Source of the DNA: an uncultured Leptolyngbyaceae cyanobacterium
Lineage (GTDB): Bacteria; Cyanobacteriota; Cyanobacteriia; Leptolyngbyales; Leptolyngbyaceae
NCBI GenBank assembly: GCA_938023035.1
Contig: CALIDI010000002.1
Coordinates: forward strand, 1-64,000
Direction: 5' to 3'
Length of the DNA stretch: 64,000 nucleotides
The position numbers were made by a program, and so were the translations under genes. Numbering within the stretch: the stretch's first letter is position 1; every line of letters starts with the position of its first letter. Of this stretch, positions 1-64,000 are shown piece by piece. The notes under the pieces were generated by a model, which saw only the letters and a list, made by a program, of their open reading frames with translations, was not told where the DNA came from and ran no database searches.

Positions 1-1307
1 CCATTTGAGTCCATTTGGGGCTAAGGGGGGTCAGGTAAGAGCACTCCCTCCAGTGAGGGGGGTTACCCTTGTCCCCCGTCTTAAATCAGACGGCGTAAGG
101 TGGTGTTAGCTATAAATCGGTATGAGGCTATAACTTTTTGACATAAAGTTTGGGGAATATTTACAGGTATTAAAAAAACTCTATGCATTTCTAAGGATGA
201 CAGGCTAGCCTAGTGAATAGAGAAGCTAAAGCAAGCTATCGGACTACCGGAGATTTCCTGAGTCAAATACCTGTTCTATAAGAGAACTCAATGGGTAAGG
301 GCAAGGGAAGTGGACATCTGAAAGCTTAGATCAGGTTGGTTTTAGCAAGAGAACTGAAGGTTGCGCCCCCACAAAAGTTTGATTGCCCCCAAGCTAAAAC
401 CCCCAAAAGCTAACAGCTATTGGGTTAAAGCTGATTAAGTTGCCTAGGCCAGTGTCTGATGGTGGAACATTGAAAAATCTCTAGCGATCCTATATTAGGA
501 GGCCTTTACATTGTTCACAGCTTGACATCTAACTGATAGATGGAAAGTGTAGAGTCCGTCACTTTGAAAGTATGCGATTGACCCTGCTTGTCTGGCAATG
601 TGCTCCTTTGCCTTGCGAATGGTCTGTCAAGCCTGTTTTGATGGGCTAAAACCCCTTGAAGCGCTCGAAAATTGGGTTTTGCAAGTTTGAGATATATCTT
701 AAATCTATTCTGAGGGGTTCCTTAATCGATAGAAATAGGTAGGAATGTCTCTGAACTCTAGATAGTGGCTGAATACCTTTGGTTTTCCCCAACTCACCGA
801 TGAGAACAGCGCTGCTGGGATTAGGGTGAGGAGCAAATGGGCGGGACTGGGTAGCTTAGGTTGCCGGGAGTTTCATGGCAAATGGGCGGGCGTGTTATGT
901 TACTCCTTTTGGGTCGGCAAGTCGGAACGACAACGATGCCACTACTGTGCCAGTAGTCAGGGAATGATACCCTTGCTTGTGTTGCTCTGGACGCAAAGTA
1001 GCCGATAGAAAAATGCGATCGCCGGCCAGGAATAAATCCCATAATTTGCTCCATTTCCGCTGATCTGGATTAGCTTTTGTCAGATTAGTGTAGGCTTTCT
1101 GACGAAAGCTCTAAAAATTGACCGAATTTTCGGTTTAATTGGCTAATTTAAGGGATTAATCTATTTATTCCTCCCTGATGGTTACCATTATCGTGGTGCA
1201 TCTTTGCCATTATCATCGGGTGGCTTAGCAGGTGCCGGTGGCACAACTTCTTGTAAGGCGTGAATTTGACTCCCCACGAATTAAGTTAAGCTCAGGGGAA
1301 CATTGCT
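1..1307. other. Long leading stretch without a convincing gene
   Basis: No reading frame here looks like a conserved protein. The short frames around 821-1054 overlap on opposite strands and show no recognisable motif. Visible structure is a small hairpin (CCCTC at 46-50, GAGGG at 55-59) and a 13-base direct repeat GCAAATGGGCGGG at about 834 and 879. The A/T-rich part at 1080-1180 may hold the promoter of the kinase gene at 1308. An RNA gene cannot be excluded by eye. Confidence 0.5.
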
Positions 1308-4300
1308 ATGAACCCGAAAGAAATTCCTCTAAGGATGAAAAAATCTGTCTCATCCGATGTTGAACCCTGTGCTGAGGCTAATTCCCCATCGTTTGCTGCG
1401 GTATCTCTCATCGCCCTTTTGACCAATCATCCTCACCAAAATGAGGAGGTACTCCGACTCATTGCAGATAACCTGTCGGACGTTTTGGTGGTTTACGATA
1501 CTGAACTCCGGTTCTGCTTCTTGAATGCTCGGGCTGTTCGTCTGTTTGGCCAAGCTGAGGCCAATGTGTTAGGACGCACAAGTGAAGAGGTTTTACCATC
1601 GGCGCTGGCAGAGCTGTATCTGCCGCTCTTGCAGCAAGCACTACAGCAGCAAAAAGTGCAAGTGGTGGAAGCTCCCCTGCCGGTTCCTGCGGGTGGCGAT
1701 CGCCCCTTCAGAATCTTTTGCGTGCCGATATTAGATGACACTGACCGGGTTCATGCAATTTTACTGATTGCCACCGATATCACCGCTGTACAGTTGCCGC
1801 AGGGAGGCTTACCGCCGCCTCAAGCTCAACTCAGCGACATCCTGGATCGTGCTCCGGGGGCGATCGCCCATTGCCGCATCTATCAGAATGCAACCTGGGA
1901 AGATGACTATATTTCAGCAGGGAGTGAAACTCTCTACGGTTATACCGCAGCAGAACTGCTAGCAAATCCGCATCTGTTTGTCTCCCGAATCGACCCCGAA
2001 GATTTAGAAACCGTAATCCGGCCAGCCTTGAGGCAACTAGCTCCAGGAAATGCGAGCACCACGGAATTTCGCTTTCGGCATAAAGATGGCAACCTGCGTT
2101 GGATTAGTCGCAGTTGGGTGACCTATCACGAGGATACCGCTGACCATTGGCAGGCGGTTTCAACCAGCATCGATATGACAGCGCGCAAACAGGCCAGCCT
2201 TGAGCTACAGCAGGTACTCCAGCAAGAGCAGCAGGCGATTCAGCGAGAACGACTGATCAGCGCCATTGCGCAAAACATTCGGCAGTCCCTCAATCTCAAT
2301 TATATCCTGACGACCACTGTAGAAGAAGTGCAGCAATTCCTTCAGGCGGATCGGGTTGTCATTTTTCGCTTTAACCCAGATTGGAGCGGCAAAATCGTGG
2401 CAGAAGCTCTGGAGGAAGACACGCCTGCCATTGTAAATCAGGTTATCCATGATCCCTGCTTTTGCGGCTCAATGGTGGAGGCCTATCGAGCTGGGCGTAT
2501 TCATCGCCTAGATGATCTGTATGCAGAAGACTTGCCTCCCTGCTACGTCGAATTCCTGAGTCAGTTTCAAGTCCGGGCAACCTTAGTGCTACCCATTCTA
2601 GTGCGGCATGATCTTTGGGGTTTACTCATTGCCCATCAGTGCAGCAGCCCTCGCCGCTGGAATGAGGTGAACCAACACATCCTGCAACAACTAACGACTC
2701 AGCTAGCGATTGGGATTCACCAGGCTGAGCTATACCAGCAAACCCAAAAACAGGCACAACGGGAACGCTTGCTAAACCGGGTGATTCAGGCAATTCGTAA
2801 TTCTCTAGAGTTGGATACTATTTTTGCAACAGCGACGACTGAATTGAGTCGATTATTGCAGTTAGATCGGGCCGCAATCGTTCAATATTTGCCAAAACGG
2901 GCGATCTGGCTGAATGTCGCTAGTTACCAGCGTGGGGCGGAGTTGCCAGATGGGTTGGGGTTAGAAACTCCCGATCAGGATAATTGGGTTGCAACCCAAC
3001 TAAAACAGGGCGAAGTCGTTAGGATTGGCGATGACGCTGCTGCTGACATGATGAATCAAGCCTTTGGCGAATCCTATGGCGGTAGTTGGTTGCATATCCC
3101 GATTCAAATTCGTGGTGAGACTTGGGGATCCTTTAGTTTGAATCACCAGCAGCAGCATTGGGATTGGCAAGATTGGGAGTTGAATTTGGTAACTGCAATC
3201 GCCGATCAGCTAGCGATCGCGATCCAACAATCTGAACTTTATCGGCAGGTGCAACAGCTCAATAGTAGCCTTGAGACACAGGTTGAAGAGCGAACCGTGC
3301 GGTTACAACAAGCCCTCCGGTTTGAAGATTTACTGCGGCGAATTACCGATAAAGTGCGGGAAAGCCTGGATGAGGAACAGATTTTACAAACAGCCGTGCG
3401 AGAATTGGCGAACGAATTAGCCGTCGAGTGTTGCAATGCCGCCCTCTATAGTGAAGACCTGAAAACACTGACCATCTGTTACGAGCATATCCGCTCGCAT
3501 CGAGTGCAGGCCTTACAGGGGCAAGTCGTGCCGGTGGACAGCATGATTGACATTCACGCGCAACTGTTGCAGGGCTGCCAAACCCAGTTTTGCCCGCTCC
3601 CTCCTGTGCAGATGCGTCGAGATAGGGTGCACCTGTTCTCGATGCTCAATTGTCCGCTGATGGATGATCAGAGCTTACTCGGCAGTATGTGTTTATTTCG
3701 CCCCAGTGAGGCGTGTTTTGATGAATTAGAAATGGGGCTGGTGCAGCAAGTTGCAAACCAATGTGCGATCGCCCTGCGGCAGTCGCGGCTTTATCAAGAA
3801 TCTCTGGCTCAGGTGACAGAGTTAGAGCGACTCAATAACCTAAAGGATGATTTTCTTAGTACGATTTCTCACGAATTGCGCACACCCCTCTCTAACATGC
3901 GCATGGCCACTCAAATGCTAGAGCTAATCCTAACCCGTGCTGACTTAATTAACCAGCCGACGACCCCTGCCAGCCGCTATTTTCAAATTTTGAAAGATGA
4001 ATGTCAGAGAGAGACGTCTCTGATCAATGATTTGCTAGAGCTAACCCGAATGGATGCAGCCACTGACCCGCTGTTACTAACGTCCATTGACTTGACTATT
4101 TTTTTACCCCATCTGGGAGAAACCTTTCAAGAACGCTTCAAAACCCAGCAGTTGCAGTTGACCTATGCTCTAGAAGTGAACCTGCCGCGCGTAACCACAG
4201 ATCTCTCTTACCTAGAGCGAATTTTGACAGAGCTATTGACCAACGCCTATAAGTACACGCCACCCCGGCAAGTGGTGACGATTTTGGCCACTCATAGCGC

Positions 4301-4553
4301 TGATCGGGTACAGGTTGGTGTGCGTAATTCAGGAGTTGAGATTCCCTTGGTTGAGCGCGATCGCATCTTTGAAAGATTATATCGCATTCCCAGCGCTGAC
4401 CCCTGGCGACATAGCGGTATTGGCTTAGGTCTGGCCCTCGTCAAGAAACTGACAGAGCGATTGGGCGGCACGATCACCCTTAAAAGTGGAGAAAATCAAA
4501 CAACCTTTACCCTAGATCTGCCCATTGATCTATCGCTAGCGTTAGGCGGCTAA
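1308..4553 (+). CDS. PAS/GAF sensor histidine kinase with a DXCF cyanobacteriochrome-type GAF domain
   Basis: A soluble 1081-residue histidine kinase, probably a photoreceptor. Order of domains: PAS (about 45-160), PAS (about 170-300), GAF1 (about 320-475), GAF2 (about 490-645), coiled coil, GAF3 (about 670-835), HisKA with phosphoacceptor His855 in SHELRTP, then an HATPase domain with N-box LLTNAYKY and G-box GIGLGLAL. GAF1 contains DPCF with Cys384 and, 28 residues later, Cys412 in PCYVEF followed by QFQVRATLVLP. These are the two bilin-linking cysteines of DXCF cyanobacteriochromes, and the PDWSGKIVAEA stretch is also typical. GAF2 and GAF3 lack this pair. No membrane segment is seen. No receiver is fused, so the partner regulator is unknown. 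The ATG at 1308 is chosen as the first start; an AGGGG lies about 12 bases upstream. The kinase call is firm; the chromophore is inferred. Confidence 0.93.
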   Translation: MNPKEIPLRMKKSVSSDVEPCAEANSPSFAAVSLIALLTNHPHQNEEVLRLIADNLSDVLVVYDTELRFCFLNARAVRLFGQAEANVLGRTSEEVLPSALAELYLPLLQQALQQQKVQVVEAPLPVPAGGDRPFRIFCVPILDDTDRVHAILLIATDITAVQLPQGGLPPPQAQLSDILDRAPGAIAHCRIYQNATWEDDYISAGSETLYGYTAAELLANPHLFVSRIDPEDLETVIRPALRQLAPGNASTTEFRFRHKDGNLRWISRSWVTYHEDTADHWQAVSTSIDMTARKQASLELQQVLQQEQQAIQRERLISAIAQNIRQSLNLNYILTTTVEEVQQFLQADRVVIFRFNPDWSGKIVAEALEEDTPAIVNQVIHDPCFCGSMVEAYRAGRIHRLDDLYAEDLPPCYVEFLSQFQVRATLVLPILVRHDLWGLLIAHQCSSPRRWNEVNQHILQQLTTQLAIGIHQAELYQQTQKQAQRERLLNRVIQAIRNSLELDTIFATATTELSRLLQLDRAAIVQYLPKRAIWLNVASYQRGAELPDGLGLETPDQDNWVATQLKQGEVVRIGDDAAADMMNQAFGESYGGSWLHIPIQIRGETWGSFSLNHQQQHWDWQDWELNLVTAIADQLAIAIQQSELYRQVQQLNSSLETQVEERTVRLQQALRFEDLLRRITDKVRESLDEEQILQTAVRELANELAVECCNAALYSEDLKTLTICYEHIRSHRVQALQGQVVPVDSMIDIHAQLLQGCQTQFCPLPPVQMRRDRVHLFSMLNCPLMDDQSLLGSMCLFRPSEACFDELEMGLVQQVANQCAIALRQSRLYQESLAQVTELERLNNLKDDFLSTISHELRTPLSNMRMATQMLELILTRADLINQPTTPASRYFQILKDECQRETSLINDLLELTRMDAATDPLLLTSIDLTIFLPHLGETFQERFKTQQLQLTYALEVNLPRVTTDLSYLERILTELLTNAYKYTPPRQVVTILATHSADRVQVGVRNSGVEIPLVERDRIFERLYRIPSADPWRHSGIGLGLALVKKLTERLGGTITLKSGENQTTFTLDLPIDLSLALGG

Positions 4554-4747
4554 ATCGATGGGGAGTGAAGGGAAGGTGGGCGTTGCCTCCAGCCGAGGTT
4601 GCCCCTCTGCACCGGCCTAAATCAGGTGGCTATGGCGATAGAAGAAAACCGTGGTTGCCCTCCCACTTTGGGCGGCGTTGATCGATAGAAGCAGAAGGCA
4701 GGATCTGTTTGGGCATCAAAGGCCTCAGTCTCCTTTGAAGAGAGCGT

Positions 4748-5101
4748 TTAATCGGTTCCCTTCCAAACTAGTAGCAACTCATCAACGGTTAGACCCAAAA
4801 TACGCGCTAGGGGGGTGAGTTGATGACTATCCAGATCGGCCCCCGCGTAGATGGCAGTTAACTCCCCCGAGGAAAGGCGAAACGTATCACAAAATCGTGC
4901 AAACTCCTCATCGGTTAAGTCCAACTCGGTTTGGCGCTCTTGCAGCAGTAGGGCGATCGCCCCTGTCCCGCTTTTAGGCCGTTGTGCCTTCGCCAGGTAT
5001 TGCTCCATCAAACTGTCTACATCGATTCCTCCACCGGTGCGGGCCATTAAGTCATAGCAAGCAAGCCGCAGAGCTTTGTAGGTTTTATTTGCCTCATTCA
5101 T
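4748..5101 (-). CDS. Small conserved-type protein with an HTH-like C-terminus
   Basis: A protein of 117 residues that I do not recognise. The C-terminal half (from about residue 65) has the spacing of a Cro/C1-type helix-turn-helix: a helix with EEFARFCD, a turn, a segment ending GADLDSHQLTPLA, then RILGLTVDELL. It could be a small DNA-binding protein or an antitoxin-like regulator, but this is weak pattern recognition. The gene lies convergent to the kinase that ends at 4553. An ATG at 5101 and a GTG directly before it at 5104 are both possible starts; the ATG is preferred. The coding frame is intact and overlapping frames look like shadows. Confidence 0.6.
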   Translation of the reverse strand: MNEANKTYKALRLACYDLMARTGGGIDVDSLMEQYLAKAQRPKSGTGAIALLLQERQTELDLTDEEFARFCDTFRLSSGELTAIYAGADLDSHQLTPLARILGLTVDELLLVWKGTD

Positions 5102-5183
5102 CACATCAACTACCTGCTTGGCGTAATCGGGGCGACAAAACCCGACGACTTTCCCCTCAAAAAAACAGGCAAGTAGGCACCAT

Positions 5184-5200
5184 TTGGGTTCAAATCCCAG
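5184..5200 (+). other. tRNA T-arm-like stem-loop, possible tRNA remnant
   Basis: TTGGG, loop TTCAAAT and CCCAG form a five-pair stem with the standard T-loop consensus of tRNA. It is followed by GGAAGGG, where the 3' acceptor strand would be. Upstream I find no matching 5' acceptor strand at the right distance and no D-arm or anticodon arm, so this is not a complete tRNA. It may be a remnant or chance. Confidence 0.25.
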
Positions 5201-5371
5201 GGAAGGGGCTGATTAATTTTGACCATACACACACCTCAATTGACGAGTTGGGGTTAGCTAGTGCCGCCGCTAGGCGAAATTCAAACGGACAAAGTTCAAC
5301 GTGAAAAAGGCTCGTGTACCCGTGTTGCCAGATTCCTGAATAGGCAATTACTTTCTGCCGTGGCGTACTAG

Positions 5372-5523
5372 GAGCCTAAGGCATCAGTCTGACTCCCTCA
5401 CCTCAACCCCTCTCCCCCTTTGGGCTTCGCTCGCTCTCCCCTGGGGGCAAGGCGCCTTGACGGGCATTCAAGCAAGGGGGATGAGGGTGGCTGAGGCTAG
5501 TTCAGAAATTTCTGCCGTTGTAC
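5372..5523. repeat. Dispersed fold-back repeat, copy 1
   Basis: Begins after GTACTAG (5365-5371) with CCTAAGGCATCAGTCTG and ends with CAGAAATTTCTGCCGTTGTAC. The left part (TCTGACTCCCTCACC) is an imperfect inverted repeat of the right part (GGGTGGCTGAGGCTAGTTCAGA), so the unit can fold on itself. Directly upstream, TTCTGCCGTGGCGTACTAG at 5353-5371 looks like the right end of another copy. The copy at 62163 shares both ends. Confidence 0.6.
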
Positions 5524-5987
5524 CCGGCAGGGAAAGCATAAGCTGGAGAGCGAACGACAAAAGCAAGGGCCGGGATGAAGGTAACAATAAAACGAAATGA
5601 CTCAAAGTGCTCAAACGTTTTCTAATCAGGACGCCTGACTGAAATTCTGAATGTTGATTGGGAGGTTAAGTAAGTTTGATAGTTCGACTCGATAAACTTT
5701 TCTCGAAAGTCATCCAGATTTTTGGCGTTCGTGATGACGAGTCAAGGTGACTCTCAAAAAAATCGGGTCTTTTAGATGGCTGGAGGAACGGGGAAGGTTG
5801 TCTAAGCAGCGGTTCTTGCCGTTAACGCGGGAGAGCCACGACTCTGGATCAAAGAAGGGTTTGCATGGTAAGGGCTGTTTGAGTAAGGGCACTTTGGCCT
5901 TGGGCTTCACCGGTTAAATGCGTGAATCTCTGCTTGCAGTGCTGATGACAGCAGGATATAAAGAACCTATGATTGCTGGAGAAAACG

Positions 5988-7145
5988 ATGTCGGGTCAGA
6001 TACTAGGCGATCGCTACGAAGTCGAGAAGCAAATCGGTAAACAAACCGGGCGCTGGACATTACTCGCCCGCGATTTACAAACTCAAGAGCGCGTCGTCAT
6101 CAAGCTTCTGTTTCTGGCAGATCAGCTTGATTCGGATGATATTAAACTGTTTGAGCGTGAAGTTGAAGTTCTCAAGGCTCTTTCTCATCCGCTGATTCCA
6201 CGCTATCTGGGCTTTTTTGAGCAAGCGTTACCCAATGATTGCGCCCTGGCCCTGATTCAAACCTACGTCGAAGGCAAATCGCTAGAGCAATGCCTTCAAC
6301 AAGGGCGCATCTTTACCGAAGCTGAGACAAAACAACTGGCCAAAGCGCTGCTCAATATCCTGATCTATTTGCATGGGCAGCAGCCGCCTGTGATCCACCG
6401 AGATATTAAGCCGAGCAACATTTTGCTGGCGAATCGGCAGGCGTACTTGGTGGATTTTGGCTCTGTTAAAACCCTAACCGGAAACGACAATACCGGCTTT
6501 ACTGTTGTTGGCACCTATGGGTATATGCCGCCCGAGCAATTTAGTGGGCGGGCGGTTCCAGCTTCGGATCTGTTCAGCTTGGGGGCGACCCTGATTGCCC
6601 TGATGACGGGTACCCACCCCTCTAGCCTGCCGCGCCGAGGCGCAAAGCTGGATACCAGCCGGATTGCTAACCTCAGTCCTGAATTTGCGGATTGGTTGAA
6701 TTGGATGATTGACCCCAATCTTGAGAAGCGGGCTAAATCTGCCCAAGCGGCTCTGGCGGCGATTGATCAGGGGCGACCCGCTGAGTCTACTACGGCAATG
6801 GCGGTCTCAAAGCCAGCAAATACTAAAGTCAGCCTGAATCGAGATGAGCGATCGCTGGAAGTCATTTTTCCCTCAACGTGGGGCCAGACCCGATTATCGA
6901 TTGATCGGCAACAAATTTCCCTCAGCACACGCCGTCTAGGGTTTGCGGCCAGTCGCCCCCAAACCTCTCCCCGGCATGCCATCAGACGGGTAGAGTACCG
7001 CCCTGCTGCTGCTGGCGAACCTGGTCAGCTCACTATCTGGGCTGACCAGAAATATGAACTGGGAACAAACCCGGCCTTGACGGAGGAGGAGCTAAGATGG
7101 CTCGGCGCAGAAATTTCTAGCTGGTTGCGATTACCTCTCAGTTGA
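5988..7145 (+). CDS. Serine/threonine protein kinase (Hanks type)
   Basis: A 385-residue protein kinase that phosphorylates Ser/Thr residues of unknown targets. Seen: VVIK with the ATP-binding Lys39, HRDIKPSN with catalytic Asp139, DFG at 156-158, and the activation-segment end GTYGYMPPEQF. The glycine-rich loop is poor (IGKQTGRW rather than GxGxxG). After the kinase domain (about 9-265) comes a roughly 100-residue region rich in beta-type sequence and ending in WLRLPLS; similar tails occur on other cyanobacterial kinases, function unknown. No transmembrane helix is visible, so it should be cytosolic. The ATG at 5988 is preferred over an upstream TTG because GGAG lies six bases before it. It converges with the NarL-type regulator, with a 15-base gap. 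Confidence 0.93.
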   Translation: MSGQILGDRYEVEKQIGKQTGRWTLLARDLQTQERVVIKLLFLADQLDSDDIKLFEREVEVLKALSHPLIPRYLGFFEQALPNDCALALIQTYVEGKSLEQCLQQGRIFTEAETKQLAKALLNILIYLHGQQPPVIHRDIKPSNILLANRQAYLVDFGSVKTLTGNDNTGFTVVGTYGYMPPEQFSGRAVPASDLFSLGATLIALMTGTHPSSLPRRGAKLDTSRIANLSPEFADWLNWMIDPNLEKRAKSAQAALAAIDQGRPAESTTAMAVSKPANTKVSLNRDERSLEVIFPSTWGQTRLSIDRQQISLSTRRLGFAASRPQTSPRHAIRRVEYRPAAAGEPGQLTIWADQKYELGTNPALTEEELRWLGAEISSWLRLPLS

Positions 7146-7160
7146 TCAGGCACCCGTTTG

Positions 7161-7892
7161 CTAGGAAACGAGGCCGGATCGCAATGCCCGCACGGCAGCT
7201 TCCGTGCGATCGTTGGCACAAAGCTTACTCAGAATGTTGCGAACGTGGGTTTTGACAGTTCCGATAGTGATATACAATCGCTCGGCGATCGCCTCATTAG
7301 TACAGCCAGACACAATCAATTCCAGTACATCCAGTTCGCGCTCGGTGAGCGGGTAGGTTTCAATCACCTTTTCCATCTCAGGATCGACGGCACCAATGGC
7401 GATCGTCCGTTTGTCAGCGTCTTGCGAGGCGGGAATGCCTTGCCGCATCTGTCGCAGCACAATGCTAGCTACAGCAGGATCAATCCATGCACTGCCCGCA
7501 TGAGTGGCTTTGATTGCCTCTGTCAGGCGCTCCATGCCAATATCTTTCATACAGTAGGAGTCTGCCCCGGCGGCAAAGGCGGCCAATACTGATTCTTCAT
7601 TGCCCTGCATGGTTAGCACCAGCACCTTCGTCCCCACCGTATTGGGTTCAGCCGTTGCCTGCTCTGACTGAAACCTGCGAAATTGGCGGGTTAATTCGAT
7701 TCCATCGATTCCTGGTAAGCCAATATCCACTAGCGCCACGTCAGGTTGGGTCGTTTCTAACAGCCTCAGTCCATCCACACCGTTGGCCGCTTCGCCGGTT
7801 ACGGTTAGCCCTGGCTGCCCCTGTAGAGCGGTGCGTAGACCGATCCTAACAACATCATGGTCTTCAATCAAGGCAACTTGAATCGTATCCAT
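7161..7892 (-). CDS. NarL/FixJ-family response regulator
   Basis: A 243-residue DNA-binding response regulator. The N-terminal receiver starts IQVALIEDHDVVRIGL and has the phosphoacceptor Asp in DVALVDIGLPG. It carries a short insertion (QSEQATAEPNTVG) before the LVLTM strand and ends GADSYCMKD. The C-terminal LuxR-type helix-turn-helix contains LTERELDVLELI and IGTVKTHVRNILSKL. An ATG at 7892 is chosen over one at 7940 because AGGAG lies about six bases upstream and the receiver then starts at once. It is divergent from the PAS kinase at 8146, a candidate partner, and convergent with the Ser/Thr kinase. Its domain plan is the same as that of the regulator at 19873. Confidence 0.93.
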   Translation of the reverse strand: MDTIQVALIEDHDVVRIGLRTALQGQPGLTVTGEAANGVDGLRLLETTQPDVALVDIGLPGIDGIELTRQFRRFQSEQATAEPNTVGTKVLVLTMQGNEESVLAAFAAGADSYCMKDIGMERLTEAIKATHAGSAWIDPAVASIVLRQMRQGIPASQDADKRTIAIGAVDPEMEKVIETYPLTERELDVLELIVSGCTNEAIAERLYITIGTVKTHVRNILSKLCANDRTEAAVRALRSGLVS

Positions 7893-8145
7893 AGAGGTCT
7901 CCTGGGCAGCTAGCGCAACGGGCTGAGTTAATTGCATCATAATCTCCCGATCTATGCTTCAAAAGATATTTAATATTTAGACAGTGCTCATTTCACCGGA
8001 TTCCGATTCTCGAGAGAACTTCCACAGGGTAGAGGTTCAGCAGATGAGAGTTCTATCTTTCGGTAGAGTTATAGCAGGGCATCCCCTTGCGTAGGATGTT
8101 TGCACTACCTCCTTAACCCCTCTAGGGCGATCGCCCCAATATTGC

Positions 8146-9750
8146 ATGGCCTCTCAGTTTTCTTCTACCTGGGATACTTGCCTTTCTTCCCAATCGGCTG
8201 CCCCTTCGCCCGATACCTTACTGGAGCGTTTATGTCTAGCCATTGATGCCGCCAAGATTGGTATCTGGGATTGGCACCTGACAACCGATCAGGTTTTTTG
8301 GAACCATCACCACGAGCAATTGTTTGGCTATTTGCCAGGGCAGCCCCTGCGAACCCATTCTGATTGGATTCAGCGCGTGCATCCTGATGACCGAGCCAGG
8401 GTTGAGGCAACGATGCAAGCTGCACTCAAAGAATGCCAGCCTTGCCACTGCGAGTATCGAATTGTGCACCCCGATGGCCAGGTTTATTGGGTGGAGTCCT
8501 TTGGGCAGGCCCACTTTGATAGCACCGGTCAACCCGTGCGGATGGTGGGCACTGTGACTGATATTACGACCCGTAAACAAACAGAAGCTGCTCTCCGTCA
8601 AAGTGAAGAGTTAGCCCAGTGGCGGCTGGCAGAAATTGAAGCCCTCTACGCCACAGCCCCGATTGGCCTATGTTTTTTAGATACTCAGTTTCGCTACAGG
8701 CGGATTAATCAATACCTAGCTGAGATTAACGGTTTGCCTGTAGAAGCGCATGTGGGGCATACAGTGCGCGAAATATTGCCAGAACTGGGGGAGGTACAAG
8801 AACCCTATTTTCGGCAGGTATTGCAGACAGGGGTGCCAATTCTAGATATCCAGATTTGTGGTAAGACGCCTGCCCAGCCAGGGGTAGAGCGGGTTTGGTT
8901 GGTGAGTTATTACCCGTTGCAACAGGCCGATGGCACTGCCCTTGGGATTAATATTGTGGCCCAAGAAATTACTGAGCGTCAGCAGTCGGAGTTAGCGTTG
9001 CAAGAGCGCAACCTGGAACTGACCCGGCTAAACTCAACTTTAACTGGGCTGGCGACACTGCTCGATAAACGGAACCGTGAGTTAGACCAATTTGCCTACA
9101 TTGTTTCCCATGACTTAAAGGCACCTTTACGGGGGATTGCTAATCTCTCCCAATGGCTGGAAGAGGATTTGCAGAGTAGCTTGCCGCCAGAAGGCCAGGA
9201 GCAATTGCGGTTACTACGGCAGCGAGTACAACGCATGAATGCGCTGGTAGACGGCTTGCTCCAGTACTCCCGGTTAGAACGCAGCGAAGCAGAGGTGGAA
9301 ACAGTCGATGTCGAAAAATTGTTGAGAGATATTGTGGATCTACTCAATCCACCAGCCACTTTTACAATTGAGCTAGCGCCCAATTTGCCGGTCTTGCTGG
9401 CGAAGCGGCTGCGGCTTGAGCAGGTGTTTACCAATCTGATTGGTAATGCGATCAAACATCATCCCCGTTTAGATGGGCGGGTTAGGGTGAGTGTTGCCGA
9501 TCAGGGCGATTTCTATGCCTTTGCTGTGAGTGATGATGGGGCAGGCATTGCCCCAGAGTTTCACGATCGCGTGTTTGCGATTTTTCAAACCCTGGATGCC
9601 AGCCACTCAACTGATAACACCGGCATTGGGTTAGCGATTGTGAAAAAGATTGTGGAGACAGAAGGGGGGGTGATTTGGCTGGAGTCGGAACTGGGGAAGG
9701 GAACCACGTTTTGTTTTACCTGGAGTAAGCAACCGCTGCTGACCCCTTAA
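8146..9750 (+). CDS. PAS-PAS sensor histidine kinase, Cph1-like kinase core
   Basis: A soluble 534-residue histidine kinase. PAS1 (about 38-150) is of the PAS_3 type (GIWDWHL, VHPDDRARV, GTVTDIT). PAS2 spans about 165-285 (LCFLDTQFRYRRIN, NIVAQEITERQ). After a coiled coil comes HisKA with His322 in VSHDLKAPLR, then HATPase with NLIGNAIKHHP and GIGLAIVKKI. The SHDLKAPLR plus FAIFQTL pattern is that of the Cph1-like kinase group. It is the first of five co-directional signalling genes up to 14956, and 25 bases separate it from the next one. That gene has a very similar kinase core, so the two are probably duplicates. No ligand for the PAS domains is evident. Confidence 0.93.
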   Translation: MASQFSSTWDTCLSSQSAAPSPDTLLERLCLAIDAAKIGIWDWHLTTDQVFWNHHHEQLFGYLPGQPLRTHSDWIQRVHPDDRARVEATMQAALKECQPCHCEYRIVHPDGQVYWVESFGQAHFDSTGQPVRMVGTVTDITTRKQTEAALRQSEELAQWRLAEIEALYATAPIGLCFLDTQFRYRRINQYLAEINGLPVEAHVGHTVREILPELGEVQEPYFRQVLQTGVPILDIQICGKTPAQPGVERVWLVSYYPLQQADGTALGINIVAQEITERQQSELALQERNLELTRLNSTLTGLATLLDKRNRELDQFAYIVSHDLKAPLRGIANLSQWLEEDLQSSLPPEGQEQLRLLRQRVQRMNALVDGLLQYSRLERSEAEVETVDVEKLLRDIVDLLNPPATFTIELAPNLPVLLAKRLRLEQVFTNLIGNAIKHHPRLDGRVRVSVADQGDFYAFAVSDDGAGIAPEFHDRVFAIFQTLDASHSTDNTGIGLAIVKKIVETEGGVIWLESELGKGTTFCFTWSKQPLLTP

Positions 9751-9775
9751 TCGTTGTTGTCTTACTGGTCTACTT

Positions 9776-11620
9776 ATGCCTCGTCGCTTTTTACTTCAAC
9801 CGGTTCAACCCCTGTGGCAGCGGCTGCCACTGCATCGGCGAGGGGCGATCGCGGCAGCCATTCCAACCGCTTGCCTACTTTTTTCTTTAGGAACCTTTAC
9901 ATGGTCTCAGCAAGCTATTAGGGAGGCCCAAGCATACGTCGATCAGACAACGGAAATCTTGCAATTAAACGATGATATTTTAGTCACCCTGGTCAATGCA
10001 GAAACTAGTGTGCGGGGGTATCGTCTCACCGGAAGTAAGAAATTCCTCGATCTCTATGAAAATGCGGTTACTACGCTGCCAGACAAGTTTCAACGATTAC
10101 AAGCGCAGACAGAGGGCCAACTGCATCAGCAGCAACGGGTTGCCCAAATTCAGGCAGCAGCCCAAGGCCGCTTGCAGTTTTTAACCGATGGGGCAACGAA
10201 ACCGCCGCTATCCTTCAACTCTGCTGACCAGTTGCAGGTAGAAATTGATTTGATTGAACAGGGGCGCGCCCAGATGGAGCGATTTCGGGCGGAGGTCGCC
10301 CAGTTTAAGCAGGAAGCACAACAAGAGCTTGACCAGCACCAAGAGACACTTCAAGATCAGCAGGCTTGGCTCACCCGTGTGTTATGGTTGAGTGCTGGGG
10401 TCAGCGCTATTGGGTCTGGATTAGCGATTTACTTGTTTTCTCAGTTAGAAAAAGAGCTGAAACTGCGAGAACGCCGGTTAAGTGAGAGCAAAACCCTGAT
10501 TCAAGCGATTACGGCCAATGTGGTGGATGGGATTCTGACCTTGACCTCCGACGGCCGGATTGAGACCCTCAATTTGGCAGTGTTGGAGATGTTTGGCTAC
10601 CCCCCGGAAGCATTGTATGACCAACCCCTGGCCAAGTTGCTGATCCCTCCCCAAGCCGATGATGATAAGGCCAGTTTATGGCACGATCCGGCCACTTACT
10701 CAGGCTCTCGGCTGCAAACGGTTGGGTTTCGTCAGGATGGGCAAGACTTTCCGATTGAGGTAACGATCAGTCACATTTCCCTGGAAGAACGGTTAATTGT
10801 CATTATTCGGGATGTGACCGAGCAACAGCAGGCCAGGGTCAGGTTGCAAACCCATGCGACGGAGTTGGCTCGGCTGAATGCCGCTCTGACGACAACGAAT
10901 ATTGCCCTGGAAGCGCGGAACCAGGAGCTGAACCAGTTTGCTTACATTGCTTCCCATGATTTGAAGGCTCCCCTGCGGGCGATCGCCAATTTATCAGAAT
11001 GGCTGGAAGAGGATTTAGCCGACCTCCTGCCCGACGAAAATCGTCAGCAAATGGAGCTACTGCGCGGGCGAGTGCACCGAATGGAGGCTCTGATTAACGG
11101 CTTACTGGCTTACTCTCGAGCCGGTCGAAGCGAGGCGCTAGTTGAATTTGTCAATTTAGCTGAGCTTCTGGCCGAAATTATTGACTGGCTCAACCCTCCC
11201 CCAACCTTTCAGTTTGAGATCGCTCCCGACCTGCCCACTCTGAACGCACGAAAACTCTTGCTCCGCCAAGTCTTTTCTAACCTGATAGATAATGCCATCA
11301 AACATCATCCTACTGCAAATGGCGTGATCACAATTACCGCCAGGGATCAGGGCAATGCCTATGAGTTTGCTGTAGCCGATGACGGCAACGGGATCGACCC
11401 TCGCTATCACGGCAAAATTTTCATGATCTTTCAAACCCTGGAAGCCCGCGATACAAAGGAAAGTACAGGTGTTGGGTTGGCGATCGTCAAAAAAATTGTG
11501 GAAGCAGAAGGGGGCGACATCCGGATTGACTCCACCCTTGGTCAAGGCGCGACCTTTTACTTCACTTGGCCTAAATCTCCCCTGGGGCAGACAGAAACCC
11601 CAGAAAGATCCGCCGTTTAG
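9776..11620 (+). CDS. CHASE3-PAS membrane sensor histidine kinase
   Basis: A 614-residue membrane kinase. A hydrophobic segment at about 23-45 and another at about 205-225 flank an extracytoplasmic CHASE3 domain, recognised by NAETSVRGYRLTGSKKFLDLY. A PAS domain follows (about 240-355; GILTLTSDGRIETLN, VIIRDVTE). HisKA then carries His394 in ASHDLKAPLRAIANL, and the HATPase domain has NLIDNAIKHHP and GVGLAIVKKI. The kinase core is closely similar to that of the upstream gene, so the input domains differ while the output is shared. The next gene encodes an Rcp1-like receiver that may be the partner of both kinases. The start is the ATG at 9776. Confidence 0.93.
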   Translation: MPRRFLLQPVQPLWQRLPLHRRGAIAAAIPTACLLFSLGTFTWSQQAIREAQAYVDQTTEILQLNDDILVTLVNAETSVRGYRLTGSKKFLDLYENAVTTLPDKFQRLQAQTEGQLHQQQRVAQIQAAAQGRLQFLTDGATKPPLSFNSADQLQVEIDLIEQGRAQMERFRAEVAQFKQEAQQELDQHQETLQDQQAWLTRVLWLSAGVSAIGSGLAIYLFSQLEKELKLRERRLSESKTLIQAITANVVDGILTLTSDGRIETLNLAVLEMFGYPPEALYDQPLAKLLIPPQADDDKASLWHDPATYSGSRLQTVGFRQDGQDFPIEVTISHISLEERLIVIIRDVTEQQQARVRLQTHATELARLNAALTTTNIALEARNQELNQFAYIASHDLKAPLRAIANLSEWLEEDLADLLPDENRQQMELLRGRVHRMEALINGLLAYSRAGRSEALVEFVNLAELLAEIIDWLNPPPTFQFEIAPDLPTLNARKLLLRQVFSNLIDNAIKHHPTANGVITITARDQGNAYEFAVADDGNGIDPRYHGKIFMIFQTLEARDTKESTGVGLAIVKKIVEAEGGDIRIDSTLGQGATFYFTWPKSPLGQTETPERSAV

Positions 11621-11785
11621 CAGACCTTTCTGAGCCAGTATTTGGATTAAATTTAACGAAGGTATACCTTGCGCCCTTGGGATCGATCGGTCGGCCAGGC
11701 TGTTTTCTGGCTGGCTGAAAAAGCATCGGCCAGTCAAAGGTGTGCGACCTGTTGTGACTTGGGAGTTTGGGGGTTAGCGGCCTCA

Positions 11786-12214
11786 ATGCAAGATCGAGTG
11801 ATTCATATTCTGTTAGTTGAGGATGATGAGGTCGATGTGATGAATGTCCGGCGGGCATTCAAGAAGGGGAATATAACCAATCCACTTTATGTTGCAGGTA
11901 ATGGGCTAGAGGCTCTGGAAATGCTGCGAGGCACGGCCACAGAAGACTCTATTCCTCCTGAACGTCGGCTAGTTTTGCTAGATTTGAACATGCCTCGTAT
12001 GGGTGGCATTGAGTTTTTGCAAGAGTTACGGTCAGATCAGCACTTGCGATCGATTCCGGTGATTGTGTTGACGACCTCAAATGCTGACCAGGATCGGGTA
12101 CAGGCTTATAACCTAAATGTGGCCGGCTATTTACTGAAGCCTGTAACCTTTAGCTCATTTGTTGAAGTGGTGATTGCCTTAAATAAGTATTGGACACTGT
12201 GCGAAATGCCCTAG
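11786..12214 (+). CDS. Single-domain response regulator, Rcp1-like
   Basis: A receiver-only protein of 142 residues. Seen: ILLVEDDEVDVMNVRRAF at the acidic pocket, phosphoacceptor Asp in VLLDLNMPRMGG, the conserved Thr/Ser in VIVLTTSN, and Lys in GYLLKPV. The long first helix and the LNMPRM(G/D)G motif match receivers of the Rcp1 group that pair with Cph1-type kinases. There is no output domain, so it is probably a phosphorelay shuttle or acts by protein contact. The frame is open upstream, but the ATG at 11786 is chosen because the receiver fold starts there. It follows the two Cph1-like kinases on the same strand, which makes them likely partners (inferred). Confidence 0.92.
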   Translation: MQDRVIHILLVEDDEVDVMNVRRAFKKGNITNPLYVAGNGLEALEMLRGTATEDSIPPERRLVLLDLNMPRMGGIEFLQELRSDQHLRSIPVIVLTTSNADQDRVQAYNLNVAGYLLKPVTFSSFVEVVIALNKYWTLCEMP

Positions 12215-12541
12215 ATGGCAAGATCTTGAAGTTTTCGCCTGAATTGGAGTCATCTTGCTCTGTTTTAAGTCCATTCTACAGGTTCTATCAGTTCAGTTTT
12301 CTCTAGTCGCAGGTTTACGCGCGGGTTTCACAAATGCCTCAGAATTGCTGGGCGGCTTGCTCTATTGTTGTATTCAGCCCATGTACCCCCGGAAGCAGTA
12401 AAGATGTATTCCCTGTTTGTTTTTCACAGATTGGAGCCACAATAGTCCTTCGGTAAGGATTTCTAAGACGCACGAACTTTTTGACAGGACTCTGTCCGCT
12501 TTTGCTCACCTTAATTTAGTACCGATTTAATCGGCTTAGAC
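12215..12541. other. Spacer, possible promoter region of the receiver-kinase gene
   Basis: No gene seen. A small hairpin TCCTT-CGGT-AAGGA lies at 12446-12459. TTGACAGGACTCTGTC (12481-12496) combines a perfect -35 hexamer with an inverted repeat GACAG-GACT-CTGTC. A similar layout occurs upstream of the Crp-like gene at 34450. Confidence 0.4.
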
Positions 12542-13783
12542 ATGGATAAGGCCTTCACTATCTTAATTGTGGATGACGATGAGCTAGACCGAATGGCTGT
12601 ACGTCGGGCACTGACAAAGGCAAAGGTGAACGCCATTTTTACCGAAGTGGATAACTGCGCTAGAGCGATCGCAACACTCCAAACCCAGACCTTCGATTGT
12701 ATTTTTTTAGACTATCGTTTGCCAGATCGAAATGGCCTGTCTTTGATTCAAGAAGTCCGAGAAACTGGAACAAAGGTACCGTTAATCGTGTTGACAGGTC
12801 AAGGGGATGAGCAAACCGCTGTGGAATTGATGAAGGCGGGGGCTTCAGACTATCTTTCTAAAGCTCGCATTTCTCCAGATGTGCTAGAACGAGTTCTGCG
12901 CAATGCCTTGCGGATTTACGAAGCGGAACAAAAGGCCGCGATCGCTAATCAACGCTTGCAAGAAAGCTATGAGCAACTCATTCTCAAAAACCAGGAGTTG
13001 GAGCAGCAGCGCTTACAGATTCAGCGGCAGAATCTGCAACTGATTGAGGTGGCGAAACTAAAGTCGGAGTTTCTGGCAACCATGTCCCACGAGTTGCGCA
13101 CCCCCTTGAATGCCATTATTGGGTTTTCTCAAATGCTGTTGCGTCCCCAAACGGGGGCACTTAGCCCCAAACAGTACCAGATGACCCAGCACATCTTTAA
13201 CAACGGCAAGCATTTGCTAGAGATGCTAAATGAAATTTTAGATTTTTCTCGCTTAGAAGCAGGGCGCTTGGATCTGCGACTGGAAACCTTTGAGTTGCCC
13301 AGGGTTATTAATTCTACCATTGAAGAGTTGCGCTCTCTGGCCGAGCAAAAACAGTTGGAACTCTATGCCCAGATTGACCTGACGCCGCCAGAGGTGGTGA
13401 ATGACCCGGCCAATGTGCGCCGGATTTTGACCAATCTGATTTCTAACGCCATTAAGTTTACAGAGACAGGCCGGGTCTGGGTAGAGGTGACGGAGCCGTT
13501 TCCCAATCGGGTTGCGATCGCTGTGCATGATACTGGAATTGGCATTGCGGCTAAAGATCTGCCCCATATTTTTGAAGCCTTTCGCCAGGCCGACCAGGGC
13601 AGCAATCGGCGCTTTAGTGGCACGGGGCTAGGCTTGGCGATTACAGAGTCGTTGGTGCTAAAAATGGCAGGCTCAATCACCGTTGAGAGCCAAGTGGGTC
13701 AGGGGTCCGTCTTTCGGGTGGAGCTGCCTCGCTATATTCAACGGGCTGACAAACCCACCCAACTGTCGGATAGTGCGTCTTGA
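12542..13783 (+). CDS. Receiver-histidine kinase (REC-HisKA-HATPase)
   Basis: A soluble 413-residue hybrid in which the receiver precedes the kinase. The receiver (about 6-125) has ILIVDDDELDRMAVRR, an Asp in CIFLDYRLPDRNG and the Thr of IVLTGQG. A coiled coil (about 130-170) leads to HisKA with His183 in [16 protein letters not shown], then HATPase with NLISNAIKFTETG and GTGLGLAI. With a receiver at the front it can take phosphate or contact from an upstream kinase and alter its own kinase activity. It is 37 bases from the next receiver-kinase and follows the Rcp1-like gene, so it is plausibly part of the same relay. No DNA-binding domain is present. Confidence 0.93.
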   Translation: MDKAFTILIVDDDELDRMAVRRALTKAKVNAIFTEVDNCARAIATLQTQTFDCIFLDYRLPDRNGLSLIQEVRETGTKVPLIVLTGQGDEQTAVELMKAGASDYLSKARISPDVLERVLRNALRIYEAEQKAAIANQRLQESYEQLILKNQELEQQRLQIQRQNLQLIEVAKLKSEFLATMSHELRTPLNAIIGFSQMLLRPQTGALSPKQYQMTQHIFNNGKHLLEMLNEILDFSRLEAGRLDLRLETFELPRVINSTIEELRSLAEQKQLELYAQIDLTPPEVVNDPANVRRILTNLISNAIKFTETGRVWVEVTEPFPNRVAIAVHDTGIGIAAKDLPHIFEAFRQADQGSNRRFSGTGLGLAITESLVLKMAGSITVESQVGQGSVFRVELPRYIQRADKPTQLSDSAS

Positions 13784-13819
13784 TCGGTTACCCCGTTTCC
13801 TGTTGTTTAGCAGTTTCTG

Positions 13820-14956
13820 ATGCGAATGTCGTTTCAACCAGCTATCAAAATTGATCGCATCCTTTCTGTGGACGATACCCCGGCCAACCTAGCGCTGATT
13901 GAAGCCATTTTGGAAGAAGAGGGCTATGCGATCACCTCGGTTAACGATGGGGCGGCGGCTCTAGAGATGATCAAAAGCAACCCGCCCGACCTGATTTTGT
14001 TGGATGTGATGATGCCAGAAATTGATGGCTATGAGGTCACCCGCCAGGTTCGCCAGATGAATCTGACTACCTACATCCCGATTTTGTTGATTACGGCCCA
14101 TGATCATGCCGATGTGGTCTGCGGCTTAGATGCGGGAGCCGATGAATTTGTGCGTAAGCCGGTCGATGCCGATGAGCTGATTGCCCGGGTGCGATCGCTG
14201 CTGCGGCTAAAGCGGAGCATTGATGAGCGCGAGCAGATGATGTTGCAGCGGCAGGATTTTATTGCCCACCTCACCCACGATTTACGCACGCCTCTGGTCG
14301 CAGCCGATATGATGCTCAAGCTCTTTCGTAAGGAAGCATTTTGCCCCCTCTCGCCTGAAATGCATGAAGCGGTCGGGGCTTTGATCCGCAGTAACCAGAA
14401 TCTGTTGGAAATGGTCAACACCCTGTTGGAGGTGCAGTCCTACGACGCGGGGGCCAAGAAGTTTACCCCGATTCCCTGTAATCTTTGGGAAATTTCCCAG
14501 GAAGTAGTGCAACAGTTGGCTCCTATTGCTGAGGACAAGGGGATTGAACTGAAATTGGAGTTAATTGGCAAAAATTTGGAGGATTTGGGCCGGGTCACGG
14601 TCACGGGGGATTGTTTGGAACTCCATCGCATGCTGGGCAACTTAATTGGGAACTCCCTCAAGTTTACTGATAAGGGTTTTGTGCATGTGCAGTTAATCCC
14701 TGTGCCGGAGGGCGATCGCACCCTATTAATCAAGGTGCAAGATTCTGGCCCTGGCATTCCTGCGGATGAAATCGCCGGACTGTTTCAACGCTTTCGTAAG
14801 GGCAACCACAAACAGGCAGGCAGTGGGTTGGGGTTGCATCTGGTGCAGCGCATTCTAGAAGTTCATGACGGCTCAATTAGCGTTGAGTCAGAACTTGGGC
14901 AGGGCACTACGTTTACGGTGCAACTCCCTATCGAAGCCTCGGTTTCTCAGAGATAG
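13820..14956 (+). CDS. Receiver-histidine kinase (REC-HisKA-HATPase)
   Basis: A soluble 378-residue protein. The receiver (about 10-128) shows ILSVDDTPANLALIEAIL, phosphoacceptor Asp in LILLDVMMPEIDG, and Lys in FVRKPVD. His153 in AHLTHDLRTPLVAADMM is the predicted phosphorylation site of the kinase, which has a different H-box from its neighbour. The HATPase domain has NLIGNSLKFTDKG and GSGLGLHLVQ. It is the last gene of the co-directional array starting at 8146. The next gene is convergent, so the array ends here. ATGs at 13820 and 13826 are both possible starts. A partner cannot be told from sequence. Confidence 0.92.
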   Translation: MRMSFQPAIKIDRILSVDDTPANLALIEAILEEEGYAITSVNDGAAALEMIKSNPPDLILLDVMMPEIDGYEVTRQVRQMNLTTYIPILLITAHDHADVVCGLDAGADEFVRKPVDADELIARVRSLLRLKRSIDEREQMMLQRQDFIAHLTHDLRTPLVAADMMLKLFRKEAFCPLSPEMHEAVGALIRSNQNLLEMVNTLLEVQSYDAGAKKFTPIPCNLWEISQEVVQQLAPIAEDKGIELKLELIGKNLEDLGRVTVTGDCLELHRMLGNLIGNSLKFTDKGFVHVQLIPVPEGDRTLLIKVQDSGPGIPADEIAGLFQRFRKGNHKQAGSGLGLHLVQRILEVHDGSISVESELGQGTTFTVQLPIEASVSQR

Positions 14957-15034
14957 CTTTTGTTACGAAAGTTGAGGCTAAAACCGTCTGCCCTTACGCC
15001 AAAGCCTGCCACGCTTCCCATGGTGACGGCTGGG

Positions 15035-15850
15035 TTAAGGTAAAACCCAAACTTGCCCCTGACACAACAAAGTCTCGGGGTGAATTTCTAGCCGACGGAT
15101 TTGTACATGATTGCCTAGGTCGAAGGTGTAGCCATCTAGTTCCTTGAGAGGCAGGCCACGGGTGGCCTTAGGATGGGGTAACCACTGGGGATTTTGCAGC
15201 AATAGACATTGTCCCTGCTCAATGCCCAGCCCAGTCCGAAGGCTGGCTGGTGTGGTTTTGCCGTTGGGGGCTACTAGGGTTGCCCGGGCGATCATGGCTC
15301 CTTCTACTAAACGCGCCTGTAGTTGTGTTACCTCCCAGCTATCTTCTGGGGTTGCTATGCCACTGCCCGATGAGAGCAGCAGGGTCAACAATTGTTTGAT
15401 TGGGCTAGCCAGGAGCGGCGCTTGCAGAGAGGTGTTGAGATCGGCCTCAGAAATTTGCACTTCTCCCACGACTGGAAACGGATGCTCTAATCGCAGGGGT
15501 TGACCTCGCAGCATCTGTCCCAAATTGGTGCGGATTTGTTTTGCAGTTAGCCGTACCTGAGTCAAGCATAACCCCTGATAAATAGCAGATTCAGCGGCTA
15601 CCACTACTTGTTGAATTTCGCCCTTGAGCAACTGGCGATCGCCTGCATCAATCGTAAACGTCAATTCTTCTACTTGCTCTAGTTGCGATCGCAACCACAG
15701 CCGCAGCGCTGGAGACAGCACCCGGCTAATCAACTGGCGCTGACGCTGAGAAGATGGCTCAGGCTGCTCAAAACCAGTTGCATCAGGGTTAGAATTCGGA
15801 TCAATCGCCATGGGGTTTTCTGGGTGCCAAGTGGAAGCATCATACTGCAT
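15035..15850 (-). CDS. DUF2993 (LmeA-like) protein
   Basis: A protein of 271 residues that matches the cyanobacterial DUF2993 family from memory: LISRVLSPALRLWLRSQLEQVEELTFTIDAGDRQLLKGEI near the start, and beta-rich segments such as FPVVGEVQISEADLN after it. The family is related to LmeA of mycobacteria and is thought to bind lipid or act at the envelope; no activity can be read here. I see no signal peptide. The ATG at 15850 lies ten bases after the phoH stop codon, so the pair is probably one transcript. A second ATG at 15811 is possible. Confidence 0.8.
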   Translation of the reverse strand: MQYDASTWHPENPMAIDPNSNPDATGFEQPEPSSQRQRQLISRVLSPALRLWLRSQLEQVEELTFTIDAGDRQLLKGEIQQVVVAAESAIYQGLCLTQVRLTAKQIRTNLGQMLRGQPLRLEHPFPVVGEVQISEADLNTSLQAPLLASPIKQLLTLLLSSGSGIATPEDSWEVTQLQARLVEGAMIARATLVAPNGKTTPASLRTGLGIEQGQCLLLQNPQWLPHPKATRGLPLKELDGYTFDLGNHVQIRRLEIHPETLLCQGQVWVLP

Positions 15851-15860
15851 TTGACGACCG

Positions 15861-16823
15861 CTATTTCCCAGGCTTTTCGTGTTTCTCGTAAGCCTCAACG
15901 ATGCGCTGCACCAGAGGATGGCGGACAACGTCGGTGCGATTTAACTCACAAAAAGCAATCCCACTGATCCCATGGAGAATTTTTTGGGCGACAGCCAGAC
16001 CCGATGTCTGGTGATTGGCTAGATCGGTCTGGGTGAGGTCGCCGGTAACGACCATCCGCGACTGAAACCCCATACGGGTCAGCACCATTTTCATTTGGGC
16101 TGGGGTCGTATTTTGCGCTTCATCCAGAATGATGAAAGCGTTATTCAGGGTGCGGCCCCGCATATAGGCGATGGGAGCGACTTCAATTACACCCCGCTCC
16201 ATCATGGCAGGAATTCGCTCGGGGTCAATAAATTCGTAAAGGGCGTCGTAGAGAGGGCGCAGGTAGGGATTGACCTTTTGTTGCAAGTCACCGGGCAAGA
16301 AACCCAGCCGCTCCCCTGCCTCAACCGCAGGACGGGTCAAAATTAACCGCTCATACTGGTTGGCCAGCAGAGCTTGTACCGCTAAAACAGCCGCCAAAAA
16401 GGTTTTACCTGTACCGGCTGGCCCAATGCAAAACGTCAGGTCGTGGCTGCGAACGGCCTGGATGTAGCGATGGTGCCCAAAGGTCCGGGCGCGGATGGAT
16501 TCACCCCGGCGGGTGCGGGCCAGAATATCCGTATGCAGTTCTCTTAGTTCATCCAGCCGATTGCTGGTGACCGCCTGTCGGGCGGTGGCAATATCCACAG
16601 GGGTGATGGCTTCTCCCTGACTCCAGAAGTCTTTGAGCAGGTGCACAATGCGATCGCAGAGGGCGACTTGACTCTCACTGCCACTGATTTCTAAGTCGCG
16701 TCCCCTTAACACGAGCTTGGCCCCTGTATGCTGAGCGAGGGCTTTGAGGTTGGCCTCTCGATCGCCAACTAGGGCGATCGCGCTTTCTGTACTCGAGAGT
16801 CGAATTGCGATACCAGATACCAT
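15861..16823 (-). CDS. phoH: PhoH-family ATPase
   Basis: A 320-residue PhoH-like protein. An N-terminal KH-like segment (about 1-75) precedes the ATPase domain with Walker A in GPAGTGKTFLA, the Walker B-like ILDEAQNTTPAQMKM, and VVTGDLTQTDL. Length and layout are normal for the bacterial PhoH/YbeZ group. Its relatives are linked to RNA and ribosome metabolism with the YbeY endonuclease; ybeY is not seen here, and the precise role in cyanobacteria is not settled. The ATG at 16823 gives a standard N-terminus. The downstream gene (DUF2993) starts after ten bases. Confidence 0.95.
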   Translation of the reverse strand: MVSGIAIRLSSTESAIALVGDREANLKALAQHTGAKLVLRGRDLEISGSESQVALCDRIVHLLKDFWSQGEAITPVDIATARQAVTSNRLDELRELHTDILARTRRGESIRARTFGHHRYIQAVRSHDLTFCIGPAGTGKTFLAAVLAVQALLANQYERLILTRPAVEAGERLGFLPGDLQQKVNPYLRPLYDALYEFIDPERIPAMMERGVIEVAPIAYMRGRTLNNAFIILDEAQNTTPAQMKMVLTRMGFQSRMVVTGDLTQTDLANHQTSGLAVAQKILHGISGIAFCELNRTDVVRHPLVQRIVEAYEKHEKPGK

Positions 16824-16917
16824 CCAACTTATTTTGCCTGTATCTGCTTTAGTATATCCTTGGCCTGCTGGCTTGGGCTGGGGGATTGGCTAGTAGACAA
16901 ATGCCTCGTCTGTTTGC

Positions 16918-17015
16918 CCTCACCCCCACCCCTCTGCCTGCTGCCTTGATAGAAGCAGAGGCTAGGGGCTGCGGCTGGTTGAGATGAATCCAGAAATGTC
17001 TACCTTGCTGTACTC
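16918..17015. repeat. Dispersed fold-back repeat, short copy 2
   Basis: Starts CCCTCACCCCCACCCCTCTG and ends ATCCAGAAATGTCTACCTTGCTGTACT, matching the right end of copies at 5372 and 62163. It lies directly downstream of the stop codon of the ABC transporter gene (stop at 17018-17020). Confidence 0.45.
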
Positions 17016-17017
17016 TT

Positions 17018-18658
17018 TCACTCGCTGGACTGGGTTGAAAACCGCTTTTCATACTCCACCTGCCCATCGTCAAGCTTAATCAGGCGATCGCCCAGGTGAA
17101 AGTAATGATCATCATGGCTAATGACCAGCACGGTTTTGCCGCGATCGCGCAGCTCCGGTAGCAGTTCCCGGTAGAACAAATCTTTGAATTGGGGATCTTG
17201 ATCTGCCGCCCATTCATCAAACAGGTAGATGGGACGATCCTCCAGATAAGCAGTCAGCAGCGCCAGCCGTTTGCGCTGCCCCTGAGAGAGGGCCAGAGTT
17301 GAGAGCGTATCGGTTGTAATTGAAACTTTGTGGTCGAGTTGCAATTGCTTCAGGTAGTGGGTTGCCCGGTGTGCTAAATGGGGCTGCCCTAGCCCCAAAA
17401 GACGGGCAAACAGAAAGAAATCAGCAAAAACCACGGCAAAGTGCTGGCGATACCATTCACGACTGGCCGCTGTGATGGGGGTGTCATCCAGCCAGAGGGT
17501 GCCACTGCTAGGGGTATAAAGGCCCGTGATCAGTTTTGCTAGCGTTGATTTACCACTACCGTTGCCACCGACGAGAAAGACAATCTCCCCCGGATAAAAA
17601 CAGAGATCAATCGGCCCCAGGGTAAAGGGGCGATCACTCTGCTCACTTTGATAAGTGTGGGTAACGGCCTGCAACCGTAACACCTGCCAATGGGACTTTA
17701 CCTCAGTGGGAACCGTCGTCGTTTCTGAGCGATCGCGCAAACTCAGATTCAGCTTCTGGATATGATCGAGGGCCACACTGGCACGACTAAGCACCGGTAA
17801 GCGGCTGATTAAACTTTCAATCGGCCCGACCATATAGGTAAAACTGAGAATGTAACCCGAAAAGACCTGGGGAGTTAGGGGTAACCAGTGGGGTAGGGCA
17901 AACAGCACCAGCCCAATCATTATGAAGAAGGTCAGCTTGCCCCAGCCAGAAATCAGGGCAAATAGCTCCAGCCCGGCGATATTGTACTCACGATAGGCGG
18001 CGGCAGTCTGGTGTAAATCCTCCCTGAGAAAGGCCTGCCGCCGCTGGTAATGCAGTTTTAGTTCCTTCGTGCCATCGGTAACAGCACGAAAGTGCTGATA
18101 AAGCGCATCTTGCTCATGCCGAGCTAAGGCCAGCTTGTGCTTTGCTCGCCGCAGCACCTGGCGATATATAGCCACACAGAGAACCAACATCCCCAGAGCC
18201 AGTAATGTCACCTGCCAGGCCAACAGGGTGACATAGAAAAAACACCCCACCGCGATCGCCAAGTCAACAAAAATAAAGGGCACCAACCGCACGGTGTCAG
18301 CAACAGCCTGGACATCATCGGTCAATACTGCCAGTAGGCGAGCCGCCCCCACCTGCTCCAGATGGGCCAGCTCTGAGAAGAGAATTTGCTGACACAATCG
18401 TAGCCGCAACTGCAATACAGCATCCTGGGCCAGCCGAATCAGGGTCACCTGACAGATAAAGTTCATGGTCAAGGCCAATAGAGCCAGCCCCATAAACCCC
18501 AGTAGCAGATAAAGAGGCGCTTGCAGCAAATCTTGATTGAGACGCTGGTTAATGAGGGCAATCAGGGCCGCGCTACTAACGCCACTGAGCAAACCCGTGA
18601 CGGAGGCGATCGCCACCAGTTTCCAGGATGCCTGGAGCAAAAACCGCAACAAACTCAT
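17018..18658 (-). CDS. Cyclic-peptide-type ABC exporter (permease-ATPase fusion)
   Basis: A 546-residue half-transporter. Six membrane helices in the first about 300 residues are followed by an ATPase domain: Walker A VGGNGSGKSTLAKL, Q-loop VFADFFLFARL, signature LSQGQRKRLALL (a variant of LSGGQ) and Walker B IYLFDEWAADQDP, with the switch His in VISHDDHYF. The DEWAADQDP and SHDD.YF pattern is that of the SyrD/PvdE cyclic peptide exporter family. It would act as a homodimer in the inner membrane. No peptide synthetase or precursor is encoded nearby, so the substrate is unknown. It starts 14 bases after the Tic21-like gene and is probably co-transcribed with it. Confidence 0.9.
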   Translation of the reverse strand: MSLLRFLLQASWKLVAIASVTGLLSGVSSAALIALINQRLNQDLLQAPLYLLLGFMGLALLALTMNFICQVTLIRLAQDAVLQLRLRLCQQILFSELAHLEQVGAARLLAVLTDDVQAVADTVRLVPFIFVDLAIAVGCFFYVTLLAWQVTLLALGMLVLCVAIYRQVLRRAKHKLALARHEQDALYQHFRAVTDGTKELKLHYQRRQAFLREDLHQTAAAYREYNIAGLELFALISGWGKLTFFIMIGLVLFALPHWLPLTPQVFSGYILSFTYMVGPIESLISRLPVLSRASVALDHIQKLNLSLRDRSETTTVPTEVKSHWQVLRLQAVTHTYQSEQSDRPFTLGPIDLCFYPGEIVFLVGGNGSGKSTLAKLITGLYTPSSGTLWLDDTPITAASREWYRQHFAVVFADFFLFARLLGLGQPHLAHRATHYLKQLQLDHKVSITTDTLSTLALSQGQRKRLALLTAYLEDRPIYLFDEWAADQDPQFKDLFYRELLPELRDRGKTVLVISHDDHYFHLGDRLIKLDDGQVEYEKRFSTQSSE

Positions 18659-18672
18659 AGAGAACCCCAGGC

Positions 18673-19251
18673 TCAGCGACTCATGCGGTTAAGCAGCCAG
18701 AGAGCCGCCACAATTGCCACAAATTGGGCCAAAATCACATTCACACTTGCCTGCACTACCAGAATATCGAGGGGCTGAATAAATTTTGAAGGGTCAGTGT
18801 TGACAAAGCCCCCCACCCCTTGACTGAAGGCTTTTGCCGCGAGTAAACCCACCGTTGCCTGCGCTCCCAGCAGCGAGAGCAAAATCCCAATAGAACTGGC
18901 AAATAGCCCCATCCGAATGACCTGAATCGTTTCCGACTTTTTGGGGCGATTGTTAGGGTTGCCCTCCAGCTTGCGGCCAATCGGCACATAGCGAAAAACC
19001 GCCAGATACATGTTGTAAAGCAACACAACAATCCCTAGTACAGTTACCCCAACGCCAATTCCCGTGGCGGGGTTAGGGCCTGTTGTCCCTGCCCTCGGTG
19101 CAAGCACCCCGGCAAATAACAGAATCACACTCGAAATTACCGCTAAAACGAGCTGCACCCAAAAACTAATCCAGCCAGTGCGCCGAAAGGTACGGGCAAT
19201 TTGTTGCAAAGTTGGGCTGGTCGTCAGGGGGTTGCTAAAACGCTCAAACAT
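18673..19251 (-). CDS. DUF3611 (Tic21/PIC1-like) membrane protein
   Basis: A 192-residue protein with four predicted membrane helices (around residues 28-50, 65-90, 115-140 and 160-185). The start LQQIARTFRRTGWISFWVQ is typical of the DUF3611 family, which includes the chloroplast envelope protein Tic21/PIC1. That relative has been tied to protein import and to iron transport; the cyanobacterial role is not settled. It is upstream of an ABC exporter gene on the same strand with a 14-base gap. The ATG at 19251 fits the family's N-terminus. Confidence 0.85.
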   Translation of the reverse strand: MFERFSNPLTTSPTLQQIARTFRRTGWISFWVQLVLAVISSVILLFAGVLAPRAGTTGPNPATGIGVGVTVLGIVVLLYNMYLAVFRYVPIGRKLEGNPNNRPKKSETIQVIRMGLFASSIGILLSLLGAQATVGLLAAKAFSQGVGGFVNTDPSKFIQPLDILVVQASVNVILAQFVAIVAALWLLNRMSR

Positions 19252-19872
19252 GGGCCTTGCTGCCGAGAAGGTTGCCTTTAGGATGCCAGATTTTATAGTA
19301 ACGCTCTGTCAACCCACTCTACTGCCAGAATACCCATGGGTTGATGCCCTTTGATTGCAACTAAAATATAGCAATCTCCCGATGCTTTCATGCAATGCCT
19401 GTTAAACGGCTTTCCGGCCATTTCAGGTTTACTTTAGCCACGGTGATAACCGAGTTAGTGCGAGAGCATGGGATGCTAGCCCTTACCCTATCACTCTTTG
19501 CTCAACGGTGCTTGACATTGCTGAATATGAAGACGCCCTTAAATAAGAGTGGGAATCACTCAATTTGCCCTCACCCTAGCCCTCTTCCAAAGAGAAAGGA
19601 AACAGGCTCTTTAGCACCCTGGTTCAACTCCAAAAGGAGAAAGTTGGGGGATGGGGGGATGGGGGGCAGTTTATCCCTTTGTTGGGCAACGCTACGGTGC
19701 TCAATCAACCCGTCCTGAGTATTCCCTAAGCAAAGGAGATACAGCGATCAAGATTCCTTTCGTTTTGGGGCAATCTGCCGCTTCCGGGCCGGGATCGGTG
19801 GTCGGTTTCTGTGGGTTGCCCCTTGGCGCGATGCTCAAGCTCATTCTTTACTCCTAATACTGGCCTGATCTC
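19252..19872. other. Spacer between divergent genes, with a repeat
   Basis: About 620 bases without a convincing gene. It holds the G/C-rich repeat at 19567-19670. Short frames across it are low-complexity readings of that repeat. No promoter is clear enough to call. Confidence 0.45.
19567..19670. repeat. Dispersed C-rich/G-rich fold-back repeat, degenerate copy
   Basis: Starts CCCTCACCCTAGCCCTCTTCC and ends GTTGGGGGATGGGGGGATG. The two ends are imperfectly complementary. It belongs to the same broad type as 63593-63691 but lacks the GAGGCTAGTCCAGAAATTTCT core. Confidence 0.4.
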
Positions 19873-20535
19873 ATGCTTGAACCCCCTTTATCCTCAGAAG
19901 TACCTGCGTTACGCCTGTTAATCGTTGAAGATGATCCAATGATGCAGTTGGGGTTGGAGCAATCTCTGGAAGACAACCCCCAGCTCCAGATTGTTGGCCA
20001 AACGGGTGACGGCTACACCGCAGTGGAAATGGCCCAACAACTACAGCCAGATGTGATTGTGATGGATATCGGCTTGCCCCGACTGGATGGCATTGCGGCG
20101 ACCCAGCAAATTAAGCAAAGCTTACCCCATGTTCACATTGTCGTGCTGACCTCCCACACGAGCGAAACAGAGGTGATTGCTGCGCTCTCTAGTGGTGCCG
20201 ATGCTTACTGCATCAAGGGCACAAATGTGGATCGGTTGCTGGCCGCGATCGCTGCCGCCCGGGAAGGTGCAACCTACCTTGATCCCCAGATTGCGCGTCA
20301 GGTGATCGATCATTTAAAGCCACCCGCTCCGCCCAGTAATATTGGGCAACTTTCCCAGCGAGAACTAGAAGTACTGAAGCTGATGGTGGAAGGGATGAGT
20401 AACCCTGAAATTGCGGCGCAACTGTATCTCAGCCCAAATACAGTCAAGACCCATATTCGCGGCATTATGAATAAATTGGCCGTCGATGACCGGGTACAGG
20501 CAGCGGTTGTTGCTTTGCGATCGGGCCTAGTCTAA
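19873..20535 (+). CDS. NarL/FixJ-family response regulator
   Basis: A 220-residue DNA-binding response regulator. The receiver has LLIVEDDPMMQLGLEQ, an Asp in VIVMDIGLPRLDG, the Thr/Ser of IVVLTSH and GADAYCIKG. The LuxR-type output domain has LSQRELEVLKLMVEG and NTVKTHIRGIMNKL. It resembles the regulator at 7161 in plan and in the AYC(I/M)K motif but is shorter, lacking the insertion. No kinase is adjacent, so it is an orphan. The start ATG at 19873 is followed directly by the receiver after about 14 residues. Confidence 0.92.
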   Translation: MLEPPLSSEVPALRLLIVEDDPMMQLGLEQSLEDNPQLQIVGQTGDGYTAVEMAQQLQPDVIVMDIGLPRLDGIAATQQIKQSLPHVHIVVLTSHTSETEVIAALSSGADAYCIKGTNVDRLLAAIAAAREGATYLDPQIARQVIDHLKPPAPPSNIGQLSQRELEVLKLMVEGMSNPEIAAQLYLSPNTVKTHIRGIMNKLAVDDRVQAAVVALRSGLV

Positions 20536-20602
20536 GTCTAGAACCCTGCCGCCCTTTTAACCTGTGACCTGCTAGTATAGTACAAAAGTTTTATGCCGCT
20601 CT

Positions 20603-21100
20603 ATGGTTCAATTTACCTTGCCCCAAAGCCCCGAAATCATTCTCAATATTTCTGGCAAAGACTCGCTCAAAGCGCGTGAAAAAGCGATGGATCAGTTGAT
20701 TGAACTGATGGATGCGGGTAAGCTACCTACGGATTTGCCCAATGGTTTTAGTCCTCAGCAATTTATCGAAGTGAAAGAGCAACCTCATACCCCCAGCCCT
20801 GAAGAAGATGCGGTCACTGAAGCGGTGCAGATTTTAAGCAATCTGGCGAAGCTCAAGCTCAAGGTACAGGAGTCGCGTACCGAGGCGCTACAGGTACGAG
20901 CAAAAATCGATCTCCTCTTTAGCGAAAACCCCATCTCTGAAGCGGATATCACCAGCCTGAACGAGGGCTTTAAGGTACTCAAAACCTATGCCCAGTCAAA
21001 TCTGCGCTACCGGGATGCACGGGCTAAAGCAGAGAGCGCTCGAACGGTGTTGGATCAAGCACTCTCTGTTGGCGAGTATGAAGCTCCGACGAAGAAGTAG
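20603..21100 (+). CDS. Hypothetical protein, helical
   Basis: A 165-residue protein I do not recognise. It starts MVQFTLPQSPEIILN. Residues 70-160 are rich in Glu, Lys, Ala and Leu with heptad-like spacing (ILSNLAKLKLKVQESRTEALQVR), suggesting long helices or a coiled coil. No signal peptide or membrane segment is seen. It lies 67 bases after the NarL regulator on the same strand and converges with the DUF2235 gene. Codon use looks like that of its neighbours, so it is probably a real gene. Confidence 0.75.
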   Translation: MVQFTLPQSPEIILNISGKDSLKAREKAMDQLIELMDAGKLPTDLPNGFSPQQFIEVKEQPHTPSPEEDAVTEAVQILSNLAKLKLKVQESRTEALQVRAKIDLLFSENPISEADITSLNEGFKVLKTYAQSNLRYRDARAKAESARTVLDQALSVGEYEAPTKK

Positions 21101-21140
21101 CCGAGGCGATCGCCCAAAAGCCAGCCTAAATTACTTGCGC

Positions 21141-22175
21141 CTAAGCAACCGGAAGATGAGAGGCATCCAACTGTGCCCGGTAGATTTCTAAATTGGTGGG
21201 GCGATAATCGCTCCGTTGGTGCCAGCGTTTGAGCACACTGGTATGAAGTGCCTCAAAACCATTGTTGACCTGCCGTTGAATCGTTTTGGCCAGGCTAAAG
21301 GGAAAGCGTGGTCTGTTATTAAAGTCGATAGCGGGGTCAGGCGCGAGATCCAGCCGTGCTGGATCAAACTCCAGCCCTAAACCTAATTCGCGGATACTAT
21401 CCATCATCCATTGCAGGGTGGCATCCGACAATCCACGGTAGGATTCGGTGCCGCCGCCAACACAGCCATGGTCACCGGGGAACCAGATTTGGCGCAGCAC
21501 TTGATCGACGGCTTTCGGGTTTTGGCTACGTTGCATCAGGGTGACATTAAAGGGTTCACGAATTTCATCAATTGCCACAGCATGGCAGGCGTTTTGGATG
21601 ATGGCGCTCAGTTCTGTATCGTGAAACTGATACTTTTTGTTAAATAGCTGATTCATCGGAATCAGGGGAATCACATTGGGGACGCCTAGGGCGCCTACCG
21701 TATCCCAGCAACCCAGCATTGTGATGGGAATGCGATCGCCATTTTCTCGACGGAATGTTTCGGCAATAGGGTTGCTGGGCTTGATGGCGCGATCGCGATA
21801 GAGGTTATAGGCTTGGGGAATTTTGTCAATCTTGTCAGCAGCTAACAAGCCAGAGCAATAAATTAAACCTGCCAGGCTTCGCACGGTATAGGCACCCCGG
21901 CTAAAGCCAAGCAAATAAACTTCATCGCCTGGCTCATAGTTTGCGCAGAGAAACAAATAAGCTGCTTGAATATTTTCATCAATCCCCCAACCAAAGGCAC
22001 CGCCAGTCCACTTATTCAGCCACTTTGTACCCACGCCCTCACCATAGTAAACCAGTTGGGCAGTGCCATCGCTCGCCTCCGGTTTAACCGCTTTGAGGAA
22101 TTTGACCACGTTGGTGGGGCAAGGCATTTCTGGCGTATTCCAGGTGCCATCACAGCAAACAATCAGGCGTTTCAT
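21141..22175 (-). CDS. DUF2235 alpha/beta-hydrolase-like protein
   Basis: A 344-residue protein of the DUF2235 family. It opens KRLIVCCDGTWNTPE and has the nucleophile elbow GFSRGAYTVRSLAG, a GxSxG serine hydrolase motif, followed by the family segment around AIDEIREPFNVTLM. Some relatives are phospholipase effectors of type VI secretion (Tle1), but no secretion genes or immunity gene are visible here, and free-standing copies are common in cyanobacteria. No signal peptide. The ATG at 22175 is preferred to a TTG six bases upstream. The substrate is unknown. Confidence 0.88.
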   Translation of the reverse strand: MKRLIVCCDGTWNTPEMPCPTNVVKFLKAVKPEASDGTAQLVYYGEGVGTKWLNKWTGGAFGWGIDENIQAAYLFLCANYEPGDEVYLLGFSRGAYTVRSLAGLIYCSGLLAADKIDKIPQAYNLYRDRAIKPSNPIAETFRRENGDRIPITMLGCWDTVGALGVPNVIPLIPMNQLFNKKYQFHDTELSAIIQNACHAVAIDEIREPFNVTLMQRSQNPKAVDQVLRQIWFPGDHGCVGGGTESYRGLSDATLQWMMDSIRELGLGLEFDPARLDLAPDPAIDFNNRPRFPFSLAKTIQRQVNNGFEALHTSVLKRWHQRSDYRPTNLEIYRAQLDASHLPVA

Positions 22176-22832
22176 AGGCAATCTCGTTTAACTTTTGATT
22201 ATGAGCAATTGGCTAAATCAGCAGGCTTAATATTTTGTAAGCTGTGATTCTGCACTCAGTACCTGACGTGCTCAGTGCAGTGGGGGCTGTCCTTCAACAA
22301 ATACAGGAGGCCAGACCGCGATCGCGGACTGACTTAAGGATTTGATCGATTTTTTGGCCTTTGGTTACTGTCTGGTCAGTCTCTAGATGGGTTTTGGTCT
22401 GCGAATCCCAAATGTTCCTAGCGAGGGGCTGGTTCATGCAGGCAGTCGTCTGGTTTCTCCTCTGCCTGCCCTCCCGTTCCTTTGGGCAAGTCTAAATTCT
22501 GCAATTTGCTTAGACACGACTTCAGTTAAGTCTTGGCTAAAGCTCGCACTTCAACCATTGCAAAATGTTCAATGCACTGGATTCGGAGACTCAGGTCTCA
22601 GTCTGGTTCCCCTCACCCTAACCCCTCTCCCAGAGCGGGAGAGGGGCATCGATCTGGCCCCTTTGGTGACCGAATCTACCAAGAGAGGCTGCTACGTCTC
22701 TCTCAGAGTGGGAGAGGGGCTTTGATCTGGTTCCCACTCTCCTATCAAGAGAGCAGGGCATAGCTTGGCGGGCATTTAAGCAAGGGGGATGAGGGTGCCT
22801 GAGGCTCGTCTAGAAATTGCTGTCTGGCTGTA
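22176..22832. other. Spacer containing a repeat cluster
   Basis: About 655 bases upstream of the DUF2235 gene and downstream of purH. It includes the palindrome CCGCGATCGCGG near 22316 and the composite repeat at 22597-22836. No gene is seen; short frames are readings of the repeat. Confidence 0.45.
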
Positions 22833-22836
22833 CTAG
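22597..22836. repeat. Dispersed fold-back repeat, long composite copy 3
   Basis: Starts CTCAGTCTGGTTCCCCTCACC. It contains two GGGAGAGGGGC units with similar flanks, and ends with GAGGCTCGTCTAGAAATTGCTGTCTGGCTGTACTAG. The terminal CTAG overlaps the purH stop codon (TAG on the minus strand, 22833-22835). Confidence 0.5.
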
Positions 22837-24404
22837 TGCAAAAAGTGGCGCTTGCCTGTAAACAGCATAATGAGACCTAGTTCATTGGCGGCGGCGATCG
22901 AGTCGGCATCTCGTAGGCTGCCCCCTGGTTGCACGATCGCCCTAATGCCTGCCGCTGCGGCTGTACGCACCGAGTCATCAAAAGGGAAAAAACCATCACT
23001 GGCTAATACGGCCCCTGTGGCTCGCTCCCCTGCCTGCTCTAAAGCAATCTTAACGGCTCCAACTCGGTTCATCTGGCCGGCCCCAACTCCCAGGGTGGCG
23101 CGATCGCGGGTAACGACAATGGCATTGGATTTCACATGCTTACACAGCTTCCAGGCAAAGACCAACTCGGCCAGTTGCTCGGGCGTGGGTGAATTGGTGG
23201 TAACCACCTGCCACTGGTCTGGAGTGATGGGTTGATCATCGGCCGCTTGCACTAAAAAGCCACCAGCGATCACTTTCACCGTTTGTTTAGGTGCCTGGTT
23301 TAGATTGGCCAAGGTTAGTACCCGCACCTTCGATTTTGCGGCCAGGATGCTTTTCGCTTCTGTGTCACAGCCAGGGGCAACAATGCATTCTAGGAAGAGT
23401 TTTGTTAACTCAGTTGCTGTAGCCGCGTCGATCGACCGATTGAAAGCAACAATTCCTCCAAAGGCTGAAACCGGGTCTGCATTCAAGGCTTTTGTGTAGG
23501 CTTCGACCAGTGTTGCCCCCTGGGCGGCGCCACAGGGGTTGGTATGTTTGAGAATGGCGGCAGTGGGCGCATCATGCTCTCCACAAAAGTCAGCCATAAT
23601 CGCGCGGGCTGCTTCTAAATCCACCAAGTTGTTGTAACTCAGTTCCTTCCCTTGCAGTTTGACGGCGGCGGCCCAGCCTGTGGGGATTTCCCCCGTCTGG
23701 TACCAGGCTGCTGGTTGGTGGGGGTTTTCGCCATAGCGGAGTGCCTGCACGACTTCCCCCATCAGGCTAAAGGTGGGGGGCAGTTCGGCAAGTGTCGAGA
23801 CTTCGGCCACGGTGGTGGATAACCTCTCCAGATAGGTGGCAATGGAGCGATCATAGCTACCGGTGTGACGAAAGGCTGCCAGGGCACACTTTTGGCGAAA
23901 CTCCAACGATACTTCTCCCCCGCTGCGGCGCAGTTCCCCCAGGTAGGCCGTGTATTGAGCAGGGTTACACAGCACTGTCAGGTGGGCGAAGTTTTTAGCT
24001 GCGGCTCGCAGCATTGCTGGTCCGCCAATATCAATTTGCTCGATCGCCTCTGCTAGGGAGACGTTAGCTTGAGCAACGGTTTGCTCAAAGGGGTAGAGGT
24101 TGACCACTACCAGATCAATGGGGCGAATCTCCTGGGCATCTAAATCTGCCAGATCCTGTGCCACATCGCGCCGGGCCAGGATGCCGCCATGAATTCGGGG
24201 ATGCAGGGTTTTGACCCGCCCTCCTAAAATTTCTGGTGACCCAGTGTAATCGGAAACTTTGGTGACGGTTAAACCGGCATCCGCCAAAGCCCGAGCCGTG
24301 CCTCCACTGCTAATCAGGTCGAAGCCAAACTCTTCTACCAGGCTTTTGGCAAAATCCACCAGTCCTGTTTTATCAGAAACACTCAACAGTGCCAGCCGCA
24401 CCAT
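22833..24404 (-). CDS. purH: Bifunctional AICAR transformylase/IMP cyclohydrolase
   Basis: PurH performs the last two steps of IMP synthesis: formylation of AICAR with 10-formyl-THF, then ring closure. At 523 residues it has normal length. The cyclohydrolase domain begins LALLSVSDKTGLVDFAK and has ISSGGTARAL and GGRVKTLHPRIHGGIL. The transformylase domain has LRYGENPHQPAAWY, ILKHTNPCGAAQG and the C-terminal SDGFFPFDDSVRTAA. The ATG at 24404 is preferred to one at 24425 because the conserved N-terminus follows at once and GAGGGGAG lies upstream. The gene stands alone, divergent from the gene at 24728. A repeat overlaps its stop codon. Confidence 0.98.
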   Translation of the reverse strand: MVRLALLSVSDKTGLVDFAKSLVEEFGFDLISSGGTARALADAGLTVTKVSDYTGSPEILGGRVKTLHPRIHGGILARRDVAQDLADLDAQEIRPIDLVVVNLYPFEQTVAQANVSLAEAIEQIDIGGPAMLRAAAKNFAHLTVLCNPAQYTAYLGELRRSGGEVSLEFRQKCALAAFRHTGSYDRSIATYLERLSTTVAEVSTLAELPPTFSLMGEVVQALRYGENPHQPAAWYQTGEIPTGWAAAVKLQGKELSYNNLVDLEAARAIMADFCGEHDAPTAAILKHTNPCGAAQGATLVEAYTKALNADPVSAFGGIVAFNRSIDAATATELTKLFLECIVAPGCDTEAKSILAAKSKVRVLTLANLNQAPKQTVKVIAGGFLVQAADDQPITPDQWQVVTTNSPTPEQLAELVFAWKLCKHVKSNAIVVTRDRATLGVGAGQMNRVGAVKIALEQAGERATGAVLASDGFFPFDDSVRTAAAAGIRAIVQPGGSLRDADSIAAANELGLIMLFTGKRHFLH

Positions 24405-24727
24405 ACCAGACTCCCCTCTGCTCATCGCTGCAAAAAGATTAGTGTAACCGGAGTCTGGTACATATGGGATGCCTGGCCCGCGATCGCGATTAGCTCACGG
24501 TTTGGGAGAGGGCGATCGCGCTCCCTTTGGGTTACCTTGCAACACCACAGCCGTTAGGCCAGATTATCAATCCTGCGCAAGAATCGAACCCAGGGCTGTT
24601 GCCGATTGTCTCCTAGAAATGGGAGCGCCGACATCGATGCATCTGAGCGATGGGGAGAAATCAAGTATGATGCAGATGTTGTTTGTGGCCGGTGCGCTGT
24701 CGCATTTGGGACTGTGACGGAATCAGT
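24405..24727. other. Divergent promoter spacer (purH and homocysteine-family gene)
   Basis: No gene. It includes two GCGATCGC sites and a sequence reading GGGTTCGATTCTTG on the minus strand that recalls a tRNA T-loop, but its stem does not pair and no other tRNA arms are present. No regulatory site was recognised. Confidence 0.4.
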
Positions 24728-25909
24728 ATGCGAACCATCGCAGAAATCAACGAAAAAATCCAACAACGAAAGGCGGTTGTCTGGACGGTAGAAGAACTCA
24801 AAGCCCAGGTGATGGAGCGGGGAGTGGCTGCCGTGGCTAAGGCGGTAGATGTGATTACAACGGGCACCTTTGAGCCGATGGAAGCTTCTGGAGCGGTGAT
24901 TAATCTGGGGCACACCGATCCACCGATTAAAATTCGCCGGTGTTGGCTAGACGGGGTGCCTGCCTATGCAGGCTTTGGTGCAGTTGATTTATTTTTGGGG
25001 GCGGCGCATCCCGTCGAGGTGAGCGAAGGTGAGGAACAGCGCGAGCGGGGCGGTGGCCATGTGATTGAAGATCTCATCGCGGGTAAACCGGTGCACTTGC
25101 GTGCGTTGGGGCAGGTTACCGATTGCTACCCACGGGCATCTTTTGAGACCACGATTACCCGCGATACGATTAACCAGTTTTATCTATTTAATCCTCGCAA
25201 TCTCTATCAGAATTTTATTGTGGGGGTGAATGGGGGCGATCGCCCCCTCTACACCTATCTGGGACCGCTCCAACCCCGGTTGGGAAACGCCGTTTATTCC
25301 AACCCTGGGGCGATTGCTCCCTTATTTAATGACCCCCATTTACAACTGGTCGGCATTGGCACCCGCATCTTCCTAGGTGGTGGCATCGGTTATGTCACCT
25401 GGGAAGGCACGCAGCATTTTCCGCTGCAAAAACGCCTGCCCAACCAGACACCGATTGGCCCAGCGGCCACCCTGGCCCTGATTGGCGATGCCAAACAAAT
25501 GGCTGCTCGTTGGGTGCGGGGTTGTTACTTTAAAAGCTATGGCCCTTCGCTGATGTTGGGGGTAGGTGTGCCCCTACCGGTGCTCACTGAGGCCGTGGTT
25601 GCTCACTGCGCCGTGCAAGATCAAGATCTGGTAGCCCCCGTGGTAGACTTCTCGATTCCACGCCGGGTGCGGCCTACCTTTGGCCTGGTGAGCTATGCCC
25701 AACTCAAATCAGGACGGATTTCTGTCGATGGCAAAAGTGTGCGGGTTGCGCCCTTGGCCAGTCAATATCTGGCCCGTCAGGTCGCTATTACCCTAAAAGA
25801 ATGGATCGAAGCGGGTACCTTTACCCTGACAGAAGCGGTTGCGGCCATTCCTGGCGATCGCGCCTTTCTGCCTCAGGATGCCTGGGGCGCTCAAATCGAA
25901 CTGGACTAA
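24728..25909 (+). CDS. Homocysteine biosynthesis family protein (DUF39/HcyBio)
   Basis: A 393-residue protein of the DUF39 family. Seen: RTIAEINEKIQQRKAVVWT at the start, then VDVITTGTFEPMEASGAVINLGH and the family's glycine-rich GTRIFLGGGIGYVTWEGTQH. In methanogens a family member, with a ferredoxin-like partner, is needed to make homocysteine from aspartate semialdehyde and sulfide. No such partner is next to this gene, and whether the cyanobacterial protein does the same is inferred. The ATG at 24728 is chosen over one 15 codons upstream because the conserved sequence begins there. A weak terminator follows the stop. Confidence 0.88.
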   Translation: MRTIAEINEKIQQRKAVVWTVEELKAQVMERGVAAVAKAVDVITTGTFEPMEASGAVINLGHTDPPIKIRRCWLDGVPAYAGFGAVDLFLGAAHPVEVSEGEEQRERGGGHVIEDLIAGKPVHLRALGQVTDCYPRASFETTITRDTINQFYLFNPRNLYQNFIVGVNGGDRPLYTYLGPLQPRLGNAVYSNPGAIAPLFNDPHLQLVGIGTRIFLGGGIGYVTWEGTQHFPLQKRLPNQTPIGPAATLALIGDAKQMAARWVRGCYFKSYGPSLMLGVGVPLPVLTEAVVAHCAVQDQDLVAPVVDFSIPRRVRPTFGLVSYAQLKSGRISVDGKSVRVAPLASQYLARQVAITLKEWIEAGTFTLTEAVAAIPGDRAFLPQDAWGAQIELD

Positions 25910-25930
25910 AGCCTTGGGGCCTCTTTTTTT
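25909..25930 (+). terminator. Possible rho-independent terminator
   Basis: AGCCTTGGGGCCT can form a short imperfect stem, followed by CTTTTTTT. It sits directly at the end of the gene at 24728-25909 and before a convergent gene end. The stem is short, so this is tentative. Confidence 0.45.
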
Positions 25931-25937
25931 ATAATTC

Positions 25938-27053
25938 TTACAATCTGCCGTTAAGCAGGTAGGTCAGCATTTCGCCCTTTCCCTTGATGCTGATGCTGCC
26001 CCGTGGCTCAATTTGGTACTTATCTTTGAGGTGATGCCGGGTAAATTCGGTGAGTTGGATACAACCAGGGAGACCCTGTGCTTCCATGCGACTGGCAGTG
26101 TTCACTGTATCGCCCCAGAGGTCATAGATAAACTTTTTGGTACCAATCACGCCCGCGACCACCGGGCCGCTACTGATGCCAATTCGCAGTTGTAGCGATT
26201 CCCCTTTGTGTTGGTTCAATTGGGCGATCGCCGCCTGCATCTCCAGAGCCATTTCTGCGATCGCCTCGGCATGATCCACACGGGATAGAGGAATGCCTCC
26301 CACCACCATGTAGGCATCTCCAATCGTCTTAATCTTCTCGAGGCCATATCGCTCTGCTAGGTGGTCAAAGGTGGAGAAAACCTCATTCAATAGACTGACC
26401 ACTTCAATCGCTGGGCGCGTCGTAAAGATTTGCGTAAACCCGACAATATCAGCAAACAGCACACTCGCCTCGGCAAAGCTTTCCGCAATGGTGCTTTGGT
26501 CGTGTTTGAGTTGCTCTGCAACAGTCTTGGGCAAAATGCTGAGTAACAGGCGCTCTGACTTCTCTTTCTCGGCTTCGAGTTGGTGCCAGTAGGCTTGCTC
26601 CTGATCGCGGAGCCGTTTTTTTTCTAGGCAAGCATTCACTCTGGCCTTGAGGAGGGTTGGGTGAAAGGGCTTAAACAGGTAATCTTCCGCTCCTAGCTCA
26701 ATACAGCGAACCACGGTGTCCACATCATCTAGGGCGGATATCATCACCACAGGAATGTGACGCAGTTTACTATCTTGCTTCAGATACTCTAGCACCTCAT
26801 AGCCGCTGATTCCCGGCATCATAATATCGCAGAGGACTAAATCAAAGGCTTGCTGCTGCACCAGGGCGATCGCATCAGCACCGGTTGCAGCCAGGGTGAC
26901 GCTCAAGCCCTGACGCTGTAACCGACGCGCTAGTAGCTCCCGATTGGCTTCAATATCATCCACAACCAGGATGGATGCAGAACCAATGGATGGAGAACCT
27001 GGATTCATTGGCTCCATCCTCTGGTGAATAAGGGGGCTGGGTAAATCGGACAT
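25938..27053 (-). CDS. Receiver-class III adenylate cyclase
   Basis: A soluble 371-residue protein that should make cAMP under control of a receiver. The receiver (about 22-140) has ILVVDDIEANRELLARRL, Asp in LVLCDIMMPGISG and Lys in YLFKPFHP. A short coiled coil leads to the cyclase domain (about 180-365). Metal-binding aspartates lie in LFADIVGFT and IGDAYMVVGG; the base-reading Lys of EKIKTIGD and the Asp in YDLWGDTVNTASRME favour ATP over GTP, and the Asn/Arg of the last motif are the transition-state residues. It is the last gene of a same-strand series with two multi-receiver kinases, 99 bases after the ammonium-transporter kinase. Either ATG at 27053 or 27065 may start it. Confidence 0.93.
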   Translation of the reverse strand: MSDLPSPLIHQRMEPMNPGSPSIGSASILVVDDIEANRELLARRLQRQGLSVTLAATGADAIALVQQQAFDLVLCDIMMPGISGYEVLEYLKQDSKLRHIPVVMISALDDVDTVVRCIELGAEDYLFKPFHPTLLKARVNACLEKKRLRDQEQAYWHQLEAEKEKSERLLLSILPKTVAEQLKHDQSTIAESFAEASVLFADIVGFTQIFTTRPAIEVVSLLNEVFSTFDHLAERYGLEKIKTIGDAYMVVGGIPLSRVDHAEAIAEMALEMQAAIAQLNQHKGESLQLRIGISSGPVVAGVIGTKKFIYDLWGDTVNTASRMEAQGLPGCIQLTEFTRHHLKDKYQIEPRGSISIKGKGEMLTYLLNGRL

Positions 27054-27152
27054 ACGAACTTCCACGGATGAGCCAACAGTCGTTCTGGGAAAAAGATCTG
27101 TACAGGGGTAGAAGCTGCTGTCTCCAGATTACCCACTCAAGCGAGAGAATCC

Positions 27153-30100
27153 TCATTTCTTTGCGCAATTTGACACTAAACGGAGAATTTCGCTCAGTAA
27201 TTCTTCGCGCTGCAAGGCTCCCTTTTGCACTATTCTTTCCACGCAGCAGTTGAGCCGGAGCTGATCAGAGGCTGTGATTTCCTTGGCCGTTAAAACCACC
27301 ACTGGAATCGATTGCCACTCTGGATGGTTTTGCATTGCAGCAACAACTTCGAACCCATCCATTTCCGGCATCATCAGATCCAGCAGTACTAGTTCAGGTT
27401 TGTGCTGTTTCAAGATTTCTAGGACAATTCTGCCATTTTCGGCTTCTAATACCTGCCAGCCCGCCTGGGTTAATTGCCGCCGTAACAATTCGCGATTATC
27501 AGGGTCATCATCCACAACCAGCAAAGGACAGGGGGGATGAGTGCAGCGATAGCGGTTTAGTACCCGACTCAGCCGTTGGCGGTCAATCGGTTTGGTGAGA
27601 TAATCAGAAGCGCCTAGGGCGTAACCAAGATTGCGCTCATCTACCATCGTTAGCATCACAACTGGAATTTCCGCCAGTTCTGGATCGGCTTTCAGCGCTG
27701 CTAGTACCGCCCAACCATCTCGATGGGGCATCATCACATCTAGAGTAATGACATCTGGCTTCAGGCTACGAGCCTTTTGTAAGCCTTCTTCCCCAGAACT
27801 GGCCACCTCTACCCGAAAGCCTTCTTTGGTCAGCAGACGATACATCAAGTCATGCATGGTGGGATCGTCATCAATCACCAGAACCCGTTCTCCATCCACT
27901 ACCGTCGGGAAGGTTTCGGTGGAAAAGTTGGAAACGGCTACCGGAGCAGGTGTTCTAGTATCCACAACCTGCTCAGGCAGGAGCATCTTAAAGGTAGACC
28001 CCTGCCCAGGTGTGCTATCAACGCGAATGTCGCCCCCCATCATTTGGCAAAAGCGTTGCACAATCGCCAACCCCAACCCCGTGCCGCCAAATTTGCGGGT
28101 AGTCGATGGATCGGCCTGGGTAAAGGCTTGAAATAAGCGCGATCGCTGCTCAGCCGTCATGCCAATACCTGTATCAGAGACTGTAAAAAGCACACTACTA
28201 ACAGCGAGAGCATCTTTTGTCGGCACTCCATTGCTGGCCGCCTGCCGTTGCACCGTGACCGTAATGGTACCCTGTTGGGTAAATTTCGCGGCATTGCTCA
28301 ACAGGTTGAACAAATTTTGCCGAACTTTGGTGAGATCGGCGTACATGCTTCCCAGGTCAGGGGGGCAATTTACTACCAGATGATTGCTGTTTTGCTGCAT
28401 TAGGGGCTGAACCGTACTGATCACTTCCTGAAGCATGGTCGGTACATCAAAGCTTTCTAAGTAAAGATCCATCTTGCCTGCTTCAATTTTGGAGAGATCC
28501 AGAATGTCATTAATCAGGCCCAGCAGGTGCTTTCCCGCTCCATTAATTTTCTTCAAATCAGGCAGGAAATCTTCTTGCCCCAAATCTTCTGCTTCTTCCT
28601 CTAACATTTCGCTGTAGCCAATGATGGCGTTGAGCGGGGTTCGTAGTTCATGGCTCATGTTGGCCAAGAACTGGCTTTTGGTACGGTTTGCGGTTTCGGC
28701 CCTGGCTTTGGCATCTTGAAGTTCCTGCTCATGCTGCTTCCGCTCGGTAATGTCCCGCAGAGTGGCGGTGTAGAAGGCATTGTCGCCTACCTGGGAGGCG
28801 GTGATAATCACCTCTAAAGGAAAGGTTGAGGCATCGGCACGGCGTCCTCTGGTTTCCCAGTAGGCATCTAGGGGGACTTGGCTAAAAAAATTGGCGGCGT
28901 CTGATGGGGCGTTTTCTGGCTGGGTCAAGAGGGTGGTAATCGGTTGACCCAGTAGCATCGCTTCTGAATAGCCAAAAATTGCTTCGGCGCTGGGGTTTAA
29001 GCTGGCGATCGCCAGCTTCTCCTTTGAAAACGTAATGATGCCATCCCTAGCTGTACGGACAATAGCCTGAGTCTTGGTAACAGCCTGCTCCAGAGACTCC
29101 ATTGCCTGGTTATAGTGAACCGCGATTTGTCCCACTTCGGTAAAGGGTTCGACCGGCACCCGCAGGCCCAAATCTCCTGTTTTGGCCTGTTTATCCATCA
29201 CTTGAAACAAGTCCAATAAATCAGTCGTGGCTCCATGTTCAGAGATGTTAAGACCGGTTACTTCATGGTCGCGACTCACGCGCAGAGGAAAAACGCAACT
29301 CAATCCCCGGAGCAATAAATAAGCAGCACCAAAGGCCCAGACCCCGCAAGCGATCACGCCTTGTAGTTGCACCTGCACTTGGCTTAGCCGGTTGAGGCCA
29401 GTTCCCAGCAACTCTGCTTGACCAAATAAACCAACAGCCAGAGTTCCCCAAATACCGGCGGCCAAGTGGACTGGAATCGCTCCAACCGCATCATCAACCT
29501 GCCACCATTCCAGCAGTAGGGATGCTGCTAGCGCCACCAGGGCACCCACCCCCCCAATCAAGACTGCTGCCCCAGAACCGACCGCATGACAGTTTGCGGT
29601 AATTGCCACTAACCCTGCCAGGGAGCCATACATCACCCAATCTACATGTGCCCGTTTGTGATAAAGCCAACTGGCAATGACAGCCGTCACCATGCCAGCA
29701 GCTCCCGCCAGAGTTGTGTTGATCAGTACCATCGGTACCTGCTCGTTGAGCGCTAAGGTGCTGCCTCCGTTAAATCCAAACCAGCCAAACCAAAGTAACA
29801 TCGTTCCTAGCATGGCTAGGGGATAGTTAGAGCCAAAAATACGCTGGGCGGCTTGTTGTTTACCAAAACGTCCGGTGCGGGCACCAATGACCACTACGGA
29901 AGCGAGAGATACCCAGCCCCCCACGCTATGCACCACGGAGGAACCTGCAAAATCAATAAACCCTCGCTGCGCTAGCCAGCCAGTACTATTGCCAGTCGCT
30001 GCGCCAGCCCACACCCAATGCCCAAATATGGGATAAATTAGCCCAGAGACAATTGCTGCTACAAAGATATAGCTACCAAACCGCATGCGCTCGGCTACCG

Positions 30101-30434
30101 CCCCAGAGAGAATGGTGACGGCAGTGCTGCAAAACATCGTTTGAAAGAGGAAGAATGTCAGGAGCCACCAATCAGCTTGGCCGGGGGTAAACTCTGGCAT
30201 AAAGCCGCTGAAGCCCAACCAGCCGCTTTGGGAAGTTCCAAACATCAGTGCATAGCCAAAGGCCCAAAACAACAGCGCAGAAACGCCAAAATCGGTTAAG
30301 TTTTTAATCGCAACGTTGATATTGTTTTTGCTGCGGGTTAGCCCCGACTCCAGGCATAAAAAACCGGCTTGCATCAAAAATACAAGGCTGGTGCTGATGA
30401 GTACCCAAAAAATATCAATACCTGATTTGTTCAT
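27153..30434 (-). CDS. Ammonium transporter-histidine kinase fusion with two receivers
   Basis: A 1093-residue membrane sensor. Residues 1 to about 380 form an Amt/MEP ammonium transporter domain with [19 protein letters not shown] at the start, LFQTMF at the gate helix, DFAGSSVVH with the first pore His169, and [12 protein letters not shown] with the second pore His323. After a linker come PAS (about 455-575), HisKA with His595 ([18 protein letters not shown]), HATPase ([12 protein letters not shown]), and two receivers (Asp in [13 protein letters not shown] and [13 protein letters not shown]). Both pore histidines and the gate residues are intact, so ammonium should bind or pass. Fusions of this type are known as ammonium-sensing kinases. 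The ATG at 30434 fits the Amt N-terminus; the upstream 54 codons are rejected. The kinase and receivers resemble those of the gene at 30593. Confidence 0.95.
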
Positions 30435-30592
30435 AAGATTGTCTATTTTAAAATCTGCGCGATCGCAGTCAGTTATGCCTGGGCCAAGAAAGAGCCTGAC
30501 CTTTGAGGCGATAACCAATTGTGAAAGGGGGTTGGGGTAGGGGTTAGCCAGTGAATTTGTTTCGATCCCCTTCACCACTCCTGGTATCGCCT

Positions 30593-33211
30593 TCAAGTTT
30601 GCGCCAACACTCTCAGTTGACTCAGGAGAGCCTCCAGACTATACAGACCCTTTTGCACCACTTTGCTAACGCACCCATTCAGGCGTTTTTGCTCTTCTGG
30701 GGTAATATCCTTTGCGGTTAAAACCACAACGGGGATAGATGACCAGCCAGGATGTTGTTGCAGACGAGTAATCAGGTCAAAGCCATCCATTTCTGGCATC
30801 ATCAAATCGAGCAAAATCAGAGCAGGGGTGTGCTGTTGTAACAATTCCAGGGCAACTTTACCATTGGTCGCCTCTAGAATCTGCCACTGCTCTGTTTGTA
30901 GCATGCGCACCAAGATATCGCGGGTGTGGGCATCATCTTCAACCAGCAAAATGGGGGTAGGGGAGCGATCGCCTTGGTACCGCTGCAAGACTTGCCCTAA
31001 TTGCTGCCGGTCAATGGGCTTGGTTAAATAATCAGCCGCACCCAGAGCGTAGCCCAGCCCCTGATCGGGCAGCATTGTCAACATCACAACGGGAATTTCT
31101 GCCAGGGCTGGATCCTGTTTCAAGTGGGAGAGCACCGACCAACCATCCTGTTGGGGCATGAGCACATCCAGGGTAATGAGGTTAGGGTGCAGTGCCTGTG
31201 CTTTGCGGATGCCCTCCTCTGCATTAAAGGCGCTTTCAACCCAGATCTCATCTTGGGCCAGGTAGTGGCTGATCAGCCGATGGGTAGCCGGGTCATCATC
31301 AATCACAAGGATGGTAGACTTAACCGTGTCCTTCAGAGGCGGCTCTGGTTCCAGTGACGCTTCTGGGGTTTTTGAGGAAAAAGGTTCTGCCGTCTGAGTT
31401 GGCAAGACCATCGTAAAAGTTGCTCCCTTTCCAGGGGCACTGGTAACGGTGATGTCTCCGCCCAGGAGTTGACAAAAATTTCGGGTGATGGCTAACCCCA
31501 GACCCGTGCCACCAAATTTTCGGGTGGTGGAGGGGTCGGCTTGGGTAAAGGCTTGAAATAAGCGCGATTGCTGCTCAGCCGTCATGCCGATTCCAGTATC
31601 CGCAACCGTGAAAAGCACCTGTTCGGTAGCAGCACCGACGGTAGATTTTGCTTCTGGCGGAGTCCGTGCGACAGATAAGGTAATGGTTCCCTGGTGCGTA
31701 AATTTAGCAGCGTTACTCAATAAGTTCAGCAGGTTCTGCCGAACCTTTGTCAGGTCGGCATGCATTGTGCCAATATCATGGGCACAGTTCACAATCAATG
31801 TGTTGTCATTTTTGCGAACCAGTGGCTGAACTGTGTTGACAACCCCATTCACCACTTCCTGGATATCAAAGGTCTCAAGGAAAAGCTCCATCTTACCGGC
31901 TTCCACCTTAGACAAATCCAAGATGCTATTGATCAGCCCTAGCAAGTGTTTTCCTGCATCCCGAATTTTGTCGAGATCTGGAATCAAGTCTGTTTGCTCT
32001 AGGTCTTCACATTCCTCTTTGAGAATTTCGCTATAGCCAATGATGGCGTTGAGGGGAGTGCGCAACTCATGGCTCATATTGGCTAAAAACTGGCTTTTTG
32101 CCTGGTTTGCAGCCTCAGCCCGCTCTTTTGCTGCTTGTAGATCGGCTGTTACCTGTTGATTTTCTCGCTGGTACTCGCCGAGGGCATAGAGCATGCGGTT
32201 GATCCGCGTCCCTAATTGGGATAGCTCATCATTACCAAATACAGAAACCCGCTGGGATAGATCACCCTTACTCCCAATTACGCTCACTTCCTGGCTGAGT
32301 CGCGCTAGCCTAGAGAGAACTAATTTTTCTAGCAGCAACAGGGTAACTGCCCCAAAGCCGAGGCCCGTTAACCAAATCGCCCAAGTCAAGTAACGCAGGG
32401 TTGCTTGACTTTGAGCATAGATGGGACGGGGTAAGTCTGTCTGTAGTAATATAGCGGGTTGGTTATCTAGGTCTCGAATCAGAGCGTAACCCGCGATCGC
32501 GGTTTCACTGACGGGGTGTACCCAAACCCCGGTGTCTGAAATCGCCGCCTGTGAGGTTTTGAAGCGCTGCAACTGGGCTTCAGAGGTCGATTCAATCCTT
32601 AGGGGCAGGCGCAGGATACGGCGCAACCGCCCTAACTCCTCAGCATTGAGGTAGCGCCCCACCAAAAATGTGCCGCGAATTGGCCCGCTCAGGTCACTTT
32701 TGACAATGGGGCGCGATGCAATCAACATTGGGGCCTCTGGCAGCAAAATCATCCCTGCTTGGCTGCTATTGGGGGTGTCATGCTGGAGTAGTGGACTGCC
32801 TTGCACTAGGCGGCGTTGAACCTCGATAGGAATTGGCATCCGGCGCTGGGACTTCAGGTCATAGCCCGTACCATAGACGACCTCACCCTTTGGGTTGACC
32901 AAAACCATTAAATTGACCCGCAGGTTAGCCAATTGGGTGTCAACCAGATTGGACTGTTCGTAGGCTTTGTTGCGATCGTAGATGTATTCGTAGGTGTCAT
33001 CCCAGGCAGACCAATCGGCAAAGCGCTGATTAAACTGCTCCAGATTTTGTGCAAAAACACTCAGCACCCCCTGCATGGTTTGTTGGGCTGCCTGTTCCTC
33101 TGCCTGTTTAGAACTCCTCAATAAGAAAGCAGAAGTAATACTGTAGACAGCACCGTTCAGTGCGAGTAAAGTCGCACCGATAATCAGCAGAGTGCGGTGG
33201 CGTAGCGTCAT
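30593..33211 (-). CDS. CHASE4-HAMP hybrid histidine kinase with two receivers
   Basis: An 872-residue membrane kinase. A helix at about 8-30 and one at about 272-295 flank an extracytoplasmic CHASE4 domain ([25 protein letters not shown]). HAMP (about 296-348) follows, then HisKA with His381 in [18 protein letters not shown], HATPase with [12 protein letters not shown], and two receivers (Asp in [13 protein letters not shown] and [13 protein letters not shown]). From the H-box to the end it parallels the ammonium-transporter kinase downstream, including the KPIDRQ motif in receiver 1 and the QKGLY-like tail. The two genes therefore share an output module with different sensors. A 158-base gap separates them. 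The ligand of CHASE4 is unknown. Confidence 0.94.
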
Positions 33212-33455
33212 TCAGGCAATGTCTCCAACACCAGAAATAGCGGGTGAATCGTCAGCCGAAATTGAAAAACAAAAATTATTCCGTCAGGTTAAAACTTTAC
33301 AAGAAGCAAGAAAGCCTTGCTTTTGACACCGAGGCCAAAATTAAACCAAGCCATTGCTCCGAGAAGAGGCCGAAGACCGCAGACACCCTTGCCATTCCTG
33401 TCCTCTGCCTCAAGCACCCTTCAAAGAGTTGCTCAAGTGATGCCGGATTCCCCAC

Positions 33456-33833
33456 TCAGGCACTTACTCCCTGCCCCAAAAGCGTTTGAATCTTGCTGAT
33501 TAACCGGGGAAATTCCACCGGCTTGGTATCGTAGTCATTGCAACCTGCTTCGATGCATTTCTCGCGATCGCCTGCCATGGCATGGGCTGTGAGCGCAATG
33601 ATCGGAATCGCCTGAGTATCGGTTTGGGCCTTCAGTTGGCGAGTGGCCTCCCAACCGTCTAGAACGGGCAAGCTCATATCCATTAAAATCAAGTCTGGGC
33701 GCTCCGTGGTTGCCATGGCAACTCCCTGCCCCCCATCAACGGCGATTAGAACCTCATACCCCTTCCGTTGTAGACGACGTGAAAGCATGTCTCGATTCAT
33801 TTCGTTATCTTCAACCAACAGAATTTTGACCAT
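33456..33833 (-). CDS. Single-domain response regulator (CheY/DivK-like)
   Basis: A receiver of 125 residues without output domain. Seen: MVKILLVEDNEMNRDMLSRRL, phosphoacceptor Asp in LILMDMSLPVLDG, Thr in IIALTAHAM and Lys in DYDTKPV. The GDREKCIEAGCNDYDTKPV segment is typical of DivK-like shuttle receivers that work with hybrid kinases. It is first in the same-strand series that continues with two hybrid kinases and the adenylate cyclase, 244 bases before the CHASE4 kinase. The ATG at 33833 is chosen over one at 33869 since AGGAGTGGGAG precedes it and the receiver begins there. Confidence 0.92.
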   Translation of the reverse strand: MVKILLVEDNEMNRDMLSRRLQRKGYEVLIAVDGGQGVAMATTERPDLILMDMSLPVLDGWEATRQLKAQTDTQAIPIIALTAHAMAGDREKCIEAGCNDYDTKPVEFPRLISKIQTLLGQGVSA

Positions 33834-34579
33834 TCTCCCACTCCTGATGTGAAGCTTGTGAAGCAGCAAATGCTAACTCGTGATGAGTCGATTTGGCTAA
33901 AGCTTCAATTCTATGACTCTAGTCAGCCCAACTACCTCTAGAGTGCCCCCAACCTTCAGTAGAGTTGCGAGCTGAACACACTGTCCAAAAAGTCTGGCCT
34001 CTGCATTAAATAAATCCAGCTCGAAACCGAGCATTCCCCCACAAATACTACTTTAGCCCCGAACTTGGACAAGGTTTAATGACTCATACACAGGTTTCGG
34101 TACTTTAAAGGATAAAAAAAGTATAAAAACTGGTAAAACTAGAGCAGGAATGAAGCGTTCAATCTAGCGCCGGGTCGGGCAGGTTCACCCCGAAATTTGT
34201 TGCTTTAGAGCAGATAGATTAACCCGCTGGTGCCACTTGTTATAGGATTCAATCCCCTTTCTCAGCCATAGGAACTGTTAGAAAGGGATGGATAGAAGGC
34301 ACGATCACTCCGAGACCAAAGCAGGGCCAACGCAGAAAATTTATCCCAAATGTGGTCTAGGCAACGAGAGAACCGTAGAGATAACGCTTAAAATGCAAGA
34401 AATCTATTGAATGTGACCGCATCATCGCTCTTTTCGTATTACCTGGCTCTTGACAGAAATTTGTCAGGCTTTTTGTTGATGTAAGCAGGGTTGCTTAACC
34501 TGAAGCCAACCTTGTGATTAACTATTCTTGAAAATTGAGTTTTATAGTGCTGAGAATGCTCCTCACTTTGAGAGATCTT
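33834..34579. other. Divergent regulatory spacer
   Basis: About 745 bases between the receiver gene and the Crp-like gene. No gene is seen. It is A/T-richer than its surroundings in places (34100-34140) and holds the inverted repeat at 34450-34466. It is the most likely location of promoters for both divergent transcripts. Confidence 0.45.
34450..34466 (+). promoter_or_regulatory. Candidate -35 box with overlapping inverted repeat
   Basis: TTGACA followed by an inverted repeat TGACA-GAAATT-TGTCA, about 115 bases before the Crp-like start. A comparable arrangement (TTGACAG, five to six bases, TGTC, then GCTTTT) occurs at 12481. It could be an operator; no protein can be named. Confidence 0.3.
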
Positions 34580-35209
34580 ATGCTTCAGCCCATCACTTCA
34601 ACCGTTGCTCAAACCGATCTACGCCAGTTGTTAGAGCAGCAATATCGCGGGCGTAACCTGTCCGCCTTTCGTGCCGGACAAGTTATTCCTATGACTTCTA
34701 ACGAGGTTTGGGTTGTTTATCGTGGAGTCGTGCAGCTTGGCACGCTTTACCCCAGCGGAGATGAAGCACTATTGGGGTTAGCCTGCCCCTCAATGCCTTT
34801 TGGCTTGCCCCTAACCTTGATTCATCCCTACCAGGCAACAGCCCTATCGGATGTTGACTTACTCTGTCTCAAAATGCAAGAGATCGAGCAGTCCGCTACG
34901 CTCTCCTGTGAAATCTTTCGCCATCTCAGTGCTCGCTTGCGCCAAACGGAGGCGATGCTGGCCATGGTCGGGTACCGTCGCGTTGAAGACCGGCTACGCC
35001 AGTTGTTGCATCTCTTACAGATGGAGATTGGCCAGCCCGTTCCTGATGGGGTACGTCTGAGCGTGCGCCTGACCCATCAACACCTTGCCAGTGCCATTGG
35101 CACCACTCGTGTAACCGTTACCCGGCTGTTGGGGCAGTTTCGTGAAGAAGGTCACTTGATCATTGATAGCCAGCGTCACATTGTACTGCCGAATCGCTCA
35201 AGCTTATAA
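34580..35209 (+). CDS. Crp/Fnr-family transcription regulator, NtcA-like DNA-binding helix
   Basis: A 209-residue regulator: cupin-like effector domain (about 15-115), long dimer helix (about 110-140) and winged helix-turn-helix (about 150-205). The HTH reads LASAIGTTRVTVTRLLGQFREEG, very close to that of the nitrogen regulator NtcA. The effector pocket reads FGLPLTLIHPYQATAL and lacks the Glu and Arg that bind cyclic nucleotide in Crp, so direct cAMP sensing is doubtful. It may be an NtcA paralogue rather than NtcA itself. The ATG at 34580 is chosen over a TTG at 34535 and an ATG at 34556 because GAGAG lies about five bases upstream. It is divergent from the ammonium/cAMP signalling series. 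Confidence 0.88.
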   Translation: MLQPITSTVAQTDLRQLLEQQYRGRNLSAFRAGQVIPMTSNEVWVVYRGVVQLGTLYPSGDEALLGLACPSMPFGLPLTLIHPYQATALSDVDLLCLKMQEIEQSATLSCEIFRHLSARLRQTEAMLAMVGYRRVEDRLRQLLHLLQMEIGQPVPDGVRLSVRLTHQHLASAIGTTRVTVTRLLGQFREEGHLIIDSQRHIVLPNRSSL

Positions 35210-35221
35210 AGTTAGAGCATC

Positions 35222-35250
35222 GGGGCTACTAACTGCCAGGTGCTAGCCCC
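35222..35250. terminator. Hairpin between convergent genes
   Basis: GGGGCTA and TAGCCCC form a perfect seven-pair stem around a 15-base loop. It lies between the Crp-like gene and the OmpR-type gene, which converge. There is no T-run, so termination is only suggested by position. Confidence 0.4.
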
Positions 35251-35268
35251 CAGGCAAGAAAGCCGCAG

Positions 35269-35949
35269 CTAGTCTGAACCAAAGCGATAGCCTTTGCCAT
35301 AAATCGTGTGAATCAGGGCGCTTTCTCCAGGTGCCTCGATTTTGCGGCGTAAAAGCCGAATCTGAGCTGCCAGAGCGTTGCTGGTGGGTGGGTTTGGTTC
35401 TTTTCCCCAGAGGTACTGATAGATTTGCTCGTGGCTGAGGATTTGGTTTGGGTGACCCATGAGGTAGTGCAATAGTTGGGTTTCCTTTTCTGATAGCTCT
35501 ACTCTTCTGCCGTTACGGTAAGCACATTGGTTTGTTTCGTCTAGCTCTAGGTCAGCGTTTTGTAGATTCGCAGCCGCTACTTCTAGCGTTGAAGGCCGTC
35601 GCAACAGTGCTCTCACTCGCGCTAGTAATTCGCGTAGCTCGAAGGGTTTGATCAGGTAATCATCTGCTCCTGCATCGAGACCCTGCACCCGATCATCCAC
35701 GGTATCTTTTGCCGTGAGAAACAGCACAGGGGTGCCCTGACGAAGCGATCGCACCCGGCGACAAATCTCTAAGCCGGTTTGGTAGGGGAGCATCCAATCC
35801 AAAATCAGCAAGTCATAGCTATGCTGCTGGGCCATTTGCCAACCGGTTTCCCCATCGTAAGCCACATCCACCTCATAGCCCTCCCGTTGCAGCACTCGGC
35901 TCAGCGGGGCTGCCATTTCAACCTCATCATCAACGAGTAAAATTCGCAT
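35269..35949 (-). CDS. OmpR/PhoB-family response regulator (RppA/NrsR type)
   Basis: A 226-residue regulator. The receiver has ILLVDDEVEMAAPLSRVL, Asp in LLILDWMLPYQTG, Thr in VLFLTAKD and Lys in YLIKPFE. The winged-helix output domain has VELSEKETQLLHYLMGHP and ends IHTIYGKGYRFGSD. The DWMLP.QTGLEICRRVR pattern recalls the RppA/NrsR regulators of cyanobacteria, which respond to redox or nickel, but I would not name it on this alone. No kinase gene is adjacent. It is divergent from hisG with an 89-base gap. Confidence 0.93.
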   Translation of the reverse strand: MRILLVDDEVEMAAPLSRVLQREGYEVDVAYDGETGWQMAQQHSYDLLILDWMLPYQTGLEICRRVRSLRQGTPVLFLTAKDTVDDRVQGLDAGADDYLIKPFELRELLARVRALLRRPSTLEVAAANLQNADLELDETNQCAYRNGRRVELSEKETQLLHYLMGHPNQILSHEQIYQYLWGKEPNPPTSNALAAQIRLLRRKIEAPGESALIHTIYGKGYRFGSD

Positions 35950-36038
35950 GATGCCTATCCAAACTTTTGGCTTCCCTATTCGTTATTATGATGCTGCGAC
36001 TGACCGCACTGTCGCTGTTTCATTAGGCTCTGCTACTT

Positions 36039-36671
36039 ATGCTGACCGTTGCTCTACCAAAAGGCTCGTTGCTGGCCGACAGCATTCAGCGCTTTCAAGC
36101 GATCGGGCTAGATTTTAGCGCTCTCCTGGAACCTGGTAATCGCCAATTGCAGGTAACGGATCCTACCCAAACAGCCCGCGCTCTATTAGTGCGCAACTAT
36201 GATGTGCCCGTGTATGTTGAATATGGCCAAGCCCAGCTAGGGGTGGTTGGCTACGACATTCTGCGAGAGAAAAGACCAAATGTCGCCCAGTTACTCGATT
36301 TAGGTTACGGGCATTGCCGTCTCTCTGTAGCCGTCAAACAAACCAGCTCCTATCACTCCGCTTTAGATCTTCCCATTTATGGGCGGGTGGCTTCTAAGTT
36401 TGTCAACTGCGCCCACGATTACTTCGAAAGTCTAGATCTGCCGGTTGAGATTGTGCCGCTCTATGGCTCGGTCGAATTAGGGCCGATTACTGGAATGTCA
36501 GAAGCCATTGTCGATCTCGTGGCAACGGGAACAACGCTGCGAGAAAACGGTCTTGTGGAGACGGATACTTTGTTTGAGAGTACAGCGCGGCTGATTGCTC
36601 ATCCTCTGAGTTATCGGCTGAATGTGGATAGCATTGCGGATTGGGTCGGTAAACTAGAAGCCGTGAGTTGA
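36039..36671 (+). CDS. hisG: ATP phosphoribosyltransferase, short form
   Basis: HisG catalyses the first step of histidine synthesis, joining ATP and PRPP. It has 210 residues, the length of the short form that needs the HisZ regulatory subunit; hisZ is not in view. Seen: [18 protein letters not shown] at the start, [20 protein letters not shown], and the PRPP-binding stretch [28 protein letters not shown]. No other his gene is adjacent, as is usual in cyanobacteria, whose his genes are scattered. Start is the ATG at 36039. Confidence 0.97.
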
Positions 36672-37104
36672 ACTTTCTTAGAAACGAGAGTGACGACTCA
36701 GCTAGCCTACCCTGCGGGCGCAGCAGAGGCTGGGGGATAAGGGCGGTTCGGCACTTAGAGAATCGCTGAGGTCGTGATGAACGGGAATTCAGTCAAGTGG
36801 CTCACTGGCAAGGGTTAAGTTTTTACCTTGAAGACCTCACCTAGTCAAGGGGCGTTGATTGCCACCCGTCCGTACTGTAATTCAGTCCTTAAGCCTCTGC
36901 TTGTCAGGCATGTCTCAGCCTACCTGTCTGGAGTATGTATTTCTTGGTCAGTAGCATGAGACGATAAAACTCTCTGTAGAATGACATAGATTTACGCGTG
37001 GCTGTTCATAAATCACCCTTAATTGGTATTTCCTCTGCCACGTTGTTAGGCAGTATGGCAATAAGGTCTGGCACTGCCTCCTGAGGAGTCTTTGGTTTAG
37101 TAAA
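36672..37104. other. Spacer with no recognised feature
   Basis: About 430 bases between hisG and the outer-membrane protein gene. I see no gene, strong terminator or clear promoter. GAGGAG at about 37083-37088 lies too far from the start at 37105 to be a good ribosome binding site. Confidence 0.35.
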
Positions 37105-38592
37105 TTGACTGTTGATTGTTTGCTGTGGAAGGCCCCCAAAGAGTTTTATCCAGTGCTGCTACTGGGGATGCAATTTGTTTGTTTGGTCGGCAGTCCGGTG
37201 AGGGGGCTAACAGAACCTGAGCGCAAAATACCCCTTGAAATCTCTGATGAAATGGCTACGTCGCAGGTGTTCACCTCTGATCAACCGGGGCAACCCAGTT
37301 TTGATCAAGTCGAGGGAGATGCTGCTCTGGGTAGCCCTTTTGAGCTATCGCCAGAGCCAGATCTCTCTGCTTCGGAGTTTTCATCAACCTCTTTGCCGAC
37401 TGCGACAGGGCCGCAACCGCAGGAATTAGCACTGTTGCCCCCCATAGCAGCCTCCCTTGAAACCACAAACCGCACGGGTGCCATCAATTCGCCAATTACC
37501 CGGCGGCACAACTGGCAGGCTAACTCGACTCGTGCCATCGACTTAATGGCTCCGGCAACGAAACCCCAGTCTGCTTCAACCAAACAAATGAATGCTACAG
37601 TTAAATTCCGGTCTGTAGAGGAACCCCCAACGCCTTCCTGGGGAGCTATCGACGCTGACTTTGCCTTTTTGCCCCCTGCTCCGGCTAGAAGGGGTTCAAC
37701 GATTCCCGATCCTGAACTGGGTGACTTTCTCGTTGAAGAGATTCCACCTGTATCACCACCGGCTAATCCTGCGGCTTCTCCCGATCAACCCGCCTGCGAC
37801 TCGGAGCTAGGCTGCCTGCGCATTATCGAAGCTCCGCCGACCGTGCCGCCACCATCCCCCGCTCGCTCGCGTCGGGTATTTTTGTTTGGAGGCGTTAACT
37901 ACACGCGCAACACGAATGTATTTGCTGGGGTAGACCCTGTTGATGATGGTTTCTTGCAAACAGGGGTATTGGTCTATGGCGTTCCTGCCATTGGCAAAAA
38001 CACCTTTTTAGAGTTCACAGTTGCAAACAACTTTATTCGCTATTCCAACGAATCTCAGATTGACTATAACGAAACTTTTATCCAGGTGGGAATTTTGCAT
38101 CGGCTTTCCCCTGAGATGCTGATGGGTTTGGGTTGGAGTAACCAGCAACTCTTTTTGGATAGCGATCAGATCCCTTCTTTAGACAAGGGATCTCGCTTCT
38201 TGAATGATCACTCGGTCAGACTAGAGGTGCGTCGTCAGGATCGGTTATCCCCTGGGCTAAACCTGAGTACCTACTATCGGTTTCAGTGGGCTTTCTCTGA
38301 CCCTGAATTGCGTTCGAGGGTCATTAATGCCTTCTTTACAGGCTTAACCTATGACGTGCAGCCTAACCTCCAGGTTGGCGTTGACTACAACTTGGCTCTT
38401 ACGACTTTTACAAACCAAGACCGCAATGACTTGTTTAACCAGGTATCGGCTCGTTTTACTTACACAATTTTTCGGAATACCCGCTTGGGTTTATTTGGTG
38501 GCTACAGCTTTGGGAAATCCTCTGACTCAAGGATTGACTTTAACGGCTTTGTTTTTGGGGTTGGGGTGAATATCCAAATTGGGCTGTTTTAA
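37105..38592 (+). CDS. Putative outer-membrane beta-barrel protein
   Basis: A protein of up to 495 residues. A hydrophobic N-terminal stretch (YPVLLLGMQFVCLVGSPVRG) may be a signal peptide. Residues about 40-255 are Pro/Ser/Thr/Glu-rich and look disordered. From about 260 the sequence alternates polar and hydrophobic residues with aromatic girdles (VFLFGGVNYTRNTNVF, FLEFTVANNFIRYS, LSTYYRFQW) and ends with FGVGVNIQIGLF, a C-terminal aromatic as in outer-membrane barrels. The exact function is unknown; the family resembles cyanobacterial barrel proteins annotated only as such. The start is uncertain: TTG at 37105 or ATG at 37168. Confidence 0.72.
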   Translation: MTVDCLLWKAPKEFYPVLLLGMQFVCLVGSPVRGLTEPERKIPLEISDEMATSQVFTSDQPGQPSFDQVEGDAALGSPFELSPEPDLSASEFSSTSLPTATGPQPQELALLPPIAASLETTNRTGAINSPITRRHNWQANSTRAIDLMAPATKPQSASTKQMNATVKFRSVEEPPTPSWGAIDADFAFLPPAPARRGSTIPDPELGDFLVEEIPPVSPPANPAASPDQPACDSELGCLRIIEAPPTVPPPSPARSRRVFLFGGVNYTRNTNVFAGVDPVDDGFLQTGVLVYGVPAIGKNTFLEFTVANNFIRYSNESQIDYNETFIQVGILHRLSPEMLMGLGWSNQQLFLDSDQIPSLDKGSRFLNDHSVRLEVRRQDRLSPGLNLSTYYRFQWAFSDPELRSRVINAFFTGLTYDVQPNLQVGVDYNLALTTFTNQDRNDLFNQVSARFTYTIFRNTRLGLFGGYSFGKSSDSRIDFNGFVFGVGVNIQIGLF

Positions 38593-38706
38593 GCTCTGGT
38601 CGTTCTTTCAGCAACAAAACTCCAGTATGTCGGTTGGCTAAGGGGTAACGTTTGCTGGTCACCCTCACTCCACGAAGGTGACACTGATGTGTCTGTTTTC
38701 AATACT

Positions 38707-38753
38707 ACCCCCCGCAATTTTCAGCGCTGTTGCCTTGACAAAATTGGGGGGGG
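38707..38753. terminator. Long hairpin between convergent genes
   Basis: CCCCCCGCAATTTT (38708-38721) and AAAATTGGGGGGGG (38740-38753) pair over about 13 positions with one mismatch, around a loop of 18 bases. It sits between the ends of the barrel gene and the M48 gene, so a two-way terminator is plausible. Confidence 0.55.
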
Positions 38754-38765
38754 ATAGCGTCTAAC

Positions 38766-41201
38766 CTACGCCAGTGAAGGGAGCACCATGGCTCCTAAAA
38801 TACACAGTACACCTTTAACCAATAGCCAGAAGCGCGGATGGCTGGTAACATTCCATTTGCTGGCGCAGTCAAGCCGAACCAGATCAACCCAGGGCATGAC
38901 TCCCCGCCGAAACCACCCCACGGCAGTGACTTCTTGGTTGATAAAGCTGTCGGCCTGGGATGCGCCAAATAGGAGATTGCCAATGGGGCCAAAGCGCGAG
39001 GCATAACGCAGGTAAATCATGCCTGTAGGGTCTTGCATCTTTAGGTCTGACCCGGCGATGTAACCTGCATCGCCTCGCCCGATGACTTGACCCACTAGTT
39101 TGACGGCACGGCCTCTGAGAGGGCTGGCGTAGGGGTCGGACATGAGAGTTAAAACATCTGTTGCGGGTGCCCGGTTAAAGTCGGGATACATAAATACCAT
39201 CTTCAGCAGGGTTCCAATCCCTAGGCCCATGAGTCCTGCACCGATCGCACTGAGCAAGCTTCTAGTGGAAAGTTGGTCAATATCCTGGGTAAACCAGGTG
39301 ATTGCTCCACCCAGGAGCAGGCCGATTCCCAATCCTAGCCAATCGGCCCACAGCATTAGTACGTCGGTCGTAAAATTACCGTAGAGTTTTCTACGATTCA
39401 ACCGTTTGCCTTCGCGGATAACGTTGGCCATATCAAACTCGGCATCAATCCCCAACTGCTCGGCGTAGGTGCTGAGGGCGCGCACGCGCTTGCCCGTGAG
39501 GGGGTGGGTTGAGTTGAGTTCCATCCACCCAGCCCAGGGATTAAACATATCCCATAGAAAGACCTGCCCGACCCGGCGAGGTTCGGCAGCAACCCGATAG
39601 GCTGTGCCGGTTAAGCTCGCGGCACGGGGGTCGGCAATGCCCAGGGCGCGGGTTCCTTGGAGCACTTTGCTGGGTTCGGTATTGCGCCTGCCTTCTTCCA
39701 TAATGCCGTAGGCGATTTTGACCAGCGATCGCGACAGTCCGTTAGGGTTACCGGTGACCTCAGCTGCAAAATGGTCTGCGTAGTACTCACGGGTACGAGA
39801 GAGATAGAGGAGCAAGTACTCACCCAAGATGTAAAAAATATAGGCGGCGATCGCAACCGTGCGGGCTTGTTCTTTGCCCTTGTCTAAGCTATCGCCAAGT
39901 TCCCGAATCCAAACATAGAGTAGGTAGGTCACCTGCACCAGGGTGGCAGCTAGGGTCATCACGGCAAAATCCCAATGGACAATATGCCCCAGCTCATGGG
40001 CATAGACGGTCGCAATTTCGCCGTCATCCAGATATTGAAACAAGCCACGACTCACCACCAGGCGCGCACTGTTAGGTAGAGAACCGTAGGTAAAGGCGGT
40101 GGGGTTGTTATCTTCGATTAACCCAAGTCGGGGTTGAGAAATTTTTTTCTGGTTGCAGACGGTTTGGATTACCCGGGCGGCTTCAGGGCTGTAGCGATTT
40201 ACTTCGGCAATATCAATCCAGCGAGTGCCATACAGCCACCCTTGGAGGAAGTCCATCAGTATGGGAGCCAGGAAAAAAATCAGCGTATTAAAGGCAATAG
40301 TGAGGGCAACGGCAATCCCTAAGCCTAGGGTAGGGTTTTCATTTTCAACCATGAGCAGTAATGCCAGGGTTAACACCAGCACCATGCCGAATAGTAAAGA
40401 AAGGGTCACCCCAGAGGCTAGCGACAGGCTGGCGGCAACCCCTTTCATCCCAAGTTTGACGCCCTTTCGATTTGCCCGCCCTGCTTTGGGGATGGATGCC
40501 CCACCCAGGGGAGAAGTTTTGCTGATTGGCAATTTGCCCGTTTGAGCAGGTTTAGTGCTCTCAACCCTTTCTGGCTCCTTAACCGGGGCTTCCTCAGGGT
40601 TATGAACAGCCAGTGTTTCTGGGGCAAAGCGGTTGAGAAATTCTTTTGCCCAAATGCAGACATATTCCTTCTCGTGGTGTAAGAGAGTTTGTGCCAAGGC
40701 GATCGCCTGCGGCTTTTGGGCATTTTCTCGATAGGCTTTGACCAACCACATTTGAGCCTGGGCATAGTTTTTGTCGCTGGGGTCGGTACCCTGACAATAG
40801 GCTTCGAGATGGGTGACGGCGTCAGCAAACTTTTGCAGCTTGAGCGCCTGGTGACCAGCGTTGAGATGACGCTCTGATTCGGCCTTGGGCAAGTACTCTT
40901 GAGCTGCCGGAGCTGGCTGATCGAGCGGGTTTGACATCAGCATCGGCAACGTTTTTTCTGCCCAGGCTTGCACTTGGCTGACAGGAGCCTGTTGCATTTG
41001 CTGACAAAGCGCGATCGCTAGTTGACCCTGGCCGCTTTCTTGATAGGCCCGTACCAGCCACATTTGAGCCTGGTAGACGTCTTTCGTCGGCACTGCGGTC
41101 GTGGCCCGAGCCATTGACTCTAGCAATTGAATCGCCTCAGCGTAACGCCTTTGCTGCAGGGCTGCAATGCCCTGTTGGAGCGGACTATGTGAGCTTGTCA
41201 T
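38766..41201 (-). CDS. TPR-containing M48 family zinc metalloprotease
   Basis: An 811-residue membrane protein. The first about 210 residues hold TPR-like repeats (ALQQRRYAEAIQLLE, ALKLQKFADAVTHLE, AQMWLVKAYRE twice). Two membrane helices lie at about 260-320. The M48 peptidase domain follows, with HELGH at 402-406 and the downstream ligand region REYYADHFAAEVTG, as in HtpX/Ste24 proteases. Two more membrane helices lie near 620-680, then a C-terminal soluble domain (GRAVKLVGQVIGRGDAGYIAG). HtpX relatives degrade misfolded membrane proteins; the TPR part may recruit substrates (inferred). It is a single gene convergent with the barrel protein gene. Confidence 0.9.
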   Translation of the reverse strand: MTSSHSPLQQGIAALQQRRYAEAIQLLESMARATTAVPTKDVYQAQMWLVRAYQESGQGQLAIALCQQMQQAPVSQVQAWAEKTLPMLMSNPLDQPAPAAQEYLPKAESERHLNAGHQALKLQKFADAVTHLEAYCQGTDPSDKNYAQAQMWLVKAYRENAQKPQAIALAQTLLHHEKEYVCIWAKEFLNRFAPETLAVHNPEEAPVKEPERVESTKPAQTGKLPISKTSPLGGASIPKAGRANRKGVKLGMKGVAASLSLASGVTLSLLFGMVLVLTLALLLMVENENPTLGLGIAVALTIAFNTLIFFLAPILMDFLQGWLYGTRWIDIAEVNRYSPEAARVIQTVCNQKKISQPRLGLIEDNNPTAFTYGSLPNSARLVVSRGLFQYLDDGEIATVYAHELGHIVHWDFAVMTLAATLVQVTYLLYVWIRELGDSLDKGKEQARTVAIAAYIFYILGEYLLLYLSRTREYYADHFAAEVTGNPNGLSRSLVKIAYGIMEEGRRNTEPSKVLQGTRALGIADPRAASLTGTAYRVAAEPRRVGQVFLWDMFNPWAGWMELNSTHPLTGKRVRALSTYAEQLGIDAEFDMANVIREGKRLNRRKLYGNFTTDVLMLWADWLGLGIGLLLGGAITWFTQDIDQLSTRSLLSAIGAGLMGLGIGTLLKMVFMYPDFNRAPATDVLTLMSDPYASPLRGRAVKLVGQVIGRGDAGYIAGSDLKMQDPTGMIYLRYASRFGPIGNLLFGASQADSFINQEVTAVGWFRRGVMPWVDLVRLDCASKWNVTSHPRFWLLVKGVLCILGAMVLPSLA

Positions 41202-41733
41202 AATGCGAAAATCTCCATCCGGCTAGATTGTGCCAGGTAGGCTTTGATGGTTGAATAATCAGTAAATAAATCCTGTCCCAGTCCAGACCTCAAGATGTGG
41301 GGCAACAACAGGTTGCAAACTGGGCTTTGCTTAGACAACAGCTCCTGAATTCATACCAGGTGCTGCTCAAAAGAGCGTGCTCGAGAAGGCGTATCTCCGG
41401 AAAAGGGGGCAAGCTTGGTTGGAGAATTTGCGTCTTCCTCAACCGAATGCACTCAGCCGCAGGAAACTTGCCAGATAAATAGCTCAGATTTGGCATTTTG
41501 CCATGCTGGCACCAGCCTTTGAGTGAGCGCAAGCCGGTGAACCGTTTGAACCCAGTTAATGTTTAACTTCAGGGTGCCCGGATGATATTCCGGAACGTCA
41601 TGACTGGCGTAAAGAAATACTTGTTATAGCGATCGCTAGGTTGCTGAATCCCTTTGGGTTTCAAGGGGGTATGGGGGTGCCGCCCCCGATCTAGGGGTGC
41701 TCTCTCTACACAGCGAGCTGGCTCTAATGGTTG
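41202..41733. other. Spacer with a G/C-rich hairpin
   Basis: About 530 bases upstream of the M48 gene and downstream of the small gene at 41734. A perfect hairpin GGGGG-TGCCG-CCCCC lies at 41673-41687 after CAAGGGGGTATG. No gene was recognised; an 80-codon frame at 41290-41532 shows no motif. Confidence 0.45.
41673..41687. repeat. Short perfect hairpin, repeat-like
   Basis: GGGGGTGCCGCCCCC folds as five G-C pairs with a five-base loop, within GGGGTATGGGGGTGCCGCCCCC. The context resembles short C/G-rich palindromic repeats common in bacterial spacers. Only one copy is seen in this window. Confidence 0.4.
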
Positions 41734-42057
41734 CTACTCAGCGAAGGATTCAACAATTGATTCAACGTAATCAAGCGTCGCGATCGCAAGGATAATGTCG
41801 CGCCAGTTAGGCTTATGAGTTTCACCGATGCAAAGCACTTGATTTGCGGCGCAGACAACCCGGCCCCGACTTTTAGGATAGACCGCAATTGAGGGGTCGA
41901 TTGCGCGCACTTGCCCCAAATGGGTTGCCCCCTGGGGAATGCAAAACTCGTAGCGCAGCGATCGCTGCGCATCATTAGCACCGACTAGACCCTCTGAATC
42001 GAGTTGATTTAGATCAAAACGAATTTTGCTTTGGGGAGAAACTTTTTCGGTTGACAT
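41734..42057 (-). CDS. Hypothetical protein
   Basis: A 107-residue protein I do not recognise. It is polar, without signal peptide or membrane segment: MSTEKVSPQSKIRFDLNQLD at the start, GRVVCAANQVLCIGETHKPNW in the middle, and an acidic end. The composition and reading frame are gene-like, and the overlapping frame is a shadow. It lies 147 bases before the end of znuA's coding region on the same strand, so it is downstream of znuA, but there is no sign of a functional link to zinc. Confidence 0.65.
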   Translation of the reverse strand: MSTEKVSPQSKIRFDLNQLDSEGLVGANDAQRSLRYEFCIPQGATHLGQVRAIDPSIAVYPKSRGRVVCAANQVLCIGETHKPNWRDIILAIATLDYVESIVESFAE

Positions 42058-42204
42058 AGCGATTTATCAGGAAAGGCTCGGTACTGAGTCGCAGACAAAG
42101 CCACCCTCGCTCAAGCAAGCGATGCATCCTGATTTAAGTGAAAGGATGTGTTTTAAGCTGGCGCTGTATTCGGCATACCGATCTCTACCCTAGCGAAGGT
42201 TTTC

Positions 42205-43290
42205 CTACTTGGGTTGAAAAGGTGTGAAGGTTCCGCCTAAACCCTCAACAATGGCCTGAGTATTGGCCACTAGCATTTTGTCATAGGTTTCTGCGCCAGA
42301 CCCTGGCTCACCTAACCCATCGGCAAACAGTCGCCGCTCCGAAACGCGCACATTGGCTTCTCTGGCAACCGTTTCAATCAGTTTAGGATTGACTGTCTGC
42401 TCAGCAAAAATAGTGGGTACTTGAGTGGCGCGAATTTGCTCTACTAACTCTTTAATTCGAGCAGCACTTGGTTTCTCATTGGTACTGATGCCCTGCAAAG
42501 CCCCCTCGACAGGAATGCCATAGGCACTGCTAAAGTACCCCAAGGCATCGTGGGTGGTAATCAACTTCCGCTGATTGGCCGGGATTGTGGCAATTTGTGA
42601 GCGTATCCAGGCGTCTAGCTGTTGCAATTTCTGTTTGAGTTTTTGGGCATTGCGATCGTAGGTTTCAGCCTCAGTAGGGGCGATCTTTTTCAGGCTGGTG
42701 GCAATCGTTTCCGCCATCTTCATGCCATTTCTGGCATCCTGCCAAACATGGGGATCGGCAACCTTTTCTTCTATGTCTGCCTTGGCTTTATCCCCGTGGT
42801 CGTGATCATGACGATGGTTATGGTCGTGGTCATGATCAGAACGCTCTCCGTGCCCGTGATCATGGACTCCCATTAAGGGTTGAGTGACCGCCTGCTCGTG
42901 GACAGCAACCTTAGGAGCCTGGCTTGATGTCGCTTGCACTACTTTAATGAGATTTGGTTCAAAATCATAGCCACCGTACAGAACGAGATCAGCTTCTTCA
43001 ATGGCTTTGCGATCGCCGGGAGTGGGTTGGTAAACATGGGGATCTTGCCCGGGGTTGCCAATACAGGTGAGCTGAACGGTTGCCTCCGCAATCCGTTTGG
43101 TCAGGTCACAAATGACACTGGTCGTTGCTACCACTTTGGGGGCATTGGTGCTGGCTACAGGGCTGGCAGTATCTGTAGCCGCACCCTGGGACTGGGTATC
43201 TTTTGGCGTAGCGCAGCTTGTCAGTACCCCGACCGCGAAACACAACACCGTGGTTTTCCAAGTTGGCTGAGAGCGCTGAGAAACGGCCAT
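42205..43290 (-). CDS. znuA: Zinc ABC transporter substrate-binding lipoprotein
   Basis: A 361-residue cluster-A1 metal-binding protein. The N-terminus has a signal peptide with lipobox LTSC. The protein carries the metal-site pattern of the family: His in DPHVYQPTPGD, a long His/Asp-rich loop (about residues 144-170, several HDHDH units), His in DPHVWQDARNG, His in LITTHDALGYF, and the acidic FAEQTVNP. The His-rich loop is typical of zinc rather than manganese binders. It is divergent from znuC across a 94-base spacer with two Zur/Fur-like boxes, so repression by zinc is likely. No permease gene is adjacent. Confidence 0.94.
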   Translation of the reverse strand: MAVSQRSQPTWKTTVLCFAVGVLTSCATPKDTQSQGAATDTASPVASTNAPKVVATTSVICDLTKRIAEATVQLTCIGNPGQDPHVYQPTPGDRKAIEEADLVLYGGYDFEPNLIKVVQATSSQAPKVAVHEQAVTQPLMGVHDHGHGERSDHDHDHNHRHDHDHGDKAKADIEEKVADPHVWQDARNGMKMAETIATSLKKIAPTEAETYDRNAQKLKQKLQQLDAWIRSQIATIPANQRKLITTHDALGYFSSAYGIPVEGALQGISTNEKPSAARIKELVEQIRATQVPTIFAEQTVNPKLIETVAREANVRVSERRLFADGLGEPGSGAETYDKMLVANTQAIVEGLGGTFTPFQPK

Positions 43291-43331
43291 GATTTTTCCC
43301 TATCCTTCTGTTGTTTGGTGTAGTCTTGGTA

Positions 43332-43374
43332 TGATAATCGTTCTTATTATTTATGAATGATAATCGTTATCATT
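43332..43374. promoter_or_regulatory. Zur/Fur-like operator region
   Basis: Two related sites lie between znuA and znuC. One is the near-perfect palindrome AATGATAATCGTTATCATT (43356-43374); the other is TGATAATCGTTCTTA (43332-43346), with one good half. Both match the TGATAAT-N-ATTATCA type bound by Zur/Fur proteins in cyanobacteria. The divergent zinc genes argue for Zur. Confidence 0.8.
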
Positions 43375-43384
43375 TTAGGTTCCC

Positions 43385-44134
43385 ATGTTAGAGGTTCAAG
43401 CGTTAGCTGTCAAATACCAAAGTGGTTTGGGGTTGGAGGATATTAGTTTCTCTGTCAAGCCGGGTCAACTAGTCGGTATTGTGGGGCCAAATGGGGCTGG
43501 CAAAAGTACGATGCTTAAGGCGATGCTGGGGCTGGTGCCCAAGGCCAGTGGTCGGGTGCATTACTGTACCTGTCCGCTGCACCGGCAATTGGAAAAGGTG
43601 GCCTATGTGCCGCAGCGATCGCAGATCGACTGGGATTACCCAATTACCGTTGGCCATGTGGTGTTGATGGGGCGGACAAGGCATTTGGGCTGGTTTCGCT
43701 CACCAGGAAAATCATCCCGGGCCATTGTCCAGGCTGCCCTCGAGCGGGTGGATTTATGGAGTTTGCGCGATCGTCGCATCGGAGAACTGTCGGGTGGCCA
43801 GCAACAACGGGTCTTTTTGGCGCGGGCACTGGCGCAGCAGGCCGATATTTTTTTGCTGGATGAACCGTTTACCGGTGTGGATACTGTCACAGAAGGAATT
43901 TTGTTTCAAATCTTTAGAGACTTGCGAGCGGCAGGCAAGATTCTGCTGATCAGCAGCCATGAATGGGGGCAGGCGCTTAACCAGCTAGATCGGTTGTTGT
44001 TACTGAATCAGCGGCTGATTGCGGATGGCTCCCCCGCTCAAGTGATGACTCCTAAAAACCTGGAGATGGCCTATGGTGTTGGACTACAAAATGTTGTGCG
44101 GGGCCATGACGTGGAGAATTTTTTCATTTGTTGA
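43385..44134 (+). CDS. znuC: Zinc/manganese ABC transporter ATPase
   Basis: A 249-residue ATPase of a metal uptake transporter. Walker A GPNGAGKSTMLKAML, Q-loop VAYVPQRSQIDWDYPITV (typical of the ZnuC/MntA group), signature LSGGQQQRVFLARAL, Walker B IFLLDEPFTGVD and switch His in ISSHEWGQ. It begins ten bases after the Zur-like palindrome and is divergent from znuA, so it is probably zinc-regulated. In most such operons the membrane permease gene (znuB) follows, but here the next gene at 44229 is an unrelated small soluble protein, so the permease must be elsewhere or lost. Confidence 0.94.
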   Translation: MLEVQALAVKYQSGLGLEDISFSVKPGQLVGIVGPNGAGKSTMLKAMLGLVPKASGRVHYCTCPLHRQLEKVAYVPQRSQIDWDYPITVGHVVLMGRTRHLGWFRSPGKSSRAIVQAALERVDLWSLRDRRIGELSGGQQQRVFLARALAQQADIFLLDEPFTGVDTVTEGILFQIFRDLRAAGKILLISSHEWGQALNQLDRLLLLNQRLIADGSPAQVMTPKNLEMAYGVGLQNVVRGHDVENFFIC

Positions 44135-44228
44135 GTAGCCAATTTCCCAAAATGAATCGGTCAGTTTGCCGGAGACGTGGTTGAATGGGTGAGTTTTAAT
44201 TCAGCCAGATTGATTAGGGGAACGTCCG

Positions 44229-44651
44229 TTGAAGTCATTGCCGGAGTTACAAGTTAAGATTCAAACCCAGCGAGTGCTGCACATTATTGATAGCTACGGT
44301 TTGAGAAATCCTGCATCGAAAACGTTTCAGTCCTATCTCAGCGAGATCTTAGCCACCTATCCGGGGGCAGTGGTTGAGTGGGCGATCGCCGAATTGCTGG
44401 TGGAAAACTGGCAGCATCTACCCATGGTGCGGGGAACTGCTTTTTTAACCCAGGTCGAACAAACCCTGCAACGCTGGTCTGACGAACACAACGGGGGTGT
44501 GAGCTGGCAGCCAACAGACTCATCGACGATGGCTCTTTCCTATCCCCACCTTCCCCGGGGCAGTCGGCTTGAACCAGCTCAGTTTTTTGCGATTACTGGG
44601 CTGACTCCACCGCTCGTTTGGGAAAATAGGGATGTGGGCCTTGCGAATTGA
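44229..44651 (+). CDS. Hypothetical protein
   Basis: A 140-residue soluble protein I do not recognise. The N-terminal half is helical (VKIQTQRVLHIIDSYGL, YLSEILATYPGAVVEWAIAELLVENW) and the end is Pro-rich (LTPPLVWENRD). No signal peptide or membrane segment. It starts with TTG at 44229, with AGGGG about eight bases upstream, 94 bases after znuC on the same strand. A membrane permease is excluded by its lack of hydrophobic helices. Confidence 0.7.
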   Translation: MKSLPELQVKIQTQRVLHIIDSYGLRNPASKTFQSYLSEILATYPGAVVEWAIAELLVENWQHLPMVRGTAFLTQVEQTLQRWSDEHNGGVSWQPTDSSTMALSYPHLPRGSRLEPAQFFAITGLTPPLVWENRDVGLAN

Positions 44652-44663
44652 TTGGCGTTGAGC

Positions 44664-44930
44664 CTATTCCACCACAACACGCCATTCATAGAGTTGATAC
44701 ATGACGCAGTGGTTTTTCACCAGCGGGTCCCTGGCGACAATGGCCTGGGCCGCCTCCATTGACTCGGCCTGAAACAGCATCATCCCGCCACCGTAGCAAC
44801 TCCAATAGCCGGTTTTGGCCTGGTGCCCTGCGGCAATCAGATCCTGGACATAGGCCTTATGGGCGGGAACAAATTGGTCAAAGATTGGTTTATCGACAAT
44901 CCCTTGTTCAATTTTGACAAACCAGGGCAT
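44664..44930 (-). CDS. YciI-family protein
   Basis: An 88-residue protein of the YciI-like family, which has a ferredoxin-like fold with a conserved His/Asp pair; the activity is unknown. Seen: MPWFVKIEQGIVDKPIFDQF at the start, FVPAHKAYVQDLIAAGHQAKTGYW, MEAAQAIVARDPLVKNHCV and the end YELYEWRV-like strand YQLYEWRVV. The ATG at 44930 is chosen over an upstream start at 45080 because AGGAAGG precedes it and the family begins there. It converges with the gene at 44229, with a 12-base gap. Confidence 0.88.
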   Translation of the reverse strand: MPWFVKIEQGIVDKPIFDQFVPAHKAYVQDLIAAGHQAKTGYWSCYGGGMMLFQAESMEAAQAIVARDPLVKNHCVMYQLYEWRVVVE

Positions 44931-45244
44931 GGTTTTCCTTCCTGCAAAATGCAACAGTGTCAGGATAAAGTCGGGCTTAGCTCTGATCAGAAAGCTCAAG
45001 AGCCGTGCGATTGACCCGATAGCCCAGGAGCTAGGAAAATAACGCCCTTTCCAATCCCCTGGAGTAGTGCCTTTGCACACGCACCGTGCTGAAACCAGAA
45101 TTAAGCCGGGATCTGGCTGGCAACCGCCTAGGTCAGTTATGCTAGCAGTGGTTGAACCAAGCGCCCTTTGTCCCTGGTCTTGGTGGTTGCAGGGCTGGGG
45201 GCTGAAGACTTTAAGACTCTTCCTATTTTTTCCACCCTACACTG
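44931..45244. other. Spacer upstream of divergent genes
   Basis: About 315 bases between YciI and the 2H phosphoesterase gene. No gene, repeat or clear regulatory site was recognised. Confidence 0.35.
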
Positions 45245-45802
45245 TTGCCTCCGACAAATCATCGCTTTTTTATCGCTTTGTTACCTGATGCTGTGATTCA
45301 AGCCTATGCCAACAGTATCAAGCAGCAATTTGCTGACAAATATGCTAGTCGAGCGGCCCTGCGATCGCCCCCCCACGTTACCCTGCAACCGCCTTTTCTT
45401 TGGGAGATGGCAAACTTACCGCACTTGACGCAATGTCTAGAAAACTTTGCTGCTCAATACTCTCCTGTCGTTTTGCGGCTATCGGGTTTCGGGGCGTTTC
45501 CACCACGGGTGATTTACTTGCAAGTTGAACGCACCCCTGAGCTAGTGCAACTCCAACAAGCCCTGACAAAGACTCTGGCCGACCAACTGGCGATCGCTGA
45601 CCCTAGAGCCACCCATCGTCCTTTTATCCCCCATTTGACAGTTGGTTTTCGTGATTTAACTCGACAAAACTTTCACCTTGCCTGGGCCGAGTTTCAGGGC
45701 CAAACGGTGGAATTTACCTGCACCGTTTTTGATGTGACCTTGTTGGTACACACTGGCCAGACGTGGGAAGTTTTCCAGGCGTTTCCCTTGCAAACACCGT
45801 AA
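45245..45802 (+). CDS. 2'-5' RNA ligase-like (2H) phosphoesterase
   Basis: A 185-residue soluble protein of the 2H phosphoesterase superfamily (LigT-like). Two H-x-T/S motifs are visible: HVTL in SPPHVTLQPP and HLTV in IPHLTVGF, with the expected spacing of about 85 residues. Family members hydrolyse cyclic phosphodiesters of RNA ends; the substrate here is unknown. No ATG is available near the start, so TTG at 45245 (MPPTNHRFFIALLPD) is used, which puts the family's first strand (FFIALLPD) at the right place. It is followed by the flavoprotein gene after 99 bases on the same strand. Confidence 0.87.
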   Translation: MPPTNHRFFIALLPDAVIQAYANSIKQQFADKYASRAALRSPPHVTLQPPFLWEMANLPHLTQCLENFAAQYSPVVLRLSGFGAFPPRVIYLQVERTPELVQLQQALTKTLADQLAIADPRATHRPFIPHLTVGFRDLTRQNFHLAWAEFQGQTVEFTCTVFDVTLLVHTGQTWEVFQAFPLQTP

Positions 45803-45901
45803 AATCCCATAAACAGCCATGATTGGTTGCGCTAGAACCCAGCGGAACTTTTAAGCGGTTCTCCTTTCCCTGTGGCATTCGTTTCTTCCTGCCTTTTCTC
45901 T

Positions 45902-47254
45902 ATGTCCTATCCTCTTGCTGATTTATTGAGTGATCTATCCGATTTAGAGGTCATTACAGACCCCAGCCAAGTCGACAAGCTTTCTCAGGATTACTACAGC
46001 TTTAGCCCGGTGTTGCAAAGTCAGCTTGCCAATAAACGGGGAGATGTGGTGATTCGTCCGAGAAATGAAGCCGAGGTGCTCCGGGTTGCAAAGGCTTGCG
46101 TTACTCGCAAAATTCCGTTAACGGTGCGGGGCGCCGGCACTGGTAACTATGGCCAATGCGTCCCGCTGCAAGGGGGTGTCATTTTGGATTTAACCCGGAT
46201 GCAGCAGATCAAATGGCTCAAGCCTGGCTTGGCCTGTGTAGAACCGGGGGTAAAGCTGGCTCAGATTGATAAACAGGCCCAGGAAATGGGTTGGGAGATT
46301 CGCCTGACCCCCTCTACTTACCGAACGGCTACAATTGGCGGGTTTATTGGCGGTGGGAGTGGTGGCATTGGCTCAATTACCTATGGACAAATTCGCGATC
46401 GCGGCAATCTGCTGGCTGTGCGAGTGGTCACAATGGAGGATGAACCGCGAATCATTGAGTTACAGGGCGAAGCAGTCTATCAGGTAGCCCATGCCTATGG
46501 CACCAATGGCATTATTACTGAGCTGACGATTCCGCTGGCACCAGCCTATGCCTGGGTCGAGGCGATCGCGACCTTTCCTGACTTTGTTACGGCTGCCCGG
46601 TTTGGCCAGGCGTTGGGCGACAGCGATGGCCTGGTTAAAAAACTCATTAGTGTAATGGCTGACCCTATTCCCACCTTTTTCACCGCCCTGCGACCATATA
46701 TTCCGACGGGATATGCCTGCGCCTTACTCATGGTGGCCGAAAATTGCTGGCAGCCCCTAGAAGAATTGGTTCAAGTATGGAACGGCTCTGTAACGTACCG
46801 CAAACCAGCGGCTGAAGCAGGAAAAGGGCCGCTCCTGCTGGAATACACCTGGAACCACACCACACTGCATGCCCGTAGTGCGGATCCCAGCCTTACCTAC
46901 CTCCAGACTCTCTACCCGGAAGATCGGGAGCTGAAGCTGGTTGAGCATCTCTACCATCATTTTGGCACCGAGGTAATGATGCATCTAGAGTTTTTGCGGG
47001 TGAGCGGGTCTACCCGTGCTGCCGGGTTACAAGTGGTGCGCTATACCACTGAAGCACGACTCAACCAAATTATTGACTATCATGAAGAGCACGGAGCCTA
47101 TATCTTTAACCCCCATACTTACATTCTGGAAGATGGAGGGCGCAAGGTGATTGACCAAATGCAGGTTAATTTTAAGGCGAAGGTAGACCCCTACGGTTTA
47201 CTCAATCCGGGGAAAATGCGGGGCTGGTTTGACCACTCTGCGCTTTCAAGTTAA
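45902..47254 (+). CDS. FAD-binding oxidoreductase (PCMH/GlcD-like)
   Basis: A 450-residue flavoprotein. The PCMH-type FAD-binding domain is clear: VVIRPRNEAEVLRVAKAC, the flavin loop RGAGTGNYGQCVPLQGG, VILDLTRM and TIGGFIGGGSGGIGSITYG. The C-terminal half has LLEYTWNHTTLHARSAD and ends GLLNPGKMRGW, as in the lactate/glycolate oxidase group. Electron donor and acceptor cannot be inferred. The ATG at 45902 (MSYPLADLL) is preferred over an upstream start at 45872, whose extension is not conserved-like. No partner subunit is adjacent. Confidence 0.9.
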   Translation: MSYPLADLLSDLSDLEVITDPSQVDKLSQDYYSFSPVLQSQLANKRGDVVIRPRNEAEVLRVAKACVTRKIPLTVRGAGTGNYGQCVPLQGGVILDLTRMQQIKWLKPGLACVEPGVKLAQIDKQAQEMGWEIRLTPSTYRTATIGGFIGGGSGGIGSITYGQIRDRGNLLAVRVVTMEDEPRIIELQGEAVYQVAHAYGTNGIITELTIPLAPAYAWVEAIATFPDFVTAARFGQALGDSDGLVKKLISVMADPIPTFFTALRPYIPTGYACALLMVAENCWQPLEELVQVWNGSVTYRKPAAEAGKGPLLLEYTWNHTTLHARSADPSLTYLQTLYPEDRELKLVEHLYHHFGTEVMMHLEFLRVSGSTRAAGLQVVRYTTEARLNQIIDYHEEHGAYIFNPHTYILEDGGRKVIDQMQVNFKAKVDPYGLLNPGKMRGWFDHSALSS

Positions 47255-47339
47255 GCGCCGGAATCGCCCCCCGTTGGCAAAGCCTGCTAAGCAAGGATTT
47301 GCGGTTTTCCCCAGGGTTCGCTGGCGAGTTACCGTTCCT

Positions 47340-47967
47340 CTACGCGATCGCCTGCAAGTCTCCAAAAAATTCCGCTAACTCGGTTGGTATGACTACTTCA
47401 TTGAGCTGCTGCGGGGGCCATAACACCTCCAGCACCAGCAACTGCTCTGGCTGCATTTGCAAAATCCGCTGAAGTTTGCCCTCAAATGCTGCCGCTGTCA
47501 ACAGGGAGGTCGATGATAGCGGTGCCGCCTGGGTAGCCAATGGCAGCGTGATCACCAGATAACCAGACCGACCCGAAGGGGCAGAGGGCAGCGGCTTCGC
47601 CTGCTGCTGTACAACACCTGCCACATTAGGTTAATGTTTCTGCGCTAAACTTGGCCCGCTCCCGCAGTAAAAGCTGGTCAAACAGATCTTCGGCGGCATC
47701 TGGAGAGTCTACCGTCTGAGAACAGGCACGATAGTGAGTCCAGGCGTGACGATAAGTGAGGAGTTGCCGAGTCACCAGTTGAAGGAACTCAAATACCCCC
47801 TCAGCCTCGCCCGTGTTGGTATCAAGCGTTAACTCTGTCAAGGCAGACTGAAGGGGAGTAGCTTCCGCCTCCAAAGCAATCTGGAAGAGGCTGACAGTGA
47901 TTGGCCCATCGCCAAACACACCATTTTCTTCAGACCAGGATTCAGAAGATAATGGCTCAGATTCCAT
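47340..47967 (-). pseudogene. DUF1517 paralogue split by a frameshift
   Basis: Two open segments on the minus strand, 47967-47626 (113 residues) and 47624-47340 (94 residues), together match the C-terminal half of the adjacent DUF1517 protein. The first part ends AKFSAETLT then stop; the second continues NVAGVVQQQAKP. The intact neighbour reads YTVETLTNVGG at the same place, so one extra T (in ACC-T-AAT, about 47628) breaks the frame. If that base is removed the product is about 208 residues without the signal peptide and membrane part. It starts 23 bases after the intact gene. It may be a pseudogene, a sequencing error, or two coupled genes with a GTG restart at 47624. Confidence 0.8.
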
Positions 47968-47990
47968 GGGGGCGATTCTCCAAACAGAGG

Positions 47991-49061
47991 CTAAAGCTGC
48001 ACCATGTCGGGATATTGCGCTAGTAACTCGTCATAGGTAAGGGTATCGCCAGCGTTTTGAGGCGTCCATATCACCTCAAATACCTTGAGATATTCAGAGG
48101 GAATGGAGGCCAGCTTTTGCAGGGCTTGCTGCAACTCTTGCACGCTGTGGATTGGCTCGAAAATGGGGCGATCGTGGGCTGTTCCCACCAACAGAGTCAC
48201 CACAATGTAGGAGGCTGGCCCCTGCTCCGCATTAGGATTAAAGGCTTTACTCAGCTTGCGCCCACCTACATTTGTCAGGGTTTCAACGGTGTATTTGCTC
48301 CGCTCTGCGACCGATAGTTTGCTAAACAGCGTATCTGCTTTGTCAAAGCCTTTGACAGTTTCTGAAGAAACCAACGCATGGGACCAGTTCTCGGGGCTGC
48401 GCAGCAGTGATAAAATAGATTCTTGCATCAGTTGGGTGAGGCCTTGGGCAGTCCCCGTGTCAAGCACATCAGCCAGTTGATTTAACTCTGTCTGGATATG
48501 CCGAGCCTGGGCCAACAGGGCCACTTGCACTTTACTAATGGTAAAACTGTCGTTATCAAGCTCATTTGAGCCAGTCGCGCCCCCTGCCCCCCTGCCTAGG
48601 GCACGCATGAAAGCTAATACTATGGGCATCCCGACGCTACCTAAAAGTAATAAGATAACTAGCCCAACAATCCATCCACTACCATCATGGGTTACTGTGG
48701 TCGTGGGGTAAGGGGCCGTCCGGTACCCCCCATTGGGATAGTAGACAGGTGGTGGCCCAACTGGTACTGGGACAACAACAGGGCCGCCACCGCCGTAGGA
48801 CGGACGACTAGGGCTAGTGGGACGACTTGGCGTTGTCGAGCGACTAGGGCTACTGGGGCGACTGGGGCTAGAACGAAACGAACCCCCACCAGCACGTCCG
48901 CCGCTGCGTTGTGCCCATGCTGCTGAGCCAACACGAAGCTGTACCCCTTCAAAGCCTTCAAAGGAAAGGGGTGACATGTTAGGTTCCTGAAGGCTAAGGG
49001 TGCTGGTAGCTAGGGTGCTGACAGCGATCGCACAAAAGCGCCAAAAAGAAGAAAAGGCCAT
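47991..49061 (-). CDS. DUF1517 membrane protein
   Basis: A 356-residue protein of the DUF1517 family found in cyanobacteria and plastids. The N-terminus is hydrophobic (FWRFCAIAVSTLATSTLS) and may be a signal peptide. A Ser/Pro/Arg-rich low-complexity stretch follows (about 55-90), then a membrane helix at about 130-155 (GWIVGLVILLLLGSVGMPIVL). The C-terminal domain includes TISKVQVALLAQARHIQ and YLKVFEVIWTPQ. Its molecular role is not established. It heads a pair with the broken paralogue downstream on the same strand. Confidence 0.85.
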   Translation of the reverse strand: MAFSSFWRFCAIAVSTLATSTLSLQEPNMSPLSFEGFEGVQLRVGSAAWAQRSGGRAGGGSFRSSPSRPSSPSRSTTPSRPTSPSRPSYGGGGPVVVPVPVGPPPVYYPNGGYRTAPYPTTTVTHDGSGWIVGLVILLLLGSVGMPIVLAFMRALGRGAGGATGSNELDNDSFTISKVQVALLAQARHIQTELNQLADVLDTGTAQGLTQLMQESILSLLRSPENWSHALVSSETVKGFDKADTLFSKLSVAERSKYTVETLTNVGGRKLSKAFNPNAEQGPASYIVVTLLVGTAHDRPIFEPIHSVQELQQALQKLASIPSEYLKVFEVIWTPQNAGDTLTYDELLAQYPDMVQL

Positions 49062-49301
49062 AGTAATTTGAGGTGAATATATTCAGCCAAGACTAACTCC
49101 AGCTTGAAACTGGCAATTTCCTAAAAACAAACTTCTCTGGATCTGGACAGGTTGCAGCCGTGCATGGTAGCCAATCTAGGGCACACCCCTCATTCTAACC
49201 AAGTCGTCAACCGGAACATTGCGGACATCACAGGATGTAATGATGGGAAAACGCCCCCTTCCCCCATCTGCTCCCTTACTTCTGCACTCCCACCTATGCT
49301 T

Positions 49302-50015
49302 CTACTCCGCTACTCCGCCATGCTGCTGCGATCGCGCTAACCACTGCTGATACAAGTCAGGGCGACGCTCACGGGTGCGCTGCAACTGCTGCTGTTGCCG
49401 CCATTGGGCGATCGCCGCATGATTCCCTGATAACAGCACCTCTGGCACAGCCCATTCACGAAATACTGGCGGACGGGTGTACTGGGGATAGTCAAGCAGC
49501 CCATCTTCAAAACTTTCTGCTTTCAGAGAAGCCTCTTTACCAACGGTTCCAGGAAGCAACCGAGTCACCCCATTAATCAGGGTTAAGGCCGGAATTTCAC
49601 CACACGTCAGGACAAAGTCCCCCAGGGAGATTTCCCGCGTCACCAGATGCAAAATCCGTTCATCAACCCCTTCATAATGTCCACAAATAATGACGAGTTG
49701 TTGACATTCTCGGGCAAAGGCTTGAAAGATCCCCTGGCTCATGGTTTCTCCCTGGGGTGTCATTAGCAATACCTGGCGTGAGGGCAATACTGGCAAGGAT
49801 TCCACGGCGGCAAAAAGGGGTTCGGGTTTGAGCAACATCCCGACTCCGCCACCATAGGGTTCGTCATCCACGCGATGATGTTTATCGGTCGTAAAATCGC
49901 GGGGATTGGTCAGGTAAACTGTCGCAATCCCCTTTTTCAGAGCTTTACCTAAAAGACCCGATTGCAAGGGAGACTCAAAAAAGTCAGGAAACAGTGTAAT
50001 GACATCAAAGCGCAT
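49302..50015 (-). CDS. trmD: tRNA (guanine-37-N1) methyltransferase
   Basis: A 237-residue SPOUT methyltransferase that makes m1G37 in tRNAs and prevents frameshifting. Seen: MRFDVITLFPDFFESPLQSGLLGKA at the start, the substrate loop DDEPYGGGVGMLLKPEPL, the AdoMet-binding knot IICGHYEGVDERI and LGDFVLTCGEIPAL, and PVFREWAVPEVLLSGNHAAI. Length is normal. In this window it is not next to rimM or rplS. It is divergent from cphB. Confidence 0.97.
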   Translation of the reverse strand: MRFDVITLFPDFFESPLQSGLLGKALKKGIATVYLTNPRDFTTDKHHRVDDEPYGGGVGMLLKPEPLFAAVESLPVLPSRQVLLMTPQGETMSQGIFQAFARECQQLVIICGHYEGVDERILHLVTREISLGDFVLTCGEIPALTLINGVTRLLPGTVGKEASLKAESFEDGLLDYPQYTRPPVFREWAVPEVLLSGNHAAIAQWRQQQQLQRTRERRPDLYQQWLARSQQHGGVAE

Positions 50016-50347
50016 GCACTCAAAAATATTAAGAATTCTTTTCGAGAGGTGTATCCGATGATTTCAGAATCTGCGATGATCTCAAGCAGAAGACTGTTAG
50101 GAATAGCAGTCTCTAACTATATAATGATTCGGACGTGTGCATGGTTGTCATAACGTCTACAACCCTGTGACGTTAGCCTATGCCTCTGCCTTGGTTCTAT
50201 CCTCATGAAATGCAGTGGTCAGGTAAATTAAAAATGAGCAGGAGTAGCGTCTCTACCTCAGTCATTCGCTGGCTGGAACGACTTTTACACATCCCAACAG
50301 AGGGGATGCCTGCGCCACATTTAGAGAATCAGTCTGTTGGAGAGAAG
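50016..50347. promoter_or_regulatory. Spacer with candidate cphB promoter
   Basis: A perfect -10 hexamer TATAAT lies at 50120-50125 on the plus strand; the -35 is weak (TGTTAG about 19 bases upstream). A frame is open from 50180 into cphB, but without a ribosome binding site. I did not find an NtcA site (GTA-N8-TAC). Confidence 0.4.
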
Positions 50348-51172
50348 ATGCCCCAGTCAACCAAGACCGCAATCCTGATTATTGGAGGAGCGGAGGACAA
50401 GGTGCATGGACGTGAGATCCTGTATAACTTTTTTGGTCGTGCTGGCTCGACGAATGCTCGCATTGCAGTCATCCCTTCGGCTTCTCGTGAGCCTGCCATT
50501 ATTGGCGATCGCTACCGCACCATCTTTGAAGATATGGGTGCCAAGGGGATTGAGGTTTTAGACATTCAGGATCGAGATCAGTGTGACGATGCCCTGATGC
50601 AAAACTACGTGGAAAACTGTACCGGTGTTTTTATGACCGGCGGTGACCAGTTGCGTCTCTGTAGTCTACTGGCTGACACGCCAGTGATGAATATTATCCG
50701 CTCGCGCGCCCAAAAGGGCGAAATCGCCCTTGCTGGAACCAGTGCTGGCGCTGCGGTTATGGGGCATTTCATGATTGCGGGGGGTGGGAGTGGAGAATCC
50801 CCCAACCGCTCTCTTGTAGACATGACGACAGGCCTCGGCATTGTGCCCGAATTAATTGTGGATCAGCACTTCCACAATCGCAATCGGATGGCCCGGTTGC
50901 TCAGTGCGGTGGCTGCCCACCCTGATCGCATTGGCATTGGTATTGATGAAGACACCTGTGCCATGTTTGAAGGTGATGGGCTGTTTCAGGTGATTGGGCG
51001 GGGTGCGGTGACGATTGTTGACCCAACCGATTTATCTCATAGCAACTATGCGGATACTGGCGCCACTGATCCGATTAGTCTTTGTAACCTTAGGCTACAC
51101 ATTTTGTGCCACGGAGACCGCTATGATTTGCGTAAGCGTAAGCCTCTAGGGAGCGATCGCACTCTTTCCTAG
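50348..51172 (+). CDS. cphB: Cyanophycinase
   Basis: CphB cuts the storage polymer cyanophycin into beta-Asp-Arg dipeptides. It is a serine peptidase of family S51 with 274 residues. Seen: ILIIGGAEDKVHGREIL, VFMTGGDQLRL, the nucleophile in GTSAGAAVMG, and DQHFHNRNRMARLL. With the ATG at 50348 the nucleophile is Ser132, the number known for the Synechocystis enzyme, and GGAGAGAAG precedes this ATG. The frame is open 56 codons further upstream to 50180, but that part is not typical. The gene is 223 bases upstream of cphA on the same strand. Confidence 0.97.
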   Translation: MPQSTKTAILIIGGAEDKVHGREILYNFFGRAGSTNARIAVIPSASREPAIIGDRYRTIFEDMGAKGIEVLDIQDRDQCDDALMQNYVENCTGVFMTGGDQLRLCSLLADTPVMNIIRSRAQKGEIALAGTSAGAAVMGHFMIAGGGSGESPNRSLVDMTTGLGIVPELIVDQHFHNRNRMARLLSAVAAHPDRIGIGIDEDTCAMFEGDGLFQVIGRGAVTIVDPTDLSHSNYADTGATDPISLCNLRLHILCHGDRYDLRKRKPLGSDRTLS

Positions 51173-51395
51173 ATTTTGCGGATGGGTGTCAAACGGTTGA
51201 ATTTGAGGCCATCTTATCTAGTTCATGCTGAATCCGTTAGCCTTAGAAAAAGTACCTGTTTCGGCTAGAAATTGTTCAATCTGAACAGTTGGTTTCATCC
51301 CAGGCACTTGAAACTAGGGTGTTATTTTCTAATTTACCCTCTCCAGACCAGCCATCTATCCCCGCATTTGAGGTCGGGATCTTTCGGATAATGCT

Positions 51396-54170
51396 ATGAG
51401 AATACTGAAAGTACAAACACTCCGAGGTCCGAATTATTGGAGCATTCGACGCAAAAAGTTGATCGTCATGCGCCTGAACTTAGAAGAGCTAGCCGATCAG
51501 CCCTCCAACCAAATTCCTGGCTTTTATGACGGGTTGCGCCAGGTGTTGCCCAGTTTAATTGAGCACTTTTGTTCACCAGGGTGTCGAGGTGGGTTTCTCA
51601 GTCGCGTTGAAGAAGGCACCATGATGGGCCACATTGTTGAACATGTTGCCCTGGAATTGCAGACCTTAGCTGGCATGGATGTCGGCTTTGGGCGGACTCG
51701 CGAAACCGCTACGCCCGGTATTTACCAGGTTGTCTATGAATACATTGATGAGCAAGCGGGCCGCTACGCTGGGCGAGCTGCTGTTAGACTGTGCCAGAGC
51801 ATTGTAGACACAGGTACTTACCCTCGTGATGAGCTGGAGCAAGATCTCCATGATTTGCAGGAGCTACGGGCCGCCGCTTCTCTTGGCCCAAGTACCGAGG
51901 CAATTGTCAAAGAGGCTGAGGCGAGGGGCATCCCCTGGACCCAATTGAGTAGTCGTGCCATGATTCAGTTGGGGTATGGCGTACACCAGAAACGAATTCA
52001 GGCAACTCAAACCAACTATACGGGCATCTTGGCGCTGGAGCTAGCCTGTGATAAGGAGGGAACCAAACGCATTCTCGGAGAAGCGGGGGTGCCGGTACCT
52101 AGAGGTGCGGTGATTTCCTACCTGGATGAATTGGAGGAAGCGATCGCCGATGTTGGTGGCTACCCAATCGTGATTAAGCCGCTGGATGGTAACCACGGAC
52201 GGGGTATCACCATCAATATCACCTCCTGGGAAGAAGCAGAGGCTGCCTACGACGCTGCTCGTGAGGTTTCCCGTGATGTCATTGTTGAACGTTTCTACCA
52301 GGGCAGAGACCATCGAGTTTTGGTGGTAAACAACAAGGTCGTTGCCGTTGCTGAGCGCGTCCCCGCCCACGTAGTCGGAGATGGTCGTTCCACGATTGAG
52401 GAACTGATTGAACAGACCAACCGAGACCCCCGACGTGGCGAAGGTCACGCGAACGTGTTGACCAAAATCGTGATGGATCGCACCAGTTGGCAACTGTTAG
52501 AGAAGCAAGGTTACACCATCAACACCGTCCTACCGAAAGAGGCCGTCTGCTATCTCAGAGCCACTGCAAACCTGAGTACAGGAGGCATTGCCGTGGATCG
52601 CACGGACGAGATCCATCCTGAAAACGTTTGGTTGGCCGAGCGCATCGTCAAAATTATTGGGCTGGATATTGCTGGCATTGACATTGTTACTTCTGACATT
52701 TCTAAGCCTCTACGAGAAGTGGATGGGGTTGTGGTTGAGGTCAATGCGGCACCCGGTTTTCGCATGCATTTCAGTCCCAGTGTTGGCATTCCCCGCAATG
52801 TGGCCGAGCCAGTGATTGATATGCTGTTTCCGCCGGGTGCTCCCAGTCGAGTCCCTATCATTGCGATTACCGGCACCAATGGCAAAACCACCACCACCCG
52901 CCTGATTGCTCATATCTTTAAGCAAACGGGTCAGGTGATTGGTTACACCACCACCGATGGCACCTATATTGGAGACTACCTGGTCGAACCAGGGGATAAT
53001 ACTGGCCCCCAAAGCGCTAATTTGATCTTGCAAGACCCAATGGTTGAGGTGGCCGTGCTGGAAAGTGCCCGTGGTGGCATTCTCCGCTCAGGGCTTGCGT
53101 TTGATACCTGTGATGTCGGTGTCGTGTTGAATGTTGCTGCCGATCACCTGGGGCTAGGAGACATTAATACGATTGAGCAAATGGCCCGGGTGAAAAGTGT
53201 GGTGGCGGAATCAGTGATGCCAAAGGGCTATGCCGTTCTAAATGCAGATGACCCACTTGTGGTAGAGATGGCCAGTCGGGTAAAGGCTCAGGTTGCTTAT
53301 TTTTCCATGCAGCCAGATAACCCGATTGTGCAAGCCCATACTCAACAGGGTGGTCTGGCGGCTGTCTACGAGAATGGTTATCTTTCCATTTTGAAAGGAG
53401 ACTGGACGCTACGCATTGAGCAGGCGGTCAATGTGCCTTTAACGCTGGCAGGGCGTGCCCCTTTTATGATTGCTAATGCTCTGGCGGCGAGTCTGGCAGC
53501 CTTTGCCCAGGGGGTGCGAATTGAGGACATTCGAGCGGCTCTTGCAACGTTCCGGGCCTCTACCAATCAGACTCCGGGGCGGATGAATCTGGTGGATTTG
53601 GGTCAGTTTCATGCGTTAGTTGATTATGCCCATAACCCCCATAGCTACGAGGCTTTGGGTGGGTTTGTCCGTAACTGGCCAGGGGAAAGAATTGGAGTCG
53701 TTGGCGGCCCTGGCGATCGCCGGGATGAAGACTTTGTCACCCTGGGACGGTTGTCAGCCCAGATGTTTGATCGCATTCTGGTGAAAGAAGATGATGACAC
53801 GCGTGGTAGACCCCGGGGAGATGCGGCTCGCTTAATTGCAGAAGGTATTGAAGCGGCCAATCGCAACTTCCCCTACGAAGTCATTTTGGACGAAACAACA
53901 GCCATCACGACTGCTTTGAATTCTGCCTCTCTCAATAGCTTAGTGGTGATTTTGCCGGAGAGTGTGAATCGGGCTATTCAACTGATTGAAGCGCGCCGCC
54001 CTTCAGATACGGGAAAAAATGGGGGGCATGATGTAGCCGCGATCGCAACGCCGCCATCACCGCCTCTACCAACTGAACCAACCACTGAGGCATACCCCTC
54101 CGACCGGAAACCCCTTGCAGCCGAAGCCATTGACTCCGTTGACTACGTCAGTCGTGTCCTAGGCAGCTAA
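51396..54170 (+). CDS. cphA: Cyanophycin synthetase
   Basis: CphA extends cyanophycin by ATP-dependent addition of Asp and Arg. A 924-residue protein of normal plan: N-terminal domain (MRILKVQTLRGPNYWS, EGTMMGHIVEHVALELQ), ATP-grasp domain (about 220-475; IVIKPLDGNHGRGI, VVEVNAAPGFRMH), and a Mur-ligase-like domain with P-loop GTNGKTTTTRL from Gly493, then LESARGGILRSGL and VDYAHNPHSYEALGGF. The last about 60 residues are Pro/Thr-rich and probably disordered. It follows cphB and is closed by a good terminator. Confidence 0.98.
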   Translation: MRILKVQTLRGPNYWSIRRKKLIVMRLNLEELADQPSNQIPGFYDGLRQVLPSLIEHFCSPGCRGGFLSRVEEGTMMGHIVEHVALELQTLAGMDVGFGRTRETATPGIYQVVYEYIDEQAGRYAGRAAVRLCQSIVDTGTYPRDELEQDLHDLQELRAAASLGPSTEAIVKEAEARGIPWTQLSSRAMIQLGYGVHQKRIQATQTNYTGILALELACDKEGTKRILGEAGVPVPRGAVISYLDELEEAIADVGGYPIVIKPLDGNHGRGITINITSWEEAEAAYDAAREVSRDVIVERFYQGRDHRVLVVNNKVVAVAERVPAHVVGDGRSTIEELIEQTNRDPRRGEGHANVLTKIVMDRTSWQLLEKQGYTINTVLPKEAVCYLRATANLSTGGIAVDRTDEIHPENVWLAERIVKIIGLDIAGIDIVTSDISKPLREVDGVVVEVNAAPGFRMHFSPSVGIPRNVAEPVIDMLFPPGAPSRVPIIAITGTNGKTTTTRLIAHIFKQTGQVIGYTTTDGTYIGDYLVEPGDNTGPQSANLILQDPMVEVAVLESARGGILRSGLAFDTCDVGVVLNVAADHLGLGDINTIEQMARVKSVVAESVMPKGYAVLNADDPLVVEMASRVKAQVAYFSMQPDNPIVQAHTQQGGLAAVYENGYLSILKGDWTLRIEQAVNVPLTLAGRAPFMIANALAASLAAFAQGVRIEDIRAALATFRASTNQTPGRMNLVDLGQFHALVDYAHNPHSYEALGGFVRNWPGERIGVVGGPGDRRDEDFVTLGRLSAQMFDRILVKEDDDTRGRPRGDAARLIAEGIEAANRNFPYEVILDETTAITTALNSASLNSLVVILPESVNRAIQLIEARRPSDTGKNGGHDVAAIATPPSPPLPTEPTTEAYPSDRKPLAAEAIDSVDYVSRVLGS

Positions 54171-54851
54171 GGATTCATTCGTGGGTAAACATTAGAGAGT
54201 AAGGAGGGTGCAGTTGCAGCCTCCTTTTTTGTCAAGACCTTCTGCTAGGGCGATTAAAGGCAGCTTCCAGCGATCTACACCTGAACCCCTTGAATCACCA
54301 GGAAGCATTAAGTGCATGACTTCAGAGTTCTCACGTTTCTTCCAAGCCTGCTCTCGGTCGTCCTATTTCTTAAAGAATGGAGAATCATCAGGCGTTCCCA
54401 GCAGCTTTTCAGCAACCGTTCACCAGCTCGACATTACTTTTTCTGCCTTATCCAGAAGCAATCGTCCAGACACTTTGGCACCGCACTGCCCTCATTTTCC
54501 TCGCTTGAATGCCCATCACGACGACCCTGCTGCGTACACCCTACAGTCTTCTCCCAAGTGTGGGAGCAAAAGAGCCACATGCAAAGTCCCTTTCCCTCTT
54601 GAGAGAGATTGCGAGTGAGGATCAAAGCTAACAGTGTGGCAAGCCTCTTTCCTCTCTTCTCTTTCCTCATTTCGGGCGAGGGCTAAAGCTGACGACGTGG
54701 CCAGGGGTTTCAGCATTTCCACAAAAACTGTCCGAAGTATTGATTGAGAGGCACTAGCATTTTCACAACATCCGTTCTGGAACGGCTTCGCTGGGCTATC
54801 ACCCGACTAACCCATCAAACATCCTCCCAATCAATCACCTTAAACCATCAC
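54171..54851. other. Spacer after cphA
   Basis: About 680 bases between the ends of cphA and tatA. It holds the terminator at 54201-54231. The rest contains A/T- and C/T-rich sequence with degenerate traces of the fold-back repeats (CTCTTGAGAGAG near 54600). A 136-codon frame at 54208-54618 has no motif and starts inside the terminator, so it is not called. Confidence 0.45.
54201..54231 (+). terminator. Rho-independent terminator of cphA
   Basis: AAGGAGG and CCTCCTT form the outer stem, with TGCA/TGCA inside after one G-G mismatch, followed by a run of six T. It lies 31 bases after the cphA stop codon. Confidence 0.85.
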
Positions 54852-55028
54852 CTATGCCTGAGTGTCCTCTTCCTGTTCAACGCCATCAATGGGCTTATCC
54901 ATTTCATCCTTAAAGCCCCGCAGAGTTTTACCTAACGTATTACCCAGCTCAGGAATTTTCTTAGGGCCAAAAATCAAAATTGCCACCACCAAGATAATGA
55001 CAACCTCTGTCCAACCAAGTCCAAACAT
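54852..55028 (-). CDS. tatA: Sec-independent (Tat) translocase subunit TatA
   Basis: A 58-residue TatA/E-type protein. One N-terminal membrane helix (LGWTEVVIILVVAILIFGP) is followed by the hinge and amphipathic helix KKIPELGNTLGKTLRGFKDEM and an acidic tail. It forms the pore-like assembly for export of folded proteins across the thylakoid or cytoplasmic membrane. The start is the ATG at 55028 or the one two codons earlier at 55034. It is divergent from the giant repeat gene; tatC is not in view. Confidence 0.95.
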   Translation of the reverse strand: MFGLGWTEVVIILVVAILIFGPKKIPELGNTLGKTLRGFKDEMDKPIDGVEQEEDTQA

Positions 55029-55212
55029 GACCATCCCCTCGTCGATCTACCTCCTCACTATAGGGGAGCAATTAAATTCTGAATATCCAGATCTCTCATC
55101 TTTCAAAACAAGCGTCAGAATATCCGCAGAAGGGTTGTAAATTTGTGTAAAGTTTGTCAGTGCGCCTAAACCTCTAGGGCAAGATAGGGTGGCTCTATTA
55201 AGGTTCGGGACA

Positions 55213-58200
55213 ATGACGGATCCGGGTAACACTTTTCAGGAAGCTCAACGCATCACTCCAGGTCTGACTCCTCAGGTATTTCGTGACTCGGTTCAGTTTG
55301 GAGACGAAGACTTCTACACCTTTAGCGTGTCGCGCACTAGTAGTTTGCAACTAGTGCTGAGTGGTTTGAATGGCGACGCCAACGTTGAAATTTATCGGCA
55401 AGTTTCGCCCCTTAATAATCAGCTCTACACTGACCCGAACAACATTCAGGCGGTTTCTCAGAACGGGGGAAGTTTGCCTGAGCTGATTAGCGTTGAATTG
55501 CAGCCAGGTACCTACTTCGTGAGAGTGCTTCCCGGGCCTGCGGTAGACCCCACTGACCTTCCCGGTACGACTCCTCAAACAAGCTATAACCTGTCAATTG
55601 CCGTTGATAATGGGTTGCGCTCCGATCTGGTGTGGCGTAACTACAGCACAGGGCAAAACGTCTCCTGGTTGGTTGAAGGCGCTCAATTGCAAAGCATTGC
55701 GACGCTCAACTCTGCGTTTATTCTCAGTTATCAGATTCAGGCGACAGGCGATTTTAATGGGGACAGTCAAGCCGATATCGTGTGGCGCAATGTCGCCACT
55801 GGTGAAAATGTTATCTGGTTGATGAACGGAACCACCCTGACTCAAATTGCCGCTCTGCCAACGGTTCCCAATCTTAACTGGCAAATTGCTGGTGCTGGTG
55901 ACTTTAACAATGATGGTCGTACTGACATCGTATGGCGGAATTATGCCACCGGCGAGAACATTGTTTGGCTCATGGATATTGTAGGTGGGCAACCGGTTCG
56001 GGCCAGTAATGCGGTCTTGCCCTTTGAGCCAAACTTAGGGCTGCGAATTCAAGGCGTTGGTGACTTTAATGGAGACGGCAGACCTGATTTGCTATGGCGT
56101 GGCCCGGCAGGGCCTGCGGCTCCCAACGGTACTGTGTTTGCCTGGTTCATGAATGGGGTTAACCGGATTGGTGACAATGTCAGAATTTTAGAGCCAGCCA
56201 CCCCAACCTTTCAGATCCAGGGGACGGGAGACTTTAACGGAGATGGATTGACAGACATCTTTTGGCGAGATGTTCAAACGGGGGCAAACGAATTCTGGTT
56301 AATGGATGGGGTGCAGCGCCAAGCCGTTGTGCCAACCGCTACTGTTCTGCCAGTCTGGCAAGCGACGGCTCCGTTTAACCGCCAAGTTGAAATTGATCTG
56401 GCTGATTTTGCGGGGAACACTCAGGCAACCCCCTTTCAGATTGGTATTTTGAATGGGAATGGTGTGTTCACTGGGTCGGTTGGTGAAGATGACACCAACG
56501 ACTACTATCGGTTTTCCTTGGGGAGTGTGTCACAACTCAACATTGCCTTGCAAGGCATTGGTGGCCCCACCTTAAGTGGAGATTTAGACCTGCAACTTTT
56601 GACGGATGGTGGCGCGATTATTGAAGAGTGCTTAAGCGTTGGCCCAACTGGCGAGACGATTAGTAGCTTGCAGTTATCCGCAGGTAATTATTTGATTCGG
56701 GTTTTCCCGAAACCGGGTGAGAGTAGCCTTTATCGTTTAGCGATTAATGTCAATAGCTTTCCTGTGACGGTCAGCACAGGGCCATTAATTGTTTCGGAAG
56801 GGGCTGCCGCTACGATTGACAACAGCCTGCTGCTGATAACAGATGATAATGATTTCCCCTCCCAAATCACCTACAGCGTTGTTGCTTTACCCGATCATGG
56901 AGAGCTACTCCTAGGTGGCTCTGCGCTTGTGAGTGGTGGTGTTTTCACTCAGGCGGACGTTAATAGTGGACGGCTCAGCTATCGCAATGGCGGCAGTGAA
57001 GCCCCTCTGGATCGGTTTATCTTTACCGTGCGAGATAGTGGTACCCCCGTTGGTACGATCGCCGAAACAACCTTCTCGATTGGCATTATTCCCGTTAATG
57101 ACCCGCCTACGCTGACGCTAAACACCGGGGCGACCGTGAATGAAGGGGCTGTGATTCCAATTGTTGGTGCTGCTTTAGGGGGGGCAGACGTTGAACAAGG
57201 CCCAGCCCAGTTGATTTACACCCTGGAGCAATTACCTCAAAACGGTACTTTAACCCTCAATCTGCAACCAATTACGGCAATAGGGGCCACCTTTACTCAA
57301 GCTGACATTAATAGTAATGCCTTGCTCTACAGCCACAATGGCACTGAGACCCTGAGCGACAGTTTTGTCTTTAACCTAACCGATGGAGCGGGAGGAACGG
57401 CTCTGCCCACGCCATCCACGTTTAGCTTGACAGTAAATCCTGTCAATGATGCTCCGGTTTTGCTGACTAATACTGGCTTTTCTGTCGATGAAGATGCGAC
57501 TCGAGCTATTACACCGGCAGTGCTGCGAACTTCGGATGCAGAGCTATCTCCCATTCCAGGCGGTAATGACCAGATTATCTATCGCCTTACCCTTGCTCCC
57601 ACTAATGGAATCCTGGAAAAAGATGGCACCGGGCCGCTGGGTGTAGGTAGCTTCTTTACCCAGGCTGATATCGACAATGGCCGCTTGATTTACACCCAAG
57701 ATGGCTCGCGGGAGGCCAATAGCGATCGCTTTTCCTTCACGATTGAAGATGATCAAGCGCTGCCAGCGGTCGGCGGCCCCTTCACCTTCAACATTGCCAT
57801 TAACCCCATCAATACTCCGCCCCGCGTCACGCTGAGTGCCGGTATCACAGTAGACGAAGGTGGTTCTACCGCCATTGATGCCACCGTTCTAGGTGCTAGC
57901 GACCCCGACGGCCCCCGCCCAATCACTTATACCCTAGTAGATTTACCCAATACAGGGCAATTAGTTCTAGGAGCAACCACCCTTGGCGCAGGGGGGAGTT
58001 TCACCCAAACCGATCTGAATAACGGCTTACTAACCTACATCCATAATGGTGCTGAACCCGCCTCTGCACCGGCTAATACGGATCGCTTTACCTTCCGGGT
58101 TGCCGATGCCGAAGGCGCAACCTCTGCCCTAACCGGCTTTACCCTGACCGTAAACGAAGTCAACGATGCGCCGACATTAACCATTCCAGAAGCACAAAGC

Positions 58201-61200
58201 TTAGACGAGGATACCCAGATTCGATTTAGTGGTAGCCGGGCCATTACTGTCAGTGACCCCGATAGCCCGGATATTACCCTGACAATCACCGCAACGAATG
58301 GCACAGGGGTTGTCTCCGTCTCCGGTATCGCCCCTAGCAACACTATTACCTTTAATGGGAGTGCTGCGAATCTAACAACCCGGCTGAATACCCTTGTTTA
58401 TCGTCCCGACCCCAATTACTTTGGGCCTGAATCAATCACGATTATCGCCAATGATGGTGAAGGCGGGATTACCCAAAACACCATTAATTTGACCGTACAG
58501 CCGGTTAACGACCCGCCCACGCTGACATTACCGGCGGGGACTCAGACGGTTCTCGAAGATACACCCTTGATTCTCAGCATTACGACTGATGATATTGATG
58601 CAGGCACTAGCACCGTGCGGGCGATTTTGAGTGCTCTCAATGGCACCCTGACCCTTAACCCAGGGGCGGCTGTTACGGTGGTAGGAGGAGCCGATGGCTC
58701 AGGTAACTTGACCATTGAGGGGACAATTGATCAAATTTCCCTGGCCCTTGCCGCCTTGACCTATCAGGGAAATCCCGACTACTTTGGCGCTGATCAGGTC
58801 ACCATCCGGGTCGATGACCAGGGTGCCACGGGTGCTCCTGGCCCACGTTTTGTCGAAGGCACGATTCCAATTACAGTGACGCCAGTGAATGATCCGCCTT
58901 CCTTTGTCGGTGGGCCAAATATTATAGTTGATGAAGCCAATAGCACGAATGCGGCTAAGACCTTCCCAGCTTGGGCAACCCAGCTTTCGAGGGGGGCTGC
59001 GAATGAAAGTAGCCAAACTCTGTTCTTTGACACACTCAATGTGTCGAATCCCTCTATCTTCGCAACCGGTGGGCAGCCCAGGGTAGACCCGAATACTGGA
59101 AATCTTACCTTTACTCTGTTACCGGATGCCTTTGGCACCACTGAGGTGACGATTCGTCTGCGTGACTCTGGGCCAGCAATCCCCCCCCCGAATGACAATA
59201 CGTCTGAGGACTTTACGTTCACAATCACCGTCAATTCGGTGAATGACCCGCCCTTCTTTAATATTCCGAACCGGACGATTCAAGGGTTGGAAGATACACC
59301 CTTTAGCGGGCTATTGGCGACTCAGATTCGCCCCGGGCCTAATCTGCCTCCTGCTTCTCCCTTTAGTGAGTCGGAGCAGGTGTTGACTTTCATCATCGAT
59401 TCCAACACGAATCCGGGCTTGTTTGAGGTGGGGCCTGCGATCGCCCCCAACGGCACCCTCTCCTTTACTCCTGCCCAGAATGCCAATGGTCAGGCCATCT
59501 TGACAGTACGCCTGCAAGACAACGGTGGCATTGAAAACGATGGGGTCGATACTTCAGCTTTGCAGACCTTTACGATTAATGTCCAGGCGGTGAATGATGC
59601 ACCAGTGCTGACAATCCCGGCCACGCCCTTTACGGTCGATGAAGATCAGTTGCTGAATATTACTGGGGTTAGTGTTGAGGATGTGGATGCGGGGAATGGC
59701 ATTATTGAAGTCACCCTGACCGCTCAAGGCCCTGGTGGAGCCGCGAATGCTGGTAACATCACGATCACGAACCCTGCCGGAGCCACCGTCAGTGGGAACT
59801 CGACGGCAAGCGTCAGATTAACGGGCACCCTGGCCCAAATCAATGCCGCCTTGGGTAGCTTCAACTACCTCAATCGGTTAAACATTAACGGTGAAGAGCG
59901 TATTGTGATTCGCGTTGATGACCGAGGTAACACCGGTGGCCCTGCTCAGACCGATATTGGCACCCTGACGATCAATGTCATTTCCATTAACGATCCACCG
60001 ACGCTGACCATTTCTAACATCGTGCGATCGCCCCTGGAAGATACAGTCTTTAACCTGACGGGGATTACGCTCACTGATGTTGATGCAGGGAATAACCTCA
60101 TGCAGGTCACCCTCTCTACCCTACAACCGGGCGGACGCCTATTCTTTGCGAATACAACCAACCTGACCGCGATCGAAGGTGACATTGTCAACGGTTCTGA
60201 ACGGCTAGTGGTGCAGGGTACCGTCAACGCCTTTAGGGCTACGGGCTTACCCAGCTTACGCTACCAAGGTGCGCCTAACTTCAATGGCCCCGACGAAGTG
60301 CTGATTGAGGTGAATGACCTAGGGAACGTTGGCAATGGTGGGCCAGGGATTGTCACCGGAGTTGTCAGTTTGAACGTGCAGGCTGTTAACGACTTGCCAG
60401 AGCTGACCCTGCCAGCTGGCCCAATTGAGGTAAATGAAGATACTCTGCTGAACTTTACTGGAGTGAATTCTATCTTCTTGACCGATGTAGATTCAGGCGA
60501 TACACCCATTCGCCTCAGTCTGCGGGCCAACAACGGTAGCCTCAATTTAGACACGACTGGTTTGACCCTGATCAATGGCCTCAACAATTCCCCCGCGGCG
60601 ACCTACGAGGCCCCCGTTGAAACCCTGATTAACGCCCTAGCTACACTCACCTACTTACCAAATCTCAACTACTTTGGCGCCGATGTTTTAACCATCACCG
60701 CGAATGACCGAGGGGCTACAGGTTTGCCGGGTGGAGCAGGCATTAACATAACCCGAAGCGTGAATATTAGCGTATTGGCCGTTGATGACCCGCCAGTGCT
60801 GCTGCGTAATAATACCCTGCTGGTGAACGAAGGGGCCTTAGCCCAAGTGATTCCCACAGGATTGCTGGATGCTACCGATGTCGATGGGCCACTACCCACC
60901 TTCCGGGTGGAAAGCCTCCCAACTAACGGTACTTTGCTGATTAATAGTGTCGCTGCAACTGTGGGAGCCACCTTCACACGCACTCAACTGCAAGGCAATC
61001 AGATTCGCTACACCCATAACGGTAGTGAAACCACGTCAGATAGCTTTGGGTTTACGCTGGTAGGCGACCCAACCGCAGGAACGCGCACCTTCAACATCAC
61101 AGTGAATCCGATTAATGATCCCCCGGTATTAACGCTGAACAACCCCTTAACGGTTAATGAGAATAACTCTGGAACAGTTGTTGGCAATCTGCGCGACCTG

Positions 61201-62166
61201 TTAGGCGTCAGTGACCCCGACAGCAACGCCAGTCAGATTCGCTATGTGCTGCAAGCCGTACCGAGCAGCGGTACGCTTAGCCGGTTTGGGCCTCTCACCG
61301 TCGGCTCTAGCTTTACCCAAGCGGATATCAACTCTGGAAATGTGACCTACCGCCACAATGGTAGTGAGACAACCAGCGATAGCTTTGTCTTCCGTGTGGT
61401 GGATGATGCTGGCAATACCACGGGTTCAACGGTATTTAGCATCAACATTAACCCCATCAATGACCCGCCTGTCATTGTTTCTAATGGGCCAATCACCTTA
61501 GCAGAAGGAGCGATTACCTCGATTGGTGCGACTCGGTTGTTGACCACTGACCCAGAAAATCAAACCCCGGTGACTTACACCCTGCGATCCGTGCCTCTGA
61601 ATGGGCAACTGTTGCTGAATGGCACAACCGTGTTGACTGTGGGGAGTACCTTTACTCAGGGTAATATCAACTCTGGGCAACTCTCTTATCGTCACGATGG
61701 CTCTGAGACAACTGCCGATGGCTTTGACTTTGAAGTGGCTGATACGCCTTTACCTGCTGGCCCACCGTTAATTAGAACAGGCCGCTTCAATATTGTGGTG
61801 ACACCAGTTAATGATCCACCGATTTTGCTCACGCCTAATCCCAGTTTCACGATTGAGGGCGGTGTGGAATCGCAAACCATAATTGGAGCAGACCTCCTCC
61901 AGGTGACTGATGTTGACAATTCCCCCAATGAGATCACCTTTACCCTGCTAACCGCTCCAACGGTTGGGCAATTGCGCCTGAATGGGTTGGCTTTAGCCCA
62001 GGGCGGGCGGTTTACCCAGGCGGATATTTTTGCTGGTAATCTGACCTACTTCTACGATGGCGTGGGTGCACCGGGTAGTGATTCCTTCCGCTTTAGTGCG
62101 GATGACGGTGCGGGTGGAACTGTGGCAACGACGTTCTTTAATATCTTCTTCGCTTATAGCGACTAG
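55213..62166 (+). CDS. Giant secreted-type protein: PPC, FG-GAP and 15 cadherin/CSPG-like repeats
   Basis: A 2317-residue protein, probably extracellular. The first part has a PPC domain (about 1-135), five FG-GAP/VCBS-like repeats (about 135-390; e.g. GDFNGDGRPDLLWR, DIVWRN) and a second PPC domain (about 395-515). From about 56770 on, 15 tandem repeats of 105-130 residues follow, most joined by a linker like NPVNDPPxLT. Repeats 1-4 and 12-15 are CSPG-like (FTQADINSG, then YxHNGSET, SDSF). Repeats 5, 6 and 9-11 are of a second type (DVDAG, YFGAD). Repeats 7 and 8 are a third. The order is A4-B2-C2-B3-A4. Acidic DxD/DxN motifs suggest calcium binding. There is no Sec signal, no RTX nonapeptides and no membrane anchor, so the export route is unclear. 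Likely role: adhesion or surface layer. The ATG at 55213 is preferred over a GTG at 55189. Confidence 0.92.
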   Translation: MTDPGNTFQEAQRITPGLTPQVFRDSVQFGDEDFYTFSVSRTSSLQLVLSGLNGDANVEIYRQVSPLNNQLYTDPNNIQAVSQNGGSLPELISVELQPGTYFVRVLPGPAVDPTDLPGTTPQTSYNLSIAVDNGLRSDLVWRNYSTGQNVSWLVEGAQLQSIATLNSAFILSYQIQATGDFNGDSQADIVWRNVATGENVIWLMNGTTLTQIAALPTVPNLNWQIAGAGDFNNDGRTDIVWRNYATGENIVWLMDIVGGQPVRASNAVLPFEPNLGLRIQGVGDFNGDGRPDLLWRGPAGPAAPNGTVFAWFMNGVNRIGDNVRILEPATPTFQIQGTGDFNGDGLTDIFWRDVQTGANEFWLMDGVQRQAVVPTATVLPVWQATAPFNRQVEIDLADFAGNTQATPFQIGILNGNGVFTGSVGEDDTNDYYRFSLGSVSQLNIALQGIGGPTLSGDLDLQLLTDGGAIIEECLSVGPTGETISSLQLSAGNYLIRVFPKPGESSLYRLAINVNSFPVTVSTGPLIVSEGAAATIDNSLLLITDDNDFPSQITYSVVALPDHGELLLGGSALVSGGVFTQADVNSGRLSYRNGGSEAPLDRFIFTVRDSGTPVGTIAETTFSIGIIPVNDPPTLTLNTGATVNEGAVIPIVGAALGGADVEQGPAQLIYTLEQLPQNGTLTLNLQPITAIGATFTQADINSNALLYSHNGTETLSDSFVFNLTDGAGGTALPTPSTFSLTVNPVNDAPVLLTNTGFSVDEDATRAITPAVLRTSDAELSPIPGGNDQIIYRLTLAPTNGILEKDGTGPLGVGSFFTQADIDNGRLIYTQDGSREANSDRFSFTIEDDQALPAVGGPFTFNIAINPINTPPRVTLSAGITVDEGGSTAIDATVLGASDPDGPRPITYTLVDLPNTGQLVLGATTLGAGGSFTQTDLNNGLLTYIHNGAEPASAPANTDRFTFRVADAEGATSALTGFTLTVNEVNDAPTLTIPEAQSLDEDTQIRFSGSRAITVSDPDSPDITLTITATNGTGVVSVSGIAPSNTITFNGSAANLTTRLNTLVYRPDPNYFGPESITIIANDGEGGITQNTINLTVQPVNDPPTLTLPAGTQTVLEDTPLILSITTDDIDAGTSTVRAILSALNGTLTLNPGAAVTVVGGADGSGNLTIEGTIDQISLALAALTYQGNPDYFGADQVTIRVDDQGATGAPGPRFVEGTIPITVTPVNDPPSFVGGPNIIVDEANSTNAAKTFPAWATQLSRGAANESSQTLFFDTLNVSNPSIFATGGQPRVDPNTGNLTFTLLPDAFGTTEVTIRLRDSGPAIPPPNDNTSEDFTFTITVNSVNDPPFFNIPNRTIQGLEDTPFSGLLATQIRPGPNLPPASPFSESEQVLTFIIDSNTNPGLFEVGPAIAPNGTLSFTPAQNANGQAILTVRLQDNGGIENDGVDTSALQTFTINVQAVNDAPVLTIPATPFTVDEDQLLNITGVSVEDVDAGNGIIEVTLTAQGPGGAANAGNITITNPAGATVSGNSTASVRLTGTLAQINAALGSFNYLNRLNINGEERIVIRVDDRGNTGGPAQTDIGTLTINVISINDPPTLTISNIVRSPLEDTVFNLTGITLTDVDAGNNLMQVTLSTLQPGGRLFFANTTNLTAIEGDIVNGSERLVVQGTVNAFRATGLPSLRYQGAPNFNGPDEVLIEVNDLGNVGNGGPGIVTGVVSLNVQAVNDLPELTLPAGPIEVNEDTLLNFTGVNSIFLTDVDSGDTPIRLSLRANNGSLNLDTTGLTLINGLNNSPAATYEAPVETLINALATLTYLPNLNYFGADVLTITANDRGATGLPGGAGINITRSVNISVLAVDDPPVLLRNNTLLVNEGALAQVIPTGLLDATDVDGPLPTFRVESLPTNGTLLINSVAATVGATFTRTQLQGNQIRYTHNGSETTSDSFGFTLVGDPTAGTRTFNITVNPINDPPVLTLNNPLTVNENNSGTVVGNLRDLLGVSDPDSNASQIRYVLQAVPSSGTLSRFGPLTVGSSFTQADINSGNVTYRHNGSETTSDSFVFRVVDDAGNTTGSTVFSININPINDPPVIVSNGPITLAEGAITSIGATRLLTTDPENQTPVTYTLRSVPLNGQLLLNGTTVLTVGSTFTQGNINSGQLSYRHDGSETTADGFDFEVADTPLPAGPPLIRTGRFNIVVTPVNDPPILLTPNPSFTIEGGVESQTIIGADLLQVTDVDNSPNEITFTLLTAPTVGQLRLNGLALAQGGRFTQADIFAGNLTYFYDGVGAPGSDSFRFSADDGAGGTVATTFFNIFFAYSD

Positions 62167-62315
62167 CCGGCTAAGGCATCAGTCTGGCTAGCCTCACCCC
62201 TTGCTTGAATGTCCGTTAGGGCTATACCCCGCTCTCCTTTACTTTTGATGGCAGAAGGAGCTAGGGGATGAGAGTAGCGGAGGCTAGTCCAGAAATTTCT
62301 GCCGTGCTGTACTAG
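62163..62315. repeat. Dispersed fold-back repeat, copy 4, flanked by CTAG
   Basis: Starts CTAG (the TAG is the stop codon of the giant gene), then CCGGCTAAGGCATCAGTCTGG, and ends CCAGAAATTTCTGCCGTGCTGTACTAG. TCTGGCTAGCCTC near the left end and GAGGCTAGTCCAGA near the right end are inverted repeats. CTAG at both ends could be a target duplication. Confidence 0.6.
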
Positions 62316-62339
62316 CAGGATTGAGGTGATGACAAAACG

Positions 62340-62372
62340 AACCCCTTTGGGATTGGCCAGAGGGGTTTTATT
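62340..62372 (+). terminator. Rho-independent terminator
   Basis: AACCCCT-T-TGG and CCA-G-AGGGGTT pair over about 11 positions including one wobble, with a six-base loop, followed by TTATTG. It would end transcription of the giant gene, downstream of the repeat. Confidence 0.8.
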
Positions 62373-62535
62373 GTTTATCAAGCAGTTCCCAAAACGATCA
62401 CTGAAAAGCCAGGCACTCTAGTTAGTGCTACTTCGGATTTTGGATTGACGATTTCGGCTAGCAAAAGCCCTACAGCGCAGGGTATTCAATCGGGTATCCG
62501 CTGCATTCTCTGTTTAAGTTGATGTGATTTGGCGC

Positions 62536-63144
62536 TTAAGCAAACACGTAGTTGAAACTAATACTGACCCGATCGCAGTCACTGAGATTTGGCTCTACTC
62601 CATGCTTTAACCAACTGGGAAAAATCAGCAACAGCCCTGCTTCAGCGACATGGGCGATCGCATCCGCCGTATACGCTGTATATTTCTGCACAGCAGGCTT
62701 ATAAAAGGTGCGGGCAATGCGGGGGTCGTAAAACATTAAATTGCCACAATTCTCCGGGGTTTGCACATAGTAAACACCGCTAAACAGGCAGTTCGCATGA
62801 TCATGAATCTTGTTACTGGCATACTTTGGGTTGATATTGGCCCAACAATTAGCCGGAGCAATTTTGACATCCTCATACCCCATTGACCCAGCCACCTCAG
62901 CGATTGCCCGATCAACAAAGCTCTTAAACGGTTGAATTTCCTGCAACTCAAAAAGATTGACCTTGCTATGCCATCCCAACACATTTGACGCCGTATAACC
63001 TGGATCAACCTCTTGGAGTTGATAAATGAATGCCAATAGTTGTTGGTTCAAAGCTTCGTAATCATGCAGTCGAAAGACATGCAGAGCTGTAGGAAAAAGC
63101 GTGTGATTGGTCACCGCCCACAGGGAATGTTCAGACTCAGACAA
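62536..63144 (-). CDS. 2OG-Fe(II) oxygenase-like protein (TIGR02466 type)
   Basis: A 202-residue protein of the double-stranded beta-helix oxygenase group. Seen: ANCWANINPKYASNKIHDHANCLFSGVYYV (in two parts) with the first metal His, GNLMFYDPR, then LLLIFPSWLKHGVEPN with the second His, and RVSISFNYVFA at the end. This order fits the family of putative 2OG-Fe(II) oxygenases that includes TIGR02466. The substrate is unknown. It is converging with the giant gene and stands alone. The ATG at 63144 gives a normal length. Confidence 0.87.
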   Translation of the reverse strand: MSESEHSLWAVTNHTLFPTALHVFRLHDYEALNQQLLAFIYQLQEVDPGYTASNVLGWHSKVNLFELQEIQPFKSFVDRAIAEVAGSMGYEDVKIAPANCWANINPKYASNKIHDHANCLFSGVYYVQTPENCGNLMFYDPRIARTFYKPAVQKYTAYTADAIAHVAEAGLLLIFPSWLKHGVEPNLSDCDRVSISFNYVFA

Positions 63145-64000
63145 CGTTAACCTCCAACTAAAACCAGATTTTCAATTCAACAGACTTTCTTGAAAAGTGT
63201 CACCAGCCCCGTACTGATAAAGCTATTTGCTAGCAATCTTATCCAGTCAAGAATAGAGCGTGCGTTTCCTATGCGAGTTTACTCTAGCTTGCCCTAGTGG
63301 AAATAAGACAGCCCTTCAGACAGCTTTAACCACGCGTGCACCGAGCTTTCTGCCTTTTGTGTTCCGTATAACGTTACTCGTTTGTCATCTCAGCATTCAG
63401 TGGCGAGATTGGGGCAGCATTAAGGTAAACGTTGTTCAAGTCCACATCTAAGTAAAGTGTGAAATAGCTAGGCGCAATTAAATTGAAGGTGACTTCGGGC
63501 GTGGAGGAGGTGGAACCCCTTGCCCGGTGACACCGCCCCACTCTTCTCTTCTTACAGGTAAGTAGGTAGTCCGATGGGTACGTATCACTTTTGCCCTCAC
63601 CCTAAATCCCTCTCCCAACTTGGGAGAGGGACTTTGAGATAGCTCGGCTCCCCCTCGCTCAACTTGGGAGAAGGGGCTGGGGGATGAGGGCCTGCAAAGG
63701 TGACATGCTCTCGTCCTAATTACCCGTCAGAATTCAGAATAACGACAAACCTGGTTTGAATCTGGCGTAGCTCTGGTTTCACTCAATCGCTTCCTTTTAT
63801 TTTTGGTAATGCTCTGGATTTCCGCAAAGCCTGCTAGCATCGCCAAGCAACCGCGCTACTTCAACTTTCTCAATCCAGACCGTTTATCCGCAAATCTAGG
63901 TAAACCCCTCGGTGAAAACCTCATCAAACACAAAGTTTCTGTAAATTTCTGACCTGCATGCTCGCTAATGGCTTGACGGTGGGAAAGATATAATCGCCGA
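63145..64000. other. Trailing stretch without a convincing gene
   Basis: About 855 bases upstream of the oxygenase gene to the window edge. It contains the repeat at 63593-63691. Short frames have no motif. A gene starting beyond the edge could have its promoter here. Confidence 0.45.
63593..63691. repeat. Dispersed C-rich/G-rich fold-back repeat
   Basis: Starts GCCCTCACCCTAAATCCCTC and ends GGGCTGGGGGATGAGGGC. It contains CTCCCAACTTGGGAG as an internal palindrome and a second AACTTGGGAGA unit. The outer ends are imperfectly complementary. Similar sequence occurs at 19567 and 22597. Confidence 0.5.

Follow-up and report, generated by a model that had tools for sequence, protein, structure and literature searches.

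The question raised by this locus is whether the sensor histidine kinase encoded near the start of the window (the whole 64,000-nucleotide stretch of DNA analysed here) is a photoreceptor and, if so, of which type. Its open reading frame (positions 1308 to 4553, + strand, like all features of the gene given below) starts with ATG and is intact, with 1081 codons and zero internal stops. Pfam matches to the 1081-aa protein were PAS_4, PAS_3, three GAF domains, HisKA and HATPase_c, giving the layout PAS-PAS-GAF1-GAF2-GAF3-HisKA-HATPase_c with GAF1 as the candidate cyanobacteriochrome (CBCR) domain. The two PAS domains that the first-pass annotation had placed upstream of GAF1 were confirmed at residues 54-161 (PAS_4, 1467-1790, E 1.2e-21) and 201-276 (PAS_3, 1908-2135, E 1.3e-12). 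GAF1, delimited by sequence and fold matches, spans residues 319-476 (2262-2735). It is followed by the distantly CBCR-like GAF2 (about residues 491-645, 2778-3242) and by GAF3 (about residues 687-823, 3366-3776, Pfam); as already noted in the first pass, both are devoid of the bilin-linking cysteine pair, with no Cys at either position. The output part consists of a HisKA dimerisation/phosphoacceptor domain (residues 846-917, 3843-4058, Pfam) and HATPase_c (residues 965-1073, 4200-4526, Pfam). The kinase motifs found were SHELRTP, which holds the predicted phospho-histidine H855, an N box NAYKY at 979, and GIGLGLA at 1037. The G1 box (4323-4346) reads RNSGVEIP, with Asn where the DxGxG motif usually has Asp; judged from this motif, ATP binding by the kinase might differ.

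Pfam and NCBIfam could not decide whether GAF1 belongs to the cyanobacteriochromes, since no model specific to this family was among the matches. The top NCBIfam name, c-di-GMP phosphodiesterase, was rejected, because it scored 285 bits against a cut-off of 1600 bits and has only GAF domains in common with the protein. Among solved structures the best match of GAF1 was the dual sensor histidine kinase 6oap (E 8.9e-49), and the matches were cyanobacteriochromes. When only the fragment with the Cys pair was searched, TePixJ came out on top (2.7e-21) in an ungapped alignment, with DPCF on DPCF and CY on CH. A plain phmmer search thus retrieves TePixJ, and the domain is not cryptic, as it had been called. 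The DPCF motif (residues 382-385, 2451-2462) contains C384, the second Cys and counterpart of TePixJ C494. It lies 28 residues before C412, the canonical bilin-linking Cys (TePixJ C522), which is followed by Y413 in place of TePixJ H523 (C412-Y413, 2541-2546) and by QFQVRATLVLP downstream. From the first base of D382 at 2451 to the last of Y413 at 2546, the residues were as originally read.

A model of GAF1 beginning at residue 301 was predicted with AlphaFold2 from 40 homologues (pLDDT 88, pTM 0.85) and superposed on two structures of blue-absorbing TePixJ. Model residues 25-185 fell on residues 435-595 of 4fof (Z 23.7) and 26-174 on 436-584 of 4glq. The offset is 410 throughout, and with the model start at residue 301 this puts model Cys84 and Cys112, that is C384 and C412, on TePixJ 494 and 522. 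In TePixJ, bilin ring A is joined by C522 and bilin C10 by C494 (PMC6955287). In both the alignment and the predicted model, C412 accordingly occupies the ring-A position on helix alpha-4, and C384, within the Asp-X-Cys-Phe motif D382-P-C384-F385, occupies the C10-linking position; neither lies outside the pocket. The TePixJ-type spacing proposed in the first pass hence holds in sequence and in the predicted structure.

A maximum-likelihood tree of 55 domains grouped GAF1 with six domains of other, mostly Leptolyngbya-like cyanobacteria into one clade (support 100/99). In the wider DXCF tree the backbone has poor resolution and does not fix the deeper placement of this clade. GAF1 is 53-72% identical to the aligned orthologues, and DPCF and CY are kept in all seven members. 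Together with the database matches, this conservation indicates that the Cys pair is more than a chance occurrence. It also bears on the reading that GAF1 is degenerate, having lost bilin binding and serving signal transmission only. The protein does contain non-binding domains of this sort, GAF2 and GAF3. For GAF1, however, the two Cys, Asp382 and the residue pattern around them are retained in 7/7 clade members, which is not what one would expect of a decayed pocket, and we consider this reading highly improbable.

Orthologous kinases were found in Leptolyngbyaceae M33_DOE_097, Leptolyngbyaceae HOT.MB2.61, Scytolyngbya HA4215-MV1, filamentous cyanobacterium CCP2 and Cyanobacteria bacterium J069 (L039-L043), and also in L019. 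They agree with the window kinase in DPCF, CY and the loss of the D-ring Asn discussed below. A GAF-GAF-GAF-kinase core is common to the window kinase and the orthologues examined (L039-L042, L019), whereas the number of PAS domains varies: L039 has three, L040 combines PAS domains with an additional cyanobacteriochrome-like GAF, and L042 and L019 have no PAS match. L041 shows the same PAS-PAS-GAF-GAF-GAF-kinase layout as the window kinase and the others differ mainly in the N-terminal part, which does not support the initial impression of an unusual domain order. The HOT.MB2.61 orthologue (L040:3516-7433) carries two cyanobacteriochrome-like GAFs in series, the extra one upstream, with DECF/CL/K and then DPCF/CY/L, a residue pattern that suggests a two-colour kinase. 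Descriptions of the orthologous kinases were not found in the literature searched.

The same genome contains one heme oxygenase gene and, as the single bilin reductase, PcyA (343 bits, above the cut-off of 206). Phycocyanobilin is therefore the expected chromophore, and the host has the genes to supply it. From the register of the Cys pair, its conservation in the clade and this supply we conclude that GAF1 is almost certainly a DXCF cyanobacteriochrome. Other photoreceptor domains in the genome comprise at least five further dual-Cys GAF domains (contigs C34, C16, C17, C14 and C52), two domains of red/green type (C34, C33) and one RcaE-like domain (C10). On C17 (16711-18246; L123, L007) a PixJ-like protein has three tandem cyanobacteriochrome GAFs with, in order, DPLL/CH, DPCF/CH and, where the second Cys has been lost, DP-F/CH; of these, the DPCF/CH domain in the middle groups with TePixJ. 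The RcaE-like GAF (C10:119164-124199; L128, L038) is located about 4 kb from pcyA and has EEVF, CL and Lys at position 535 (TePixJ numbering, as throughout); it is possibly a green/red sensor near a bilin gene.

How common the features of GAF1 are was assessed in 98 distinct dual-Cys GAF domains, collected from bacterial and archaeal species genomes with seed peptides outside the Cys region and supplemented by relatives from whole-genome searches. This sample is biased toward relatives of the query and its proportions do not represent the whole family. The Asp of the DXCF motif is present in 96 of the 98 domains and a Cys spacing of 28 in 85. The residue after the canonical Cys is Tyr in 53/98 and His in 40/98. 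Hence, the earlier remark that GAF1 has Tyr instead of His at this site is right, but the feature is not notable, Tyr being the commonest residue in the sample. C386 (2463-2465), an extra Cys right behind DPCF, is found in GAF1 alone among the 98 domains. Position 535 is Asn in 73/98 and Thr in GAF1 (T425, 2580-2582). In the clade Asn is absent from 7/7 members, which have T, L, S, L, V, V and V. On the tree the Asn-535 state needs at least 12 changes, and losses also occur outside the clade.

As read from the aligned sequences, replacement of the D-ring Asn by Thr, Leu, Ser or Val in GAF1 and its orthologues is the one distinctive trait of this domain. Because of this loss, another photocycle may be considered for a DXCF cyanobacteriochrome of this kind, in which phycocyanobilin would be wholly or partly unisomerised, or the photoproduct red-shifted or unstable; blue/orange photocycles and fast dark reversion would be examples. 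In TePixJ, N535 is located at bilin ring D and reorients upon illumination (PMC6955287). Among the sampled references the residue at position 535 follows the colour class, with N in TePixJ, Y/F in red/green domains and K in the RcaE structure 8k9o, and the GAF1 clade has T/L/S/V there. Against such a photocycle, all remaining dual-Cys hallmarks are kept in GAF1, and a characterised protein with the same substitution at position 535 was not found; we regard it as unlikely, though to be taken seriously. A literature search on TePixJ Asn535 found nothing. It is quite doubtful that the clade forms a small DXCF sub-lineage with an unrecorded photocycle, in which the D-ring Asn gave way to small or aliphatic residues and C386 was added in this species only. 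Such a photocycle might involve a photoproduct of unusual colour, a response to thiols or redox state, or a fast dark reversion by which light intensity is read.

In typical DXCF domains phycocyanobilin is bound and isomerised to phycoviolobilin, and a Cys-C10 bond is present in the dark (PMC11284453). GAF1 very probably follows this course as a DXCF cyanobacteriochrome converting phycocyanobilin to phycoviolobilin and controlling the kinase as a blue/green switch. Chromophore attachment, colours and kinase control, including its direction, are given here as we infer them. Apo-GAF1 would bind phycocyanobilin that the cell makes with its heme oxygenase and PcyA, with ring A linked to C412, and isomerise it to phycoviolobilin. 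A second bond, from C384 to C10, would be present in the dark-adapted 15Z state, resulting in a blue-absorbing form. Blue light would flip C15=C16 and break the C384-C10 bond to give a green-absorbing form, and green light or darkness would restore the former. The signal would run from the C-terminal helix of GAF1 via GAF2-GAF3 to the kinase part, where it would alter autophosphorylation of H855 and transfer to a response regulator.

The colours were further judged from tuning positions. L417 aligns with TePixJ Leu527, a position occupied by Leu in most cyanobacteriochromes and by Tyr in some red-shifted ones (PMC7504144). Positions on strand beta-2 and helix alpha-4 have been tied to the tuning of teal-DXCF sensors (PMC5240096). 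If GAF1 belonged to these blue/teal types, the D ring would be trapped by a Phe on each element, shifting the photoproduct to the blue. At the alpha-4 position (Cys+8) GAF1 indeed has Phe420, but 5/6 orthologues have Leu and 1/6 Tyr, and the beta-2 position is Ile in GAF1 and Ile/Val across the orthologues, which disfavours this tuning and makes it very unlikely. Both positions are those we presume to be equivalent, from counting residue numbers along the NpR6012g4 sequence. With Leu at the Leu527 position and the beta-2 Phe absent, a blue/green photocycle is most likely. The chief ground for doubting it is the replacement of the D-ring Asn (T425). Non-conservation of H498/W499 and the lack of PixJ orthology also count against the blue/green switch.

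No response regulator gene adjoins the kinase gene on its own strand. The nearest one encodes a NarL-type regulator (7161-7940, - strand) and lies beside another kinase. This divergent gene precedes four more histidine kinase genes in tandem (8146-14956, + strand), which encode a PAS-PAS-kinase, a CHASE3-PAS-kinase and two receiver-kinase proteins.

Since the domain is not cryptic and its arrangement recurs in orthologues, the window gene is less special than first thought. With its DXCF cyanobacteriochrome domain the histidine kinase joins an established family of photoreceptors; it does not represent a new type of sensor. This well-studied family gains one more uncharacterised kinase that probably senses blue light, and the notion of Tyr as an unusual residue behind the canonical Cys of DXCF domains is corrected; the overall picture of cyanobacterial light sensing is unchanged. 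The GAF1 clade offers a natural test of the role of the D-ring Asn in the DXCF photocycle, in which a difference in tuning or stability would be testable.

Comparison with known systems excluded several classes. In the violet and near-UV dual-Cys sensors described in PMC5240096 the second Cys comes from an insertion loop. GAF1 has no insertion in the TePixJ alignment and its second Cys sits in DXCF, so the insert-Cys class was rejected and with it the suggested violet type. The extended red/green class was rejected because GAF1 has VIHDPCF, not WXDXXL, and falls outside the AnPixJg2/Slr1393/NpR6012g4 clade of the tree. With the TePixJ GAF domain (blue/green DXCF; PDB 4fof, 4glq, 3vv4, 6p58) GAF1 shares the fold, the Cys register and spacing, equivalents of Asp492 and Leu527, and an ungapped aligned region. 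Sequence identity is 36-38%. It differs from TePixJ in having Tyr for His523, Phe for Gln526, Thr for Asn535, and S388/M389 for H498/W499, which bind the B-ring propionate in TePixJ (PMC6955287). The output differs as well, TePixJ being a methyl-accepting chemotaxis protein; PixJ orthology was rejected on this ground and because TePixJ groups with the C17 gene of the same genome (100/96). The alignments to TePixJ together with HisKA and HATPase_c bear out the original proposal of a DXCF cyanobacteriochrome with histidine kinase output. The closest solved relative in sequence and fold is the dual sensor histidine kinase 6oap/6oaq/6ob8 (46-47% identity, Z about 24-25), likewise a cyanobacteriochrome GAF within a histidine kinase, which has DQYF (no second Cys) and CH where GAF1 has DPCF and CY.
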